A stretch of DNA of 64,000 bases from a bacterium (GTDB taxonomy: Bacteria > Hinthialibacterota > Hinthialibacteria > OLB16): contig JAJVIK010000019.1 of assembly GCA_022072055.1 (NCBI GenBank), positions 1-64,000 on the forward strand, written 5' to 3'. Each line of letters begins with the position of its first letter. The stretch's first letter is position 1. Position numbers and translations under genes: made by a program. Shown piece by piece: positions 1-64,000 of this stretch. The notes beneath the pieces are model-generated. The model did no database searches and was not told where the DNA came from. It saw nothing but the letters and a program-made list of their open reading frames with translations.

Positions 1-2
1 CC

Positions 3-1300
3 AAACTGCGCTCCTCGCTTCATGAAAAGGATGTGGTCCTGGATGTCAGCCGTCTGGTTGTCCGAAACCTCAGGAAGAACCGGAAGGTCTATCCGGTGAT
101 GACTCGGGGGGGGACTGCTACCCGACCCTGGATGAGAGAGTGGATCTGGTCGGCTCCTCCGGGGCCGGACTCCTGGTCTCGATCCATGCCGATTCGGCCC
201 CGGGGAATCGTTCGGCGAGCGGATTCGCGGCCTGGGTCCTTGAGTCGGGCCGCCGCGATGTCGATTCGGAGGCGCGCCGGATTCTCAAATATGGCTGGCG
301 CTCCCAGCTCGCCAAGCACCCGATCTCCAAGCAGAACCTGGTCATTACCCGGCAGGCCAGATTCGTGGAGGAGCAGACCGGGGTGGCGGCGGAGACCCTG
401 CTGTTTTCGATCGACCGGGAAATGAGTCGAGTGGACCCCAATTTCGACAACCGGGGGATCAAGCACGAGAACCTCAAAGTGCTCCGTCATTACTACTGCC
501 CCTCGGTCCTTTTGGAGATTGGGTTCCTTTCGAATCTCTCCGACTCGCGTCGCCTCGAAAAGGCCTGGTTCCGCGAGAAGCTCGCCCTGGCCATCGCTCG
601 TGGGATCGAGGAGTATTACGAATCGAGGAAACGCGGTCCGCTCCACACCACCCCGCTTCCGGCGCCACCCCCGACCTATATCGCCGCCGGCGCGAATTCG
701 GAGGACTCTCGAACCTACTCCGGAGAGACCTTCGAATATGTGGTCAAGCGCGGGGACAACCTGAGCCTCCTGGCCCGGGTTTACAATGTGGACACCGACG
801 ACATCCTTGCCGCTTCCGGCCTTCCGTCCAAAAGGAGGATCATTTACCCGGGGGATCGATTGAGGATTCCCACCCGTCCCGGGTCCACAAAGAGCGCCCA
901 GACCTCCTCCCTGGAGAGCGCTCCCACGAGCTCCGGTCCGGAGAACAAGACGGCCTCAACGCTCCAGAATCTGGATCGTATCTGGTCGGGCGCGGGAGGC
1001 TCCTCCACCGTTGAAAGCCAAGTAACGCTCGCCGATCCCGTCCCCTCTCCCCAACCCCAGGTCTATCGGGTTCGCTCGGGTGACACGCTCACCTCGATTG
1101 CCGCGAGGTTCGGGGTGGATGAACGGAGTCTTCGACGCGCGAATGGACTTCGCTCGGACCTGATACGAGTCGGACAGGAGCTGAAGATCCCCACCACCGG
1201 CGTGGGAGGGATATCAGCCTCGGCGCCCTCCGGCGAGGTTTCACTGGCGGAGCAGGTGGCCGAGCATTCGGTCGAAGTCGTGGCCGAGGTCACCAACTGA
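3..1300 (+). CDS. N-acetylmuramoyl-L-alanine amidase with two LysM domains; 5' partial, apparent -1 frameshift
   Basis: Amidase_3-family peptidoglycan hydrolase that would cleave the bond between N-acetylmuramic acid and the stem peptide in the periplasm. The zinc-site signatures VSIHADSA (about nt 170-195) and LLEIGFLSN (about nt 510-535) are present, followed by two LysM peptidoglycan-binding modules at about nt 734-880 and 1061-1192. The 5' end lies outside the window. Family-like N-terminal sequence (EKDVVLDVSRL, then VYPVMTRGG) is read in frame 3 up to a run of eight G at 106-113; the continuation (DCYPTLDERVDL) is in frame 2. Nine G would restore one frame, so this is either a homopolymer sequencing error or a real inactivating mutation. 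If real, only a fragment from GTG 140 lacking the N-terminal part could be made. Family assignment is firm; the frame status is not. Confidence 0.85.
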
Positions 1301-1354
1301 CCCACGCGGGGTGACTTCCCGCGTGGAGGTCATCCGCACGGAGGCGCACCGGTC

Positions 1355-1912
1355 ATGAACACTCCACTCTCGGGGAAGGTTTTCTGGATTGAACCGACGG
1401 TGGAGAACCTGTACTGGTTCATCCTCGCGTTCGTTTTTCTCGGAGTCGTGGTTTTTTTTGTTCGCGCGCTTTACCGGCGTCGCCTGATCCAGGAGAGCGA
1501 ATCCGATCTGGAGAAGCGCCTTGAGCAGGCCGGACTGCTCGGGAAGCCCGAGGAAGGGGTGGCGCGCGACCTGATCCAGCGGTATGGAATCTCCCCGGCC
1601 ACTCACCTGTTCTCTTCTCTCTCGGTTTACGATGAGGTGGCCTGCGATGAGATGCGGAGGGTGGCCCGCGCCTCGATGCCGCTTTCCGACCGAATTGATC
1701 GGATTGAATACCTCTATTCAATCCGAATACACGCCTTTGCCCATGAACCGGCGGTGAGCGGAGTTGCCGCGCTTTCTCGCTCCGAGGCTCGAGTGAACCT
1801 ACCCTCAGTGGGCGCCAGACCGCTCCAGGCGCTTTCACTGGAGGGGCAAAGCGCCCCTCCAGGCCGGGATCAACCCGCGGGAAGGGTGGGGGATGAGGTA
1901 ACCTCCGAGTGA
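1355..1912 (+). CDS. hypothetical single-pass membrane protein, 185 aa
   Basis: No family recognised. One hydrophobic segment at about residues 17-40 is followed by a basic stop-transfer motif (RALYRRR), predicting an N-terminal anchor with a cytoplasmic charged domain of about 145 residues. A GGAGG lies just upstream of ATG 1355, and the gene follows the amidase by 54 bases in the same direction, so it may share its transcript. The last 30 or so codons run through a perfect hairpin (1838-1862) and encode low-complexity sequence. The original gene may have been shorter, with the tail derived from a repeat. The middle part (ISPATHLFSSLSVYDEVA) looks conserved-like but was not placed. Confidence 0.6.
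   Translation: MNTPLSGKVFWIEPTVENLYWFILAFVFLGVVVFFVRALYRRRLIQESESDLEKRLEQAGLLGKPEEGVARDLIQRYGISPATHLFSSLSVYDEVACDEMRRVARASMPLSDRIDRIEYLYSIRIHAFAHEPAVSGVAALSRSEARVNLPSVGARPLQALSLEGQSAPPGRDQPAGRVGDEVTSE
1838..1862. repeat. perfect hairpin inside the 3' end of a coding region
   Basis: CTGGAGGGGC (1838-1847) and GCCCCTCCAG (1853-1862) are perfect complements around a 5-base loop. No T tract follows. It is translated in frame within the preceding membrane protein. It could be a REP-like unit that has extended the gene. Confidence 0.6.
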
Positions 1913-1953
1913 GTCGAGCAACCCGTGTGGAATGATCTCTCCACGCCCGCCTG

Positions 1954-2838
1954 ATGCATCCATTATCGATGTCTGAGTCCCTCCTCTGTCCATTGTGCGG
2001 TTCTGCTCTTGAGCCAGGAATAATCACGCTGCATCGATCCGCTTACCGTCGCTGCTCCGGGTGCCGCTCTCACCGCCGCGAGACCGCCGAGGTCTCGCGC
2101 CTGCATTCCATCGAATACAGCGACCGCTATGGCAGCCGAAAAGAAGTCCGGGAGGCCGCGCGGGGACGACGCCCGCTGTGGCCTTTGCTGCTCGACCGGA
2201 TTGAGGCCGACCTGGGCGAAGGCGGGCGTGGGAGGAACCCTCCAAGAAGGCTGCTGGATGTGGGGTGCGGATTCGGGGACTTCGCGCTCCTGGCCCGGGA
2301 GCGGGGCTGGGAGGTAGAGGGTGTCGAGATCAACCCGACGATGCGAGAGGCCTGCTTGGCGAAAGGGTTGAATGTGAGGCCGACTCCGATTCGGGAACTT
2401 CCATTCAATGGCCACGCTTACAATGTAATCACCTATTTGAATGTCCTGGATTCGCTGAAGACCCCTACCGAAGAGCTGGCGACGGTGCGAAGATTTCTGA
2501 TTGAAGGTGGTAAGATCTGGATCCGTGTCCCGAACGGCGCCCTGCACGGGCCGCTTCTGCGGGGGTTTTCAAGGGTCCGGACCCTTTCGGAGTGGTGGGT
2601 GCGGTGGGGTTTTTCGCCGCTAAACGAGTGGCTATTCACCCCCGAGGGGCTTTGTCAAGCGCTCAGGACCGCTGGATTCGATCAGGTGGAGGTTATTCCG
2701 GCCGGAGTTCCGCACCAGGGATTGCCTCTTCGGATTCTGGAAAGGGCGCTGCGCAGCGTGGGGGCGGTCCGCGGCGGACAGGTCTGGAGCAGTTCCCTGC
2801 TGGCCTCGGCGAGGCGCCCGAGAGAGGATTTTGTTTGA
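1954..2838 (+). CDS. class I SAM-dependent methyltransferase with N-terminal zinc-ribbon-like motif
   Basis: Methyltransferase of the Methyltransf_23 type, substrate unknown. The N-terminus has paired cysteines (CPLCG near residue 12, CSGC near residue 34) that suggest a zinc ribbon. SAM-binding motif I is LLDVGCGFGDFALL near residues 102-115, followed by the acidic loop GVEINP. This architecture (zinc ribbon, Rossmann domain, then a C-terminal region) is typical of methyltransferases found in polysaccharide or lipid clusters. The start could be ATG 1954 or ATG 1969 (MSESLL); neither has a clear Shine-Dalgarno. The gene lies 41 bases after the membrane protein gene, on the same strand. Confidence 0.8.
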   Translation: MHPLSMSESLLCPLCGSALEPGIITLHRSAYRRCSGCRSHRRETAEVSRLHSIEYSDRYGSRKEVREAARGRRPLWPLLLDRIEADLGEGGRGRNPPRRLLDVGCGFGDFALLARERGWEVEGVEINPTMREACLAKGLNVRPTPIRELPFNGHAYNVITYLNVLDSLKTPTEELATVRRFLIEGGKIWIRVPNGALHGPLLRGFSRVRTLSEWWVRWGFSPLNEWLFTPEGLCQALRTAGFDQVEVIPAGVPHQGLPLRILERALRSVGAVRGGQVWSSSLLASARRPREDFV

Positions 2839-2897
2839 AACCTGAGCGGGTCCGGGATAGATTCTTACATGATTGCTCCTGTTCGAGGTTCATACTC

Positions 2898-4970
2898 ATG
2901 AAAAGTCGCCAATCCAGCATTGCCAGGCCGATCCTTGTCGGGCTTTTCGCCTCCATCGCCCCGTTTTGCTTGAGTGCATGGGGCGAGACTGTGTGGTTCA
3001 CGTCACCGGACCTCCGCGTCCCGGCGGGCGATCTGGCCGCGTTCCTGACCGAACAGACAGAGGAAAGAATCCCGGCGGAGCTGGCGGGAGTCAACCCGAC
3101 CTTCGCCCAAGGGGACTGGGTGCTCGCTTCGGTTTCGCGAGACCGGACAGAGGCGATTGAGAGGGTCTTAACACCCGCGAATCGGGCGTTTCTCGACAGC
3201 AGCGGGGCTGAGGGGTTTGTGGCCACCAACGTGGGAGGAATCCGCTACCTTCTGGGCGGTGGGCAGCGGGGAGCCGCGTATGCCTCGATCCGGATTCAGC
3301 GGCTGTGGACCGAGTCGGACTTGCCGCCTCTATCGGCGGATGGGGAGCATCTGGACCAGGCCCCTGTTTTTCAGGAGCGGATTGGGGGAGCGGGCGGCGA
3401 GGACATGACACGAGACTTCGCGCAGCCCAAGCCCTCCGATTACGACTGGGAGACCTATGCCCGAGACCTTGCGCATGCGGGGGTCAACTTCACTCCCGGG
3501 GTGGTGCAAGGTCAGGTGGTTCCGGATGAGGCCCTCAAGGCTTGGGGGATCCGCAAGGTTCTGTTCTTCCCGAGCACCCCCTTTGCGGCATCGACACTCC
3601 GGGAGTGGCGCGCGAGCAATCCTGGGGAAATCAAGCCCGCCGAGGATCCGCGAGCCTCAGCCGAAAGCGTGACGCTCTGGGCCCCCTGCCCCGCGACCGA
3701 GTTTGGGAAGAAGGCCTATGTCGATTGGCTGGACAAGGTGGTTTTCGACCACAAGACCCTCGCCAAGATTGTGCTTCAGTTCACCGAGGGAGGGGCCATT
3801 CCCGGCGAGGAGTGTTACCCGAAGTTGAAGCGCCCAGAGCGTGTGGTGGCGTTCCTTGAGACCCTGAATGGGATCCTCAAGAGGATTTCCGAGGATGTGA
3901 CCCTATACGCCTCCACGCGCGGTTTTTCGGCGGAAGAGGTTCGAGCGATCGCCGGGGCGCTCCCGAAGGGAGTTGGGCTGTATTTCGAGGAGCCCTCGGT
4001 GTCGATTCTCGATTCGCCTTCGGGGGGATATGAACCGAGCCTGGCGAGCCTGGATTGGGACGCGGAACAGCAACGAACGCTTGAGGGAATCCTCAGCTCG
4101 CGCCCCGAGGAGTGCATGGTGGCGGTCGCCGCCGGAGACACCGACCGCTTGTTCTCGCCCGCGGTGGGGATGGCGCTTCCAGGCGCCGCGCACGCGAAGA
4201 TTCGGCGCCTCCAAGAGCTGAAGTGTCGGAATGTCGCCTTGGCGATGGGTGGAATTCATCCTTGGGTGTATTCCCCCAATGCCGAGGTCTTTCGCGAACT
4301 GATGTGGAAGGCGGGGGAATCAAGCGAGGAAACCCTCGGTCGGATCGCGGGCCGTGATTTCGGCGGCGCCGCCGAGGAAGTCCTTGCCGCCTGGAGCCTT
4401 TTTGACCAGGCGGCGGCCGCCTTGCCGCTGGTGTGCCGCGCGCAGGGGGGGGAAGCCTTCACTCGCAACGGAGCGGACCTCACCACCGGCGCGCCGGTCC
4501 CCGCCAAGGTTGTCAGGAATGAATGGGGCCTTTCCCTTGGCGATGGAGTTCCGTTCCTCCTCGAAGGCTACCCGAAGGCCATTCGACTGTGGCGCGAGGG
4601 TTTGGAGCGCCTTCAGCGAACGCAGGATTCCACCGAGGGGGCCACATACTCCATCGCCAAGAACCTGCGCGATGGGGTTTTTTGGTCGGGCTTTTACCTC
4701 CAGACCCTGGAGACCCAGCACAATGTGGTTCGGTGCCTGAATCTGTTGAAGTGGATTCCGGAGGGACAGAGCGCCGAGGCCGCGCCTTGGAGGCAGGCCT
4801 TCCTCCCGCTCTACCGGGATGAACTCGCCAACATGGAGCGTTGGACCGACCTCTTGTTCACCGCCCCGGAGCCGCTGCTGCGCCTTGAGGACCAGCCCAT
4901 GAGCCGGAACGGACTTGAACGGAAACTGGATCAGAAGCGACAGGCGCTGAAGGGTCTCATCGGGAATTAG
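2898..4970 (+). CDS. secreted glycoside-hydrolase-like protein (GH20/GH67-type N-domain plus probable TIM barrel)
   Basis: The 690-residue product begins with a signal peptide (MKSRQSS, hydrophobic core, cleavage near AWGET). An N-terminal alpha/beta domain of about 120 residues contains GGQRGAAYASIRIQRLW, which resembles the GGRRGALYGVY element of the non-catalytic N-domains of beta-hexosaminidases and alpha-glucuronidases. A large domain with barrel-like alternation follows (YDWETYARDLAHAGVNF, LYFEEPS). Catalytic acids cannot be assigned by eye, so no substrate is proposed. ATG 2898 was preferred to the longer upstream frame because it gives a signal peptide and has GAGG nearby, and the longer frame would overlap the methyltransferase gene. 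It converges on amrS with a 20-base gap. Confidence 0.65.
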   Translation: MKSRQSSIARPILVGLFASIAPFCLSAWGETVWFTSPDLRVPAGDLAAFLTEQTEERIPAELAGVNPTFAQGDWVLASVSRDRTEAIERVLTPANRAFLDSSGAEGFVATNVGGIRYLLGGGQRGAAYASIRIQRLWTESDLPPLSADGEHLDQAPVFQERIGGAGGEDMTRDFAQPKPSDYDWETYARDLAHAGVNFTPGVVQGQVVPDEALKAWGIRKVLFFPSTPFAASTLREWRASNPGEIKPAEDPRASAESVTLWAPCPATEFGKKAYVDWLDKVVFDHKTLAKIVLQFTEGGAIPGEECYPKLKRPERVVAFLETLNGILKRISEDVTLYASTRGFSAEEVRAIAGALPKGVGLYFEEPSVSILDSPSGGYEPSLASLDWDAEQQRTLEGILSSRPEECMVAVAAGDTDRLFSPAVGMALPGAAHAKIRRLQELKCRNVALAMGGIHPWVYSPNAEVFRELMWKAGESSEETLGRIAGRDFGGAAEEVLAAWSLFDQAAAALPLVCRAQGGEAFTRNGADLTTGAPVPAKVVRNEWGLSLGDGVPFLLEGYPKAIRLWREGLERLQRTQDSTEGATYSIAKNLRDGVFWSGFYLQTLETQHNVVRCLNLLKWIPEGQSAEAAPWRQAFLPLYRDELANMERWTDLLFTAPEPLLRLEDQPMSRNGLERKLDQKRQALKGLIGN

Positions 4971-4990
4971 CAAGGGGCGGATTTCCCCGC

Positions 4991-6061
4991 TCAGATTCGA
5001 ATCCGATAAAGCTGCCCGCTGCTGGCGGTGATCCGCTCTCCCCAAACCCCCGCGATCGCCTTGCCGCAAGTCGCGCAACAACCATCCGCCAGCCCGGAAC
5101 TCACCACGCCAAAGCCATGACGCCGGATGACCGTGGCCCCGCACGACGGGCAAAGCGTGTCTTGCCCTTTGTGTCCGGGGACATTTCCAAGGTAAACATA
5201 ATGCAGGCCCGCTTCCTTCCCGATCTCAAAGGTCCGCTCCAAGGTCTCCATCGGGGTGGAGGGAAGGTGCGCCAGGTCGAGATAGGGGTGAAAGCGGGTG
5301 ACATGCCAAGGGGTCTCCGGACCCATCGACTCGCGGATCCAAGAGGCCATCTCACGCAGCTCGCCGGGATCATCATTGATGGTTGGAGTGACATTGGTCA
5401 CCAGCTCCACATGCATCCCAAGGTCCTTCTTGGCATGCTCGGCCAGCTTCGGAATGGTTTCCCATTTCCCAAGCCCTGAAATCCTCCGGTAGGTCTTTCG
5501 CGAGAAGCCCTTGATATCGACCCGGAAAGCATCGAGATATGGGGCGATTTTCTCCAGAGCCTCCGGGGTCGAGTAGCCGTTGGTCACATAAACCGTGTAG
5601 AGACCATGCTCCTTAGCGAGCACCGCGGTGTCGTAGGTGTGCTCGAACCAGATGGAGGGATCATTGTAGGTCCAGGCGATCCCTTGGCATCCGTTTTCGA
5701 GAGTCGCGCGAACCATTTGTTCCGGGGAGAAATCCATCAGGTTCGCGGAGTCTTCCTCGGGTGTGTCGTGCGAGATGTGCCAGTTCTGGCAGCCGGGGCA
5801 ATGGAAGTTGCAGCCCCGGGTGCCCGCGGAGAGAACATAGGAGCCGGGATGGAAGTGGTTGAGCGGCTTCTTCTCAATGGGATCCGCGCAGACCCCCGAG
5901 GTGACGCCGTAGATCAGGGAATAGAGTCTCCCCGCGCGGTTCAGGCGTGTCTTGCAGAAGCCTCGGTCCCCTTCCTTGAGGACACAGCGAACCTCGCAGA
6001 CATTGCACCTGACTCGACCGTCCGATAGGACCTGGTAGAGGTCCCGATCCGCTTCGACCAT
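4991..6061 (-). CDS. amrS: AmmeMemoRadiSam-system radical SAM enzyme AmrS
   Basis: Radical SAM enzyme of the AmmeMemoRadiSam group (356 aa, normal length). The [4Fe-4S] cluster motif CX3CX2C is in RGCNFHCPGCQNWH. Before it come the family-typical cysteine-rich N-terminus (CNVCEVRC, then GFC) and the stretch PIEKKPLNHFHPGS. A C-terminal zinc ribbon (CPSC, then CCATC) is present. The family usually sits near AMMECR1 and Memo genes and its substrate is not settled; neither partner is in this window. The gene lies 39 bases downstream of an MtnK-like kinase gene in the same direction, so the two are probably co-transcribed. Confidence 0.9.
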   Translation of the reverse strand: MVEADRDLYQVLSDGRVRCNVCEVRCVLKEGDRGFCKTRLNRAGRLYSLIYGVTSGVCADPIEKKPLNHFHPGSYVLSAGTRGCNFHCPGCQNWHISHDTPEEDSANLMDFSPEQMVRATLENGCQGIAWTYNDPSIWFEHTYDTAVLAKEHGLYTVYVTNGYSTPEALEKIAPYLDAFRVDIKGFSRKTYRRISGLGKWETIPKLAEHAKKDLGMHVELVTNVTPTINDDPGELREMASWIRESMGPETPWHVTRFHPYLDLAHLPSTPMETLERTFEIGKEAGLHYVYLGNVPGHKGQDTLCPSCGATVIRRHGFGVVSSGLADGCCATCGKAIAGVWGERITASSGQLYRIRI

Positions 6062-6100
6062 GACCTCATTCTACCATGCGCGCGCGCATGCGCCATGGCG

Positions 6101-7189
6101 CTACGGAGTCCGCGCCTCCAGCCTCACAATCGGCTCCAAGCTGCCCGAGAGGACCGCCTCCCGGGAGCGCGCCAGGAGGTCCTTGCGGAAGCCATCGCTA
6201 GGGGGGATCGGAAGTTGCGCCACGCCGATCAACCGACGCATCATCTCCACTCCGGCGTATCGGGCGACAAGTTCAGGATCCCAGTTCCTCCGCGCCACGG
6301 GGCTCGGTGTCGGTGGAGTGGCATACGAGTCGAGCAGCATCCGCGCCGCCTCGGGAGGGTGGCGCGACAGCGCCAAGTGGGCGAGCGGAACGCCGAGGTC
6401 ATATTCCCGGTCCCCCTGGAAACAGAACTCCGGATCGATGATCCGCAGCCCTTGGCTTGTGGACAGCCAGCTTCCGGGATAGAAATCGCCGTGCAAAAGG
6501 AACCGGCCATCGCTCAAGTACCTCTTGCCCAATTCGAGGACTTCGGCCCGATAGGCCGTGTCGGCCTGAAGCTCCGCGGCGGCCTGCGAGAGCCCCGGCT
6601 CGAAGCGATCCAGGTCGAGTCCGTTGTCTTCCGCGAGCGGCACCACGAAGAGGTGCATGTGATTGAGCAGGCGCAGGTCCCGATTGGAGAAATCGGGATT
6701 CGGGTCGGATTCCGTGGAGTTGTGAAGGACGCGCAGAAACCGCCCGAGCATGGCCAGGTGATCCTTGGCCAGCGAGCGCCCCGCATAGACATCCGAGCAG
6801 TCCGTGGCCCCCGGGAAATCTTCGATAACCAGGAGGTGCGCCTTGTCGTCGGCAAAGAGGAGCTTGGGCATGCGAGCGGCCACCGAGGGAACGCGCGCCA
6901 CTGTCTCATAGAAGCGCCGCTCGTAGGTTGAGCGCTCCCAGGGCGCCGGAATGTGATCGTATTTCTCGACCCAAGGCCGCGCCTGCTTGACAATGAAGGT
7001 CCCTTGCTCGGTTCGGACTCGCAACGTGAGGTTCATGTTCCCCTCGCCCGCTCGTTCGACACCCAAGACCCTTTCGCCCGGCTTCAGCCAACCGACCTTC
7101 CGGAGGCAGGCTTCCGCCGAATCCGGGCTATTCGGCTCGAGGAACGGAAAATCGGGGAAAGACTCCATCAACTGTCGGCGTAGGTCCAT
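6101..7189 (-). CDS. APH/MtnK-fold small-molecule kinase (methylthioribose-kinase-like)
   Basis: Kinase of the protein-kinase-like phosphotransferase superfamily, 362 aa. The catalytic loop is HGDFYPGSW, where Ser replaces the usual Asn. The metal motif is IDPEFCFQG, a DxE rather than DxD. Both variants are typical of 5-methylthioribose kinase (MtnK), and the N-terminal GEGNMNLTLRV plus FIVKQA fits the ATP-binding glycine loop and lysine. Known MtnK acts in methionine salvage; no other mtn gene is visible here, so the substrate is uncertain. The ATG at 7189 has an upstream AAGGAG (12-base spacing); an alternative ATG at 7258 has no clear ribosome site. It is divergent from the Tat oxidoreductase gene. 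Confidence 0.75.
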   Translation of the reverse strand: MDLRRQLMESFPDFPFLEPNSPDSAEACLRKVGWLKPGERVLGVERAGEGNMNLTLRVRTEQGTFIVKQARPWVEKYDHIPAPWERSTYERRFYETVARVPSVAARMPKLLFADDKAHLLVIEDFPGATDCSDVYAGRSLAKDHLAMLGRFLRVLHNSTESDPNPDFSNRDLRLLNHMHLFVVPLAEDNGLDLDRFEPGLSQAAAELQADTAYRAEVLELGKRYLSDGRFLLHGDFYPGSWLSTSQGLRIIDPEFCFQGDREYDLGVPLAHLALSRHPPEAARMLLDSYATPPTPSPVARRNWDPELVARYAGVEMMRRLIGVAQLPIPPSDGFRKDLLARSREAVLSGSLEPIVRLEARTP

Positions 7190-7416
7190 CGATGGGGGGG
7201 GCTCCTTGGCAAGGGTGGTGGCGGCAGGTCTTGGCAAGGCTAACACAGATGGCGGCATCTCGGATACAACGAAATTGGACCGATCCGGGCGCGGGGCCCA
7301 TCCCGCTCGAATGCCGTGTTGAGTTGCCGGTGGAAATGGTCCAAAATCCCGATTCGAGCCTCAGCTCCGCGGACCCTGGCCGACTTGAAGGCTCGAAAAC
7401 ACCAAGGAGGAAGTTC

Positions 7417-8712
7417 ATGCCCAAGAAGAATTTGGTTTCACGCCGCGATTTCATTCAGACCGCGGCGGCAGGCGCGGCCGCGATCTCAACCTGGACCAGC
7501 GCTCCGAGCATCGGGGTCGCGGGAGCCAACGACCGCATCAACATCGGCGTGATCGGCTGCGGCTCGATCGCCACCAGTCATGGCCGCAAGCTCTCCGAGA
7601 TCAAGGACGAGGAGAATTGCGCGATCGTGGCCTGCTGCGACATCTGGGAAACCCGCCTCAATGAGTATTCCCAGGCGGTCAAGAAGAGCTTTGGCGAGGA
7701 GCCGAAGAAGTATCACGATTATCATGAGCTCCTGGCGGATCCGAACGTGGACAAGGTCCTGATCGCCACGCCGGAGCACTGGCACGAGCGGATGTTGATC
7801 GACGCCTGCCGGGCCAAGCACTTTGTCTACTGCGAGAAGCCGATGACCCACAACGCCACCGAGGCGCTGCGAGTGCTCGATGTGGTCAAGGAGACCGGCG
7901 CGATCGTTCAGGTCGGAGTGCAGGGGACCGAGGATGACTCCTACGAGGCCGCGTACGAGGTCATCAAACAGGGGATGCTGGGCGAGGTGATGCAATGCCA
8001 GATCGACTATGTCCGACGCTACGAAGCGGACGCGGGTCCCTGGCGCTCCGGCCGCGCCTCGGATGAACCGAAGCCGGCGGACCTCGATTGGGACGCCTTC
8101 CTGGGACCGGCCTGGAAGCGCCCCTGGGATGCTCGTCGGTACTTTGACTGGCGCTGCTACTGGGACTATTCCGGCGGCGTTTCCACCGACCTGTTCGTTC
8201 ACCGGATCACCCGCATCATCAAGGCCTGCGGACTGAAGGAGCCGATCCGAGGCATTGGCATGGGCGGAATTTTCAAATGGGATGACGGGCGCGAGGTCCC
8301 GGACACCTTCGAGATGATTCTGGAGTACCCCGGTGGGCCGACCGTGTACTGCCTCGGCACGATGGGCAACGAAACCCCGATTCAACACCTGATCCGGGGG
8401 TATGACGCCACCCTTGTGTTTGAGGGGCCGGGATTCAATGTCTACTCAAACAAGGATGTCAAGGAAGGGGATGTGGTCAAGGTCGAAAAGGGCAAGGTGA
8501 TGTACACCCACACCAAGACAGGACAGGAGAGCCAGGCCCTGCACCATAAGAATCATCACGCCGCGATGCGCGCGAACGATCCCAGCCTGCTCAAGTGCCC
8601 CCCGGAGATCGGCTACTATGGGATCCTCGCGGTGGATCTCGCCAATGAAAGCTACAAGCGCAAGAAGTACATGACCTGGAACCCCGAGAGAAAACGGGTG
8701 GTCCCGGCCTGA
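7417..8712 (+). CDS. Tat-exported Gfo/Idh/MocA-family oxidoreductase
   Basis: NAD(P)-dependent sugar or inositol dehydrogenase-like protein, 431 aa. The N-terminus carries a twin-arginine signal (SRRDFIQ, residues 8-14) followed by an Ala-rich hydrophobic stretch, so the folded, cofactor-loaded protein is predicted to be exported. The Rossmann fingerprint GVIGCGSIA is at about residues 44-52 and the family lysine in CEKPMTH. A strong AAGGAGG ends six bases before ATG 7417 and fixes the start. A good rho-independent terminator follows. Such Tat-exported members are expanded in Planctomycetes and related polysaccharide degraders; the substrate cannot be read from sequence. Confidence 0.88.
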   Translation: MPKKNLVSRRDFIQTAAAGAAAISTWTSAPSIGVAGANDRINIGVIGCGSIATSHGRKLSEIKDEENCAIVACCDIWETRLNEYSQAVKKSFGEEPKKYHDYHELLADPNVDKVLIATPEHWHERMLIDACRAKHFVYCEKPMTHNATEALRVLDVVKETGAIVQVGVQGTEDDSYEAAYEVIKQGMLGEVMQCQIDYVRRYEADAGPWRSGRASDEPKPADLDWDAFLGPAWKRPWDARRYFDWRCYWDYSGGVSTDLFVHRITRIIKACGLKEPIRGIGMGGIFKWDDGREVPDTFEMILEYPGGPTVYCLGTMGNETPIQHLIRGYDATLVFEGPGFNVYSNKDVKEGDVVKVEKGKVMYTHTKTGQESQALHHKNHHAAMRANDPSLLKCPPEIGYYGILAVDLANESYKRKKYMTWNPERKRVVPA

Positions 8713-8732
8713 AATCAAACGAGACCCTTTCT

Positions 8733-8773
8733 CCCCCGGGTCGGGCTTCCTTTCCGGCCCGGGGGTCTTTTTC
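8733..8773 (+). terminator. rho-independent terminator after the Tat oxidoreductase gene
   Basis: CCCCCGGG (8733-8740) pairs with CCCGGGGG (8758-8765). A T-rich tail (TCTTTTTCC) follows immediately, 20 bases after the stop codon. Confidence 0.8.
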
Positions 8774-8863
8774 CACCCTCACATTTCGTTGACATCCCTT
8801 GCACTTCCCCGCTTAGCTTGGGGCAAGGGACCCTCGCCCGTGGGGGACCCGGGATCCACAGCC

Positions 8864-10576
8864 ATGCTTCGCAGAGTCCTTCTTATCCTGGCCTTCCTTT
8901 CGGTCGCCGGGCTGGCGCTCGACATCTGGCAACACCCCAAGGCCTATTTTGGGGGAGGTCGCCCCCAACCTCCGCAATCATCCGCCTGGCTTCCGCACCC
9001 GGAGCCCACATTCACGATGGCCCCGGCGGTTCAACCCACTCCGAGTCAAGTTTCCACGGCTTCACCGACAATGATCCGGAACGAAACCGAGCCGGAGGCG
9101 TTGAGTTCCCTGACCGTTGAGGAAGCCTGCACGGCAATCCAAGAGGCTCAGTTGCCGGCCCTGGAGGGGAAACGAGTGGCCTGGGTCTTTGTGGAGTGTT
9201 CCCCCTTTCAAGTCCTTCAGCAGAACCATGAGGGCGCTAACGTCATCGCGATCCTGCCGGTGCGGGATGCGGGCGGGTCTTGGTTCGCGATTGAAGCGGG
9301 TGGAATCGTGGCCTCGGAAAACCCGGATGAGTTCCGTGGTCGCTTGACTCAGGCCGCGTGTCGAGTCGAGGGAATGCTCGCCGGCGCGCTGGAGGATGGC
9401 TTCATCGGGCCGGGCTGGCAGGACCGGAAGACCATCCCCATACTGGCGGATGTTCGCCTGAGTTTCATTCCATTCGTCCCTCCCGTGCCGCGGACCTCCG
9501 GGGGACTTTCCGCCCCAAGCGCCCCGTCACCCTCACCCACGCCGACTCGCCCGACGGAAAGCCCGCTTCCCTCAAACGCCCTGGTCGAGGAGGCTCCCGC
9601 AGCTCCTGAACCGACACCCCCGCGCTATGAGATTCAATTGGTTCCGGAGCGGGAGCGTGTCGGAGCCCATGCCTCGGGAAGAGAATTTGCCTGGAGTCTT
9701 CGACACACCCTTTATGAGAATGACGACTGGATCCTGGATGAGCGGGAGTATCGCTTGGTCGAAGAGTGGGATCGGGCGGTTCGGTCCCGATATCAGACCT
9801 TCGAGAACCCCAAGGACCGGCAGGCGATTGTGCGGGAATTCGTTCAGCTGCTTGGGGAGGAGAAGGCGATGCACGCGGGGATCCTCTTCAACGACAACCG
9901 GGGTCTCCCGATATATCGCTGGCCTCCCGCGGGAGCGCGGTTGCCCCCGCTTCCCACGCTCCGGGGGGGCAAGCAGGCTTCGCCATCCGGGGGGTCGGGG
10001 CCTCTTCGGCGCGACACTGTCGCGCGGGAGGGGGGGACATCAGATTCCTCATCGGCGGAGCATCGCGACTCTCCTCGCAATCCCCGGGTGGATTCCAACC
10101 GAGCCTCCATCGAGGAACGGCTTCTGGAATTCCTATTCGAAGCGTCCGACCGAACCGCGAGCATTCTGTTTGAGGCGCGCGGAGGTCGCCGCTCAGCGGT
10201 GAAGGCGCTTTCGAGGGGGGTGGAGATTTCGCTCGGGGAGAAGGAGCGGCGCTTTTCCAATCTTGCGAAGCTGCTGACTGAGAGTCCCCATCAGGCGGCT
10301 GTTTTCCGCCTCAAGTACCCGCTTTTCGACCGGATCGCGCTCAAGTTCGGCCCCCCTGAAAGAAGGCGCTCAGGCCCTTACCCTCGCGATCTGATGCTCT
10401 CTTCCGCGGAGGACCACGGGCGTCCCGCCCCGGGGCCGGCCACCAGCTTGGTCTGGGAGGCGTATGGTGGAGTGGAGGTCGCGCGGGCCAAGATCGACGA
10501 GGAATCCGACCCGCTCTCCGATAAGATGGTTCTCGTCCGGATTGACTTGGCGAGGTGGAGGCAGCCGCGCCGGTAG
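8864..10576 (+). CDS. hypothetical membrane-anchored or exported protein with Pro-rich linkers
   Basis: No family recognised (570 aa). The N-terminus (MLRRVLLILAFLSVAGLALD) is a signal anchor. It is followed by a Pro/Ser/Thr-rich stretch to about residue 80, a globular domain (about 80-210), a second Pro-rich linker (about 215-265), and a further acidic/basic mixed domain. A low-complexity patch around nt 9960-10040 contains the palindrome GCGCGACACTGTCGCGC and looks like inserted repeat sequence. ATG 8864 is chosen because it begins the hydrophobic segment; an upstream in-frame start at 8789 would put 25 unlikely residues ahead of it. It is followed 33 bases later by a methyltransferase gene. 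Confidence 0.6.
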   Translation: MLRRVLLILAFLSVAGLALDIWQHPKAYFGGGRPQPPQSSAWLPHPEPTFTMAPAVQPTPSQVSTASPTMIRNETEPEALSSLTVEEACTAIQEAQLPALEGKRVAWVFVECSPFQVLQQNHEGANVIAILPVRDAGGSWFAIEAGGIVASENPDEFRGRLTQAACRVEGMLAGALEDGFIGPGWQDRKTIPILADVRLSFIPFVPPVPRTSGGLSAPSAPSPSPTPTRPTESPLPSNALVEEAPAAPEPTPPRYEIQLVPERERVGAHASGREFAWSLRHTLYENDDWILDEREYRLVEEWDRAVRSRYQTFENPKDRQAIVREFVQLLGEEKAMHAGILFNDNRGLPIYRWPPAGARLPPLPTLRGGKQASPSGGSGPLRRDTVAREGGTSDSSSAEHRDSPRNPRVDSNRASIEERLLEFLFEASDRTASILFEARGGRRSAVKALSRGVEISLGEKERRFSNLAKLLTESPHQAAVFRLKYPLFDRIALKFGPPERRRSGPYPRDLMLSSAEDHGRPAPGPATSLVWEAYGGVEVARAKIDEESDPLSDKMVLVRIDLARWRQPRR

Positions 10577-10609
10577 CATTCCGGACAGCTTTGGAGGAAT
10601 GTCCCCTCG

Positions 10610-11449
10610 ATGACTGATCCGGTAAGACTCGCATGTGGTGTTCCCACACAGGCGCGCTATCGCGACCTGCTTGAGTCCCCGGACTTCAAGGACCTGGAGA
10701 CTTTTTCGCGGGGTTTCCTACTCCGGAATCGGGCGGCGCTTAAGGGCTATTCGCGAAGGTGGTCTTCCGATCCCCTGCACCACTGGAGCCGCCAGTGGGA
10801 ATACCCTTTTGTCCTCCAATGGTTGGATTGGGCGCTCCATGCGGCCTCCCAAGGGGAGGCGCGTATCCTGGATGCGGGGTCGGGGGTCACCTTCTTCCCA
10901 TATTTTCTCGCGGACCGTTTTCCGAAAGCGGAACTGGTCTGCCTGGACATGGACAGACGCCTCGAGTTCGCGCACGCCCGGATTGTGGAGCCATCTCGGG
11001 GGCGGGTCTGTTTCAGGACCGGCGGGATTCAAAGCATGGCGGAAGGGGACGGAGCCTTCGACTCGGTCTACTGCATCTCCGTGCTGGAGCACACCGAGGA
11101 CCATGAGCGGGTGATTCGGGAATTCCGAAGGGTTCTCAAACCCGGCGGCCTGCTGGTGGTGACCTTCGACATCTCTCTCGATGGCGAAGCGCGGGTGCCG
11201 GTGGATGTGGCGGAATCGCTTCTCGCGCTCCTCAAGTTCCACTTTGAACCTTGTGAACCCTGTCCCGGCGCGCGCGAGTCTCTTTCCGATGATGTGGTCA
11301 CGACCGCCTTCATTCGGGACAGCGGGTTGGCGACCCGACCCTGGAGGCATCCCTGGATGTCCGCCATGCGCGACCTTCTGCGGGGGAGGCGCCCGAGGCG
11401 ACTCTTCAAGGATCTGACATTCTATTGCGCGGCGTTCCGGAGGGTCTGA
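10610..11449 (+). CDS. class I SAM-dependent methyltransferase
   Basis: The 279-residue product has motif I ILDAGSGVTFFPYFLA near residues 84-99, acidic loop residue in LVCLDMD, motif II-like SVYCISVLEHTED, and LKPGGLLVVTFD. These define a Methyltransf_11-type Rossmann methylase. The 80-residue N-terminal helical extension and the C-terminal WRHPWMSAMRDLLRG do not indicate a substrate. A GGAGG at 10593-10597 lies 12 bases before ATG 10610, which is long but usable. The gene is separated by 33 bases from the preceding hypothetical gene and may be co-transcribed. Confidence 0.82.
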   Translation: MTDPVRLACGVPTQARYRDLLESPDFKDLETFSRGFLLRNRAALKGYSRRWSSDPLHHWSRQWEYPFVLQWLDWALHAASQGEARILDAGSGVTFFPYFLADRFPKAELVCLDMDRRLEFAHARIVEPSRGRVCFRTGGIQSMAEGDGAFDSVYCISVLEHTEDHERVIREFRRVLKPGGLLVVTFDISLDGEARVPVDVAESLLALLKFHFEPCEPCPGARESLSDDVVTTAFIRDSGLATRPWRHPWMSAMRDLLRGRRPRRLFKDLTFYCAAFRRV

Positions 11450-11616
11450 GCGCGCCGCGCCGCGAGGGAATGGGGCCGCGCGCCGCGTCGCCCCGCGCGA
11501 CTCCCCTTCCCGCTCTCGGTGAATTCTGTCAGTATCCCCCGCTTGAACGTGCGGTTGTCTCCGTGCATTCGGAGCGCCGGGAACACGTCGGAACATATTC
11601 AGGGGGAATTTGAAAA

Positions 11617-11916
11617 ATGGCAGAGAAGAAGGCAATGACGAAGTCGCAGCTGATCACGCGCTTGGCGGAGAAGAGCGGCGCCTCCAAGGCGGCGGTGAAG
11701 ACGATCCTTGAGGATCTGGCCGCGGTCGCTTACAAGGAAGCCAAGGTCGGGTTCACTGTGCCGGGGATCGGCAAGCTGGTCTTGGTGAAGAGGAAAGCCC
11801 GCATCGGGCGCAACCCGGCCACCGGGCAGGAGATCAAGATTCCCGCCAAGACCGTGGTGAAGTTCCGAGTCGCCAAGGCCTGCAAGGACGCGGTGGTCGG
11901 CGGGAACAAGAAGTAA
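11617..11916 (+). CDS. HU/IHF-family DNA-binding protein
   Basis: Histone-like bacterial nucleoid protein (99 aa, usual size for HU). The N-terminal helices carry the family signature (MTKSQLITRLAEKSG, then AAVKTILEDL). The DNA-binding arm is represented by ARIGRNPATGQEIKIPAK, close to the GRNPxTGxxIxIPA consensus. It should act as a dimer that bends DNA without strong sequence specificity. A purine-rich AGGGGGAA precedes ATG 11617. The gene appears monocistronic, with its own terminator downstream. Confidence 0.93.
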   Translation: MAEKKAMTKSQLITRLAEKSGASKAAVKTILEDLAAVAYKEAKVGFTVPGIGKLVLVKRKARIGRNPATGQEIKIPAKTVVKFRVAKACKDAVVGGNKK

Positions 11917-11951
11917 TTCCGGCCCATCGCCAAGACTCGTTGGAAATGGAT

Positions 11952-11990
11952 GGCCCTCCCTTCCGAGCGAAGGGGGGGCCTTTGTCTTTT
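11952..11990 (+). terminator. rho-independent terminator after the HU gene
   Basis: GGCCCTCCCTTC (from 11952) pairs with GAAGGGGGGGCC (to 11980), allowing one G-T pair, followed by TTTGTCTTTT. Confidence 0.85.
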
Positions 11991-12136
11991 GACCTCGGGG
12001 GCCCCTTGGTTTCAGCCCTTCCGTTACAAAGCGATTCCGATCTCCGTTCTTTCGGCATAGGATAGGCGTTGGACGCCACCCCCATCTCCGACTGCTCGGA
12101 GCGGGGAGAAAGCAGTCTTGGAAACAGGAGAAACTG

Positions 12137-13759
12137 ATGCAAAAACTGACGAAAATCGCGGTCTTCACTCTCGTTTTGGCGCTCATTGCCCCTCTCGCGG
12201 CAAGGGCCCAAGACGACAACACAATCCTCCACCAGATCTCAAACGCCCAGGCGGCGCTCTATGACAAGGTCGGCCCCTCGGTGGTCCGGATTGTCACCCG
12301 CAACTCGCGGAGCGCCACCATGCCCAGCATGGAGGAATTGAAGGATTCCCTTCCTTGGTTCTTCAAGAATCCCGAATTTTGGGAGGGTTCCCCCTATGAG
12401 TTCTACTTCCAAAACCCTCACGGCCAACGGGACAAGGACAATAACAAGGAGGAATCCGAGGGCCAGGAGCCGAAGCCCAAGGAGCGCTTTTCAATCAGCG
12501 GCGTGGGTTCCGGAACCGTGATCCGTGTGGATTCGGATGGAGCCTGGATTCTCACCAACAACCATGTGGTCGGGGACGCCGAGAAGGTGGATATCGCCTT
12601 CCGAGATGAGTATCCGATCACCTCGCTTGAGGTCGTCTCCGACATGGACACGGAGAACCGAAACACCTTCCTGGATGAGAAAACCGACCTGGCCCTGATT
12701 CACCTGACCCCTGAGGTTGTCGGAGAGAGGAAGCTCACCCCGATCGAGTTCGGGGATTCGGATGCCCTGCGGGTCGGGCAGATTGTGTTCACCTTGGGGT
12801 CCCCGCTCGACCGCGAGCAGACCTTCAGTCAGGGGATCATCAGCGCCAAGGACCGGGGGAATGTGCTGCCTGGCCTGAACGAGGAGGAGATTCGCTACGA
12901 GGGGTTCCTCCAGACCACCGCGTTCATCAATGTCGGCAACAGCGGCGGCCCGCTGATCGATGTGGATGGCCGGATGGTCGGCATTGACGTGGCCATCCAG
13001 ACCGCGGGCGGGTTGTCGAACGGATTCATCGGGATCGGGTTCGCGATCCCCTCGAATCGGGCGAAGACCGTGGCGGACGCGCTGATGGCCCACGGCAAGG
13101 TGGTCCGAGGATATCTGGGCGTGAAAATCCAGGCGCCGGACCTGGACGCCAGCGAGTATTTCAATCTGAAGCCCAAGACCGGGGCCAAGGTGATGGATGT
13201 CATCGACAACACGCCCGCGGCCAAGGGCGGAATCAAGAAGAACGACATCATCCTGACCTTCAACGGAAAGCCGGTTCTTGGGACCACGCACTTGCAGGAG
13301 CTGGTGGCGGCGGCGGAAGTGAATCACACCGCCGAAGTCGAGGTTCTGCGCGGCAAGGACAAGGTGAAGCTTGCGGTTCCCATCGAGCCGCAGCCGGATG
13401 AGCCGGCCAAGGTGGTCCGTCGCGCCCAGGGCGAGCTTTCCGAGCTGGGCGCGAGTCTGCGCGATCCGAGCGAGGATGAGGCCAAGTATTACGAGGAGGC
13501 CGGTTTCAAGGGGGTGATCGTGGGCGAGATCGACCCGTCCGGTCCGCTCGCCGGAAAAATCCCCAAAGGCTCGCTGATCACCGCCATCGAGCAGAACAAG
13601 GTCGCCTCGGTCGAGGATGTGAAGAACGTTCTCGACAAGATTTACTCCGACCGCTCGGACAAGCGCGAGATCCGCGTGATGATCACCTATGTCCCCTCAT
13701 CGAGTGAAAAGACGGAGGAGTTTCAAATCATCAAGCTGGAACCCCGCGAGGACCAGTAA
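12137..13759 (+). CDS. degP: HtrA/DegP-family periplasmic serine protease with two PDZ domains
   Basis: Envelope quality-control protease or chaperone (540 aa). It begins with a Sec signal peptide (MQKLTKIAVF, cleavage after AARAQ). The trypsin-like catalytic triad is visible as His143 (TNNHVVG), Asp184 (KTDLALI) and Ser269 (GNSGGPL). An acidic low-complexity insertion (about residues 95-118) lies in the N-terminal part, where DegP proteins carry a variable loop. Two PDZ domains follow: PDZ1 begins near VRGYLGVKIQ, and PDZ2 near FKGVIVGEIDPSGPLAG. CAGGAG lies a few bases before ATG 12137. It is probably monocistronic, ending at a bidirectional hairpin region. Confidence 0.92.
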   Translation: MQKLTKIAVFTLVLALIAPLAARAQDDNTILHQISNAQAALYDKVGPSVVRIVTRNSRSATMPSMEELKDSLPWFFKNPEFWEGSPYEFYFQNPHGQRDKDNNKEESEGQEPKPKERFSISGVGSGTVIRVDSDGAWILTNNHVVGDAEKVDIAFRDEYPITSLEVVSDMDTENRNTFLDEKTDLALIHLTPEVVGERKLTPIEFGDSDALRVGQIVFTLGSPLDREQTFSQGIISAKDRGNVLPGLNEEEIRYEGFLQTTAFINVGNSGGPLIDVDGRMVGIDVAIQTAGGLSNGFIGIGFAIPSNRAKTVADALMAHGKVVRGYLGVKIQAPDLDASEYFNLKPKTGAKVMDVIDNTPAAKGGIKKNDIILTFNGKPVLGTTHLQELVAAAEVNHTAEVEVLRGKDKVKLAVPIEPQPDEPAKVVRRAQGELSELGASLRDPSEDEAKYYEEAGFKGVIVGEIDPSGPLAGKIPKGSLITAIEQNKVASVEDVKNVLDKIYSDRSDKREIRVMITYVPSSSEKTEEFQIIKLEPREDQ

Positions 13760-13785
13760 GGCGCGCGACGCCGCGAGGGGCGAGC

Positions 13786-13846
13786 GTGGGGCGAGAGAGA
13801 TCTCGCCCCACGCCCCTTGAATCCCGGGGCGGCCGCCGGCCGCCCC
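13786..13846. terminator. two adjacent hairpins between convergent genes
   Basis: GTGGGGCGAGA (13786-13796) pairs perfectly with TCTCGCCCCAC (13801-13811) around GAGA. GGGGCGGCC (13826-13834) pairs with GGCCGCCCC (13838-13846). Neither has a long T tract. The position between the 3' ends of the protease gene and the ThuA gene suggests bidirectional termination or transcript-end protection. Confidence 0.6.
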
Positions 13847-14694
13847 TATTTCAGTTTTGCGCTGGGGGTGGCATCCCCCTCGGCCAATCCGAAGGCCCAC
13901 TTGATCCCTCCAAGGAGATGGGCCTGAAAGGTCGGGTTGGTCCACACATCCTCGCGGTGGCCGAGTGCGGTGTAGAAGACCTTCCCCTTGCCGTATTCCC
14001 GGCACCAGGCGACGGCGTAGTCGCCATCTTTCCCCCGGTGAATCCGATCCCCCTTCTCCATGTCGGTCTTGGAGTTGTCCAGGCTGAGGAGGACATGGAG
14101 TTTCTCGCGGGAATAAGGCTCCCTGAACTGATAGATCTCATCCTGGATTACCCACTCATCGCCGAGCATCGCGGTGGCGGGATGATTCTTATCCTCGACT
14201 TTGAGGGTCACCGGCGGATCGCCCGCGTTCCACGGGTGACCGTCGAAATACGCCCCGACCATCTCACCCCACTCCGGCCAGTTGTAAAAGGAGTCGGTGG
14301 TCGTGTGCGTTCCGATCAGCGCCTTCCCGTCCTTGATGGCGTTCAGTATCCCCTGCTTCTGCTCCTCGGTGGCCTTCACATTGTCGCCGGTTGTGGTGAA
14401 GAACAGAAAGCCATCATAGCGGTTCATGTATTCCGGGGTCAGGAATGAAAGGTTGATCAGGTCGGGACGAAGCTGCCAGAGGTTGAGGGCTTCCGCCTCA
14501 AAGACTCCGGAGTCCCTCCCGATCTGAGCGATGGTCTTTTCGGCGATCTCCAGGCACGAATGCTTGAAGCCTCCGCAGAAGGTCAGAACAAGCAATTTCT
14601 TGGGCTTGGGGTCCTCCGCAAGGCTGGGAGCCGTGCTCTTTCCAAGAATCGCGGCCCCCAATAGGACCGTGCACACAAACTTCCTCAATGCCAT
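13846..14694 (-). CDS. exported ThuA-domain protein (trehalose-utilisation family)
   Basis: ThuA-like protein with a class I glutamine-amidotransferase-like fold (282 aa) and a signal peptide (MALRKFVCTVLLGAAILG, cleavage near PSLAE). Family features are VLTFCGGFKHSC, the central IGTHTTTDSFYNWPEW and the C-terminal GKVFYTALGHREDVW. ThuA domains are linked to trehalose and other glycan use; exported versions are frequent in Planctomycetes and related groups, and their reaction is not firmly known. AGGAGGAG precedes the ATG. It lies 15 bases downstream of an Lrp/AsnC regulator gene, so the two likely form an operon. Confidence 0.85.
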   Translation of the reverse strand: MALRKFVCTVLLGAAILGKSTAPSLAEDPKPKKLLVLTFCGGFKHSCLEIAEKTIAQIGRDSGVFEAEALNLWQLRPDLINLSFLTPEYMNRYDGFLFFTTTGDNVKATEEQKQGILNAIKDGKALIGTHTTTDSFYNWPEWGEMVGAYFDGHPWNAGDPPVTLKVEDKNHPATAMLGDEWVIQDEIYQFREPYSREKLHVLLSLDNSKTDMEKGDRIHRGKDGDYAVAWCREYGKGKVFYTALGHREDVWTNPTFQAHLLGGIKWAFGLAEGDATPSAKLK

Positions 14695-14709
14695 GATGCT
14701 CCTCCTTCT

Positions 14710-15225
14710 TCAGGGTGACACGGGGAGACGGGGGACTTCCTCCATCTGCCCCAAGATGATCCCGTTGTCCTTGTATTTCTTCAGCATGAAGTGGGTGGTG
14801 GTGGATTGGATGTGGTCAAGGGTGGCGAGTTTCTCGAACACGAAGTAGGAGATGTCCTGGATGCTGTCACCCTCCAGAACCACCAGGAGGTCATAAGTTC
14901 CGGAGACAAGATACAATGAGCGCACCTCGGGGAACCGATAGATTCTTTCGGCGATTTTGTCGAAGCCGACCCCGCGTTGGGGGGTCACTCGAACCTCGAT
15001 CATGCAGGTGACCTTGCCGTCCCGGCGGCGCGCGGGGTCGGTGACGGCGCGGTATCCGAGGATGACCTTGTCCTCCTCCAGGCTTTTGATCGCGGCCGAG
15101 ACCTCGGCGGGGCTGACCCCAAGCAGGTCGGCGAGTCGTTGGTCGGAAATTCGGGCGTTCTGCTCAAGCAGTTCGAGGATCTGATCCTCGATCGGGCGTC
15201 CGGCCCGCTTTTGTTCGGGATTCAT
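14710..15225 (-). CDS. Lrp/AsnC-family transcriptional regulator
   Basis: Feast/famine-type regulator (171 aa). The N-terminal winged helix-turn-helix is readable as ILELLEQNARISDQRLADLL followed by GVSPAEVSAAIKSLEED. The C-terminal RAM/AsnC effector domain includes VRSLYLVSGTYDLLVVLEG, with the family glycine turn that binds amino acids or other small ligands. ATG 15225 has GGAGG seven bases upstream and is preferred to TTG 15231. Being first in a two-gene unit with the ThuA gene, it may regulate that gene and itself; this is inferred from position only. Confidence 0.88.
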   Translation of the reverse strand: MNPEQKRAGRPIEDQILELLEQNARISDQRLADLLGVSPAEVSAAIKSLEEDKVILGYRAVTDPARRRDGKVTCMIEVRVTPQRGVGFDKIAERIYRFPEVRSLYLVSGTYDLLVVLEGDSIQDISYFVFEKLATLDHIQSTTTHFMLKKYKDNGIILGQMEEVPRLPVSP

Positions 15226-15298
15226 GCGCAAACCTCCAAGGGAACAAGATTAGCAGGGGCGACCCGGAGGGTCGAGGCGCAATATCCTGGGTCTCGAA

Positions 15299-16756
15299 TC
15301 AGTCGGTTTTCAACCAATCCACCCATGTTTGAATGTTCGCGATGAAGGTGTCAGTCCGGATTCCCCGGAAGCGGCGCGGGGGGTTGTTCATGTAATCGGC
15401 GGTGTCGGGAAAGGAGGTCTCCTCGACCCATGCCCCGCGCTCGTCCAACGACTCCAAGATCTTCCGCGCCTTGTCGGCGGAAACCGTTTCCGGCTTCTTC
15501 CTCTTTCTCTCGTCGGCCTCCCCTTCCAGGCGCGCCTCTTTCGGGGTGAGCGCGGAGAGGCGCTGGAACTCCCGCTCGAGCGCCTCCACATCGATGGCGA
15601 GCTTGAACCCGTAGCCTCGAAGCATGTTCTCGGGGTTGGTGTCGATCCAATAACGTCCGGTTTCCTTGGTGGTCCCCTCCCGATGGGCGTATAGGGGGAG
15701 GTTGGTTCCAAGCTCGTGGAAGACCCCGTGAGTGTAAACACCCTCCCGCTGGCCTTCCGGGAGAGAGGTGTTCCGCAGCCAGTCCAGCGCCTTGGGAATT
15801 CCCTCCAAGTAGGCTCTGTCGCCGGTCCATTTGAAGTAGGTTTCCAACGCCTCGATGGCTTGGAGAGTGTCGATGGTCGAGATTGCGGCGGGTTCGTAGG
15901 AGCGAGCGGCGGCGGGGCGCGTTGTCTCGGTGTACTGTTGCGCCCAACCGGCTTGGGGCGGCGCGAGCTGGGCGGCCTTCACAAAGGCCATTCCTCGAAG
16001 CGCGGCCCCCTGCAAGCGGCTGTCGCCCAGGCGTTCGGATGCCCGCCAGAGGAACTCGATGTTTCCAAGGATCACGCCATCATTGAAAGTGGCGTGGGCG
16101 GTGTAATCCGGTTTGGGGCGGTCCCCCTCGCTTTGACACGGCGGATAGCGCTGGGGCCAGGAGCCGTTCGGATACTGCGAGTCCAAGAAAAACTCCAGCG
16201 CCTTGTGGAGCGCGGTTTCGTATTTGTCCTCCCGGGTCACCTCGGCCATATCGAGGAGGAACTCGCCGGCTCCGACCATCACATGGTCATCGAAGGTGCA
16301 GTTTCCGCACAGATAATAGAACTCCTCCCAACCCCAACATCGAGAGCCAACCCGCTCATGCCACTCGCGAGTCCCCGCCGGATCGAAGTCGATGAAGTAG
16401 TGCCAGCCGCCGGAGGGGTGTTGGCCCGCGAGGAGTGCATCCGCGGCGTCTTGGGAGGCGCTGAGAAATTCTGTCGCGCCGGTCACCCGGTAAGCCTCAA
16501 GAAGGACCCTTCCCACACCCACCGTGCTGGGATCCTGGACCCAGATCATCGATTTGCGCGCGGGGATTTCTCCCCATTGCTCGGACAGATCTTCGGTGTA
16601 GAGGCTCAGGTACCCCCCCCGGTTGGAAACTTCCTCGCGCATGAAGGCGACCGCTTTGCGCATGGCCGCCAGGACCTCCGGCTTGGAGGGTGGATCCCCC
16701 GCAGAGGATGGGCGCACCAGGAGCACGGGAACCACAAAGATCAGGAAGTGTCGCAT
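15299..16756 (-). CDS. secreted PL10-type pectate-lyase-like protein
   Basis: The 485-residue product starts with a signal peptide (MRHFLIFVVPVLLVRPSSAG). Motifs match polysaccharide lyase family 10, an (alpha/alpha) toroid: GGWHYFID, YPNGSWPQRYPP, TFNDGVILGNIEFL, and AGWAQQYTETTRPAAARSYE. The last contains the Arg of the PxxARxYEP element that abstracts the proton in PL10. It therefore probably acts on pectin or a related uronan outside the cytoplasm. Longer in-frame starts (to 16906) are rejected because they bury the signal peptide. No strong Shine-Dalgarno is seen at ATG 16756. It is divergent from the radical SAM gene. Confidence 0.75.
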   Translation of the reverse strand: MRHFLIFVVPVLLVRPSSAGDPPSKPEVLAAMRKAVAFMREEVSNRGGYLSLYTEDLSEQWGEIPARKSMIWVQDPSTVGVGRVLLEAYRVTGATEFLSASQDAADALLAGQHPSGGWHYFIDFDPAGTREWHERVGSRCWGWEEFYYLCGNCTFDDHVMVGAGEFLLDMAEVTREDKYETALHKALEFFLDSQYPNGSWPQRYPPCQSEGDRPKPDYTAHATFNDGVILGNIEFLWRASERLGDSRLQGAALRGMAFVKAAQLAPPQAGWAQQYTETTRPAAARSYEPAAISTIDTLQAIEALETYFKWTGDRAYLEGIPKALDWLRNTSLPEGQREGVYTHGVFHELGTNLPLYAHREGTTKETGRYWIDTNPENMLRGYGFKLAIDVEALEREFQRLSALTPKEARLEGEADERKRKKPETVSADKARKILESLDERGAWVEETSFPDTADYMNNPPRRFRGIRTDTFIANIQTWVDWLKTD

Positions 16757-16904
16757 GGGAGGGATTGTGAGATTCGCTCTCAATCCCCGCAATCCCGCGA
16801 GCCACGATCGCAGTGGGGCAAGAGGAACCCGCTTGCGGGACGAACGAGGGGGGGGTAACATGAATCTCCGTGGGACCGGAGAATTTCGAGGAAGGGAGAA
16901 GAGC

Positions 16905-18365
16905 ATGCGCGTTTTCTTGGGGAATGGACCCTGGTATCGGTCCGGCTACTACGGAGTGCGCGCCGGTTCGCGCTGGCCGCATTACGAAACCGAGGGCAGC
17001 CCCTACATGCCCTTCCCCTTTTACATGGCTTATGCCACGGCGCTGCTCCAGCGCGATGGCTTCGAGGTTCTGACCATCGATGGCATCGCCGAGCGGACCA
17101 CCGAGGAGGATTATATCGATCGGGCGTGCCGGTTCCAGCCCGACTTGGTGATCCTGGAGGTCTCGACCCCCTCGATGGACACCGACCTGCGTCAGGCGCG
17201 CGCCATCCGCGACCGGTGTCCGAACGCGAAAATGGCCTTTGCGGGTCTCCACATGCTCGAACAGGGGGAAGACTTCCTCGCGGGACACCGTTTCGTGGAT
17301 TTCACTCTCCGGGGAGAATACGACTACACCGCGCTGGAACTCGCGCGGGTTCTGAATTCCGGCGGCGACCTCGCCTCCGTGACCGGCCTGAGCTTCTTGG
17401 ATGAAACCACGGGGGCCACCCGCCAGAATGAGCGCCGCCCGGTGATCAAGGACCTGGATTCGCTCCCCTGGCCCTCGCGCGAGATGTATCCGCTGTACAA
17501 CTACCACGACCATCCGGGCGGGATTCCCGGACCGAGCCTCCAGATGTGGTCGAGCCGGGGTTGCCCCTTCCGCTGCATCTTCTGTGTGTGGCCCCAGATC
17601 ATGTATGAGGGGAACCAGTACAACACGCGCAATCCGGTGGATGTCGTGGATGAGGTGGAGTACTGTGTGAAGCGCTGGGGTTTCAAGTCGTTTTACTTTG
17701 ACGATGACACCTTCAACATCGGCAAACGCCGTCTGCTCAAGCTCGGCGAGGAAATCGGCAAGCGCAACCTGGGGATTCCCTGGGCGGCGATGTGCCGGGC
17801 GGACACTTGTGATAAGGAGACCTTGCGGGAGCTCAAGAAGTCGGGCCTCTTCGCGGTGAAATACGGCGTCGAGTCGGCAAGCCAGGAGCTGGTGGACAAC
17901 GCCGATAAGAGCCTGGACCTCGACAAGGTCGAGGAGATGGTGCGATACACCCAGGATCTCGGCATTCGCATCCATCTGACCTTCTCCTTCGGACTGCCGG
18001 GGGAGACCCACGAAACCGCCATGAAGACCATCAAATGGTCTCAAAAGCTGAACCCGGATTCGCTCCAGTATTCGATCATGACCCCATTCCCCGGCAGCAA
18101 GTTCTACAAGGAGCTGGATGGCAAGGGGCACCTGATGAGCAAGGATTGGAGCAAGTTTGACGGTAACTCGACCTCGGTGGTTCGAACCGAGGCGCTCGGG
18201 CCGGAAGACCTCGACTACTACCTCCGAAAAGCCTACCGGAGCTGGGAGTGGCATAAGCTGCGCCGGGCGCTTCTCACCCCTCGCTACATGAAGCGGTTTT
18301 GGCGGCATCCCTGGCGCGGGTTCCGAAGCCTCCAGTATGGGCTTCGGGCGGCGGCGCGGGCGTGA
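16905..18365 (+). CDS. B12-binding radical SAM protein
   Basis: Radical SAM enzyme (486 aa) with an N-terminal cobalamin-binding-like domain (about residues 1-190; FLGNGPWYRSGYYGVRAG and later DLVILEVSTPSMDTDL) and a central radical SAM domain. The cluster motif CX3CX2C is in RGCPFRCIFCVWPQ. Further barrel features are FYFDDDTFNIG and IHLTFSFGLPGETHETA. Relatives methylate or rearrange lipids, sugars or antibiotics; the substrate here is unknown. ATG 16905 (MRVFLGN) has GGGAGA upstream. Its stop codon overlaps the start of the next gene (GTGA), so it is coupled to the SGNH protein. Confidence 0.85.
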   Translation: MRVFLGNGPWYRSGYYGVRAGSRWPHYETEGSPYMPFPFYMAYATALLQRDGFEVLTIDGIAERTTEEDYIDRACRFQPDLVILEVSTPSMDTDLRQARAIRDRCPNAKMAFAGLHMLEQGEDFLAGHRFVDFTLRGEYDYTALELARVLNSGGDLASVTGLSFLDETTGATRQNERRPVIKDLDSLPWPSREMYPLYNYHDHPGGIPGPSLQMWSSRGCPFRCIFCVWPQIMYEGNQYNTRNPVDVVDEVEYCVKRWGFKSFYFDDDTFNIGKRRLLKLGEEIGKRNLGIPWAAMCRADTCDKETLRELKKSGLFAVKYGVESASQELVDNADKSLDLDKVEEMVRYTQDLGIRIHLTFSFGLPGETHETAMKTIKWSQKLNPDSLQYSIMTPFPGSKFYKELDGKGHLMSKDWSKFDGNSTSVVRTEALGPEDLDYYLRKAYRSWEWHKLRRALLTPRYMKRFWRHPWRGFRSLQYGLRAAARA

Positions 18366-19507
18366 GCGAAGCTCCGTCCCACCCGCGGCCTTCGGCTTCG
18401 AAATCCGCCCTGTTCGCCGGAGTCTCACTGATCGGGCTGCTCCTTCTTGTGGAAGGGGCTTGGCGGGCGCTTGCCCTGGCCGGTCTGGTCCTTCCCCCCA
18501 CTGGGGATCGAGACCTGCGGGAGGAATGGCTGTGGGTGACTCGCCATCTGGAATCCGGGAAGAATCCCCTCAACATCGCCCAGGCACAGTTTGACCCGGA
18601 ACTCGGCTGGATTCCTCTTCCCAACAGCTCCCGCCCGGGGGCCACGGTCAACCGCCTTGGGCAGCGCGGAAGCGAGGTGGTCCCGGTGGAGCGAACTGAC
18701 AGGAGTCCTCGAGTGCTCCTGGTCGGGGACTCCTACACCTTCGGCGCGCAGGTGAACGATGAGGAAACCTACAGCTCGCTGCTCGCCAAGCGCTACCTTC
18801 CCGAAGGCGAGGTCATCAACCTGGGGATTTCCGGGTATGGTCCCGATCAGGCGATCCTGTTCTATGAACGGGAGGGGGTGAAGTACAAGCCGGACATTGT
18901 GGTGCTTGGGTTCTTTGTGCACGGCATCTCGCGCTGCGCCGCGGGCTTCAAGTATTACGCCAAACCGCGCTTTGAACTTGTGGGAGAGGAAGTTCAGCCC
19001 TCGGGCGCGCGCATCCCCAGCCCGACGGAACTCCTCGCGGAATACCGCGCGGGCAGCCGAAAGATCGCGCCGCGTTATCCTTATCTCGCGGAGGAGTTTC
19101 TCGACCTCTTCCGGAAAGCAACTACGCGGAAGATCGATGAGACCTCCTCGGTGTGGAAGATCACCGAGGGGATGCTCGACCGTTTCCGGGAGCGCGCCGA
19201 GGCGGAAGGGACTCATCCGTTCCTGCTGATCATCCCTTACAGCGAAATCCTGGAGGAGAAGGAGAGCCGCTCCACCGTGGTGGCCGGCCTGCTCGTAAAC
19301 AAGGCGCGCGCCAGTGGCCTCGCGTGTTTGGATCTGGGACCGATCTTTCGGGAGAAGGCCCCGCGAGAGAAAGGGCCGTTGTATAACGGCCACTGGACAG
19401 CGAGAGGCCATGAAATCGCCGCCGAGGCGCTTCACCAATCCCTGCTCGAAGCGGGCTTCCTGAAGAGCAAGGGTACCCCCGCTACTCCGAGGGTCGCCCA
19501 GCCTTAA
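18362..19507 (+). CDS. membrane-anchored SGNH/GDSL-hydrolase-like protein
   Basis: The 381-residue product has one N-terminal hydrophobic segment (about residues 16-42). Its SGNH-like domain starts at VLLVGDSYTFGAQVNDEETY (block I) and ends with the Asn-Gly-His element YNGHWTARGHEIAAEAL (block V). Such proteins are esterases or O-acetyl transferases/esterases of surface polysaccharides. GTG 18362 forms a 4-base GTGA overlap with the radical SAM gene stop, which fixes the start. The 3' end overlaps the convergent second SGNH gene by 26 bases. Confidence 0.78.
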   Translation: MSEAPSHPRPSASKSALFAGVSLIGLLLLVEGAWRALALAGLVLPPTGDRDLREEWLWVTRHLESGKNPLNIAQAQFDPELGWIPLPNSSRPGATVNRLGQRGSEVVPVERTDRSPRVLLVGDSYTFGAQVNDEETYSSLLAKRYLPEGEVINLGISGYGPDQAILFYEREGVKYKPDIVVLGFFVHGISRCAAGFKYYAKPRFELVGEEVQPSGARIPSPTELLAEYRAGSRKIAPRYPYLAEEFLDLFRKATTRKIDETSSVWKITEGMLDRFRERAEAEGTHPFLLIIPYSEILEEKESRSTVVAGLLVNKARASGLACLDLGPIFREKAPREKGPLYNGHWTARGHEIAAEALHQSLLEAGFLKSKGTPATPRVAQP

Positions 19508-20606
19508 GACGAGGGGCGATCACCGCGCTTGCCCGTTCACAGCCTTTGACGGTGAAGTGGACATCATCGAAGAGGAACTCGAGGGACTTGGGAATCTCAC
19601 GCTCCAAGTCGATCACCTCCACCCCCAGTTCGCTCCCCAACGAACGAACCGCCTCGCAATAAACATTCATCCCGCGCATCAGGGAGAGCACGCTGGGGTT
19701 GATCCCTTCCCTCGGCTGAAACCCGCACCACAGCCGCGCCTTGGCCTCTTCGGAGAGGTTCTCCTGATAGAGGGAAGGCTCGGTCATCAGCACCGGTCGG
19801 ACCCCCGCCGCCCGACAGGCGCCCACCAGGGTTTGAAGGACACGGCTGTAGTGACGAACATTCGGGAAGTCGGTGATCTCCTGCTCCGGAAAATCGGCGA
19901 AGGCTTCCCGCTCTTTCCGGATGTGCCCGAGGGTAAAGCGTTCCGATTGCTGGGGGCGAAGCGACTTATAGAAGTGGTAGATCAGGGGCCGAGAGTCCCC
20001 GAACCATTCCAGATAGGTGTTTCTGGCCTTGGCCTTGGCGCTGCGCGGATCAGAGCCATCGGGGACATACTTGGGATACAGCCCCGCCACAAGGTCATTG
20101 ACCGCGTGCATGACCACCACGCAATCCGGGTTCGCGAAGACCACGTCATGGAGGAACATAGCCAAGCTGTCGGAGGCTCCGCTCCCATCCACGCCGGCGT
20201 TGGCGCACTCATAGCGCTGCTCCCCCGTGGCGTTCGCGTTGAGGGCATCCTCGACCTTCTGGGCAAAGGTCAGCTCGTGCGGGAGATAGCTGCAGGCCGT
20301 GGTGGATTCCCCCAGGAAGAAGATCCGATAGGCGCGCTCAGGCTTCTCCCGCGTGGTGACAGTCCGGGTGCGGTAGCCGATGGGACCGCCCTGGAACCGG
20401 AACTCCCCTTGATATCCGGTGATCGGATCGGCGCGGTAGGGCATGTCGGCGTTGGCGCGGACTTTCCTCCGGATGAACGGATGCGAATAATCCCAGCGAT
20501 CCTTGGATGGAGCCCAACCAATCGAGCGAAGGACCAGTTCCGCGCCTCCGGCGAGGATCAAGAGCAGGAGGAGAAGGGTGACAAGGGTGAAAAGAAGTTT
20601 TTTCAA
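19482..20606 (-). CDS. membrane-anchored SGNH-hydrolase-like protein
   Basis: The 374-residue product starts with a Leu-rich signal anchor (MKKLLFTLVTLLLLLLILAG). The SGNH blocks are FFLGESTTACSYLPH (GxST with catalytic Ser), ECANAGVDGSGA (Gly block), VVVMHAVNDL (Asn block) and FLFDDVHFTVKGCE (Asp-x-His). The full set suggests an active extracytoplasmic esterase or acetylhydrolase. It converges on, and overlaps, another SGNH gene that is only distantly similar. It lies 54 bases downstream of the PCD gene on the same strand. Confidence 0.78.
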   Translation of the reverse strand: MKKLLFTLVTLLLLLLILAGGAELVLRSIGWAPSKDRWDYSHPFIRRKVRANADMPYRADPITGYQGEFRFQGGPIGYRTRTVTTREKPERAYRIFFLGESTTACSYLPHELTFAQKVEDALNANATGEQRYECANAGVDGSGASDSLAMFLHDVVFANPDCVVVMHAVNDLVAGLYPKYVPDGSDPRSAKAKARNTYLEWFGDSRPLIYHFYKSLRPQQSERFTLGHIRKEREAFADFPEQEITDFPNVRHYSRVLQTLVGACRAAGVRPVLMTEPSLYQENLSEEAKARLWCGFQPREGINPSVLSLMRGMNVYCEAVRSLGSELGVEVIDLEREIPKSLEFLFDDVHFTVKGCERASAVIAPRLKAGRPSE

Positions 20607-20660
20607 GGTTCGGATGACTCGGCTGAGAGCTTCATCGTGGCGGACGGCATGATTCTCGAA

Positions 20661-20990
20661 CTAGAGAACAGCGTCCGCCTTGGCGGCAAACACGAAGTCG
20701 GACTCGGTGAGGCCGTTCACGCTGTGGGTCCAGAGGGTGAGCCGCACTTTGCCCCACGCAAGGTAAACATCCGGGTGATGCCCGACCGCCTCGGCCAAGC
20801 CTCCGACACGGTTCACAAAGGCCAGCGCCTGGAGGAAATTCGGAAACTTGTATTCCTTCTCCAGGTGGTGCTCTTCGACCACCTTCCATTCGTTGCCGAG
20901 TTCGCCAAGCAGCTCGGCGATCCGCGGGCTCTCAAGTGGAGGCGTTCCGGCCTTGCAGGGGACACACTCCCGTTGGGCGAGATGGGACAT
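20661..20990 (-). CDS. phhB: pterin-4a-carbinolamine dehydratase
   Basis: Small (109 aa) PCD/DCoH-family enzyme that dehydrates 4a-hydroxytetrahydropterin, normally to recycle the cofactor of aromatic amino-acid hydroxylases. The active-site block AEAVGHHPDVYLAWGKVRL matches the conserved HHP followed by an aromatic residue, and WTHSVNGLTESDFVFAAK completes the signature with its His and Asp. Start ATG 20990 (MSHLAQ) is favoured by CGGAGA upstream; a longer start at 21011 is possible. No pterin-dependent hydroxylase is visible in the window, so it may act in moonlighting or molybdopterin-related roles. Confidence 0.88.
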   Translation of the reverse strand: MSHLAQRECVPCKAGTPPLESPRIAELLGELGNEWKVVEEHHLEKEYKFPNFLQALAFVNRVGGLAEAVGHHPDVYLAWGKVRLTLWTHSVNGLTESDFVFAAKADAVL

Positions 20991-21011
20991 GATGGGTCTC
21001 CGAGCGCACAT

Positions 21012-21039
21012 GCAGTCCCGCGCTCACGGGCGGGACTGC
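21012..21039. repeat. perfect inverted repeat between xylA and the PCD gene
   Basis: GCAGTCCCGC (21012-21021) and GCGGGACTGC (21030-21039) are perfect 10-base arms around an 8-base loop. No T tract is present on either strand. It may be a REP-like unit or a transcript-stabilising stem. Confidence 0.55.
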
Positions 21040-21099
21040 CCCTCTTTCACCCGCTGCGCGGGATTTCGTGGAGTGGAGATGCCCTTGGGGAGGGCGATC

Positions 21100-22269
21100 T
21101 TACCGCACTCCGTAAATGACTTCGCAGGTTAGCTGATCCAGCCGCTCGTACTGAAGCGGATGGCGGCAAATCTCCTTGCGGTCAAAGGCGCGCGCCTTGA
21201 GCGCCTTGGCCTTTTCCGCACTGTACCCCCGGCAGAGGCTTTCCAGCTCCGGATCTTCCCGCTTGATCGCGGCCAAAAGATCCTGAATCTCCTTATCGGC
21301 GTTCCAACGCTCCGCCTTCTCCTTGAGGATCAGGTAGGTCCGCATGCAACCCGCGGCGAACGCCTTGACCCCCTCCAAGTCCTCGGTCCGGTAGGCGTGG
21401 GCGTCGAAGTGACGCGGCCCCTCATACCCGCTGTCTTCCAATAGCTTCACCAGGAAGAAGCAGATCTTGAAGCTTTCGGAGCCGAAGCGGAAATCCTGGT
21501 CATAGCGCCCTGGTCGCTGGTCATTGAGGTCGATGTGGAAGAGTTTCCCCGCCTCCAGCGCCTGCCCGACGGCATGGAAGAAGTTGAGGCCCGCCATGGT
21601 TTCGTGCGCGACCTCTGGGTTCACCCCGACCATTTCGGGGTGATCCAGGGTTTCGATGAATCCCAGGTAGTTCCCGGTGGTGGCGAAATAGATGTCGCCG
21701 CGCGGCTCGTTGGGTTTGGCCTCCAGCGCGAACCGGAGACCGTAACCCTGGTCATTCGAGTACTCGCAAAGGAAGTTGAGGGCATCCCGGAAATGCTTGA
21801 TCCCATCGCGCGGGTCCTTGGAGGCATCCACTTCGGTCCCCTCTCGTCCACCCCAGAAGACATAGGTCTTGGCCCCCAGGCTCGCGCCCAAATCCATCGC
21901 GTTCATGGTCTTCTGAAGTGCGTAAGCGCGGACCCTGGCGTCGTTCGAGGTGAAAGCCCCATCGCGGAAGATCGGGTCGCTGAAGAGGTTCGTAGTGGCC
22001 ATCGGAACGCACACGCCATGGTCGTCCAGGGCCTTTTTGAAATCGCGTAGGATCGAGTCGCGCTCGGAAGCGGAGGCGTCGATGGGAATCAGATCGTTAT
22101 CATGAAAATTGACCCCATAGCCCCCGAGCTCGCCGACAATCTTCACAATCTCATGGGGTTTGAGGGGAGGTCGAACCGGCTCGCCGAAAGGGTCTCGCCC
22201 GGGGTTCCCGATGGTCCACAAACCGAAGGTGAATTTGTCCGACTTGCTTGGTTGATAGCTCGCGGCCAT
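21100..22269 (-). CDS. xylA: xylose isomerase
   Basis: Interconverts D-xylose and D-xylulose (and glucose/fructose) in the cytoplasm using two divalent metals. At 389 aa it is the short type familiar from actinobacteria. Metal ligands are recognisable in [44 protein letters not shown] and [11 protein letters not shown] 22269 has AGGAGG eight bases upstream; a longer reading frame to 22455 adds 62 residues unlike the family and is rejected. No xylulokinase gene is adjacent. It is divergent from the PHP-domain gene with a shared 191-base control region. Confidence 0.93.
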
Positions 22270-22318
22270 GACCGGATCCTCCTGAGATGATTCAAATCGA
22301 TTCTGTGTGATTTCGGGT

Positions 22319-22346
22319 AGGGTATTCGGATCGGGGAGAGAGTCAA
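22319..22346 (-). promoter_or_regulatory. possible sigma70-type promoter for xylA
   Basis: On the minus strand TTGACT (22346-22341) and TACCCT (22324-22319) are separated by 16 bases, about 50 bases upstream of the xylA start. The -35 lies inside one copy of an 11-base direct repeat, GAGAGTCAACG (22338-22348 and 22447-22457). Confidence 0.35.
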
Positions 22347-22460
22347 CGGCGGGGGGGAAGGCCAAGAAACACCCCCCGGAGACGTCGGCGTCTGTATCGG
22401 CTCCGAGGTTTGAGATAGCCTCGCGACAAGGTTCCACGGACAAGAGGAGAGTCAACGATC

Positions 22461-24956
22461 ATGCCGGATTACATGCCCATCTCCATTGCCGCCCACTGCA
22501 ATGTGGACAACCGCATCCTCGGCCAGGACCGGGACTTTCCCACCGGTCCGAAAAGATATCATGGACTTCCCTTTGAAATCGGGGATGGAGCCGGGAAGGT
22601 GGCCGGATTCGGGGAAGGTGTGCGGATGGAGGCGGTATCCATCCCGGTGGGGAAGAAGGTCACTCACCTGGTCTTCGCGCACCGTCTGATCGATTCGGAG
22701 GTGAAGGAGCCTGGAGCCGCGGCGGGGATTCCTTGCGCGGAGTATGTGGTCCGTTACTCGGATGGCGGCGAGGAGCGAATTCCGATCCGAGACCGCTTCG
22801 AGATCGCGGTGATCCCCAGCGACTGGGGGCTTTGGCCTCTGCTCGCGCGCCCGGACGATAAAAGCTTCCTCATGCCGCGATATGAAGGTCGCTGGGACGA
22901 AGCAGGTGTTCGTCAGACTGAAGCTCGCGCGGGGGGAGCCAATCACTTCTACCTGACTTATTGGGCGAACCCACTTCCCGAGCGTGCTGTCGAATCGGTG
23001 ATCATCGAACCGAAGGGACCGCGATTCGTTCTAGGGGGGATCACCGCCAGCCAGGCGAATGAGCCCCCGTTTCCCCTCTCCGCCAAACGTCCAACCCGGA
23101 TCACCCTGCTCCGCGAGGACGAGGCGAACCTTCCCGGCCCACCCACGGTCGATGTGGATCGCGGAGTCGCCACCTATCCCTATCCGCTTTCGAAGGCCGC
23201 CCCGGAGCAGTTCCTCGAGGATCCCATGAAGGGTTGGGGCGAGGAGGTCAACCCGCACGCCAGCCCCGTGTATGTCGAAGTGGCCGCCAACCCCTCCGCC
23301 ACGCTCACCATCAAGCATGGGGAGACACGGCTCGCTTCGGTGCGTTGGGGCGAGGTGGAGGAGCGCGGCAAGGTCGAGGTGGACGACCGGGTCCGCGTGG
23401 AGCTGGTCGATCCGGGGCGGAATTGGGTTCACACCACCGTGGTGGATGACTCCACGGGCAAACCGATCCCGTGCCGGGTCCATTTTCGCTCGATCGATGG
23501 GGTTCCGTTCGCGCCCCATGGCCACCACCCGCATGTGAACTCCAACAATGTCACGTGGCACATCGATGTGGGCGGGGATGTCCGCCTGGGGGACCTCACC
23601 TACGCCTACATCAACGGCAAGTGCGAGGGGTGGCTGCCGCGCGGAGAAGTGATCGTGGATGTGGCGCGGGGGTACGAATATGAGCCGCTGCGGACCAAGG
23701 TCCGGATCGACCCGGGGCAACAGAGGCTCGAGCTGCGCCTGAAGCGGATTGTGGACCTGAACGCCGAGCGTTACTTCAGCGGAGACACGCATGTCCACTT
23801 CCTCTCCACTCAAGGGGCGCACCTGGAGGCGGCGGGCGAGGGGGTGAACGTGGTCAATCTCCTCCAATCGCAGTGGGGTCATTTGTTCACCAACACGGAG
23901 GAGTTCATCGGCGAGCCGACCATCGGCAATCGAGGCGAAACCATTGTCTACGCCACTCAGGAGAACCGTCAGCATATCCTCGGCCACCTCACCCTGCTGG
24001 GGGTCAAGGAGCCGATCATGCCGTGGTGCTCGGGAGGTCCCGACGAGGCGGAGATGGGGGGCAACCTGGAGGTGACGCTTTCCCGCTGGGCGGATGCTTG
24101 CCACGCCCAGGGGGGGACAGTGGTCCTTCCGCATATTCCGACGCCCAACGGCGAGCCCGCCGCCTTGATTGCCACCGGTCGGGTCGACGCGGTCGAGTTC
24201 CTGGTCTATGGCCGGTACATGCACAATGAGTACTACCGCTATCTGAACTGCGGGTACCGTCTCCCGCTCGTGGGTGGCACCGATAAGATGGATTCGGGCG
24301 TCCCGGTGGGAATCTACCGGACCTATGTTCACATCCCCGAGGATCAACCCTTCACCTATGACGCTTGGTGCAAGGCGCTCAAAGGCGGAAACACCTTTCT
24401 GTCGGGCGGCCCGCTGCTGCGCTTCAAGGTCGAGGGGCAGCCCATCGGTTCGACCATTCGTCTTCCGAAGGGAGGCGGCCACGTGGAAGTTGAGGCTTCA
24501 GCGATCGGCGTGCTTCCCTTCCACTGCCTGGAGATTGTGGTGAACGGCGAGGTGGTGGACCGAACCGAGGAGGCCGGCGGAATAAGAGCGCTCTCCCTGA
24601 AGTCGAGAATCCAGGTCTCCAAACACAGCTGGGTGGCGGCGCGGTGCTCCGGGCCGGGGTACCAAGCCCGGCAGCATCACGACAGCTGGCGGCGCGGGAT
24701 CATGGCGCACACCTCGCCGGTCTACCTTGCCGTGGGCGAGGATTGGTGGATGTTCGATCTTGGGACCGCGAACTACATGCTCACTCTGATCCATGGGTGT
24801 ATCGATTACATCCATACGCGCTCCTCGCAATGGAGACCGGGCACGGTCACCCACCACCACGGCCGGGAAGACCACTTGGCTTTTCTCGACGAGCCGTTTC
24901 GGGAGGCCATCCAGGCCATCCACCGGCGGATGCACCAACTCGGGATCCCGCACTGA
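22461..24956 (+). CDS. CehA/McbA-family PHP-domain metallohydrolase-like protein, 831 aa
   Basis: Large protein with an N-terminal beta-rich region (about residues 1-430) and a C-terminal PHP-type metal-dependent phosphoesterase domain. The metal motif DTHVHFLSTQGAHLEAAGEG starts near residue 441, and further His/Asp elements follow (VVLPHIPTPNGEP, LVGGTDKM). The closest familiar group is CehA/McbA, which includes the carbaryl esterase, but most members are uncharacterised. There is no signal peptide, so it should be cytoplasmic. AAGAGGAGA lies upstream of ATG 22461. It is divergent from xylA and precedes a membrane glycosyltransferase-like gene by 20 bases. Confidence 0.75.
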   Translation: MPDYMPISIAAHCNVDNRILGQDRDFPTGPKRYHGLPFEIGDGAGKVAGFGEGVRMEAVSIPVGKKVTHLVFAHRLIDSEVKEPGAAAGIPCAEYVVRYSDGGEERIPIRDRFEIAVIPSDWGLWPLLARPDDKSFLMPRYEGRWDEAGVRQTEARAGGANHFYLTYWANPLPERAVESVIIEPKGPRFVLGGITASQANEPPFPLSAKRPTRITLLREDEANLPGPPTVDVDRGVATYPYPLSKAAPEQFLEDPMKGWGEEVNPHASPVYVEVAANPSATLTIKHGETRLASVRWGEVEERGKVEVDDRVRVELVDPGRNWVHTTVVDDSTGKPIPCRVHFRSIDGVPFAPHGHHPHVNSNNVTWHIDVGGDVRLGDLTYAYINGKCEGWLPRGEVIVDVARGYEYEPLRTKVRIDPGQQRLELRLKRIVDLNAERYFSGDTHVHFLSTQGAHLEAAGEGVNVVNLLQSQWGHLFTNTEEFIGEPTIGNRGETIVYATQENRQHILGHLTLLGVKEPIMPWCSGGPDEAEMGGNLEVTLSRWADACHAQGGTVVLPHIPTPNGEPAALIATGRVDAVEFLVYGRYMHNEYYRYLNCGYRLPLVGGTDKMDSGVPVGIYRTYVHIPEDQPFTYDAWCKALKGGNTFLSGGPLLRFKVEGQPIGSTIRLPKGGGHVEVEASAIGVLPFHCLEIVVNGEVVDRTEEAGGIRALSLKSRIQVSKHSWVAARCSGPGYQARQHHDSWRRGIMAHTSPVYLAVGEDWWMFDLGTANYMLTLIHGCIDYIHTRSSQWRPGTVTHHHGREDHLAFLDEPFREAIQAIHRRMHQLGIPH

Positions 24957-24976
24957 GGGGGAGATTGGTTCCCATC

Positions 24977-26206
24977 ATGAGTTTGGCTCCCGATCCCGGC
25001 TCCGGCGACATGACCCGGTCGGCATCCACCGAGCACGCTGCTTTTGTCATCCTCTTTCTGTTGTTCGCGCTCGGCGCGCTCCCGCGCGTGTTCGAGTCCG
25101 CCACCGAGAATCTGTACGCCTATCAGGCGCAGGCCTGGTTGGAGGGGCGATTGGACATTCAGGCGGACATGACCGATGTGGTGACCCACGAGGGAAAGAA
25201 GTATGTCCCCTTTCCACCCTTTCCCACACTGCTCCTGATGCCGTTCGTGAAGGTGTTTGGAGTGAATGAAACCCGAGTGGTCCTGATCACTTTGTTGCTC
25301 ACCGCGCTGAACCTGTGGACTTGTCGGCGGATTCTCGGCCTCTTGGGAATCGAGGGGGAGAAACGAGCGTGGCTTTGCGCCGGGTTCCTCCTTGGAACCG
25401 GTTACTGGACGGTCGCAATCGCAAGCGCGGGAGTGTGGGCCTTCGCGCATATCGTGGCCTTCACCGCCCTGCTTCTTTCACTGGCGGAGGCGCTTGGGAG
25501 CGGGCGCGGGTGGCTTGTCGGCGGTCTTCTGGCAATGGCGCTTCTCTCCCGTCAGCTCACAGTCCTCTCCGCCCCTTTCCTCCTCCTTCTGATCCACAAG
25601 CGCGCGCGGGAGAGGGAGAAGGCCGCTGCTTTTCAGATCGCAGGCTTTCTGGGGTGCGTGAGCGTCGGGGTTGGGGTCTACCTTCTGTTCAACGAGGCTC
25701 GCTTTGAGGATCCCTTGGAGTCCGGGTACCGTCTGATCCCGCTCTCCGGCGTGCTCAAGTCGAGAGTCGAGGCCCATGGCTTGTTCAGTCCCGCGTACTT
25801 CCTCTTCAACTTCATTCATTTCTTCCTGCAAGGATTCCAGGTGTGGTTCGGCGGGGAAAACATGCTTCATGTCAGCGGGACCTCCACCTATGGGACCTCG
25901 ATCACGTTCGCCAGTCCGTTCCTCTTCGTGTCCCTTTGGGCCAGGTGGCCAAGGAGGATTCTGACCGCCGCGTGGCTGTCGATCACGCTCATCCTCGCCT
26001 GCTTCTTGCTCTACTACAACAACGGTTGGGTCCAAACCAACACCCAGCGCTTTTCCCTGGATTTCATCCCGTTGATGCTCCCCATGCTGGGGCTTGGGGC
26101 GTGCAGGGTCTCCCCAAGAATCTGGAAGCCGTTGGTGGCCTATTCCGTGAGCCTGAACATGCTCGCTATCCTGATTGAGTACTGGATTCCAAAGCCGGGG
26201 GTGTGA
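24977..26206 (+). CDS. polytopic GT39/ArnT-like membrane protein
   Basis: A 409-residue protein with about nine to eleven predicted transmembrane helices (for example AAFVILFLLFALGALP and VVLITLLLTALNLW). The first periplasmic loop after helix 1 contains ENLYAYQAQAWLEGRLDIQ, resembling the acidic loop where GT-C glycosyltransferases bind lipid-linked sugar. This suggests transfer of a sugar from a polyprenyl donor, but the family link is by topology only. ATG 24977 is used; ATG 25010 is an alternative. The start is 20 bases after the PHP-domain gene. Confidence 0.6.
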   Translation: MSLAPDPGSGDMTRSASTEHAAFVILFLLFALGALPRVFESATENLYAYQAQAWLEGRLDIQADMTDVVTHEGKKYVPFPPFPTLLLMPFVKVFGVNETRVVLITLLLTALNLWTCRRILGLLGIEGEKRAWLCAGFLLGTGYWTVAIASAGVWAFAHIVAFTALLLSLAEALGSGRGWLVGGLLAMALLSRQLTVLSAPFLLLLIHKRAREREKAAAFQIAGFLGCVSVGVGVYLLFNEARFEDPLESGYRLIPLSGVLKSRVEAHGLFSPAYFLFNFIHFFLQGFQVWFGGENMLHVSGTSTYGTSITFASPFLFVSLWARWPRRILTAAWLSITLILACFLLYYNNGWVQTNTQRFSLDFIPLMLPMLGLGACRVSPRIWKPLVAYSVSLNMLAILIEYWIPKPGV

Positions 26207-26317
26207 GAGCAGGGGTATTATGGTACCATTGTGATTCTGTCATCGCCGCGAGACCGTCATGGTCGAGGCCAGAGCCGCCCCTCCGGATAGCCAGGTTGTC
26301 TTGAGGAGGCTCCATTC

Positions 26318-28657
26318 ATGCGTGCACGCTGCTTCATCCCTTGGTTTGGGTCCCTCTTTCTCATCCTCATCTCCCCCGCCGCCGCGGATCGCTTTTCCGA
26401 GCCGGTTTGCCAGTACGGCTTCGGACTTGTTTCCGAAGTGGCCTATTCACCCGATGGGTCCCGCATCCTGATCGGAGGTCGGCGCGCCACGATCCTGGAC
26501 GCAACGACCGGGGCCTATATCCGCTGCTTCATCGGCCATTCGGAGAACGCCTCCTGCATCGCCTTCTCCACGGATAGCGCGCGAATTCTCACGGGTGGGG
26601 CCAACCCCGACTGCCAGGTGAAGATGTGGAATGCGGCCACGGGGGAACTGCTTCAGACCTTTGTCGGACACACCCTCCAGCCCAACTCGGCCGATTTCTC
26701 GCCCAACGCCGATCTGGTGGTGACCAGCGGCGATGACAAGCGGGCGCGTCTCTGGAACGGCGCGACGGGCGCGCAGATCCGCGCCTACTACCAGTTCCAT
26801 GATGTCCACTCCGCGGAGTTCTCGCCCGACGGAAGCCAGGTGCTCTTGGCTTGTGGGGACACCCGGGCGCGGCTCTGGGAGGTCGCCACGGGAGCTGTCG
26901 GGGCTCCGTTTGAGGGACACGCCGGAAGTGTCAACGACGCGGTGTTCTCGCCCACCGGCGGTATCATCCTGACCGGCAGCGCGGACAAGACCGCGCGATT
27001 GTGGGACACGGCCTCGCGCGCGACCGTCCTCACGGTCACCGCGGGAGCGGCGATCCGTTCGGTGGCCTATTCACCGGATGGGTTGCGGTTCCTTTCGGGC
27101 GGAGTGGAAGCGGCCGTGAGGCTGTGGTCGGCAACCTCTGGGGTCCAGTCGGGGACTTTCATTCACCCGCACCCTCCGGTGTATTCGGTTGCATTCTCCC
27201 CCGATGCGAGAAAAGCGCTCACCGGTAGTGACTTCTGCACGGTCTTGGAGTGGGACATCCCGACACGGACCTTGTTTCGTCAATTGCACAGCCACTCCAA
27301 CTTTGTGACATCGGTGGCATTTTTTCCGGACGGGCAAAGGGTCCTCACCGGAAGCAAGGATGGAACCGCCAGGGTGTGGAACAGGGCGACTGGCAATCAG
27401 ATTCTCCTCTTGGAAGGTCATAACGCCTTTGTAAACGATGTGGATGTTTCCCCCGACGGTTCCCGGATGCTCTCGGCGGGCAATGACCGGAAGGTCCGGA
27501 TTTGGGATGCGCTCACGGGGAATCCGCTGCATGTGCTGACCCTCTGCACGGTTCAGAATTGCATGGCGCGTTCCGCCTGCTTTTCGGAGGATGGAGGTTT
27601 GGTCGCGGTGGCCAGCACGCATGGCCCAATGGCCGCCACCATTTGGGATGCGAGCACGGGGACCTTGCTCCAGACCATTCCCAACACTCCACTCGGGTTC
27701 TACGGCATCGATTTCTCTCCGGACGGAACCAGGATTCTGACCGGAGGGGGACCGACCCATACGGCTGAAATCCGGGACTGGAGCAGCGGACAACTTGTTC
27801 AGTCTTTTGTCGGGCACACGGGGCCTGTGACCGCGGTGGCGTATTCTCCCGATGGGTCGCGCATCCTGACCGGGAGCGACGACAACTCGGCGAAGATTTG
27901 GGACGCTTCCAGCGGGATCGAGCTCCGAACCCTCAGCGGGCATCTGGGGGACATCTCCGCGGTCGCCTTTTCGCCGGACGGAAGTCTTGCCCTTACAGGC
28001 GCAAGTGATGGGGTGGCCAAGCTTTGGAACGCCGAATCGGGGGGGCTGATTGGAACCTACACTGGGCATGGTCCCAACGAGTATGTGTTCGGAGCGGATT
28101 TCTCTCCGGACGGAAACCAGGTCCTGACCGGAAGCATGGACTACACCGCCCTGCTTTGGGATATCCCCATTCCCCCCACGGAGACACCGACTCCAAGTCT
28201 GTCTCCCTCCCCCACCGAGACCTTCCCTTCCACCGCGACCGCGACCGCAACGGAAACCGCTTCCCCCACGATAACCCCAACCGAAACACAGACCTCGAGC
28301 GCCACGCGCACTTCAACTCAGACCTCTAGTTTCACATCCACTTCGACTGGGACTCGCACCCCAAGCCTCAGCCTCACGCCAACCCCTTCGGCTTCCGTGA
28401 CCTCGACACTTTCGGCAACCGCCACCGCCACTCAGACCCCGACGGTCTCAGACGAAACCCCGACTTCAAGCCCGAGCGCGAGCGCCACCTTGGCGCCTGG
28501 AGACACCAACGGCGACCATCTTGTGGATTCGCTTGACCTGTTCTACTTCAGTCTGAACTGGCGCAGGCCTTCGGAGGTCTGTGATCCGCGCTGCAATGTG
28601 AATTCGGACCAGAAGGTGGATGGGGTGGACTTGCTGATGCTATTGGAAGTGTGGTGA
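26318..28657 (+). CDS. secreted WD40 double-propeller protein with Thr/Ser/Pro linker and dockerin-like C-terminus
   Basis: The 779-residue product has a signal peptide (cleavage near SPAAA). Fourteen WD40-type repeats run from about residue 35 to 620 (recurring motifs VAYSPDGSRILTG, ARLWDTAS, VQSFVGHT), enough for two seven-bladed propellers. A low-complexity Thr/Ser/Pro linker of about 105 residues (nt about 28170-28500) follows. The C-terminus has two calcium-loop-like segments (DTNGDHLVDSLDL and NVNSDQKVDGVDL), as in type I dockerins. GAGGAGG precedes ATG 26318. Secreted dockerins outside cellulosome makers may serve in surface or matrix assembly. No cohesin is visible in the window. Confidence 0.82.
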   Translation: MRARCFIPWFGSLFLILISPAAADRFSEPVCQYGFGLVSEVAYSPDGSRILIGGRRATILDATTGAYIRCFIGHSENASCIAFSTDSARILTGGANPDCQVKMWNAATGELLQTFVGHTLQPNSADFSPNADLVVTSGDDKRARLWNGATGAQIRAYYQFHDVHSAEFSPDGSQVLLACGDTRARLWEVATGAVGAPFEGHAGSVNDAVFSPTGGIILTGSADKTARLWDTASRATVLTVTAGAAIRSVAYSPDGLRFLSGGVEAAVRLWSATSGVQSGTFIHPHPPVYSVAFSPDARKALTGSDFCTVLEWDIPTRTLFRQLHSHSNFVTSVAFFPDGQRVLTGSKDGTARVWNRATGNQILLLEGHNAFVNDVDVSPDGSRMLSAGNDRKVRIWDALTGNPLHVLTLCTVQNCMARSACFSEDGGLVAVASTHGPMAATIWDASTGTLLQTIPNTPLGFYGIDFSPDGTRILTGGGPTHTAEIRDWSSGQLVQSFVGHTGPVTAVAYSPDGSRILTGSDDNSAKIWDASSGIELRTLSGHLGDISAVAFSPDGSLALTGASDGVAKLWNAESGGLIGTYTGHGPNEYVFGADFSPDGNQVLTGSMDYTALLWDIPIPPTETPTPSLSPSPTETFPSTATATATETASPTITPTETQTSSATRTSTQTSSFTSTSTGTRTPSLSLTPTPSASVTSTLSATATATQTPTVSDETPTSSPSASATLAPGDTNGDHLVDSLDLFYFSLNWRRPSEVCDPRCNVNSDQKVDGVDLLMLLEVW

Positions 28658-28663
28658 TTCGAC

Positions 28664-28849
28664 CTACAGCAGCCCCCCGATGAACGCGAACCCGAGCGCG
28701 ATGCACGCCACCGCGCCGCCGAGGAGCGCCCCGGTGACCATCTTGCGGTTCTGTTCGGGCACTCGAGGACCGACGATCAGCACTCCGAGAACGGCATCGG
28801 ACAGCCCGACCAGGATCAGGACAACGCCAATCAGGATGTTGGTTTCCAT
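28664..28849 (-). CDS. small two-helix membrane protein, 61 aa
   Basis: No family recognised. Two hydrophobic helices (about residues 5-27 and 38-60) flank a short polar turn (PRVPEQNRK), giving a helical hairpin. It begins 12 bases after the stop of the upstream methyltransferase gene, with which it likely shares a transcript. It converges tail to tail on the WD40 gene with a 6-base gap. Being short and hydrophobic, the frame could be chance, but the spacing and clean hairpin topology favour a real gene. Confidence 0.55.
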   Translation of the reverse strand: METNILIGVVLILVGLSDAVLGVLIVGPRVPEQNRKMVTGALLGGAVACIALGFAFIGGLL

Positions 28850-28861
28850 GGGCAGTCCGTG

Positions 28862-29587
28862 TCAGGAGACAAGCGCCGGAACTCCCTCCCCCAAGGCGGA
28901 GAGGTCCTCCTCGTCCTCGTGAACCAAAGAGGCTGTGGACATGAACCTGGACTCGACCCCGCCCTCGGCGGGCTTGAGCGCGACCACATTCAGGAACACA
29001 TCGCCTTTTTCGATCACTCGGACCTGGGTGAACCCGAGACTCTTCAGCCCCTCGCGCCACTCCTCCGCCGATTCCCACTGCGCGCCGAACTCCTCGCGGC
29101 TGGTGAGAAAGGCGATTCGCCCGCCGGGCTTGAGCAACCGTTCCATCTCGGCGATGGTCTTCCAGCGCAATTCGCGCGGGAGCATCACCAGCATGAAGGC
29201 GCTCACACAGCAATCGAACTTGGCTTCGATTGGGAGACGTAGGGCATCGCCATTCACGAAAAACACCGGCTGCTCCGAGCGCCGCTTGCGGCGGGCCTTC
29301 TGCAGCATGCCGACGGAGAGGTCCACCCCCACCACTCGCCCCGCGCGCGGCGCGGCCAGATAGGACAAGAGACCGGTTCCGCAACCGACATCCAGGACCC
29401 AGTCCCCTTCCCGGACCAGGTCCTCCATCAAGGTCTGCGCGGAATCCACATATCCCCGAATGAGTCGATGATAGAGGGTGTCGTACAGCCCCCCCATCGC
29501 GTTGTAGAAAAGGCGGGTCAATCCACGGTGGGAGCTCACCACATTGCGGCCGGCATTCCTCATGACGGCGATCTTCCAGTATTTCAT
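28862..29587 (-). CDS. class I SAM-dependent methyltransferase (UbiE/COQ5-like)
   Basis: The 241-residue product has motif I VLDVGCGTGLLSYLA near residues 64-78, the acidic loop VVGVDLSVGML, and the post-motif LKPGGRIAFLTSREE. The N-terminal FYNAMGGLYDTLYHRL element resembles small-molecule methylases such as those of the UbiE group or phospholipid N-methylases. With mqnD elsewhere in the window one could think of menaquinone methylation, but nothing specific supports that. A GGGGGA lies upstream of ATG 29587. It is followed by the small membrane protein gene. Confidence 0.8.
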   Translation of the reverse strand: MKYWKIAVMRNAGRNVVSSHRGLTRLFYNAMGGLYDTLYHRLIRGYVDSAQTLMEDLVREGDWVLDVGCGTGLLSYLAAPRAGRVVGVDLSVGMLQKARRKRRSEQPVFFVNGDALRLPIEAKFDCCVSAFMLVMLPRELRWKTIAEMERLLKPGGRIAFLTSREEFGAQWESAEEWREGLKSLGFTQVRVIEKGDVFLNVVALKPAEGGVESRFMSTASLVHEDEEDLSALGEGVPALVS

Positions 29588-29728
29588 CGCAAGTTCATTC
29601 CCCCTTCCGCCGAGCGCGGCGCGAGAGCCTCGCGCGCCTCACGGACGACATTCAGAGAAAACAGCCCCCTCCAAGAACACGGGTAGAATAGAGGTTCGGC
29701 ATGGCGAATCCAAGCCGAACACGATGAC

Positions 29729-30277
29729 TTAGATAGGCGACGGTTCAACGCTGATGTCCATGTTGCGCGTCTCGGCCACCTCGGAAAGGCGGCGACGAAG
29801 GGTCTGAACCGGCACGCCGGCTGGGAGCGAAATCCGCATGCGGACATCGAAAAGAGGGGTTCCGCTCACCGGCGCGGGGCGGGCCACGGTTTCCATCTCC
29901 TCGATATTCGCCCCAAGCTCCGCGACCTCATGCGCCAAGGCATGCACAATTCCGGGGTGGTCCATGGCGTAACCCCTGACAATGAAGGGAACCCCGGCAT
30001 GGCCCCGCGAGGGGGCCGCAGTCGCTTTGACGGTCACCGATAGGCCCGTGAGGGATTCGATCCGAGGGGCAAGCGCCCCGAGGTCCTTCGCGGCCTCCGA
30101 GGTTGCGGTCACGAGCAGGATCAACGCGAATTCGCCCCCCAAGACCGCCATCCGGGAATCCTCCAGGTTGAAACCCTCGTCGCTCAGGAATCCGGCGAGT
30201 CGGTCCACAATCCCAGGCTGGTCCGGACCCACCGCGCTGAGAACATATTTCCGCTCCACGGGAAGACTCCTTTTCAT
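29729..30277 (-). CDS. double ACT-domain protein, GcvR-like
   Basis: The 182-residue protein consists of two ACT domains. The first begins VLSAVGPDQPGIVDRLAGFL, the second FIVRGYAMDHPGIVHALAHE, each with the G/D-x-PGIV ligand-binding turn. This arrangement matches glycine cleavage repressor (GcvR)-type regulators, which bind an amino acid and act through protein contacts rather than DNA binding. The start ATG 30277 overlaps the stop of an upstream 55-aa ORF (ATGA), and AAGGAG occurs just inside the gene, so its translation probably depends on the small ORF. GcvR is a best guess among ACT-ACT proteins. Confidence 0.8.
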   Translation of the reverse strand: MKRSLPVERKYVLSAVGPDQPGIVDRLAGFLSDEGFNLEDSRMAVLGGEFALILLVTATSEAAKDLGALAPRIESLTGLSVTVKATAAPSRGHAGVPFIVRGYAMDHPGIVHALAHEVAELGANIEEMETVARPAPVSGTPLFDVRMRISLPAGVPVQTLRRRLSEVAETRNMDISVEPSPI

Positions 30278-30441
30278 TCCTGATCCTTGAACGCTTCGTT
30301 CAGATACTGTTGGAAGTCCGCGATCTTATATGAGATAAAGCAAAACGCATGGTGGAGGGCCAAATACTCGATGTCTTCCTCATCCACTGAGGCGTCCTTG
30401 CGGAGTTCATTGAGCTGGGCGAGCAGGGTTTCGGCTTTCAT
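30274..30441 (-). CDS. 55-aa ORF translationally coupled to the ACT-ACT protein
   Basis: Short gene encoding MKAETLLAQLNELRKDAS, then an acidic helix (DEEDIEYLALHHAFCF) and a mixed C-terminus ending FKDQE. AGGAG sits six bases before ATG 30441, and the stop TGA overlaps the next start (ATGA). A promoter-like pair lies about 33 bases upstream. The peptide is predicted helical, soluble and acidic, with no known family. The good ribosome site plus the 4-base overlap make it more credible than its length suggests. It could be a small partner of the ACT protein or simply a leader cistron. Confidence 0.7.
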   Translation of the reverse strand: MKAETLLAQLNELRKDASVDEEDIEYLALHHAFCFISYKIADFQQYLNEAFKDQE

Positions 30442-30473
30442 CGGTCACTCCTGTTGAAGTGGCATCAAACGGG

Positions 30474-30502
30474 ATAGTAGCTCAGAGCGCCGAGGTGGGC
30501 AA
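30474..30502 (-). promoter_or_regulatory. possible sigma70-type promoter for the 55-aa ORF / ACT operon
   Basis: On the minus strand TTGCCC (30502-30497) and TACTAT (30479-30474) are spaced by exactly 17 bases. The start codon at 30441 lies 33 bases downstream of the -10. The hexamers are imperfect. Confidence 0.4.
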
Positions 30503-30606
30503 TAAACCTCGCCTTCCAGCGCCGCCGCGCGGTGGGATTCCCCCGCCGGAACGAAGCGGTCGCCCGGGGGGGCGAACACTCATGGGCTTGGACAAGACCA
30601 TCGCGG

Positions 30607-31359
30607 TCACTGCCGAATCGGGCACACCGCAAGAAGGTCCCCCACCAAGTCCCCCTCTCCCACCGGAACCACCAAAGGGGTGGTCAGAAAATAGACCAGC
30701 AGCGCCTTTTCGGAGGGAAACGGCTCTCCGAAGGCGCCGGTCTCCCGTTTGACTGGGAAGTCGACGACCTGCTGTTTCACCTCGGTCCGTGGGACCCAAC
30801 GGTAAATCTCGGCATTTGGGAACACACCCCTGATCTCATCCTGGAACTCCTCCAGGGAGTAGGTGTGGTGGTGGTGCGGATTGGATTCGGGGGCCGCGGA
30901 TGCCGCGTTGGGGGTTTTCAGGATCAGGTGTCCGCCGCGTCGTCCCACGCGCGCGATTTCCCGGAGGAGATCGTGACGTCGGTCGATATGCTCCAAGACC
31001 TCGCTTGAGACCACGAGGTCAAAAGAGGAGTCCGGAAAGGGCAGCGGGGTGTTCGCGTCGTGCTCCACGAAGCGAAGGTTGGGTGCGGAATAATGGGAGC
31101 GGTTGTACTCAATCGCAGGGTGGTGATAGTCGAGCCCGGTGACCGACTTCGCTTTCCGTGAGAGAAGCTCGGACCCGTAACCATACCCACAGCCAAGATC
31201 CAAAACATCTCCACGCGCGCGCGGCTCGGCGTAGCGATAGAAGGCCAAGTGGAACTCCAACCAATAGTTGGAGTCATGGCCGGGAACGATCTGTTCCTTG
31301 GAGCGGTCCAGCGGGCCAAACAGGGTCAGCGGGTCGAATTCGATGGTGACGCGCCCCAT
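30607..31359 (-). CDS. class I SAM-dependent methyltransferase
   Basis: The 250-residue protein carries motif I VLDLGCGYGYGSELLSRKA near residues 52-70, the acidic loop VTGLDYHHPAIEY, DLVVSSEVLEHID, and GGHLILKTPNAASAAPE. This is the Methyltransf_11/25 pattern. A histidine-rich NPHHHHTYSLEEF follows the core, as in many sugar and lipid methylases. It starts 25 bases downstream of the alpha-glucan phosphorylase gene on the same strand, so co-transcription is likely, but the functional link is not evident. Confidence 0.82.
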   Translation of the reverse strand: MGRVTIEFDPLTLFGPLDRSKEQIVPGHDSNYWLEFHLAFYRYAEPRARGDVLDLGCGYGYGSELLSRKAKSVTGLDYHHPAIEYNRSHYSAPNLRFVEHDANTPLPFPDSSFDLVVSSEVLEHIDRRHDLLREIARVGRRGGHLILKTPNAASAAPESNPHHHHTYSLEEFQDEIRGVFPNAEIYRWVPRTEVKQQVVDFPVKRETGAFGEPFPSEKALLVYFLTTPLVVPVGEGDLVGDLLAVCPIRQ

Positions 31360-31384
31360 GAGCCATGCCTTGCGCCCGCTCAGC

Positions 31385-33946
31385 TCATGCCCACTTAATG
31401 CTGCGCAAGCGGTCCACCGCCGGAATGTCGGGATGGGCCAGGATCACACGCGCAGAAAACCCGAACCGTCCGCTGGTGTGGCAGGGGATCTCGCCCCCGA
31501 AAACCGCGTCCCCCTTCGAGGTCTTGCGCTGAAACTCCAGCCGCTTGGGTCGTCCATCCACCAATTCGCCATCGGAGTTGAGGCGCCCATAGTAAACCTC
31601 GACCGCGATGTCGGAGGGATCGAGGTCCTTGAGGGAAACCTCGATTTGGATGGGGGCCTTCTGCCCCACGCGAACCACCTGATTTTCGACATCGCAACGG
31701 ACCTGGGTGATCTCAACCGACTTCCACGCGGCGAGGACGCGGGCTTCCCATTGGGCGGCTTGACGCGCCGCGGCGAAATCATCCGCGACAAGCCGCAGGG
31801 AATGCTCCGCCGCCGGGAAATAGAACCGCTCCGAATACTCCCGAAGCATCCGGTTGGTGTTGAAGACCGGGCAGATTGTGATCAGGCAACGCTTCATCCG
31901 CTTGATCCAGCCGCGCGGCAGGTCATCGCGGCCACGCTCGTAAAACAGTGGAACGATGTCCTTTTCGAGCATCTCATAGAGAGTCTCGCTCTCGATCTGG
32001 TCCTGATAGTTCGGATCGGAATAATCCTCGCCTGATCCGATGGCCCATCCGTTGTCACCCTGATAGGCCTCGCACCACCAGCCATCCAGGATCGATAGGT
32101 TCAGAACCGCGTTGGCGGCGGCCTTCATCCCGCTGGTCCCGCTGGCCTCAAGCGGCCGTCGCGGGGTGTTCAGCCAAATGTCCACCCCCTGGAGCATGTA
32201 CCGGGCGACATTCATGTCGTAGTCCTCGATGAACACGACATTATGGCGGAACTCGGGTTGACGGCAGAAATGGGCGAGTTGGCGGATGATCTCCTTGCCG
32301 GGATTGTCGGCGGGGTGCGCCTTTCCGGCGTAGACAATCTGCACGGGTCGCTCCGGGTTGTTCAGGATCTTGGCCAAGCGCTCGGGGTTGCGGAACAGCA
32401 GAGTTCCCCTCTTGTAGGAGGCAAACCGTCGCGCGAAGCCGATGGTCAGACTATCCGGATCCAGAACTTCATCGGCAAGATTGACCTCGGAGGTTGGGAG
32501 ACCCCGACGAGTCAGCTGTTTCTTAAGGCGCTTGCGGATAAACGAAACGAGACGATCGGTGCGTCTTTGGTGGGTGCGCCAGAGCTCGGCGTCCGGAATC
32601 TGCTCGACACGCTCCCACACGGCGGTGTCCACCGGGTTGCTCCACCAACGCACGCCCAGGTAACGGTCGAACAGGGAGGCCATGTCGCCCGAGAGCCAGG
32701 TGCGGATATGGATCCCATTGGTGATCGAGTTGATCGGCACCTCGGAGTGGGGGGTTTCGGGCCAGATGCGCTTCCAGAGGTTCCTGGAGACATCCCCGTG
32801 CAGCTTGCTCACCCCATTCGAGTGGGAGGAAAGCTTAAGGGCAAGCACGGTCATGCAGAACCATTCGGCGGGGTCTTGTTCGTTTTCGCGTCCGAGAGCC
32901 AGGAAGCGCTCGGCGGTGAGCCCCAGGTCCTTGTAGGCCTCCTCGGCCAGGTAATGCTCAATCCGCTCCGGAGCGAAGCGGTCATTGCCCGCGGGAACGG
33001 GGGTGTGCGTGGTGAACACGTTCCCGGCGGCGGTGGCGACCTTGGCCTCCTCGAAGGTCAGTCGGTGGTCGTGCATGGCCTCCCGAATCCGCTCGAGCGT
33101 GAGGAAGGCCGCATGCCCCTCGTTCATGTGGCACACGCTTGGGTTGATCCCCATTTTGCGGATGGCGCGGTACCCGCCGATTCCCAGAACGATCTCCTGG
33201 CGGATGCGAAGGTCCGTGTCGCCGCCGTAGAGCTGCGCGGTGATCTCGCGATCATCGGCCTGATTGGCCGAGAGATTGGTGTCGAGGAGGTACAGCGCGA
33301 CACGGCCCACCTTGATCTTCCAGATCTGGATAACGACCGGGTGCTTACCGAAGTTCACCTCGACCAGAATCGGGCGACCCTTGGCGTCCACCTGAAGCTC
33401 GATGGGGAGGGTTTCGAGCTCCACGGTTGGAAGGTACTCCTGCTGCCAGCCATCCGAGTTGAGGTATTGGCGGAAATACCCCTTACGATAGAGAAGGCCG
33501 ACGCCGACCAGGGGCAAGCCGAGCTCGCTGGCGGACTTGAGGTGGTCCCCGGAGAGGATTCCGAGGCCGCCGGAGTAGATCGGAAGGCTCTCGGCCAACC
33601 CATACTCAAAAGAGAAATAGGCGATGGTCTTCTCCTCGCGGTCGCTGAACTGGGCGTCGAACCAAGTGGTGGCGGCGAGATAGGAGTCGAGCTTCTCGGC
33701 CACGCGATCCAGGTGGGCCAGGAAGCTGTCATCCTCGGATAGGGCCTTAAGGCGCTCTTGGGGGACTTCTCCAAGCAGCTTGATGGGGTTGTGGTAGATC
33801 TCATCCCACAGGTCGAGGTCCATGCGCCTCCAGAGCTCGAGGGCCTCGCTGTCCCAGGTCCACCACAGGTTGTAGGCGATGTCCTTGAGACGTTCGAGGC
33901 GCTCGGGAAGCGCGGGTACCACGGTAAACTGGCGCAGGGTCTTCAT
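31385..33946 (-). CDS. glgP: alpha-glucan phosphorylase (GT35, DUF3417 type)
   Basis: Breaks alpha-1,4-glucan to glucose-1-phosphate with pyridoxal phosphate. The 853-residue length and the N-terminal DUF3417 segment (AYNLWWTWDSEALELWRRMD) mark the alpha-glucan family phosphorylase subgroup rather than the classic glycogen phosphorylase. Catalytic region features are YFSFEYGLAESLPIYSGGLG, VCHMNEGHAAFLTLERIR, FARRFASYKRGTLLF and the PLP-lysine block SGTSGMKAAANAVLNL. GGGAGG is seven bases before ATG 33946. It lies 96 bases downstream of tyrS. It implies storage or use of glycogen or maltodextrin. Confidence 0.93.
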   Translation of the reverse strand: MKTLRQFTVVPALPERLERLKDIAYNLWWTWDSEALELWRRMDLDLWDEIYHNPIKLLGEVPQERLKALSEDDSFLAHLDRVAEKLDSYLAATTWFDAQFSDREEKTIAYFSFEYGLAESLPIYSGGLGILSGDHLKSASELGLPLVGVGLLYRKGYFRQYLNSDGWQQEYLPTVELETLPIELQVDAKGRPILVEVNFGKHPVVIQIWKIKVGRVALYLLDTNLSANQADDREITAQLYGGDTDLRIRQEIVLGIGGYRAIRKMGINPSVCHMNEGHAAFLTLERIREAMHDHRLTFEEAKVATAAGNVFTTHTPVPAGNDRFAPERIEHYLAEEAYKDLGLTAERFLALGRENEQDPAEWFCMTVLALKLSSHSNGVSKLHGDVSRNLWKRIWPETPHSEVPINSITNGIHIRTWLSGDMASLFDRYLGVRWWSNPVDTAVWERVEQIPDAELWRTHQRRTDRLVSFIRKRLKKQLTRRGLPTSEVNLADEVLDPDSLTIGFARRFASYKRGTLLFRNPERLAKILNNPERPVQIVYAGKAHPADNPGKEIIRQLAHFCRQPEFRHNVVFIEDYDMNVARYMLQGVDIWLNTPRRPLEASGTSGMKAAANAVLNLSILDGWWCEAYQGDNGWAIGSGEDYSDPNYQDQIESETLYEMLEKDIVPLFYERGRDDLPRGWIKRMKRCLITICPVFNTNRMLREYSERFYFPAAEHSLRLVADDFAAARQAAQWEARVLAAWKSVEITQVRCDVENQVVRVGQKAPIQIEVSLKDLDPSDIAVEVYYGRLNSDGELVDGRPKRLEFQRKTSKGDAVFGGEIPCHTSGRFGFSARVILAHPDIPAVDRLRSIKWA

Positions 33947-34042
33947 GTAAAACCTCCCGCCCGGCAAGGATGAATCGGAGGCCGGAGCCACGGGTAGGGG
34001 ATTCTAGGGGATGGGGGGAGTCAATCCTACCCAAGGGGGGGA

Positions 34043-35323
34043 TTAGCTCAATCCCTCAACTTTTCCCAGGGAGTACTTCTTCTTCCCAACTCTGAGGACG
34101 AATAACCCTCCATCAAGGAGATCCTCTCCAAGTATCCTCTTGTCTTCGGCCTCGATCTTGCGGTTGTTAAGATAGATCCCGCCGCCTTTGAGTAGGCGAC
34201 GCGCCTCACCCTTGGATGACGCCAGATCGCTCTCCACCAGGGCGTCAACAATGCTGAAACCCTCATCGATCCTGGTTTGCAGAATCTGAAAGGATGGCAC
34301 CTCGGAAAAGATTTCCAAAATCATGCTCGAACCCAAATCCTGAAGGTCGCCACCGAAAAGGGCTTCACTGGCCTTAACCGCCGCGAGAGCTCCGCCTTCC
34401 CCATGCACCAGCGCGGTGGCCTCCCACGCCAATTTCTTTTGCGCTTCGCGTTTCTCGGGTTCTGATTCGACCAGCCGTTCGAGGCGCGCGATCTCCTCCA
34501 TCGGCAGGACAGTGAAGAGCCTGAGAAACCTCCCCACGTCACGGTCTTCGGTCCGAATCCAGTACTGATAGAACTGGTACGGGCTGGTCCGGTCCGCTGT
34601 CAGCCAGATCGCCCCCTGCTCCGACTTGCCGAACTTCTGACCGCTCGCGGTGGTAAGCAGCGGGCAGACCAGACCATAGGTCTGATCCCCGCCCAAACGT
34701 CGAATCAAGTCCGTGCCCGCGGTGATGTTGCCCCATTGGTCGCTGCCGCCGATCTGAAGGTTGCAGCCGTGATGAGTGTGCAGCCAGTAGAAGTCATAGG
34801 CCTGCAGGAGTTGATAGGAGAACTCGGTGAAGGACATGCCCGCGCCGGACTCCAGCCTGCCTTTCACCGAATCGCGCGCGAGCATCTCGGTGACCCGCAC
34901 GTGCTTGCCGACATCGCGGATGAAATCCAGGAAACTGATCGGCCCCATCCACTCGAAGTTGTTGAGGATTCGCGCGGGGTTCTCACCCTCGAACCGAAGG
35001 AACTTCGAAAGAACTCCTCGGATACCTTCGACATTGCGCTCAACCTGTTCGCGAGTGAGCAGCGAGCGTTCATCCTTTTTCCCGCTTGGGTCTCCAATCA
35101 GCCCGGTGGCGCCTCCGACCACCGCGATAACCGAATGCCCCGCGCGCTGGAAATGGGAAAGGGCCTGAATCGCGACGAGATTCCCGGCGTGCAGGCTGTC
35201 GGCGGTCGGGTCGAAGCCGCAGTACACCACCAGCCGCTCGCGCTCGGAAAGGGCCTCCAGCGCGGGGTCGGTCACGCGGTCGATGAAGCCGCGCTCGGAA
35301 AGGGTTTGGATGACGTTGGGCAT
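34043..35323 (-). CDS. tyrS: tyrosyl-tRNA synthetase
   Basis: Charges tRNA-Tyr with tyrosine; class I aminoacyl-tRNA synthetase of 426 aa. The HIGH-like motif is in ADSLHAGNLVAIQAL, the tyrosine pocket in VVYCGFDPTA and QIGGSDQWGNI, and the KMSKS-like loop is KFGKSEQGAIWL, the TyrRS variant. A C-terminal S4 RNA-binding domain starts near SIVDALVESDLASSKGEARR. The gene follows rph by 71 bases in the same direction, with two hairpins in the gap. Confidence 0.96.
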   Translation of the reverse strand: MPNVIQTLSERGFIDRVTDPALEALSERERLVVYCGFDPTADSLHAGNLVAIQALSHFQRAGHSVIAVVGGATGLIGDPSGKKDERSLLTREQVERNVEGIRGVLSKFLRFEGENPARILNNFEWMGPISFLDFIRDVGKHVRVTEMLARDSVKGRLESGAGMSFTEFSYQLLQAYDFYWLHTHHGCNLQIGGSDQWGNITAGTDLIRRLGGDQTYGLVCPLLTTASGQKFGKSEQGAIWLTADRTSPYQFYQYWIRTEDRDVGRFLRLFTVLPMEEIARLERLVESEPEKREAQKKLAWEATALVHGEGGALAAVKASEALFGGDLQDLGSSMILEIFSEVPSFQILQTRIDEGFSIVDALVESDLASSKGEARRLLKGGGIYLNNRKIEAEDKRILGEDLLDGGLFVLRVGKKKYSLGKVEGLS

Positions 35324-35344
35324 CGCGGCAAGCGCACTCTCAAC

Positions 35345-35392
35345 GCGCCGGTCTTACGGCCGGCGCTGGACTGTTTCGTCCACTCCGTGGAC
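35345..35392. repeat. two hairpins between rph and tyrS
   Basis: GCGCCGG (35345-35351) pairs with CCGGCGC (35360-35366). GTCCAC (35378-35383) pairs with GTGGAC (35387-35392), ending two bases beyond the rph stop. No T run follows on the minus strand, so strong termination is doubtful. They could attenuate or stabilise the message. Confidence 0.5.
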
Positions 35393-35394
35393 TG

Positions 35395-36135
35395 TCATTG
35401 TCGTGGGGCAAGCGGAGGTTGGAAAGGTGCGAGCGCCTGCTCTTGGAGGGAAAAGAGCCGCCGAATGCCCTCCTCGGCCAGGTTCAGCATGTCGTTCAGG
35501 TCCTCGCGGGAGAACGGCTTTGTTTCCGCGGTGCCCTGCACCTCCACCAGTTGCCCGGCGGCGGTCATCACGACGTTCATGTCCACCTCGGCGGTGCTGT
35601 CCTCGGCGTAGCAAAGATCGAGCAAGGCTTCACCCCGCACCTTCCCGACACTCACCGCGGCAACCATCCCCCTGATCGGCCAGGACTTGAAAGCGCCCGC
35701 GACCGCCATCAGGTGGCACGCCTCCCAAAAGGCGACCATCGCGCCAGTCACCGCCGCGGTGCGAGTCCCACCATCGGCCTGGATCACATCGCAATCGATG
35801 CTCACCATGCGGCTCCCGAGCGCGTCAAAATCGGCCACCGCGCGCAGCGAGCGCCCGATCAGGCGCTGAATCTCGGCGGTCCTTCCCTTGGGACGGCCCC
35901 CATCGCGCGGGATGCGGGTCTTGGAGGATTTCGGAAGCATCCCGTATTCGGCGGTCACCCACCCGGACTCATCCGTCTTCCAACTGGGCGGAGAATCCTG
36001 AAAACTCGCCGTGCACAGCACCTTGGTTTTGCCGAATTCGATCCAACAGGAGCCTTCGGCGGTCTCCAGGAACCCGGTCCGAATCACCACCGGTCGAAGC
36101 TCGCGTGGGCCACGACCATCCAAGCGTTCACTCAC
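35395..36135 (-). CDS. rph: ribonuclease PH
   Basis: Phosphorolytic 3'-5' exoribonuclease that trims tRNA 3' ends; 246 aa, normal length. Conserved segments are VLCTASFQDSPP, WVTAEYGMLPKSSKTR, GRTAEIQRLIGRSLRAV, the catalytic region IDCDVIQADGGTRTAAVTGA and the metal-ligand stretch DLCYAEDSTAEVDMNVVMT. The GTG at 36135 overlaps the mqnD stop (GTGA, four bases), which fixes this start; longer in-frame starts up to 36324 would lie inside mqnD and add unrelated sequence. It is coupled to mqnD and followed by tyrS. Confidence 0.95.
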   Translation of the reverse strand: MSERLDGRGPRELRPVVIRTGFLETAEGSCWIEFGKTKVLCTASFQDSPPSWKTDESGWVTAEYGMLPKSSKTRIPRDGGRPKGRTAEIQRLIGRSLRAVADFDALGSRMVSIDCDVIQADGGTRTAAVTGAMVAFWEACHLMAVAGAFKSWPIRGMVAAVSVGKVRGEALLDLCYAEDSTAEVDMNVVMTAAGQLVEVQGTAETKPFSREDLNDMLNLAEEGIRRLFSLQEQALAPFQPPLAPRQ

Positions 36136-36980
36136 GCCGAAACCCTCCCGGACTCGCCCACGAACTCGAGCTCCACCGGATTCGGGATCAGCCCCTTCTC
36201 GTATCCCACCCGGAGCAATGTCCGGATCGCTTCCCGACCCCGCTCCCCATAGTCCAAGGTCCAATGATTCACATACATCCCCACGAACTTGTCCGCCAGC
36301 GGAATGTCCATGTCCCGCGCCCATTGCATGGCGTGACGAACCGCTTCCTCGCGGTGATCCAGGCTGTAGCGGATCGAATCAGTGAGCAGATCGGACACCT
36401 CCAGCATGACCTCCTCCCCCAGGCCCTTGCGGATCGCGTTGGCCCCAAGCGGGAGCGGCAGCCCAGTCTGTTCCTGCCACCACACCCCCAGGTCCACCAC
36501 CAAATGAAGCCCCCGATCCGCCCAGGTCAGCTGTCCTTCATGGATGATCAGACCGGCATCCGCCTTCCCGGATTCGACATGCTCGAAGATCCGGTCAAAG
36601 GGCACAACCTCGTATTCGAACTTCCCGATGCAGATGCCGAGCGCGAGAAACGCGGTGGTGAGGGTCCCCGGAACCGCGATCTTCACGCGCGGGAGATCCG
36701 CGAGCGAAAGCGGCCGTGTCGAAACCACCATCGGTCCATAGCCATCCCCCATGCTGGAGCCGCTGGGAAGGAGGGCATACTTGTCCAGCACGCTGGCGTA
36801 GGCGTGAACCGAAATCGCGGTGATGTCGAGCTCGCCGCGCAGGGCGCGACGGTTCAAGGTTTCGATATCCTGGAGAATGTGCTCGAACTCGTAGCCCCGG
36901 GTGTCGAGCTTGTCCTTCGCCAAACCATAGAACATGAAAGCGTCATCGGGGTCCGGGCTGTGACCCAAGGTCAATTTCAT
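36132..36980 (-). CDS. mqnD: 1,4-dihydroxy-6-naphthoate synthase MqnD (futalosine pathway)
   Basis: Converts cyclic de-hypoxanthine futalosine to 1,4-dihydroxy-6-naphthoate in the alternative menaquinone pathway. The 282-residue protein has the family signature LGHSPDPDDAFMFYGL at its start, and further typical elements are ELDITAISVHAYASV, VKIAVPGTLTTAFLALGI, ADAGLIIHEGQLTW and VVDLGVWWQEQTGLPLPLG. It presumably acts in the cytoplasm. No other mqn gene is in this window. The start overlaps the stop of an upstream beta-helix gene (ATGA), and its own stop overlaps rph (GTGA), making a tightly coupled trio. Confidence 0.93.
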   Translation of the reverse strand: MKLTLGHSPDPDDAFMFYGLAKDKLDTRGYEFEHILQDIETLNRRALRGELDITAISVHAYASVLDKYALLPSGSSMGDGYGPMVVSTRPLSLADLPRVKIAVPGTLTTAFLALGICIGKFEYEVVPFDRIFEHVESGKADAGLIIHEGQLTWADRGLHLVVDLGVWWQEQTGLPLPLGANAIRKGLGEEVMLEVSDLLTDSIRYSLDHREEAVRHAMQWARDMDIPLADKFVGMYVNHWTLDYGERGREAIRTLLRVGYEKGLIPNPVELEFVGESGRVSA

Positions 36981-38239
36981 GGTTGCTTCCTGAGGTCTTC
37001 GATTTGCGGCTCGCCCTTGAACCGGTTGTGGTCGAGGATTGGGACACCCGCCTCCGGTCCGATCCGGATGTGCATGCGATCCTGGGCGAAAACACAGCCA
37101 AGAACGGTCAACTCTCCTCCGAGAACCTCAATCGCGGGGATGGACTTGTCCTTGCGGCCCCACTCCCGGAAATTGCATTGCGAGAGGCTGAGCACTCCCT
37201 TGCCCTCTTGGCGGACACACTGCACGGTCGGTCCCCAGAACGAACAGTTCGAGAGCTGAACCACCCCCTTGAAGGACGGCGTTGTGACAATTTCGATGGG
37301 GTTCTCACCCGCGAAGGCCACAAACTGGCCGTTGGTGATGAGCAGCCCCGGGGGCTGGGTCTGCTCCACCCACAGGCAGTGTTGTCCCCCATCCGCGCCG
37401 ATTCCGAGGAAGTTCCCGTTGCAGGCCCCCCCCTCCGATTCGATGAACTTGTAGCAGGTCTTGAAACCCCACGCGAAGGTGTTGAGGACATACTCCCAGT
37501 CGGAGCGGGCAAAGATGAAAACGTCCAGGTTCGCGTTCACATACTCGACGAGCTTCGACCAGCCATCCGCCGGGAACCCGGAATACCCCGGCGCCGCCTT
37601 GGCGCGTTGCCAGAAGTGCGGGTTGAAATGGACGTTTTCGATGCGGCCGATGTCGGTGCAGCGGTCCACGCGGATGCCTTGCTTGAGCACGCATCCGCGG
37701 ACATTTCGGAGGGTGTGGAGCTCATGGCTGGGCGCGCAGTCAATCCCCTGATAGGCGTTCACCAGGGTCACATTCTCCACGGCATACTCCATCCCGGAGC
37801 CTCGGATGGCGTAGGGGTAGGGGCTGATCGCGGAAAGATCCTGTTCAGGGTAGAAAATCTTGAGTCCGCGCACCGCGCTGCTCGGGGAAAGCTGGATCAG
37901 GGCCGGACCCTCCGGGTCCCCCTTCCCGGCCACCGCGAAGAGCGCGCTCCCCCAGGTCTGATCCTCATGGTGGGGTGTGTCCCAAATCCCCTGAAGGGTC
38001 ACACCCGGCGGGACGCGAAGGTTGCCCTCGACCCGGTAGTACCCGGCGGGGAGAAGTACCACGCCCCCGCCAGCGGCGCCCGCCTGGTCCAGGGCAGACT
38101 GGATCGCGGCGGTGTCATCCGCCTGGCCGTCGCCTTTTGCCCCCAAATCCCTACAATTAAGGCTGAAGGGGACCGTTTCGGCCTGGGTGATTGCCGGGGC
38201 TGATAGAAAAAAAGCGAAAATGAGAGGGATGAATGGCAT
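36977..38239 (-). CDS. secreted right-handed beta-helix protein (pectate lyase superfamily type)
   Basis: The 420-residue product has a signal peptide (MPFIPLIFAFFLSAPAITQA). The mature start contains LNCRDLGAKGDGQADDTAAI followed by GGGVVLLPAGYYRV, the classic opening of the Pectate_lyase_3/GH28-like beta-helix family found in polysaccharide lyases, hydrolases and phage tailspikes. Many short Gly/Asn/Val strand repeats follow, but catalytic residues cannot be assigned. ATG 38239 with AAAGGA is preferred to TTG 38278. Its stop overlaps the mqnD start by four bases, an odd pairing of a secreted enzyme with cytoplasmic quinone synthesis. Confidence 0.8.
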   Translation of the reverse strand: MPFIPLIFAFFLSAPAITQAETVPFSLNCRDLGAKGDGQADDTAAIQSALDQAGAAGGGVVLLPAGYYRVEGNLRVPPGVTLQGIWDTPHHEDQTWGSALFAVAGKGDPEGPALIQLSPSSAVRGLKIFYPEQDLSAISPYPYAIRGSGMEYAVENVTLVNAYQGIDCAPSHELHTLRNVRGCVLKQGIRVDRCTDIGRIENVHFNPHFWQRAKAAPGYSGFPADGWSKLVEYVNANLDVFIFARSDWEYVLNTFAWGFKTCYKFIESEGGACNGNFLGIGADGGQHCLWVEQTQPPGLLITNGQFVAFAGENPIEIVTTPSFKGVVQLSNCSFWGPTVQCVRQEGKGVLSLSQCNFREWGRKDKSIPAIEVLGGELTVLGCVFAQDRMHIRIGPEAGVPILDHNRFKGEPQIEDLRKQP

Positions 38240-38307
38240 TTCCTTTGGGAGACTACTCAAAGGCGAGTCGGCTTGCAACCTGGAAGTCGGCGCAAAATGT
38301 CATAAAA

Positions 38308-38366
38308 GTCAAATTGACAACCGATATAAAATGCACTAGATTTATCATGTTTAGGATTACCATGAT
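38308..38366 (+). promoter_or_regulatory. recN promoter with two dyad-symmetric operator candidates
   Basis: TTGACA (38314-38319) and TAGATT (38337-38342) are separated by exactly 17 bases in an AT-rich stretch that contrasts with the surroundings. The dyad GTCAA-A-TTGAC (38308-38318) overlaps the -35. A second dyad, ATCATG (38344-38349) and CATGAT (38361-38366) around 11 bases, lies just after the -10. Either could bind a repressor. recN is often DNA-damage induced, but neither dyad matches a LexA box known to me. Confidence 0.6.
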
Positions 38367-38414
38367 GGGACACGCTCGACCCGATCCCTTATTCCTACCC
38401 CCCGGAGGACAGTC

Positions 38415-40151
38415 ATGTTGACCGATTTGTCGATCAGGAATTTCGCCCTCATTGACTCCGCCAACATCCGGTTTGAGAGGGGTCTGAATGTCCTCACGGG
38501 TGAAACCGGCGCCGGGAAGTCGATCGTCATGGAGGCGCTTTCCATGGTGCTTGGAGAACGGGCCTCGGGGGATTGCATCCGCACCGGCTGCGAGCAGGCC
38601 ACTGTCGAGGCGGTCTTCGAGCTGGATCGTGGCAGTCCGGGGTATAGGCGACTGGCCGCTTTCATGGAGGAATCCGGTTTGGAGTTTGAGGACACGCTGA
38701 TCCTCAAGCGGATCCTGTCCCGGTCGGGAAGGCATCGCTGCCTGGTGAACAACTCGACCACCACGCTGGGAACGTTGAATGGGCTTGGGGAGCTACTGGT
38801 CGATCTGCATGGACAACATGATCACCAGACATTGCTCAACCCGAAGAACTATGTCGGCATTTTGGACGCATTCGGGGGACTCGAGGAAGCCGCGGAGGAA
38901 CTTCGAGGAACATACATCGAGTGGCGCGAGGCCCATGACCGCCATCAGGAATTGATCAACCAGGAGCGCGAGCGGAATCGGATTCTGGACAACCTGCGCT
39001 TTCAGATCGCGGAAATCGAGGAGACTCAGCCGCGCCCCGGGGAGGAGGAGGAACTCCAAGCGGAACGTCGCCGCCTCAGGAACTTTGAATCCCTCAACGA
39101 ACACTCGGCGGCGATTCTACTCCTGCTGGATGGGGGCGAGGGGGATGGCCCGGGGGCTCTCGATTCCCTGGGACAGATTCAGTCGCGGATCGAGGAGATG
39201 GCGCAACGCGATCCGGACCTTGCCTCGGCTCGAAACCTGGCCGAAAACGCGGCGTATGCTCTGGAGGATCTGGCCCGGACTGTCCGCGCTTACCATGAAC
39301 AACTGGAGGCGCAGCCGGGACGGCTGGATGAGATCGAGTCGCGCCTTCACCTGATCGCCAACCTGAAGCGGAAGTACGGCTCCACCATAGAGGAAATCCT
39401 GGCCTTCCTTGTCCGCTCGAAGGAAGAGCGCGGTCGTCTTGAGAACTACGAGGAAGAGCGCGCGAACCTGGAGAAAGTCTTCCAGCAGCTCACCCAGAAA
39501 CTCGGCAGACAGGCCACGGAGCTCTCCAAACGGCGCCGCAAGGTGGCCAAGCAGCTTTCGGGCGAGGTTACGCTTGAGATGCGTCAGCTCGGAATGGAGG
39601 CGGGTCGGTTCGAGGCCGAGGTGGCCCTGATCGACACGGCCCTCATGCCGAACGTGTTGCGACTGAACTACCCCCAAGATGACGAATCCCCGATCACCGC
39701 ATCGGGCTGGGACTATGTCCACTTCCGGATTTCCACCAATCCGGGCGAGCCGCTCAAGTCCCTGCGCCAAGTGGCCTCGGGGGGTGAAATCTCACGCATC
39801 ATGCTGGCGATCAAGGCAGTCTTGTCTCGCGTGGATGCCGTGGATGTACTGGTGTTCGACGAAATCGATCAGGGAATCGGCGGCAAGACCGCGCACGTGG
39901 TCGGTGGCAAAATCAAGAACCTCGCGGCGGAACGCCAGGTGCTCTGCATCACCCACCTCGCGCCGATCGCCTCGCGCGCGGACCATCACCTGCGGATTGT
40001 GAAACAGTCCGATGGGCAGACCACCTCGGTCTTCATCTCCGCCCTCGACGGAGCCGGCAAGACCGAGGAGCTCGCGCGGATGATGGGAACCGAGCCGAGC
40101 GAGGGTGGGCTCAAGGTAGCGGAGGAGCTGCTCCAACAGGTGGCGCGATAA
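38415..40151 (+). CDS. recN: DNA repair protein RecN
   Basis: SMC-like ATPase of double-strand break repair (578 aa). The N-terminal Walker A is GETGAGKSIVMEALSMVLG. Long coiled-coil segments occupy about residues 160-380 (for example ELRGTYIEWREAHDRHQEL). The C-terminal half has the ABC signature QVASGGEISRIMLAIKAVLS and Walker B VLVFDEIDQGIGGKTA, followed by QVLCITHLAPIASRAD. GGAGG is six bases before ATG 38415, downstream of a convincing promoter with dyads. It converges on the PEBP-family gene. Confidence 0.96.
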   Translation: MLTDLSIRNFALIDSANIRFERGLNVLTGETGAGKSIVMEALSMVLGERASGDCIRTGCEQATVEAVFELDRGSPGYRRLAAFMEESGLEFEDTLILKRILSRSGRHRCLVNNSTTTLGTLNGLGELLVDLHGQHDHQTLLNPKNYVGILDAFGGLEEAAEELRGTYIEWREAHDRHQELINQERERNRILDNLRFQIAEIEETQPRPGEEEELQAERRRLRNFESLNEHSAAILLLLDGGEGDGPGALDSLGQIQSRIEEMAQRDPDLASARNLAENAAYALEDLARTVRAYHEQLEAQPGRLDEIESRLHLIANLKRKYGSTIEEILAFLVRSKEERGRLENYEEERANLEKVFQQLTQKLGRQATELSKRRRKVAKQLSGEVTLEMRQLGMEAGRFEAEVALIDTALMPNVLRLNYPQDDESPITASGWDYVHFRISTNPGEPLKSLRQVASGGEISRIMLAIKAVLSRVDAVDVLVFDEIDQGIGGKTAHVVGGKIKNLAAERQVLCITHLAPIASRADHHLRIVKQSDGQTTSVFISALDGAGKTEELARMMGTEPSEGGLKVAEELLQQVAR

Positions 40152-40199
40152 CCCGGCCCACGAAGTCCAGGCCACTTCCCCAACCCGGATCCGGTCGGC

Positions 40200-40751
40200 T
40201 CAGGACTTCTTGTACTTTCCCATGAGCTGCCCCATGGCCAACACATGCCCCTCCATGGCCTTCTCCACATCCTTTTTGGTGGCGCCGCTGGGCAGGCCCA
40301 GCTTGCGATCCAGAGCATGGACCTTGAAGAAGTAACGGTGCGTTCCACTGGGAGGACAGGGCCCCCCATACCCCAGCTTCTTGAAGTCATTGAGACCATG
40401 GACCGCGCCATTCTCGAGGGTCTTGTTGGGCGGGACCTTCTCCTCCAGTTCCTTGGTGTTCCCGGGCAGGTCAAACAGCACCCAGTGGACCCAGGTCCCC
40501 ACGGGGGCATCGGGATCATCACAGATCAGCGCGAGGCTCTTGGCCCCCTCGGGGATGGAGTCGAAAGCCAGGGGCGGTGAGACATCCGGGCCTTGGCAGG
40601 TGTATTTTCGCGGGATCATGTCCCCTTCCTTGAAGGCCGAACTGGTGACTTTGATGGTCATTTTCTTGCCCTCCTCCGCATGAATGTCGCCGATCCAGCC
40701 CATCACGGCGAGCGCGATAGCCGGCCCATGAACAATTCTAAGGAACCCCAT
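40200..40751 (-). CDS. exported YbhB/YbcL-family (PEBP/Raf-kinase-inhibitor-like) protein
   Basis: The 183-residue protein has an N-terminal signal-like segment (about residues 1-25, ending GDIHAEEG) and then the bacterial phosphatidylethanolamine-binding fold. Typical features are MIPRKYTCQGPDVSPPLAF, the ligand-pocket motif DDPDAPVGTWVHWVLFDLP and GYGGPCPPSGTHRYFFKVHA. Family members bind small anionic ligands and their role in bacteria is unclear. The gene converges on recN with a 48-base gap. Upstream is the 687-base repeat-rich intergenic region shared with polA. Confidence 0.88.
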   Translation of the reverse strand: MGFLRIVHGPAIALAVMGWIGDIHAEEGKKMTIKVTSSAFKEGDMIPRKYTCQGPDVSPPLAFDSIPEGAKSLALICDDPDAPVGTWVHWVLFDLPGNTKELEEKVPPNKTLENGAVHGLNDFKKLGYGGPCPPSGTHRYFFKVHALDRKLGLPSGATKKDVEKAMEGHVLAMGQLMGKYKKS

Positions 40752-40853
40752 CCCGAAACCTCCCTTCCCATGCTCCCGGAAAGCTTATCACCCCTTCCCG
40801 CCGGCGCAATCCGGCGGCTCGGGGAGCCGTCCGGGGAGACACCCTCACCCCGA

Positions 40854-40877
40854 CCCTCTCCCGCGCGCGGGAGAGGG
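40854..40877. repeat. REP-like perfect 24-base palindrome
   Basis: CCCTCTCCCGCG (40854-40865) is followed directly by its complement CGCGGGAGAGGG (40866-40877). The flanks (CACCCTCACCCC before, AGAAGGTG after) extend the symmetry imperfectly. Elements of this CCCTCTCCC type are dispersed in many GC-rich genomes. Confidence 0.65.
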
Positions 40878-40948
40878 AGAAGGTGTCCGAGCCGCGCGCG
40901 TGAGCAAGCGGGCGGGGGAGGTGGATGCGGAACCACCACCCGCTCGCG

Positions 40949-40965
40949 CCGGAGTTGCACTCCGG
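40949..40965. repeat. short hairpin in the repeat-rich intergenic region
   Basis: CCGGAGT (40949-40955) pairs with ACTCCGG (40959-40965) around TGC. It lies between the REP-like palindrome and a dispersed repeat that recurs at 53855. Confidence 0.5.
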
Positions 40966-40990
40966 TGCGGCGTGGAAAATGAACCGCTCC

Positions 40991-41011
40991 CTCACGGTCG
41001 CGGCTCGGTTG
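40991..41011 (+). repeat. dispersed repeat copy A (HGRGSV type)
   Basis: The 21 bases CTCACGGTCGCGGCTCGGTT plus G occur here and, reverse-complemented, at 53855-53875. In translation the element spells HGRGSV, a peptide that recurs in spurious small ORFs of planctomycete-like genomes, from memory. Confidence 0.65.
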
Positions 41012-41058
41012 GGTCGCGGACGAGGGCCGGGATGGCTTTGCTCTCCCCGAAAAAAGCC

Positions 41059-41088
41059 TTGACAAAGCCCCTAGCGCGCGCCTACCAT
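41059..41088 (+). promoter_or_regulatory. probable sigma70-type promoter upstream of polA
   Basis: TTGACA (41059-41064, consensus) and TACCAT (41083-41088) are separated by 18 bases. Transcription from about 41095 would give a leader of roughly 345 bases before polA. Confidence 0.55.
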
Positions 41089-41093
41089 AACAG

Positions 41094-41316
41094 CGGATTG
41101 GAAGTCCTGATCCAGCACATCCAGTAGGGATTCTCTCCAAAAGCCGGTTGTACCCCTTTTCCTGTCGTTATCCGCGATTTTCCGGTTGAGACACGAAATC
41201 TGGTCGAAAAGGGGATAGGCGAAGGAAGCGGAATATTCTCCGCCGGAAGGCTCCGGCGGGCTTGAGGGACAGAGACCTCCCTGGGCGTTGGGCCCCCGAT
41301 TGTTCCGTCCGATCCG
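41094..41316 (+). ncRNA. candidate structured RNA or polA leader
   Basis: Starting at the expected transcription start of the promoter above, CGGATTGG (41094-41101) can pair with CCGATCCG (41309-41316, one G-T pair), closing a 223-base unit. Inside, CCCCTTTTC (41153-41161) pairs with GAAAAGGGG (41206-41214), and CCGCCGGA (41240-41247) with TCCGGCGG (41252-41259). No long reading frame here looks coding. Overall shape (a closing stem starting at +1) recalls 6S RNA, but no 6S sequence motif was recognised. It may equally be a structured 5' leader of polA. A further hairpin GAAACCC-TT-GGGTTTC lies at 41333-41348. Confidence 0.35.
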
Positions 41317-41438
41317 TTGAGCGCATTGAGTTGAAACCCTTGGGTTTCCCGAGAAAACAACCCAAATCCTGAAAGAACTCATGCCGGCGGCGAAATTGGC
41401 CCGGAAACCGGCACTCCCGATTCAGTGTTGATGGTTCC

Positions 41439-44234
41439 ATGAGCACGGCAACTCTACTTGAACAAGAATCAACAGCAGCTCCACCCCGGGGCAAGGCGCA
41501 AACCGCGCCTCTCCTGCTGCTCGTGGATGGGACCGCCTTGGCCTACCAATCGTTCTTTGCCCTCCAGAACCTCCGTAACCCCGCGGGGCAACCCACGGGC
41601 GCGGTGTTCGGTTTTTACCAGACCATCCAGAGCTTGCGCGAGGAGTACAGACCGGAGTTCCTGGCGGTGGTGATGGACCCTGGGACCCCGGTTGAGCGAA
41701 CCGAAGCGTTCGCGGACTACAAGGCGGGACGCGCGCCCACCCCCACGGACTTGCTGGAGCAGCTCCCCATGATCGAGGAGCTGATGACCACCCTTGGGGT
41801 CAGCGTCCTTTCCCGGGAAGGGATCGAGGCGGATGACATTCTCGCGGTCATCGCTCGTGAGGCCGCTGGCAAGGGGATGGAGGTCTTCATCCATTCCCCG
41901 GACAAGGACATGCTCCAGGTGGTCGAGGATCGGATCCGGGTCATCCGACGTCACGGCAACAACACCAAGATTTACGACGCGGAGGCGGTGCGCGAGCGTT
42001 ACGGTTGCCCGCCGGAGCTCTTCCCCGATCTCTTGGGGTTGATGGGGGACAGCGTGGACAACATTCCGGGAGTTCCCGGTATCGGGGAGAAAACCGCGGC
42101 GGCGCTGCTCGCGGAGCACGGCAGCCTGAACAAGGTTCTTGAAAGCGCGGACAAGATTAAGAAACCGAAGCTGCGTGAAAGCCTCCTTGCCCACCGAGAG
42201 CAGGCCCTGCTTTCGCGTGACCTTGCCACATTGAATACCAACCTCGACTTGGAGGTCCAAGTGGAGGACTTGAGGCCGGTGGAGCCGGATTGGGCCAACG
42301 CCGCGCGGCTATTTCGCCAGTTCGGGTTTCGTCGAGCCACGCTAGAGGCGGAGGAGAGGCTGCTTCAGACGGGCCGCACGCCAAGCGGGGACGAGATCTC
42401 CAGTCAGGCGGCGATGCCCTTCCTCGCGGAAGAGACGTCCGAGGCGAGATCTTCACCAACCACCGACTACCGCTTGGTCAGTGGGCAAAGGGAACTCGAG
42501 GAGCTCGCAACCCTCTTGAGGAGCGAGCACCCCTTCGGGCTGGACACCGAAACCACCGGGGTGGACCCGCACTCGGCGGGCTTGGTGGGGATCTGCATCG
42601 GGCTGACCCGGGGAAGGGGCTGGTATCTTCCCATCGCGCACCGGGAGGGAGCCAACCTGGACTTGGCGCTGGTCCGGGAAATCCTCGGTCCGATCCTGGC
42701 CGACCGGGAGGTGGGAAAGATCGGGCACCATCTCAAGTATGACGCCCGAATCCTGGAGCGCCATGGCCTTCCGGTGAAGGGTTGGGTGGGAGACACGATG
42801 GTTCTCGCGCACCTGCTGCACACGCGCATGGAGTCGCTCAAGCTGGATGACCTGGCCATGTCGATCATCGGTAGGCGGATGATCCCTATCGGCGATCTGA
42901 TCGGCGAGAAAAAGGGCGAGCAGATCACGATGGACTTGGTGTCGTCCGAGCGAGTGGGGGTTTACGGGGCCGAGGACGCCGAGGTGACCGTGGCCCTCCA
43001 CAATGCCCTCGCGCCGGAACTTGACGCGCAGGGGGTAAAGGACTGGTACCGGAACGCGGAGCTGCCCCTGGCTGAAATCCTGATGCGGATGGAGGCGAAG
43101 GGAGTCAAGATCGATCCGAAGGTGCTCAAGGTTCAGGCCGGCGAAGTCGAAAAGATCATTGAGGGTTTGAGGGCCGAGGTCTTCTCCATCGCGGGACGGG
43201 AGTTTAATCCCAATTCCACTCAGCAACTGGCCAAGATCCTGTTCGACGAGCGTGGGGTCCCCGCCGGGAAGAACCGCTCCACCCGGCAGGAGGTCCTTGA
43301 GGACCTTGCCCGCGCGGGCGAACCGCTGGCTGAGAAGATCATTGAGTTTCGACAGGCCGCCAAACTGAAGGGGACCTATCTGGATGCGCTTCCGCAGTTG
43401 ATCGATCCCTGCGATGGTCGCGTTCACACCTCCTATAACAGCACTGTGGCCAATACGGGGAGGATTTCGAGCAGCAGCCCGAACTTACAGAACATCCCGA
43501 TCCGAACCGACTTGGGCCGGCGGGTGCGCGAGGCGTTTATCGCCGAGGAGGGCCATGTGTTCGTGGCCGCGGATTATTCGCAGATCGAACTCCGGGTGTT
43601 GGCGCATTTCTCCCGCGACCCCGGTTTCATCCAGGCGTTCAACGAGGGCCAAGACATCCACGCCTTCACCGCCTCGCAGGTTTTCGATGTTCCGATCGGC
43701 GAGGTTACCAAGGACATGCGCCGCAAGGCCAAGGAGATCAATTTCGGATTGAACTACGGGATGAGTTCCTTCGGGCTGGCTTCGCGCCTCGGGATCGGTC
43801 GCTCCGAGGCGAAGGTTTTCATGGACCGTTATTTCGCGCGTTACCCAAGCATCCGTCGATACTTCGACTCCCTGCTTGAGGCGGCGGAGCGGGATGGGTA
43901 TGTGACCACATTGGTGGGAAGACGAATCGAGGTTCAGAGGCCGCGAAGCGGGACCGGCGCGGAGGCGCGCGTGGCCCTCAACGCCCCCATTCAGGGGTCC
44001 GCCGCCGACATCCTTAAGAAGGCGATGGTGGACCTTGGAAGCGAGCTTGAGGCGCGACAGCTCCGAGCCGCGATGGTCCTCACCGTTCATGATGAAATCA
44101 TCCTCGAGACTCCGGAGGCGGAGGTGGAAGAGGTTCGTGAACTCCTTCCTCGCGTGATGACGAGCGCGGTTCCCCTCTCGGTTCCGGTTGAGGTGGACGT
44201 CCGGGTCGGAAAGTCCTGGGCGGCCCTCGGTTGA
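41439..44234 (+). CDS. polA: DNA polymerase I
   Basis: Repair and lagging-strand polymerase (931 aa) with all three domains. The N-terminal 5'-3' exonuclease starts LLLLVDGTALAYQSFFAL and has DSVDNIPGVPGIGEKTA. The 3'-5' exonuclease appears active: DTETTG (Asp369, Glu371), GHHLKYDA and YGAEDAEV retain the acidic residues. Polymerase motif A is DYSQIELR (Asp712), the fingers helix is near RRKAKEINFGLNYG, and motif C is HDE (His884, Asp885). The start ATG 41439 lacks a strong Shine-Dalgarno; it lies after a long structured leader. It is first in an operon with coaE and rho. Confidence 0.97.
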   Translation: MSTATLLEQESTAAPPRGKAQTAPLLLLVDGTALAYQSFFALQNLRNPAGQPTGAVFGFYQTIQSLREEYRPEFLAVVMDPGTPVERTEAFADYKAGRAPTPTDLLEQLPMIEELMTTLGVSVLSREGIEADDILAVIAREAAGKGMEVFIHSPDKDMLQVVEDRIRVIRRHGNNTKIYDAEAVRERYGCPPELFPDLLGLMGDSVDNIPGVPGIGEKTAAALLAEHGSLNKVLESADKIKKPKLRESLLAHREQALLSRDLATLNTNLDLEVQVEDLRPVEPDWANAARLFRQFGFRRATLEAEERLLQTGRTPSGDEISSQAAMPFLAEETSEARSSPTTDYRLVSGQRELEELATLLRSEHPFGLDTETTGVDPHSAGLVGICIGLTRGRGWYLPIAHREGANLDLALVREILGPILADREVGKIGHHLKYDARILERHGLPVKGWVGDTMVLAHLLHTRMESLKLDDLAMSIIGRRMIPIGDLIGEKKGEQITMDLVSSERVGVYGAEDAEVTVALHNALAPELDAQGVKDWYRNAELPLAEILMRMEAKGVKIDPKVLKVQAGEVEKIIEGLRAEVFSIAGREFNPNSTQQLAKILFDERGVPAGKNRSTRQEVLEDLARAGEPLAEKIIEFRQAAKLKGTYLDALPQLIDPCDGRVHTSYNSTVANTGRISSSSPNLQNIPIRTDLGRRVREAFIAEEGHVFVAADYSQIELRVLAHFSRDPGFIQAFNEGQDIHAFTASQVFDVPIGEVTKDMRRKAKEINFGLNYGMSSFGLASRLGIGRSEAKVFMDRYFARYPSIRRYFDSLLEAAERDGYVTTLVGRRIEVQRPRSGTGAEARVALNAPIQGSAADILKKAMVDLGSELEARQLRAAMVLTVHDEIILETPEAEVEEVRELLPRVMTSAVPLSVPVEVDVRVGKSWAALG

Positions 44235-44246
44235 AAGCGAGCGAGC

Positions 44247-44846
44247 ATGCCGGTCCATTCCCCCTCAATCGGCCTCGCGGGGACCGTTGGGAGCGGGAAG
44301 AGCCTCGCGGTGGAGATTCTGCGCGAGCTCGGCGCGGTGGCGATCTGGGCGGACCGGATCGGGCACGCGCTGCTCCTCGAGGCGGAGGTTCAAGCCGAGG
44401 TGACGGCGCTGCTCGGGGATTCGGTTCTCGCCCCGGGAGGCGGCTTGGATCGAAAGCGGATCGGGGAGGTTGTGTTTTCCGCCCCCGCGAGGCGCGAGGG
44501 GTACGACAAGATCATCCACCCCCGCCTGCTCGCCAGGCTCCGCGAGAACCTGGAGGCTCTCGCGGACGAACAGCGGGTCGTGGTGGTGGAAGCCGCCTTG
44601 ATCCCCGAATGGGGCATCGAGGACTGGTTTGACGAGGTTTGGTGCATACGGTGTTCCGACGCCAGGGCGCTTGCGCGTTGGAAGCGGGACCCGGAGTTAT
44701 ATTGGAAGATTCGCAAAGCGCAATTCGCGCCGGAAAGGAAATCGGCGAAAGCCACGAGGGTTATCGAAAATGAGAGGTCGCAGGAAGAATTTCGACGACG
44801 AATCGAGATCGAATTCGAGCAGTTTCAGCGAGGGCACGGCGGTTGA
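44247..44846 (+). CDS. coaE: dephospho-CoA kinase
   Basis: Last step of coenzyme A synthesis: phosphorylates the 3'-hydroxyl of dephospho-CoA. The 199-residue protein has Walker [18 protein letters not shown], the early Asp in [12 protein letters not shown] (family D-x-I/A-x-H pattern) and the late lid region [16 protein letters not shown]. It begins 12 bases after polA, and its last 77 bases overlap the rho gene in another frame, an unusually long overlap that still leaves both proteins intact. Confidence 0.93.
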
Positions 44847-46194
44847 GAACGGGAGCGGCGAGGAGGAAACCCGTCACCACGGGCGCCCCCCGCGGCGGCA
44901 TCAACCCGACAACGGAGCCGCGCCCTCGACCTCTGAGACGATCGAGATCGAGGAACTCAAACACAAGTCCATCTCCGAGCTGATGGAGCTGGGGGAGCGT
45001 CTCGGAATCGAGCGCTTCTCCGGACTGCGCAAGTCGGAGATGATCTACAAGATCCTCCAGAATCAGGCGGAAACCGCGGGGATTCTGCTGGGCGAGGGGG
45101 TCCTTGAGGTCCTGCCGGATGGCTTCGGGTTCCTCCGAAGCGCCGACTACAATTACCTTCCGGGGCCGGACGACATTTATGTGTCCCCTTCCCAGATTCG
45201 GCGCTTTGACCTGCGAAAGGGCGACACGGTCACCGGCGAGATTCGCCGCCCGAAGGAGGGCGAACGTTACTTCGCCCTGCTCAAAGTCCGGGCCATCAAT
45301 CACGAGTCGGTCGAGGTCGCCCGAACCCGCCCTCTCTTTGAGAACCTGACTCCACTGCATCCGGACGCGCGCTACAAGCTGGAGCATGACCCGCACCGGA
45401 TCTCCTCGCGACTGGTGGATCTGATCTGCCCGATCGGAAAGGGTCAGCGCGGGTTGGTGGTTTCGCCCCCAAAGGCCGGAAAAACCATGCTCCTCAAGGA
45501 GCTTGCCACCGCGCTGACCACCAACTACCCGAACATCACCTTGATCGTGCTGCTCATCGACGAGCGCCCGGAGGAGGTGACCGACATGGAGCGGAGCGTG
45601 AAGGGCGAGGTGGTCAGCTCCACCTTCGACGAACCCCCCGAGCGTCACGTGCAAGTGGCCGAGATGGTGATCGAGAAAGCCAAGCGCATGACCGAGATGG
45701 GGCGGGATGTGGTCATCATGCTGGACAGCATCACCCGTCTCGCGCGCGCGCACAACCAAGTCGTTCCCCACAGCGGCAAGATTCTCACGGGTGGCGTGGA
45801 CAGCGCCGCCCTCCAGCGCCCCAAGCGCTTTTTCGGCGCCGCGCGCAACATCGAGGAGGGCGGGAGTCTGACAATCATCGCCACCGCCCTGATCGACACA
45901 GGCAGCCGCATGGATGAGGTGATCTATGAGGAGTTCAAAGGGACCGGCAACATGGAGCTTCACCTGGACCGCAAGATCTCCGAGCGTCGCATCTATCCGG
46001 CCATCGACATCAGCCGCTCCAGCACGCGCAAGGAGGAGCTGCTTCAGGAGCAGGATGAGCTGGAGCGCATCTGGCTGCTCCGCAAGGTGATCGCCGATAT
46101 GCCGCCGGGAGAGGTGATGGAGAAGATCACAAACCACATGAAGAAGACGCGCGACAATCAGGAGTTCCTGGCAACGCTGAACGAGGCGACGTAA
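44770..46194 (+). CDS. rho: transcription termination factor Rho
   Basis: Hexameric RNA helicase that ends transcription (474 aa). An Arg/Ser/Glu/Gly-rich N-terminal extension (about residues 1-60) precedes the Rho N domain ([16 protein letters not shown]) and the cold-shock-like RNA-binding domain ([20 protein letters not shown]). The ATPase core has Walker [15 protein letters not shown], Walker [17 protein letters not shown] and the Q/R-loop [23 protein letters not shown] 44770 (MRGRRKN) is the likely start. The order polA-coaE-rho matches that in Chlamydia, as I recall it. Confidence 0.96.
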
Positions 46195-46440
46195 GCTTAA
46201 GATGGACGCCGTCTAGCCGTCCCATTCGCTTATTTTCCTCGGCTGCTCAAGGCGCCCCCCCGATGAGCGGCGCAAGTTCTCCATGACAGGTGGCGGCGGG
46301 GGAATCCATTGGGACGATCCGGATGAAGATATCTCGGTGGAGGGGCTGCTGTTGGGCATTGGGGATCGCTCCAAGCGGTAACGAAGCGGTTCATCCACCC
46401 CTGAAAACAACCGTGTCCCCGGCAATGTGTCACTCCCTGC

Positions 46441-47142
46441 TCACGGGTTCGTCCCCCAGATGTCCATATCCCTCGGCAGAGTGCGTCCCGGCATGCAGGC
46501 CAGGTGAACCACCAGCGCGGCCAGGTCGGCGGCGTGGAGGTGGAGCCCCTTGCCGTGTTTCGGGCCCTGATCCGGTCCGGTGTCGACACTGCTCGGGTTG
46601 AGCACCATCACTCGGATATTATGCCGGCGGACTTCATAGAGTAGCGCCTGCGAGAAACCCTGAAGCCCGAACTTGCTGGCGTTGTAGGCCGAGGTTCCCG
46701 GGTCCCCTTTCTTTCCGCTCATGGAGCTGATCATGAAGATGTCGCCTCGGCCTCGCGCGATCATCCCGGGGAGAAAGGCTCGTGTGGTGAGAAAAACCCC
46801 CGTGAGATTGGTTTCGATAACCTCGTTCCAGGCTTCGAGGGTCATGTCCGCCACGGGGGAGCCGCGATACAGCCCCGCGTTGTTGACCAGGATGTCGGGG
46901 GGTCCATGGCTCGTGAGAACCGATTGGGCCATGGCGTCGATCCGCCCGGCGTCCCGTTGGTCGCAGGGGATGGGAACACAGTTCGTTCCAATTTCCTTGG
47001 CAGCCGCCTCCAGGGTCTGGGGATGTCGGCCGGTGATGACTACCTTGCATCCCGCCGAATGGAGGGCGGCGGCGATATGCCTCCCGATTCCCCGACTCCC
47101 ACCGGTCACCAACGCGAGTTTGTCCATGAGCATCTCGTGCAT
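46441..47142 (-). CDS. short-chain dehydrogenase/reductase (SDR family)
   Basis: NAD(P)-dependent oxidoreductase of the classical SDR type (233 aa). It has the cofactor motif TGGSRGIGRHIA near residues 13-24, the NNAG motif in ILVNNAGLYRG, and the catalytic Ser-Tyr-Lys set in ISSMSGKKGDPGTSAYNASK. The Thr/Arg pattern after the glycine loop (GRHPQTL) hints at NADP preference. Several Met codons cluster at the start (47142, 47133, 47127); GGAGG nine bases before 47142 favours the first. No neighbour indicates a substrate. Confidence 0.88.
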   Translation of the reverse strand: MHEMLMDKLALVTGGSRGIGRHIAAALHSAGCKVVITGRHPQTLEAAAKEIGTNCVPIPCDQRDAGRIDAMAQSVLTSHGPPDILVNNAGLYRGSPVADMTLEAWNEVIETNLTGVFLTTRAFLPGMIARGRGDIFMISSMSGKKGDPGTSAYNASKFGLQGFSQALLYEVRRHNIRVMVLNPSSVDTGPDQGPKHGKGLHLHAADLAALVVHLACMPGRTLPRDMDIWGTNP

Positions 47143-47244
47143 TGCCTCAATCCTCCAATCGCCTCAACGGACATGGAGAAACTGGAAACCCCACTGTCTG
47201 TTCAAGTAGGATAGTCTCCAAACTCTTCAAAAGGAGCATGGGCC

Positions 47245-47922
47245 ATGATTGACCCGGAAAGACTGTTGGGTGGGCTGCTGACCACCGGGTTGGAGAAGGG
47301 CTTCAAGAAGGGGGCGAAGTCAGCCAAGAAGCTGATGAAGGGGCAAGGGGTCTTGGGCGGACTCGCCCACCCGCAAAAGGCGGCCATCGGCATGGGGCTT
47401 CTGGGCCTTGCCTTCGCGGCTTACGAGCACTTCCAGCAGAATCGAGGGTCGGGAGCCGGTCCGGTATCGGACCAGGGATCCACGGCGTATGCGGGTCCAC
47501 CGCCCCCGCCCCCCTCCACTCCGCCTCCGCCTCCTCCCCAGGGCCCCATGCCGCAAGGAGGCCCGCCCGACAACCGCGCGTCGGCAGCGATGCTGTTGGT
47601 TCGCGCGATGATTGCGGCCGCCAACGCCGACCATGACATTTCAGCGGAGGAGCGCCAGGCCATCCTGGGACGGGCAAGGGAATGCGGACTCACCGAGGAG
47701 GAGCTCGGGGCGATCCATGCGGAGCTGGACCATCCTTTGAGCATGGCTGAAATCGCGTCGCGGGCCACCACCCCGGAGCTTGCGGAACAGGTTTACGCGG
47801 TCTCCCTGGTGGCGATTGAGGTGGACAGCGAGGCCGAGAGGAACTACCTCAAGGCGCTGGCGAAACGATTGGGCTTGAGCGAAGAGAGGGTGGGGAGATG
47901 GGAGAGGCAATTCGCCCCTTAA
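47245..47922 (+). CDS. DUF533/TerB-like membrane-associated protein
   Basis: The 225-residue protein has a Lys-rich N-terminus, one hydrophobic helix (about residues 46-62; AAIGMGLLGLAFAAYEHF) and a Pro-rich spacer (about 83-106). Its C-terminal TerB-like helical domain contains AMIAAANADHDISAEERQ, with the acidic DxD/E metal-binding pattern. It resembles E. coli YebE and other DUF533 proteins of unknown function. AAGGAG lies seven bases before ATG 47245. It converges on the TOPRIM-like gene with a 15-base gap. Confidence 0.78.
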   Translation: MIDPERLLGGLLTTGLEKGFKKGAKSAKKLMKGQGVLGGLAHPQKAAIGMGLLGLAFAAYEHFQQNRGSGAGPVSDQGSTAYAGPPPPPPSTPPPPPPQGPMPQGGPPDNRASAAMLLVRAMIAAANADHDISAEERQAILGRARECGLTEEELGAIHAELDHPLSMAEIASRATTPELAEQVYAVSLVAIEVDSEAERNYLKALAKRLGLSEERVGRWERQFAP

Positions 47923-47937
47923 TCCCACTGAGCCTGT

Positions 47938-48546
47938 TCACACCAAGAAGTCTTGCGCGTGTTCGAGGGATTCCAGCGCCTTGAGGCATGCATCCAGGCT
48001 CGGGGAGCGTTCGCGGGCTCGCCTCGGATCCCATGATTCTTGGGCGAACAGCGATAGCTCCGAGGAATACAACTTCCCCACTTGGGCGCTTGATCCCCCA
48101 GCGGGCGCAAGCGCCTCCGCGACCCCCCGCTTCTTTGATTTCCGCGCAAGTTCCACAAGGAACCTCTTCGGATCGGCGATTCCCTCAGGATCACCGGGGA
48201 TCTCGCGGATGGGAATGGCCAAGAACCGGGCGGCGCCTTCTCGATCCGCAAGCAGCCAGCTCTCCACCTCGCGCACGGCGAGTCGAAGGATCATGTTTGG
48301 GTGTCGGTCCGGAAGCCACGACTGGACCACTTGCGGTGGGCAGGCCATGCCGGTGTCCATGAAGTCCACCAATGCCAGATAGACACCCCCCCTTGCCGCT
48401 CGGTTGAATGCGGCAAGTCGCTTCCGGATGTACCCAATTCCTTGTTTTCCCAGGCTCGAGCCCACCTGATGTCCTGATAATTCCACCAAGCGGGCGGCCA
48501 CTGTTTCATCCACATACCCTTCCACCAAGAGGTTGATGGTTTTCAT
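47938..48546 (-). CDS. DUF4276-family TOPRIM-like protein, partner of the AAA ATPase
   Basis: The 202-residue protein fits DUF4276, a group proposed to have a TOPRIM nuclease-type fold. It starts MKTINLLVEGYVDETVA, with the conserved Glu of the VEGxxDE motif. The DxD-like pair is in LALVDFMDTG, and the group signature AVREVESWLLADREGAARFL follows. A longer in-frame start at 48663 is rejected because ATG 48546 overlaps the ATPase stop by one base (TGATG), implying coupled synthesis. Related ATPase + TOPRIM pairs (for example PARIS, and OLD/Gabija-type modules) act against phage. A nuclease role here is inference. Confidence 0.75.
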   Translation of the reverse strand: MKTINLLVEGYVDETVAARLVELSGHQVGSSLGKQGIGYIRKRLAAFNRAARGGVYLALVDFMDTGMACPPQVVQSWLPDRHPNMILRLAVREVESWLLADREGAARFLAIPIREIPGDPEGIADPKRFLVELARKSKKRGVAEALAPAGGSSAQVGKLYSSELSLFAQESWDPRRARERSPSLDACLKALESLEHAQDFLV

Positions 48547-49706
48547 CAATCGAAAAGGAAGAGCATTTGCTGAGCGTTTGAGGGAGCCGATCGAGGAAAT
48601 ACCGCTTCGGCCACGGTCAAACCGCTGTCGAGCTGCAGGCGAACCGCCTCCTCGCGGGAGCACGGGACAATCCTAGTGCCCTGCGGATCCGACTGGAACC
48701 GAAGAACCTCCTCCGCTCCGATACCAGGATCGGCGAGCATTTCCTTGGAGTGAGTGCTGATCGCAATCTGCCTCCTGACCTTCCGGTGCCGATTCACGCG
48801 CTCGATAAGCTGTGGGAGCAGGCGAACAATCTCGGAATGGAGCGAGAGCTCGGGTTCCTCCATGAGCAGCAACCCATCCCCTTCAAACAGGGACCAGAGG
48901 AGTCCAAAGAGTCGAAGAGTCCCATCGGAGAGCTGGCCTTCGTTCTGTTTTGCGGCATAAGGTCGCCAATTCTTGAAGTTGCCGACCAAGTGCGGGATGC
49001 CGGTGTCTTCATCCCTCCCGACATCAAGCGATTCGAGTTGGGGGGTCGCCACCTTCAATGCGCCGACAATCTTCTTGAGGCGTGATTTCTTGGTCCTTTC
49101 CGGCGTGGTCGCGACTGTCTGGAGAAAATCCCTCCCGAACGGATCGTCACGGATCACGCTGGGCGAAAAGCTGTTTGGATCCCGGATCAACTGTGGGAGA
49201 AGGTGCCGGTAGCTGATCCTGCGGAAAAAATTTGCGATCTCCCTAAACGGCTGGTTGGCCAGAGTTTGCTCGAGCGCGGTCTCAGTCAGCCGAACACTGT
49301 CTCGGGTATCATCCTTGTCAGGTCTCTGAAGGATGGTCTGTCCGTCCCGCACGACAACCTCTTTCCGAATGGTGGGGACTTTTTGCTTGTCTTGGTTAAA
49401 TGTCAGGTGATATGTCCAACGGGGACTGTCATCTCCCTCCTCTGTCAAATCCGCCTCAATGGATATATCCGAGTATCTTCTGGCGGACAGACAGCGGATT
49501 GCGGAAACACCTCCCCTGTATCGATCCACCGCTTGAGCGAGTCCACCGCCACGGACGGCGCAGATGTCCCGCAAAAACTTGAAAACATCCAGGAAGTTGG
49601 ACTTTCCGGACGCGTTGGGACCGATGAGAAATGTCCGATGGGTGAGGTGGACATCAACAGCGGGGAAGTTCTTCCAATTCTGGACCTTAATTCGGCTGAT
49701 ATACAT
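48546..49706 (-). CDS. AAA (ABC-type, RecF/OLD-like) ATPase
   Basis: The 386-residue ATPase has Walker A FLIGPNASGKSNFLDVFKFL near residues 27-46, the ABC-type signature QLSDGTLRLFGLLWSL, Walker B GLLLMEEPELSLH, and a switch histidine in QIAISTHSKEML. The short, coiled-coil-poor insert is like AAA_21/AAA_15 proteins of two-gene defence or DNA-processing modules. An AAGGTG ends five bases before ATG 49706. Its stop overlaps the start of the TOPRIM-like gene by one base. The DNA here looks somewhat less GC-biased than its neighbours, which might reflect horizontal gain; that was judged by eye only. Confidence 0.85.
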   Translation of the reverse strand: MYISRIKVQNWKNFPAVDVHLTHRTFLIGPNASGKSNFLDVFKFLRDICAVRGGGLAQAVDRYRGGVSAIRCLSARRYSDISIEADLTEEGDDSPRWTYHLTFNQDKQKVPTIRKEVVVRDGQTILQRPDKDDTRDSVRLTETALEQTLANQPFREIANFFRRISYRHLLPQLIRDPNSFSPSVIRDDPFGRDFLQTVATTPERTKKSRLKKIVGALKVATPQLESLDVGRDEDTGIPHLVGNFKNWRPYAAKQNEGQLSDGTLRLFGLLWSLFEGDGLLLMEEPELSLHSEIVRLLPQLIERVNRHRKVRRQIAISTHSKEMLADPGIGAEEVLRFQSDPQGTRIVPCSREEAVRLQLDSGLTVAEAVFPRSAPSNAQQMLFLFD

Positions 49707-49795
49707 GGTTCACCTTCACGGGGATTCTAGGCGACGAGTCGGATCAATTCCACCGTTGCATGGAATAATACCGTTTGGTGGCACGGGAGAGGGAT

Positions 49796-51247
49796 TCAGT
49801 TTTCCCCCTTGAGCTCCCGCAATTGGGCGCCCACCTCCGAATTCTTGTAGAAGGGGTCAAGGGGGAAGCAGCCGGAGATGAGGCCCTTGCGGGGGGCGGT
49901 GGTGCAATCGCTGAAGGTCCGACACAGCCGCTTGCGATCCAACTCGCCTTTCACCAGAGAGTCGTAAGCGATGTCGGGATAAACCAAAGCCATCCGTCCG
50001 ATCCCCACAAAGTCCATCCAGCCTTCTCGAACAACCGCTTGCCCCACGAGGGGAAGGAACTCCTGGAGGTAAGTGAATCCGGTCCCGACCACCAGGGCTT
50101 CCGGGAAAGCCTGCTTGGCGCGTCGAGCGGCATCGAGCAGACGGCCCACCCCCACGAGTGGGTCCTCCGGGGGTTGATAACCATCCGAGGGAGGAAACAG
50201 CGCGGGACGCTGGATGTGTGGATTGTAGTAAGGCGAGCCGCAGGTGACATTGACGAGCCGGATGCCAAGTTCGCGGAGCACGGCGAGGAATTCCAGGCTC
50301 TCCGTGAAATCGGGGTGCGTGGGGTTGTCGGCGCGAACTCCAAAACCAAAACGGTAAGGCCCCTCGCTCGGTTCGGGAATTCCCTCGCCCATTTGACTCG
50401 CGGTTGTGGTCGACGGATCGGGCCGAAAGGGGACAAAATCGAACAAGCTCACTCGAACTCCAATTTCAAGACCGGGAACCTCGGACCGAATCCCCGCGAC
50501 CAGATTCCTGAGAAAACGGGTCCGATTCTCCAGGCTCCCTCCATACCGCCCCGGACGGGTGTGAGCGCTGAGAAACTCATGCCCCAGGTAGCCGTGGCAG
50601 TGTTTCAAATCCACGAAATCGAAACCGACCTTGGCCACCTTCTTCGCGGCCTGGATGAAGTCCTCAATCAAACGGTCGATATCGTCATCCGTGAGGAGCG
50701 TTGAGTCGTCTTCGATCCCCACGCGACGGTCGAGGATCGGATGCCGGTAAAGGATCCGGGGTTCGGGCAGGACCTTCCGGTTCGGGCGGCAGTATCTTCC
50801 GGAATGCGTGAGCTGCAGTCCAATATAAAGCCCGTTGCATGAACCGGTCTTTTCCCTGTGCGCCGCCTTGAGTTCGCCGAGAAGCCGCTCGAAACCCGGA
50901 AGGTTTTCCTCGTTGATGAGGAGTTGGTTGGGGTTGGCGCGGCCATCATGACGGACCGCCACCGCTTCCCCGCCCCAGATCAGCTTGGCGCCGCTTTCGC
51001 CGAATCGTCGCCAGCGACGAAGGGTGTAGTCGGACGGAAGACCCTCGGAGGTGCCATCCCAACCCTCCATCGGTTGGATGGCCCAGCGGTTTTCGATGGT
51101 TCGTTCACCATGTCGGGCTGGACGGGAGAGGGGAGATTCAGGGGCGGTCAGGATCGCGTCATCACACGGCAGATCGACCCCCAGTTCCGCGAGACGGTTT
51201 CGAAACTGGGTGGCGGTCTTGAACGTGGAGACCCTCGGATAAGCCAC
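49796..51247 (-). CDS. NADH:flavin oxidoreductase, Old Yellow Enzyme family
   Basis: FMN-dependent ene-reductase-like enzyme (483 aa). The TIM-barrel features include NRWAIQPMEGWDGTSEG at the N-terminal FMN site, GLQLTHSGRY, the catalytic/binding region FVDLKHCHGYLGHEFLS and YGGSLENRTRFL, which contacts FMN phosphate in this family. There is no C-terminal NADH/FAD domain, so it belongs to the short OYE type although longer than usual (about 360). It starts with GTG 51247, two bases after the purA stop, so it is probably translated from the purA message. Confidence 0.85.
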   Translation of the reverse strand: MAYPRVSTFKTATQFRNRLAELGVDLPCDDAILTAPESPLSRPARHGERTIENRWAIQPMEGWDGTSEGLPSDYTLRRWRRFGESGAKLIWGGEAVAVRHDGRANPNQLLINEENLPGFERLLGELKAAHREKTGSCNGLYIGLQLTHSGRYCRPNRKVLPEPRILYRHPILDRRVGIEDDSTLLTDDDIDRLIEDFIQAAKKVAKVGFDFVDLKHCHGYLGHEFLSAHTRPGRYGGSLENRTRFLRNLVAGIRSEVPGLEIGVRVSLFDFVPFRPDPSTTTASQMGEGIPEPSEGPYRFGFGVRADNPTHPDFTESLEFLAVLRELGIRLVNVTCGSPYYNPHIQRPALFPPSDGYQPPEDPLVGVGRLLDAARRAKQAFPEALVVGTGFTYLQEFLPLVGQAVVREGWMDFVGIGRMALVYPDIAYDSLVKGELDRKRLCRTFSDCTTAPRKGLISGCFPLDPFYKNSEVGAQLRELKGEN

Positions 51248-51249
51248 CG

Positions 51250-52566
51250 CTAGCGACCATCCTGAAATGCCCCGAAGACGCTTGGGGCGCGGAGAATGGT
51301 TTCATCGCGATTGGGGCCGACCGAAATCAGCACGACCCGCGCGCCGGAGATATCCTCAATTCTCCGGATGTACCCTTGGGCCTGGCTTGGAAGATCCTCC
51401 CAGCGTTTGACCTTGGAGATATCGACCTTCCACCCCGGCAACTCCTCGTAGACCACCTCAACCTCCGACAGAACGGTCAGGTCCTCGGGGGCAATCTCGG
51501 TGACCTCGCCGCCGATCCTGTATTTCACCGCGATGGGAATGGAGTCGAACTCGGAAAGGACATCCAGGCGGGTGACCGCGAGACAGGAAGCTCCATTGAC
51601 CATCACGGTCCGCTTCACCAGCGGGCCATCGAACCAGCCGCATCGTCGAGGACGGCCCGTGGTGGCGCCGAACTCGCCGGCGGGTCCGGCGTTGCGTATC
51701 CGGTCGGCGGCCTCGCCCTCGAGCTCGGTTGGGAAAGGACCCGCGCCAACACGAGTCGTGTAAGCCTTGACAATGCCGAGGCAACCATTGATGCGCTGAG
51801 GCGGGAATCCGGCGCCCGTGCAAGCTCCGCCTGTCCCGGTGTTGCTGGAGGTGACATACGGGAACGTGCCCGCATCCACATCCAGCAGCGCCCCCTGCGC
51901 GCCCTCGAACAGGATCTTGCGCCCGAGGTCCGAGGCTTCCGAAAGGAATTTCGGGACATCGGCGAGGAACGGCTCAATTCGCTTGCCGTGCTCCCGATAA
52001 GGCTCATAGATCTCCTCGAACGGAATCGCCGGCTCCTTGTAGAAGGAGGTCAGAAAATCGTTGATGTAGCCCAGGTGCTCCCGTAAGCGAGCCTCGAAGC
52101 GAGCGGGAGTCGCGAGGTCTCCGAGTCGGATTCCCACGCGGTCGATCTTGTCGCGGTAGGCCGGACCGATCCCGCGAGAGGTCGTGCCGATGGCGGAGCT
52201 CCCGCGGCGCTTCTCAAGGAGCGTGTCGATCCGGATGTGGTACGGAAATATCGCGTGACAATTGCGGCTGATCTTCAAGTTGCCGGGATGGAGCTCAATC
52301 CCCTTGGCGCGGCACTCCTCGATTTCCGAGAGGAGCACGCGCGGATCGACAACCACCCCGGAACCGATTGCGCACGTTTTTCGGCGAATGACTCCGGTGG
52401 GGAGGAGGTGCAGGATGTGCTTGATCCCTTCCACCCAAACCGTGTGTCCGGCGTTGTTTCCGCCCTGATGGCGGACCACGACATCGGACTCCTCGGCGAC
52501 AAAGTCGACCACCTTGCCCTTGCCTTCATCGCCCCATTGAATGCCCACCACCACAATTGCCGGCAT
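51250..52566 (-). CDS. purA: adenylosuccinate synthetase
   Basis: First committed step from IMP to AMP, using GTP and aspartate; 438 aa, usual length. Signature segments are VVVGIQWGDEGKGKVVDF (GTP/IMP site), GGNNAGHTVWV, the IMP-loop GTTSRGIGPAYRDKI, FEGAQGALLDVDAGTFPYVT and EFGATTGRPRRCGWFD. ATG 52566 opens the gene without extension. It is divergent from the tandem HECP paralogues and is followed immediately by the OYE-family gene. Confidence 0.97.
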   Translation of the reverse strand: MPAIVVVGIQWGDEGKGKVVDFVAEESDVVVRHQGGNNAGHTVWVEGIKHILHLLPTGVIRRKTCAIGSGVVVDPRVLLSEIEECRAKGIELHPGNLKISRNCHAIFPYHIRIDTLLEKRRGSSAIGTTSRGIGPAYRDKIDRVGIRLGDLATPARFEARLREHLGYINDFLTSFYKEPAIPFEEIYEPYREHGKRIEPFLADVPKFLSEASDLGRKILFEGAQGALLDVDAGTFPYVTSSNTGTGGACTGAGFPPQRINGCLGIVKAYTTRVGAGPFPTELEGEAADRIRNAGPAGEFGATTGRPRRCGWFDGPLVKRTVMVNGASCLAVTRLDVLSEFDSIPIAVKYRIGGEVTEIAPEDLTVLSEVEVVYEELPGWKVDISKVKRWEDLPSQAQGYIRRIEDISGARVVLISVGPNRDETILRAPSVFGAFQDGR

Positions 52567-52805
52567 GATTGTTCCATTCGATTGGCTTTATGCCCAAACG
52601 GGCCAAACCTTGGAAATATACCCCCTTCCCTTAGGGGCGTCCAGAGGTTGCAGGCCAACCTTCAAGCATGGCGACTCCGGGTCCGGCCATCGCGGGAGCG
52701 GGCCAACGGATGCGCTCTGGGATGCGGAAGGACCGGAATCCAGGGAAAAAACACAATCTCGCGCCCAGGCGGTTTTCCGATTACCATGGGTGCAGGATCG
52801 ATCCG

Positions 52806-53234
52806 ATGCCGGCCGGTGACTTTTACTTCGCGATTAACGCCACCTTTCGATTCCTCCTTGAACGCTTCGGCGAGGAGGCGCTTGTGGAGTATTGGCGCGC
52901 GATGGGCAAGGATTACTTCGCGCCGCTCTCCCAGAGGTTTCGTGAAGGGGGCCTGGCGGAGGTGGAGCGGTATTGGCGCGATTTCTTCAAGGCCGAGCCG
53001 GGTGGCCTGGTTGAGGTTCGGCAAGAGGGAGATCGGGTGGAGATCGAGGTTCACGAGTGCCCCGCCATCGGATGGTTGCGCGCGGCCGGACGAGAGGTTG
53101 TCCCCTGTTATTGCCTGCACTGTCACCATGTGAATCGCGCCATCGCCGAGGACTCCGGATTCACCTTTGCCTTGCAGGGAGGCGGCGGTAGCTGCCATCA
53201 GACCTTCCGGCAAAGCGCGGAGAGGCGAGCATGA
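52806..53234 (+). CDS. hypothetical HECP/CxxC protein, first of a tandem paralogous pair
   Basis: The 142-residue protein shares with the next gene an FxxxRxGEEALxxYW start (RFGEEALVEYWRAMG), a conserved HECPAIGWL block and a cysteine pair in CYCLHCHHVNRAI. It may belong near the L-2-amino-thiazoline-4-carboxylate hydrolase-like family, but this is weak and from memory. The His/Cys pattern suggests metal binding. ATG 52806 (MPAGDFYF) is chosen because the preceding residues in the longer frame are Arg/Gly/Pro-rich and unlike the paralogue. Its stop overlaps the next start (ATGA). Confidence 0.7.
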   Translation: MPAGDFYFAINATFRFLLERFGEEALVEYWRAMGKDYFAPLSQRFREGGLAEVERYWRDFFKAEPGGLVEVRQEGDRVEIEVHECPAIGWLRAAGREVVPCYCLHCHHVNRAIAEDSGFTFALQGGGGSCHQTFRQSAERRA

Positions 53235-53776
53235 TCGGCGTTCAGGATTTCTGCGGCCATTACGATTGGACTTTTGAATACATCCGAAGGCAGCACGGGG
53301 AGGAGGCGCTGCGACAATACTGGACACAGGCCATCGCTTTCGATTCTCAATCGCATGCCGCGCAGCTCATTTCCAACAAAGGGTTTGATGGGATGGAAGA
53401 GTATTGGGGTCACACGCTGACAGCCGAGGAGGCGGGTTACGCCATCACGCGAACCGACAAAGTCTTCCGAATCGACATGCATGAGTGCCCCTCAAAGGGG
53501 TTCCTGCTCAAACACAATCTGTGCGCTCATTCGGATTACTGCGAACACTGCATGGGCTGGATCGGACCGGTGGCGGAGAAGGCCGGGTTCACCATCGATC
53601 ACGAGCACAACCATTTTGGGAAGTGCTGGTGGGAGCTGCGTAGCGAAGGGTCCGATGCAACCCCCGATGAGGCGCGAGAGAAGGCGGGCAAGTTGAACGT
53701 GGAGCTGGACCCGGAATGGATTCAAGGGGAGCACCATCGATTCTGCTGCTCGAAACGAGTCCCCACCGACGGTTGA
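53231..53776 (+). CDS. hypothetical HECP/CxxC protein, second of a tandem paralogous pair
   Basis: The 181-residue paralogue of the preceding gene has RRQHGEEALRQYWTQAI, then MHECPSKGFLLKH and the cysteine pair in HSDYCEHCMGWIGPV. A C-terminal extension is rich in His/Cys (HNHFGKCWWEL, then HHRFCCSK), strengthening the impression of metal or thiol chemistry. It overlaps the first gene by four bases (ATGA), so the two are coupled and may form a heteromer. Function unknown. Confidence 0.72.
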   Translation: MIGVQDFCGHYDWTFEYIRRQHGEEALRQYWTQAIAFDSQSHAAQLISNKGFDGMEEYWGHTLTAEEAGYAITRTDKVFRIDMHECPSKGFLLKHNLCAHSDYCEHCMGWIGPVAEKAGFTIDHEHNHFGKCWWELRSEGSDATPDEAREKAGKLNVELDPEWIQGEHHRFCCSKRVPTDG

Positions 53777-53854
53777 TTTGGAAGGTCGATCGACCAGGTC
53801 CATTTCCCCCTAAGGCCAACCGGCGCGCGCGCGGACCGCAACCCAACGGAGAGG

Positions 53855-53875
53855 CAACCGAGCCGCGACCGTGAG
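53855..53875 (-). repeat. dispersed repeat copy B (HGRGSV type)
   Basis: Reverse complement of the 21 bases at 40991-41011. It lies in the 251-base gap before the Gfo/Idh/MocA gene. The adjacent bases also resemble the other copy (CTCTCTCACGG against CTCCCTCACGG). Confidence 0.65.
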
Positions 53876-53970
53876 AGAGCCGCCCCGACACTGCCCCCTA
53901 GGCGCGGTTCAAGAACGAGGAACGACGAAGGGCCGGGCACCAGTTTTCTCCCGCGCCAGAACATGGGGTG

Positions 53971-53999
53971 TTGTCCCCCAACAATGGGCTGTCTACTAT
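53971..53999 (+). promoter_or_regulatory. possible promoter of the 54-58.6 kb cluster
   Basis: TTGTCC (53971-53976) and TACTAT (53994-53999) are 17 bases apart; TATGAT (53997-54002) overlaps as an alternative -10. The Gfo/Idh/MocA start lies about 26 bases downstream. Weak hexamers. Confidence 0.35.
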
Positions 54000-54027
54000 G
54001 ATCGCTCAATGATTGGAGGGGGCGCCT

Positions 54028-55080
54028 TTGGCGACACGCGTTGCGCTGGCGGGGTATGGCTACTGGGGTCCGAATCTGGCGAGGAACATCGGCCAGGTCG
54101 AGCGGGCCGAGCTCGCCGGAATCTTTGATCCCGATCCGGGGAAACGCGAACTGGCCGCCAAGCGCCATCCCGGAACCGCGGTCCTTTCCTCGTGGGAGGA
54201 GACTCTCGATTCCCAGCGCTTTGACGCCCTTGTCATTGCCGCTCCCGCCGAAACTCACGCCCGGTTGGCCGAGGAAGCGCTCCAGGCCGGACTGGATATC
54301 CTGGTCGAAAAGCCCCTCGCCCTCTCCGTCGAGGATGCCTTTCGGCTCACCCTTCTCGCCGACGATCTGGAGCGGGTTCTCATGGTCGGCCACACCTACG
54401 AATACAACCCGGCGGTCGAGAAGATCCGAGTCCTACTGGAGACCGGGACGCTCGGCGCCGTGTTTTACGGCTATACCCAACGTCTCAACCTGGGGCGAAT
54501 CCGGGATGACATTGACGCCTGGTGGAACCTGGCCCCTCACGACATCTCGATCTTCAATTTCCTTTTTCAGGCCTCTCCGATTCGAGTGTGGGGTCAAGGC
54601 TCGCATCACCTCAACCCGGCGCTGGCGGATGTGGTCTTCGCCACGCTCGAGTATCCCGGCAACATCCTGGCCCATATCCATGTCAGTTGGCTTGATCCCA
54701 GCAAGGAGCGAAAGATGACCCTGGTTGGGGCCGAGAAGATGGTTGTGTTCGACGACATGGACGCCGATGCCCGCCTTCGGATTTACGACAAGAAAGCGAT
54801 TCCGTCGGAATCCCCCGATCAGTACGGCCTCTATCACACCAAACTCCATGCCGGAGACATCCTGATTCCTCAGCTCCCCATGACCGAACCGCTTTTCGCG
54901 GAATGCAGGCACTTTGTCCATTGTGTGGAAACCCGCGAGAGACCGAGAAGCGATGGGCGCGGCGGGGTTCGCGTTGTGCAGGCGCTGGAGGCGGTCTCTC
55001 GCTCCATCGCAAACGGCGGCGGTCCGGTGGAACTGGAATCGCTCCCCTTTCCGGCCGCCGGTCTCCGCGACCTGCGATGA
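54028..55080 (+). CDS. Gfo/Idh/MocA-family oxidoreductase
   Basis: Cytoplasmic NAD(P)-dependent dehydrogenase, 350 aa. The Rossmann motif GYGYWGPN (GxGxxG) is at residues 9-16 and the conserved Lys in LVEKPLAL. Further family elements are MVGHTYEYNPAV and WWNLAPHDISIFNFL. Members acting on nucleotide-sugars or inositols are common in surface-polysaccharide clusters. TTG 54028 is chosen because GGAGGGGG lies eight bases upstream; TTG 54013 would place this Shine-Dalgarno inside the gene. Its stop overlaps the next gene (ATGA). Confidence 0.87.
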   Translation: MATRVALAGYGYWGPNLARNIGQVERAELAGIFDPDPGKRELAAKRHPGTAVLSSWEETLDSQRFDALVIAAPAETHARLAEEALQAGLDILVEKPLALSVEDAFRLTLLADDLERVLMVGHTYEYNPAVEKIRVLLETGTLGAVFYGYTQRLNLGRIRDDIDAWWNLAPHDISIFNFLFQASPIRVWGQGSHHLNPALADVVFATLEYPGNILAHIHVSWLDPSKERKMTLVGAEKMVVFDDMDADARLRIYDKKAIPSESPDQYGLYHTKLHAGDILIPQLPMTEPLFAECRHFVHCVETRERPRSDGRGGVRVVQALEAVSRSIANGGGPVELESLPFPAAGLRDLR

Positions 55081-56888
55081 CCCCCTTCCTCGCGCTTTCC
55101 CTTTCGCCGGATTTCCAGGGGTCCGAGCAATCCGCTCGACTGCTCGGGCGCGTCCCACGGTCGTTCAAACGTCTCGGTTTTGATCTGGTTCACCAGTTTT
55201 CCCTCGGACCCACCATGCTTCTTTATATGGCCGCGCCAAGAGACGGACAGCTCCACCAAACACACGAAAAAAACTTCTGCCTGCTCGCCACCGGACCGTC
55301 CTTGAACATTGACTCCGGGGCGCGCGCGGATGCCGCCGCGCTCCTGAGTTTGTGGAGTTCAGAGGGCAGGCGCGCCTTGGATCGAATCGCTCCCCCCTTC
55401 GGCGGCTGTATCGGCTCGCGCCAGACCGAAAGCATCAATCTGCTGACCGACTCATGCGGCCTCGCACACCTTTACCTTTGGGAGGGTGAATCCTATTCAG
55501 CCGCCTCTTCCTCCTGCCTCCTCCTCGCCCATTTCGTGAACGCCGAACTCGACACCCAATCGTTGGGCATCCACGGAAGAGTCGGGAACTATCTCGGTGA
55601 AGGAACGCCATTCCTGGGTATTCGTAAACTTGAACGGAGAAGGACCTGTCGCTTGCAGGCCGGAAAGATGCTTTTCGAGCAGGATTCCTTGGATCGGGCG
55701 CCCCGTGAGCAGGACTCGACTCGTGAACGGCTGATTGAGGAAGGGGTTGCTGTCCTGACCCGTTCGGTTCAAGCCTGCCTGAAAGCCTATTCGGATGTCT
55801 CTCTGGAGCTTTCCGGGGGTCTCGACAGCCGCCTGATCCTGGCCGCGATCCCTCCTGATCTCCGAAGAGGGCGGCGCGCCTTTACCTTGGGTGTCCCGGA
55901 TAGTCCCGATGTGGCCATCGCCAAACGCCTCGCCCGAGAACAGCGGCTCAACCATGAGGTTATCGATCTGTCCCCGCTGGCCGATCTGTCCCCTGAAGAG
56001 ACGTTGACGCTGATTCGGTCCTCCTCTCTTGCCTCAGACCATTGCGCCAACCCGTTTTCACGGGGAGTCTTGGATTGGGTTAATGCGCGGATCGAACGAG
56101 TTCCTCGGTTCTCCGGCCAGAATGGAGAGTTTGCCCGCGGTTTCTATTACGCCGGGCAGCCGGATGCCCCAAGTGTCACCAAGGAGCTGGTGGAATCGCT
56201 CGCGCGCTGGCGAATCTGTGTGAACCAAGCCGTGGACCTTGCGGTGTTCCGAGAGCCGGAGAGGAGCCATGTGACCGAGGATGTGCTGTCCCAGCTCAAG
56301 CGCATGCTTGGATCCTATGGCGCCCCCTGGCTGGACAGTACAGACGAATTCTACCTGGAGGGACGAATGCAGCGCTGGGTGGGACTGGATTACTCCTCGG
56401 CCTGCCCTCCACGGAACATTCAGGCGCCATTCTTTCATCCGGGCTTTATCACCTGGGCGCGCTCGGTTCCCCCGGCGCTCAAAGGTGGGGGGAAGATCGC
56501 CTCGGAAGTGATCGCTCGACTGGATCCGGGTTTGGCGAGGATTCCGCTGGACACCGGCTTCTCCCCGCACGACCTTCTTGCGCGCGCCCCTTGGGTCCGC
56601 GCGCGCAAACAAGTGGAGTTCCTTCGCAAAGGGGCTCGCAAGATTTGGCAGCGTGCAACCGGCCTTGGTCGCGCTCCGGTTGGAGCCGAAACCCTTTTCG
56701 ACAATCTGCTCCGGGGAGGCGGAGGGTTTGGGGACCTGATTCCGCGCTTGGCGCGGCTGGACTGGATCAATCCCCAATGGTTGGACTCAGTGCGCGCGGG
56801 GAGGCGTCGCCCCGACTGGGTCACCGCCGGGTTCCTGCTTAACCTGGAATGGATTCTCGAATTCAGGGAAGATGCAAGCGGGGATTGA
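55077..56888 (+). CDS. asparagine-synthetase-like protein lacking the glutaminase Cys
   Basis: The 603-residue protein has the PP-loop ATP-pyrophosphatase motif LELSGGLDSRLILAA near residues 242-256, as in AsnB, beta-lactam synthetases and lasso-peptide cyclases. It starts MTPFLALS, so the N-terminal nucleophilic Cys of class II amidotransferases is missing; the N-terminal domain is degenerate (LLTDSCGLAHLYLW is a remnant). It therefore likely adenylates a carboxylate and uses an amine other than glutamine-derived ammonia. The ATGA overlap with the Gfo/Idh/MocA gene fixes the start and suggests a shared pathway, such as modification of a surface sugar or a small metabolite. Confidence 0.82.
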   Translation: MTPFLALSLSPDFQGSEQSARLLGRVPRSFKRLGFDLVHQFSLGPTMLLYMAAPRDGQLHQTHEKNFCLLATGPSLNIDSGARADAAALLSLWSSEGRRALDRIAPPFGGCIGSRQTESINLLTDSCGLAHLYLWEGESYSAASSSCLLLAHFVNAELDTQSLGIHGRVGNYLGEGTPFLGIRKLERRRTCRLQAGKMLFEQDSLDRAPREQDSTRERLIEEGVAVLTRSVQACLKAYSDVSLELSGGLDSRLILAAIPPDLRRGRRAFTLGVPDSPDVAIAKRLAREQRLNHEVIDLSPLADLSPEETLTLIRSSSLASDHCANPFSRGVLDWVNARIERVPRFSGQNGEFARGFYYAGQPDAPSVTKELVESLARWRICVNQAVDLAVFREPERSHVTEDVLSQLKRMLGSYGAPWLDSTDEFYLEGRMQRWVGLDYSSACPPRNIQAPFFHPGFITWARSVPPALKGGGKIASEVIARLDPGLARIPLDTGFSPHDLLARAPWVRARKQVEFLRKGARKIWQRATGLGRAPVGAETLFDNLLRGGGGFGDLIPRLARLDWINPQWLDSVRAGRRRPDWVTAGFLLNLEWILEFREDASGD

Positions 56889-56930
56889 TGTTCATCCGCG
56901 TTCACCGAGCAAGCCTGGGATTGTTCCACC

Positions 56931-58574
56931 GTGACCCTATTCCGCTCGACCTTTGAGGCCGACGAGGACCACTCGCCTGTTTCCACCTTCGGGGCGGGGT
57001 TCCTCACCTTTCTCCTGGGTCTCGGGTTTCTGGGGATTTCGGCTCTCGCGTTCCAGGGTGTGGCGGAAACCCTTCTCGGCCATGCCCTCGAACCCGGGGA
57101 GGCCTTTCAGCTCTTGCTGATCCGCTGGGGGCTTCTTTGGTTCGGGGTCTGTTTCCTTTCATGGGGGCTTTACGAACTTGTTTCGGGGAAACCGGGGCCG
57201 AGGGTCCTGGTCTCTTTGATTGCGGTCCTCCCGGTCCTGGCCCCCTTCGGGTTCCTCGGTTACGGCTGGGATCCGGACGCATGGTCCGTGGCGTTCACCG
57301 GGCAGAGGATCGCCGACACGGGTCGGTACTGGATGAGTCGACCGCCGGGGTTTCCGCTTTTCGAGCAACTCGCCTCGATCTTGGTTCCCTGGGGCGGGTG
57401 GGCGTTCCTGTTCGCCGCCAACCTGTGCGCGGGAGTGGCGGCGTGTGGTGTGTGGATGTTCCTTCCGGAGAGCATCCCCGGATTCAAACGGCGTCGGATT
57501 GCCGTGGGGGTTCTCCTCCAGCCCCTTTTTCTCCTGGCCTGTGGAACCGGTTTGGACTACATCTGGCAGACCCTCCTGATTTCCGCCTCGGCGGTGCTGC
57601 TGGTCCGGTTCCTGGATGATTCGGTGGTCCCCACGCTGTGGTGGGTGGTCGCCGCCGGGGCTTGCGTGGGGTTTGCCGCCGGGTTCCGTCTCTCGAGCCT
57701 TGCGGTGCTTCCGATTTGGGTCGCTCTGGTGGTTGCCATTGGGGATGCGGAGGGCCGTCGCGCCGGTCCCGCGATGCTACTTCTGGTCGGGGCCGCGATT
57801 CCGTTCCTCCTGGCCGAGGCGCCCGTGCTCGCGAACTATGGGACCTCATCCTTCCGCTTTTATCCGGATCATCCCGACACCAGGGTGGTGATGTATCGGC
57901 TCGTCCGGCTGGTGTTCAACCCTCCCACCCTGTTTCTCCTCATCCTTTGCGTCTTCAAACTTCCCGGAAGGTGGTCCGACCTCCGCGATGGCGAGCGTGT
58001 TCTCCTCCTCGCGGGAACGGGGGTGATCAGTGTCTTTGGGATCCTATTCGCCATCCTTCCGAGGGAGCCGGGGTATTTGACGCCCGTCATACCCTTCCTG
58101 ATGGCGTTTCCGGCGTTCCTTGTCCCTCGGATCGCGATCGCCGCTTGCTTTCCGGCGATTGCTTTGTGGGGATTGGTTTCGGTCCCCGTGATTCCATCCC
58201 ATCCGGCGCAGGCGGTTCGCATGGACCTCCGCCCGGTGGCCGGCCCCTTGGTGGAGGAGCTCCATCAGCGCTTTGTCCAAATGCGCCGCGCGCAAAGGCT
58301 GCTCATGGAAATCGCGGCCAAAAAGACAATTCTGATTGTCGGATTCGACTGGGCCACTCTGGCCTGTCTGCGCCCCGACTGGGTGGTCGAGAACGGGGTA
58401 TTGAGAAACCCCGATGCTCCCGTTGAGTTCCATGACTGGATCGCCCCAGCCGAGTTTGACCGTCTCAAGAACGAGGACGCGCGCTTTCTGGTGGTGGGGA
58501 ACGCGGCCCGTTTCACGCGGGAGAAGTACGGCTATGACCCCTTGGATAAGGGGGCAAAGCCATGGAAGGAATGA
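56931..58574 (+). CDS. polytopic membrane protein, GT39/GT-C glycosyltransferase-like
   Basis: The 547-residue protein has about ten or more predicted transmembrane helices (for example FLTFLLGLGFLGISALAF and VLLVGAAIPFLLA). A large C-terminal soluble domain of about 130 residues follows. The first extracytoplasmic loop contains FLGYGWDPDAWSVAFTGQR with acidic residues and later ISRPPGFPLFEQL-like sequence (WMSRPPGFPLFEQL), as expected of PMT/ArnT-type GT-C enzymes. Start is GTG 56931, without a strong Shine-Dalgarno. It lies 42 bases after the asparagine-synthetase-like gene and may be part of the same unit. Confidence 0.62.
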   Translation: MTLFRSTFEADEDHSPVSTFGAGFLTFLLGLGFLGISALAFQGVAETLLGHALEPGEAFQLLLIRWGLLWFGVCFLSWGLYELVSGKPGPRVLVSLIAVLPVLAPFGFLGYGWDPDAWSVAFTGQRIADTGRYWMSRPPGFPLFEQLASILVPWGGWAFLFAANLCAGVAACGVWMFLPESIPGFKRRRIAVGVLLQPLFLLACGTGLDYIWQTLLISASAVLLVRFLDDSVVPTLWWVVAAGACVGFAAGFRLSSLAVLPIWVALVVAIGDAEGRRAGPAMLLLVGAAIPFLLAEAPVLANYGTSSFRFYPDHPDTRVVMYRLVRLVFNPPTLFLLILCVFKLPGRWSDLRDGERVLLLAGTGVISVFGILFAILPREPGYLTPVIPFLMAFPAFLVPRIAIAACFPAIALWGLVSVPVIPSHPAQAVRMDLRPVAGPLVEELHQRFVQMRRAQRLLMEIAAKKTILIVGFDWATLACLRPDWVVENGVLRNPDAPVEFHDWIAPAEFDRLKNEDARFLVVGNAARFTREKYGYDPLDKGAKPWKE

Positions 58575-58687
58575 GGAGGTTTCTTCCGAATTTCTTTGTT
58601 GACACCCTTTTTTCCAAGGCTCATCATGGAAGAGGGAACAAGGTTCAACCTTCTCACCGATCATTTCCTCAAGGCGGAGGCCCGAGC

Positions 58688-59344
58688 ATGACCGGACGCG
58701 GTTTCACTCTCATCGAGCTCCTCATCGTCATCGCCATCATCCTGATCCTTATCGCCATCGCGCTGCCCAATTTCCTGGAAGCCCAGGTCCGCGCCAAGGT
58801 GACCAACGCCAACGCCGAGCTGCGAACCCTGGAGACCGCGCTCACCTCCTATTCCACCCAGCGCGGGCGCCTCATGGCGGATGGATGGGAGATGCAGATC
58901 ATGGGGTTTGACCCCAGCGACGGCTATCCGACCGGGGGTGAAGGGAGCAACGCGATTTACAGGCAGCTCACGACCCCTGTGGCCTATGTCAATCCGATCC
59001 CGGTGGATGAATTCCAGGTGGCGGATCGCGCCGCCGACAGCGCCGGGGCGGGCGCGGGCGCGCGCGACCAGCGCTTGGTCCACTACCGCTTCTATTCCAC
59101 CGGCTGGAAATGCGCCGCGGCGGGCGGAACCCTTTCCGGCAAGAAATGTCTTAACCCGACCCTTTTCAACCCCGAGGTGGAGTTCCTGGGGAACTGGATT
59201 TTCCTCTCGCCGGGACCGGACAGCAGCCACAGCTATGGGGAATGGGCCATGGCGCGCGGAGTGGTGAACGGGGGTCATCCACGGACCTACTCCCCCACCA
59301 ATGGGACTGTGAGCCACGGCGACTTGGTGCGTTGGGGGAAATAG
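58688..59344 (+). CDS. type IV prepilin-like protein (pseudopilin)
   Basis: The 218-residue product has a class III signal: short basic leader MTGRG followed by FTLIELLIVIAIILILIAIA, with the peptidase cleavage after Gly5 and the conserved Glu at +5 of the mature chain. The stretch LPNFLEAQVRAKVTNANAEL after it is typical of pilin-like proteins in Planctomycetes-type lineages. The C-terminal domain (about residues 60-218) has one Cys pair candidate and resembles secretion pseudopilin-like globular domains. ATG 58688 has GGAGG eight bases upstream. No prepilin peptidase or secretion ATPase is in the window. Confidence 0.88.
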   Translation: MTGRGFTLIELLIVIAIILILIAIALPNFLEAQVRAKVTNANAELRTLETALTSYSTQRGRLMADGWEMQIMGFDPSDGYPTGGEGSNAIYRQLTTPVAYVNPIPVDEFQVADRAADSAGAGAGARDQRLVHYRFYSTGWKCAAAGGTLSGKKCLNPTLFNPEVEFLGNWIFLSPGPDSSHSYGEWAMARGVVNGGHPRTYSPTNGTVSHGDLVRWGK

Positions 59345-59425
59345 CCCGCACCCCCCATCCGATCCCACGGTCCGGTGGGGGAACTCTATTCCACTCTCCC
59401 CCCGGCCCGCCTATCCTTTAGGGTG

Positions 59426-60325
59426 ATGGTTCAACCCGCGCCCAATCGTTTCACCCTGCTTGAGCCCGAGTTCCTTCGCAAGCTCGACCGCCTCTCCCTT
59501 GTCGCCCGCAAGTTGGTTACCGGCAAAATGCGCGGCGAACGCCGGAGCCGGAAGAAAGGGATCAGCGTCGATTTCGCCGACTACCGCGCCTATGTCCCGC
59601 GCGATGATCTCCGCTTTGTGGACTGGAACATCTTCGGACGGCTCGACCGCCTGTTCCTCAAACTCTATCAGGAGGAGGAGGACTTGAATGTCTACCTCCT
59701 GATCGATATCAGCGCCTCGATGGATTTCGGGGAAATCACCAAGTTCGACTATGCTCGCAAACTCGCCGCGGCCTTTGGATACCTTGCCCTGGTCAACCAC
59801 GACCGCCTGGCGGTGAGCGCCTTCCACGCCGAAGCGGGTAGGTCCCTCGATCCGATCCGCTCCAAGAACCAGGTCTGGAAGCTGTTTCGCTTTCTCGAAG
59901 AGCTGGAGTGCGAGGGGCTTACGGACCTCCCAACCCGCTGCAAGGATTTCGTGATCCGAAACCCCCGCCGTGGAATTGTCATCCTGCTCTCTGACTTCAT
60001 GGATCCTTCGGGGTACGAGACAGCGCTCGCGACCCTCTTGGGGCGCCGTCACGAAATCTTCGCGATCCAAATCCTTTCCCCCGAGGAGATCGATCCGGGT
60101 TTCCGTGGGCACCTTCGCCTCTTCGACAGCGAGACCGGAGAGGAGGTCGAAATCACCCTTACCGAATCGCTTCGGTCCGTGTACAGGAGGAAAGTCGCGG
60201 CGTATGTCGATTCCCTGCGCTCCCACTGCGCCGCGCGAGGAATCTATCACCTGACCTCCCGAACCGACTTCGAAATCGAAAAGCTGATGCTGGAATACCT
60301 TCGTCGAGTGGGGTTTGTGCGCTGA
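59426..60325 (+). CDS. DUF58-domain protein
   Basis: The 299-residue protein shows the DUF58 signature RSRKKGISVDFADYRAYVPR followed by DDLRFVDWNIFGRLDRLFLK, then a von Willebrand-A-like fold with a MIDAS-type DISASMDF. Such proteins are partners of MoxR AAA ATPases and membrane VWA proteins in envelope or stress complexes. ATG 59426 (MVQPAPNRF) was chosen over the longer start at 59375. Its stop TGA shares a base with the next start (TGATG). No moxR gene is in the window; the usual partner may lie elsewhere. Confidence 0.9.
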   Translation: MVQPAPNRFTLLEPEFLRKLDRLSLVARKLVTGKMRGERRSRKKGISVDFADYRAYVPRDDLRFVDWNIFGRLDRLFLKLYQEEEDLNVYLLIDISASMDFGEITKFDYARKLAAAFGYLALVNHDRLAVSAFHAEAGRSLDPIRSKNQVWKLFRFLEELECEGLTDLPTRCKDFVIRNPRRGIVILLSDFMDPSGYETALATLLGRRHEIFAIQILSPEEIDPGFRGHLRLFDSETGEEVEITLTESLRSVYRRKVAAYVDSLRSHCAARGIYHLTSRTDFEIEKLMLEYLRRVGFVR

Positions 60326-62199
60326 TGGAGTGGCTCGGCTCGGCGTTCCTTTCACCCTTGTCGGCCCTCTTCGCCCTCTCGCTTCCGGCGGTCATTGTGC
60401 TCTACCTGCTGAAGCTCAAGCGCAAGCCGCTCAAGGTCCCCTCGATCCTACTCTGGCGCCGGAGCCTTGAGGATCTGACCGCGAACTCACCGTTCCAGCG
60501 GCTACGGGCCAACCCCCTGCTGTTCCTTCAACTCCTGGTTCTTTTGCTCCTGACCCTCGCGCTCATGCGCCCGGTGCTGCACCTGGAGTCCCCGGCGGGA
60601 ATCGATTCCTACATTCTCCTTGATTGTTCGGCAAGCATGGGGGCGACGGACCTGTCACCGACACGTCTCGACCACGCCAAGGGTTTGATCCGCGATCAGA
60701 TTCGCGCGATGGGCGAGGGGGACCGGATGATGCTCGTGACCTTCGCCGAAAACGCCGGAGTGGCCGCGCCGCTCACCGGAGACAAAGGCCTGCTCCTCTC
60801 CGCCCTGGAGCGCCTGCGAGTCCGTGAGACCGGGGCGAGCCTTGCCGAGGCGGTGACCATCCTCAAGGCTTCCATCGGCGAAGCGCTGGAGCGGAGCCGC
60901 GTGTTCCTCTACTCCGACGGAAACATCCCCGACACGGAGAACCTGCTCCCACCCGCCGTGCAAAGCTCCTTCATCCAAGTGGGTCAGGGCGGCGCAAATC
61001 TGGGGATCACTCGTTTCTCGGTGGACTCCGACCCCGATTCCAGCTCCCGTCTCAATGTCTTCGTGGAAGTCACCGTGGATTCCGAAAACCCGGGGAATGC
61101 AACGCTTTCTATTGCCTGGGACGGCAATCTCTTGGACGCGCAAACGATCGAGTGGAGCGAGCCCGGTCCGGTGGTTCGACTTTTCAGTGTTCCCAACCTC
61201 GATCGCGGCCTCCTCACGGCGACCCTCGACCTGGAGGACCTGCTGGCCTCGGACAACCGCGCGGGCGTTTATCTCGCTCCACCCGAACCGATCCGAGTTC
61301 ATCTTGTGAGCAACAGCCCCGAGACCCTGGCGAGGGTCTTGAATCTGATACCTGAAACGGTTGTCACTCTCTCGGCTCCTCAGGCTCTCTCCGCCACCGT
61401 GGAGGCGGATGTGGTCGTCTTTGACGCGATCTCGCCGCCTGAGATTCCAGCCTCGGCTCGCGGGGCGCTGCTTCTCGGAGGGAGTCTCCCGGAGGGATTC
61501 GGGGTGGGAAGCGCCACCGAGGTCAGCCACCCGGCGGTTCTGGACTGGGACCGGAATCACCCGGCCACCCGGGGGGCCGAGTACCGAAACCTTCAAATCG
61601 CCAAGGCCAAGGCTCCCAAGCTCCCGGCCGAAGCGGAGGTCCTCATCGAGGCCCGCGAGACCGCGCTGCTCTATGCCCTGGAGAGGGGAGAGCGGCGGTT
61701 TCTGGCCACCTCGTTTGCTTACTTCGACTCGAACTGGGCGCGCCTCTACTCCTTCCCCATCACCCTCACCAACGCGATCCGCTGGCTTTCCGGGAAGACA
61801 CATTCGCTTGCGGTGGCGGAGGTTCGTCGGACCGGCGAGGCGTTGGAGATTCCACCGATGGATGGTGAGGAGAAAGCCTCCTTGACCGGTCCTTCGGGTG
61901 AGATCACCGAGGTCCCCTTACGTCCCGGGCAACGCAGCTTTTTCTCGGAAACCCACCTCGCGGGGACCTACACGGCGGATTTCGGCGGGGCGAGCGCCCT
62001 GCGCGAGTACTTCAATGTGCTCCGCTCCGAGGAGACCCTTCTTTCCCCTCGCGGGAGCCTCAAGTTCGGCAAGGAGGAAATCCAGGCCAGCCTCGCGCCC
62101 CGTCCCCAGAACCGCGAGATTTGGCGTTGGGCGGCTTTCGCCGCGCTCGCTTTTCTCGTTCTGGAGTGGTGGCTCTATACCCATCGGGCGTGGGCGTGA
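60325..62199 (+). CDS. BatA-like membrane protein with VWA domain
   Basis: The 624-residue protein begins with the BatA/aerotolerance N-terminal region: a membrane helix, LYLLKLKRKPLKVPSILLWR, and a second helix (LFLQLLVLLLLTLALMRPVL). The VWA domain follows with the MIDAS sequence LLDCSASMGAT near residues 95-105. A long extracytoplasmic beta-rich region follows, and the C-terminus has a third transmembrane helix (WAAFAALAFLVLEWWLY). It is coupled to the DUF58 gene (TGATG) and precedes the kinase gene by two bases, so the three probably form one operon. Confidence 0.88.
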   Translation: MEWLGSAFLSPLSALFALSLPAVIVLYLLKLKRKPLKVPSILLWRRSLEDLTANSPFQRLRANPLLFLQLLVLLLLTLALMRPVLHLESPAGIDSYILLDCSASMGATDLSPTRLDHAKGLIRDQIRAMGEGDRMMLVTFAENAGVAAPLTGDKGLLLSALERLRVRETGASLAEAVTILKASIGEALERSRVFLYSDGNIPDTENLLPPAVQSSFIQVGQGGANLGITRFSVDSDPDSSSRLNVFVEVTVDSENPGNATLSIAWDGNLLDAQTIEWSEPGPVVRLFSVPNLDRGLLTATLDLEDLLASDNRAGVYLAPPEPIRVHLVSNSPETLARVLNLIPETVVTLSAPQALSATVEADVVVFDAISPPEIPASARGALLLGGSLPEGFGVGSATEVSHPAVLDWDRNHPATRGAEYRNLQIAKAKAPKLPAEAEVLIEARETALLYALERGERRFLATSFAYFDSNWARLYSFPITLTNAIRWLSGKTHSLAVAEVRRTGEALEIPPMDGEEKASLTGPSGEITEVPLRPGQRSFFSETHLAGTYTADFGGASALREYFNVLRSEETLLSPRGSLKFGKEEIQASLAPRPQNREIWRWAAFAALAFLVLEWWLYTHRAWA

Positions 62200-62201
62200 T
62201 C

Positions 62202-64000
62202 ATGCAAAGCGCTTCCGCCGGAAGGTACCGTTTTCGGTTTCTCACCCTGTCTCTGGCGGCGGCGGTTCTCCTGATTGAGATCCTCGTGCTGGCGCTCTTG
62301 GAGGGGAACTTCAAACTCCGGAAGAAGGAGATCACTTACGACCTCAAGAAACCGATCATGGAGATCCTGGAGCGCACCAAACAGATCGACCCCCAGGCGC
62401 TCCGGGAAATCCGCGCGCCCGGGGCCCTTGCGGGGGAGGCCACCACTGTTCGTGTCCAGCGCGCATTCCGAGAAGTGATGGCCCTGATCAGCGAGGAGGA
62501 TTTCCCGGCGGTGGAGCTGGAGATTGCCAACGCCACCGGGGAAATCCTCTACCGCGATTCCCCCGCCAACGCCGAGGTGAAGCGTCGCCACCTGAACACT
62601 TGGGAGAACTCGCTTTTCACCCGGGATTTCGAATTCATCACTCGCGGCACCGTCCCTCCATATGAGTTTCGCGTTCATTTCGTGAGTTACCCGGGCATCC
62701 CGGAGGTGCGCCAGTTGGTCCTGAGCTATCGTTCATACGCGGTGATCTTCACCCTCTCAAACCTTCTCGTGTCGTTCCTGCTGTACTCGGGCGCGATACG
62801 CCCGCTTGCGCGCATTGCCCAGGCTCTGGAGTTCCCTCCAGGAGAGCTGCCCCCGATAGTCCCACGTCCCCGCCACACGGTCGAGCACGCCTACAACACC
62901 CTGGCGCGCGCCACGCGCCTCACGAGCGTCAATTTCGGGCTATCCGACCTCGCCGAAAGCCGAGGCGGTCCCGAAGGCATTGTCCAGAGCCGCGAGTTCT
63001 GGACCGTGGCGGTTGGGATCATCTTAAGGGGCATGGGGTATCGCTGCGTGGTCTGGCTCCCTCAACCGTCCGAATTGGAGAACTGTCTCCCCATTCTGGC
63101 ATCGGAATCGGAGAGCCAAACGGCTCCAGCATGGACTGACTTGCAGATGATCGTTTCCGGCGAGGGAGAGGTTCTGTACCAATCGCGGGCGGGAGGGCGG
63201 CTCTCCCGCCGAAGGGAGTGGGAGCCTTGCGGAGCTTGGTTTGCGGGCACAGTCCAGTGCCGCGGGCAGGCTCAGGGGATCCTCTTGGCCGAGCCGGAAT
63301 CCTCCCATCTTTCCCCCGAAATCGACCTCCCCTATTTCCGGGCCACGATCGGACAGATCTCCCTGATCCTGACCCGCACGCTTGAGCGCATGGAGGCTCT
63401 CGACCGGGATCGCTATGAGGTCAGCATCGACCTCTCCGCCAGCATGGGACACGACCTGACCAACATTCTCGCGACCGGGAAACTGGAACTCGAAACCCTC
63501 CGCGCCGCCTTCCGGCGAGGGATTATCGAGGTCCCCGAGGAGAAGAAAGAGCCGGTCCTTGCGGCATTGGAGGGACTGCGGAAGACCACGGTCCTGCTTC
63601 AGGAGGTCGTGAATGTCTATCGCGCCTTCAGCTTCACCCGCGAACCGCGCTTTGAAAAGGTCGAACTGAACGCGCTGGCGTCGGAAGTGATCGACTTGTA
63701 CCGTCACTCCACTTCCCGCAAGGTGGAATTCGATCTCTCGGATGGAATCGAACCGGTTCGCGCCCAGGCGGATTGCAGGCTTCTCAAACTGGTCTTGTTC
63801 AATCTGCTCGCGAACGCCACTCATGCCATTGTGGAGCGTCAGGTCGTGGATCCGGAGCCTCCCGGCAAGGTGGAAATTTCGTGCGCGGAGCAGGAAGGCT
63901 GGGCGATTCTGCGCGTGTCGGATAACGGCACCGGATTTCAGAACCGTCTGGGGGAGCGCCTTGAGGGGGTTGAACTCCAACAGATCTTCCAGTTCGATTT
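62202..64000 (+). CDS. sensor histidine kinase, 3' partial
   Basis: An open frame of 599 codons runs from ATG 62202 to the window edge. Transmembrane helices at about residues 12-32 (TLSLAAAVLLIEILVLALL) and 179-198 (YAVIFTLSNLLVSFLLYSG) flank an extracytoplasmic sensor of about 145 residues. A GAF-like region (about 250-380) leads to the phosphoacceptor helix SASMGHDLTNILATGKLELE (His417), then the N box NLLANATHAIVE (Asn538) and the G1 box VSDNGTGFQ (Asp574). The end of the ATPase domain is cut off. It lies two bases downstream of the VWA gene, which suggests it senses or reports on the DUF58-VWA complex. Confidence 0.88.
   Translation, partial: MQSASAGRYRFRFLTLSLAAAVLLIEILVLALLEGNFKLRKKEITYDLKKPIMEILERTKQIDPQALREIRAPGALAGEATTVRVQRAFREVMALISEEDFPAVELEIANATGEILYRDSPANAEVKRRHLNTWENSLFTRDFEFITRGTVPPYEFRVHFVSYPGIPEVRQLVLSYRSYAVIFTLSNLLVSFLLYSGAIRPLARIAQALEFPPGELPPIVPRPRHTVEHAYNTLARATRLTSVNFGLSDLAESRGGPEGIVQSREFWTVAVGIILRGMGYRCVVWLPQPSELENCLPILASESESQTAPAWTDLQMIVSGEGEVLYQSRAGGRLSRRREWEPCGAWFAGTVQCRGQAQGILLAEPESSHLSPEIDLPYFRATIGQISLILTRTLERMEALDRDRYEVSIDLSASMGHDLTNILATGKLELETLRAAFRRGIIEVPEEKKEPVLAALEGLRKTTVLLQEVVNVYRAFSFTREPRFEKVELNALASEVIDLYRHSTSRKVEFDLSDGIEPVRAQADCRLLKLVLFNLLANATHAIVERQVVDPEPPGKVEISCAEQEGWAILRVSDNGTGFQNRLGERLEGVELQQIFQFD

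Follow-up and report, generated by a model that had tools for sequence, protein, structure and literature searches.

Introduction

Several described systems resemble the locus analyzed here. In PARIS (AriA/AriB; OLD class 4) an ABC ATPase that senses Ocr-like proteins and a TOPRIM protein are encoded by separate genes of one operon. Until infection AriA keeps hold of AriB, which is then set free and acts as a tRNase (PMC12409363). In Gabija GajA and the OLD nucleases both parts are fused into one chain. For BpOLD the ligands of metal A are E400, D455 and D457, and those of metal B are E404 and T506-x-E508 (PMC7049728). The ATPase PtuA of Septu and retron systems is partnered with the HNH protein PtuB. 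HEC stands for Hma-embedded candidate; the HEC series goes back to a 2024 preprint by Payne et al., which is cited in PMC12988326. The literature searched, to which that preprint does not belong, contained no experiment on HEC-01, and the defence role of this system is therefore assigned by association.

Here we describe a minus-strand gene pair from a 64,000-nucleotide stretch of bacterial DNA (contig JAJVIK010000019.1, positions 1 to 64,000), referred to below as the window. The pair encodes an ATPase (A) and a small protein (B). Like PARIS, it comprises an ABC ATPase and a TOPRIM protein as separate genes in one operon, but A fits HEC-01A models far better than AriA models and B has no AriB match. 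With GajA and the OLD nucleases it shares the combination of ABC ATPase and TOPRIM as well as the acidic constellation, and it is this group that provides the best match of B among solved folds; their single fused chain, however, is replaced by two polypeptides. Unlike in Gabija, no GajB helicase is found beside the pair, whose neighbors encode a DUF533 protein and an FMN oxidoreductase. PtuA is the best solved fold match of A, whose partner is a TOPRIM protein instead of an HNH protein. AbiL and RloB-type pairs are related in that A matches AbiLi (E 2e-21) and the best viral fold match of B is an RloB-like protein, whereas B lacks a sequence-family match to AbiLii or RloB.

The closest described system is HEC-01. 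Both proteins match it over their full length and in the same gene order, and relatives of the window copy adjoin Hma genes in four loci, in one of them between HmaA and HmaB. The window copy differs in that it is not embedded in Hma genes and in that the TOPRIM aspartate motif of B is one residue longer. The locus places an unstudied lineage among the carriers of the poorly characterized defence system HEC-01, and it further supports the view of HEC-01 as a split ATPase–TOPRIM module resembling OLD and PARIS.

Organization and identity of the gene pair

Both open reading frames are intact. The ATPase gene (48546..49706, minus strand) encodes 386 residues and the gene of the small protein (47938..48546, minus strand) 202 residues. 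The last base of the ATPase stop codon TGA is the first base of the HEC-01B start codon ATG. This TGATG junction (48544..48548, minus strand; GATTGATGAAA) probably couples the translation of the two genes. Coordinates, strand and the one-base overlap had been given correctly in the first-pass annotation of this DNA. A longer reading frame of HEC-01B with a GTG start was set aside in favor of the ATG, because the N-termini of homologues begin near the latter. The purine-rich hexamer AAGGTG (49711..49716, minus strand; CCGTGAAGGTGAACC-ATG), located 5-10 nt upstream of the ATPase start codon, is probably the ribosome-binding site. No consensus sigma-70 promoter was found near the pair, and a search of the flanks yielded no convincing target-site repeats.

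To assign the proteins we used the defence models of PADLOC-DB 2.0.0. The ATPase was identified as HEC-01A (PDLC04180, E 6.6e-140, profile positions 1-379 of 382) and the small protein as HEC-01B (PDLC04194, E 4.2e-56, profile positions 2-199 of 204). Judged by sequence, the two genes represent an ordinary, intact example of HEC-01, which is already catalogued as a candidate anti-phage system. Since A and B match the HEC-01 models over their full length, the earlier suggestion of a type not yet named has to be abandoned. AriA and other ATPase models of PADLOC score weaker than HEC-01A on the ATPase; its Pfam domain is AAA_21, named putative AbiEii toxin. The small protein is matched by HEC-01B models alone and by none of the AriB models in PADLOC. 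No NCBIfam model reached its cut-off for the pair, and HEC-01B had no match in PHROGs. The DUF4276 signature (PF14103) previously ascribed to the small protein is a real match, but its score of 22.8 bits lies below the curated Pfam cut-off of 30.2 bits and it was dropped as a firm assignment.

The ATPase HEC-01A

The RecF/OLD-like character of HEC-01A is evident from the motifs GPNASGKS, QLSDGTLRL and LLLMEEPEL, which had already been recognized in the first reading of the sequence. The Walker A motif, the signature SDGTLRL, the Walker B motif EEPE and the H-loop histidine H319 are kept across 30 homologues. An AlphaFold2 model (pLDDT 90.7) found PtuA from Septu as the top solved fold match, followed by Rad50 and SMC heads, and a search of the PDB with the sequence profile returned GajA as the first match. 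HEC-01A is an OLD/PtuA-like ABC ATPase head with every motif intact; profile, motifs and model point to a probable role as sensor or regulator. In one relative (L064:6824-8034) the HEC-01A reading frame is broken into two frames, representing either a pseudogene or a sequencing error.

Fold and putative active site of HEC-01B

In the AlphaFold2 model of HEC-01B (pLDDT 94.1) the strands 3-8, 27-33, 55-61 and 85-90 alternate with helices. The best solved fold matches are the OLD TOPRIM domains 6njx and 6njv (probability 0.99, E 0.002-0.005), the only ones with a probability >0.9 among the matches listed. The TM-scores are low (0.36-0.41), so that only the TOPRIM core is common to HEC-01B and OLD. 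A profile search against solved structures was disregarded, as it returned only Crov588, a repeat-protein artefact, and weak chance matches.

HEC-01B carries the motif VEGYVDE, in line with the VEGxxDE pattern noted earlier, and AVREVESWLLAD. In an alignment of 31 homologues E9, D61, R88 and K127 are invariant and E95 is kept in 30/31. Position 64, the second aspartate, is Asp in 25/31 and Asn in 6/31. E9 follows strand 3-8 and D61 ends strand 55-61, followed by D64, in agreement with the TOPRIM core, in which a Glu follows strand 1 and a DxD motif follows strand 3. Compared by motif and by the order of strands rather than by a measured superposition, E9, D13, D61, D64 and E93-x-E95 match the positions of the two-metal ligands of OLD. 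The model thus predicts a TOPRIM fold with its acidic cluster, and this DUF4276-like protein is probably the nuclease effector of the pair, as suggested by profile, model and invariant residues. Fold matches, motifs and the acidic cluster agree with the relationship to OLD, Gabija and PARIS that had been proposed at the outset.

The aspartate motif of the window protein, D61-F-M-D64 (codons at 48355..48366, minus strand), is of the form DxxD, whereas DxD or DxN is found in the others outside its subclade. This one-residue insertion (VDFMDTG versus VDLD) is restricted to a subclade of five members, namely the window copy, L002, L003, L004 and L089, with a clade support of 100/100. The window copy clusters with copies from Nitrospinota, Acidobacteriota and Bacteroidota (100/100). 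It appears rather doubtful that the DxxD subclade is a distinct HEC-01 subtype whose nuclease may differ in substrate choice or metal geometry.

Distribution and mobility

The pairing of the two genes is far beyond chance. In 31/31 gradable loci, i.e. loci with both genes readable, the ATPase gene lies directly upstream of the HEC-01B gene at a spacing of -46 to +9 nt, most commonly with a 4-nt overlap; one further locus ends at a contig edge. Of 386 genomes sampled, 30 had strong matches to HEC-01B (E below 1e-40) and 58 had matches of any strength, compared with none of 14 control genomes. Within the host class, strong matches occur in 4/14 genomes. On the tree, monophyly of the three same-class pairs was rejected (AU p 1.0e-8). 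The pair is horizontally mobile between unrelated bacteria. Neither the plasmid records nor the INPHARED phage records contained a match to HEC-01B at E 1e-5.

The slightly lower GC content that had been reported for this region is limited to the ATPase gene (0.557, z -3.0 versus 47 window genes) and does not extend to the HEC-01B gene, and GC3 and codon usage are ordinary in both. A recent arrival is unsupported by codon usage. Composition is therefore weak evidence for a recent arrival, and the arrival need not be recent.

In the window the pair sits between the DUF533 gene and the FMN oxidoreductase gene, the latter following purA. Two genomes of the same family (G001 and G002) conserve the purA–oxidoreductase pair, followed by other genes, and the HEC-01 pair is absent there. 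The DUF533 gene is on a different contig from the oxidoreductase gene in G001 and was not found in G002, so that this comparison covers the oxidoreductase side and a clean empty site is not demonstrable in these genomes. G001 contains a distant pair of an ATPase (27% identical) and a HEC-01B-like protein (L102:1978-3991); the host family therefore carries more than one HEC-01-like type.

Genomic neighborhood

No visible defence island surrounds the window copy (ten window genes scanned), and its neighbors are housekeeping genes. Homologues were also inspected for a fixed housekeeping context. Their contexts vary: the 100 nearest neighbors from 32 loci fell into 92 clusters, as counted with a crude ORF caller and without a matched random-gene control. 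The specific neighbors recurring between loci were defence genes only, namely HmaB (3 loci), HmaA (2 loci) and a type III methyltransferase (2 loci). Hma genes adjoin the pair in L064, L066, L070 and L074, and the order HmaB, pair, HmaA in L074 is the embedding behind the HEC name. The methyltransferase adjoins the pair in L082 and L088. WD40 neighbors common to some loci were discounted as generic repeat similarity. Several relatives are located among ordinary genes, e.g. GlnE and TGT. On a metagenomic viral contig from IMG/VR (L103:989-5603) the HEC-01 genes lie near genes for a terminase small subunit, an HNH protein and another endonuclease; this copy is probably carried by a prophage. Mobility and the association with defence genes are in line with the earlier classification as a related defence module, the antiviral role of which is putative and assigned by association.

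Proposed mechanism and alternative explanations

We propose, with a probability of roughly 75% and largely by analogy, that the pair is a HEC-01 copy acting as an abortive-infection module against phage, with an ATPase sensor and a TOPRIM effector. We infer the following sequence of events. A multimer of the ABC ATPase A probably keeps the small TOPRIM protein B inactive in a complex. Once a phage protein or nucleic acid made during infection triggers A, B would be released or activated. B would then cut nucleic acid using two metal ions, and growth of the infected cell would halt before phage production. By analogy with PARIS, host tRNA would be the likeliest substrate.

Alternatively, B might cut phage or host DNA directly, as in OLD and Gabija, within the same system. 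OLD TOPRIM domains, which cut DNA, are the nearest solved folds to B, and in the PDB the sequence profile of the ATPase matches GajA best. This reading may be held tentatively; the separate genes for A and B, however, resemble PARIS, whose TOPRIM protein cuts tRNA (PMC12409363), and no attached DNA-binding domain was recognized in B. It is highly improbable that the genes form a DNA-repair or housekeeping pair of the host lineage. Such a role would suit the housekeeping neighbors in the window and the RecF/SMC-like ATPase head, but not the patchy presence across genomes, the absence beside purA–oxidoreductase in G001 and G002, a context that varies in nearly every genome, or same-class copies that are not monophyletic. 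The coupled two-gene layout and the AAA_21 domain of the ATPase would also be compatible with a toxin-antitoxin-like or plasmid-exclusion module for which phages are not the particular target, and RecF/SMC-like ATPases are also active in plasmid defence. We consider this quite unlikely, as the recurring specific neighbors are anti-phage systems and one copy adjoins phage packaging genes. It overlaps with the abortive-infection explanation, and the two are not mutually exclusive.

Additional observations

A 14-nt perfect inverted repeat (window 47847-47860 and 47973-47986) is located between the 3' ends of the convergent DUF533 and HEC-01B genes and may be a chance occurrence. A literature search on MADS returned nothing relevant. 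At L090:11304-14171 a protein near HEC-01 possesses a long extra N-terminal region, and its C-terminal part matches the MADS ATPase MAD3 (E 1e-93). The window itself encodes a further SMC/RecN-like ATPase of 578 residues (38415-40151). This protein matches many defence ATPase models, best MAD3 with E 2e-32, and is probably the repair protein RecN.
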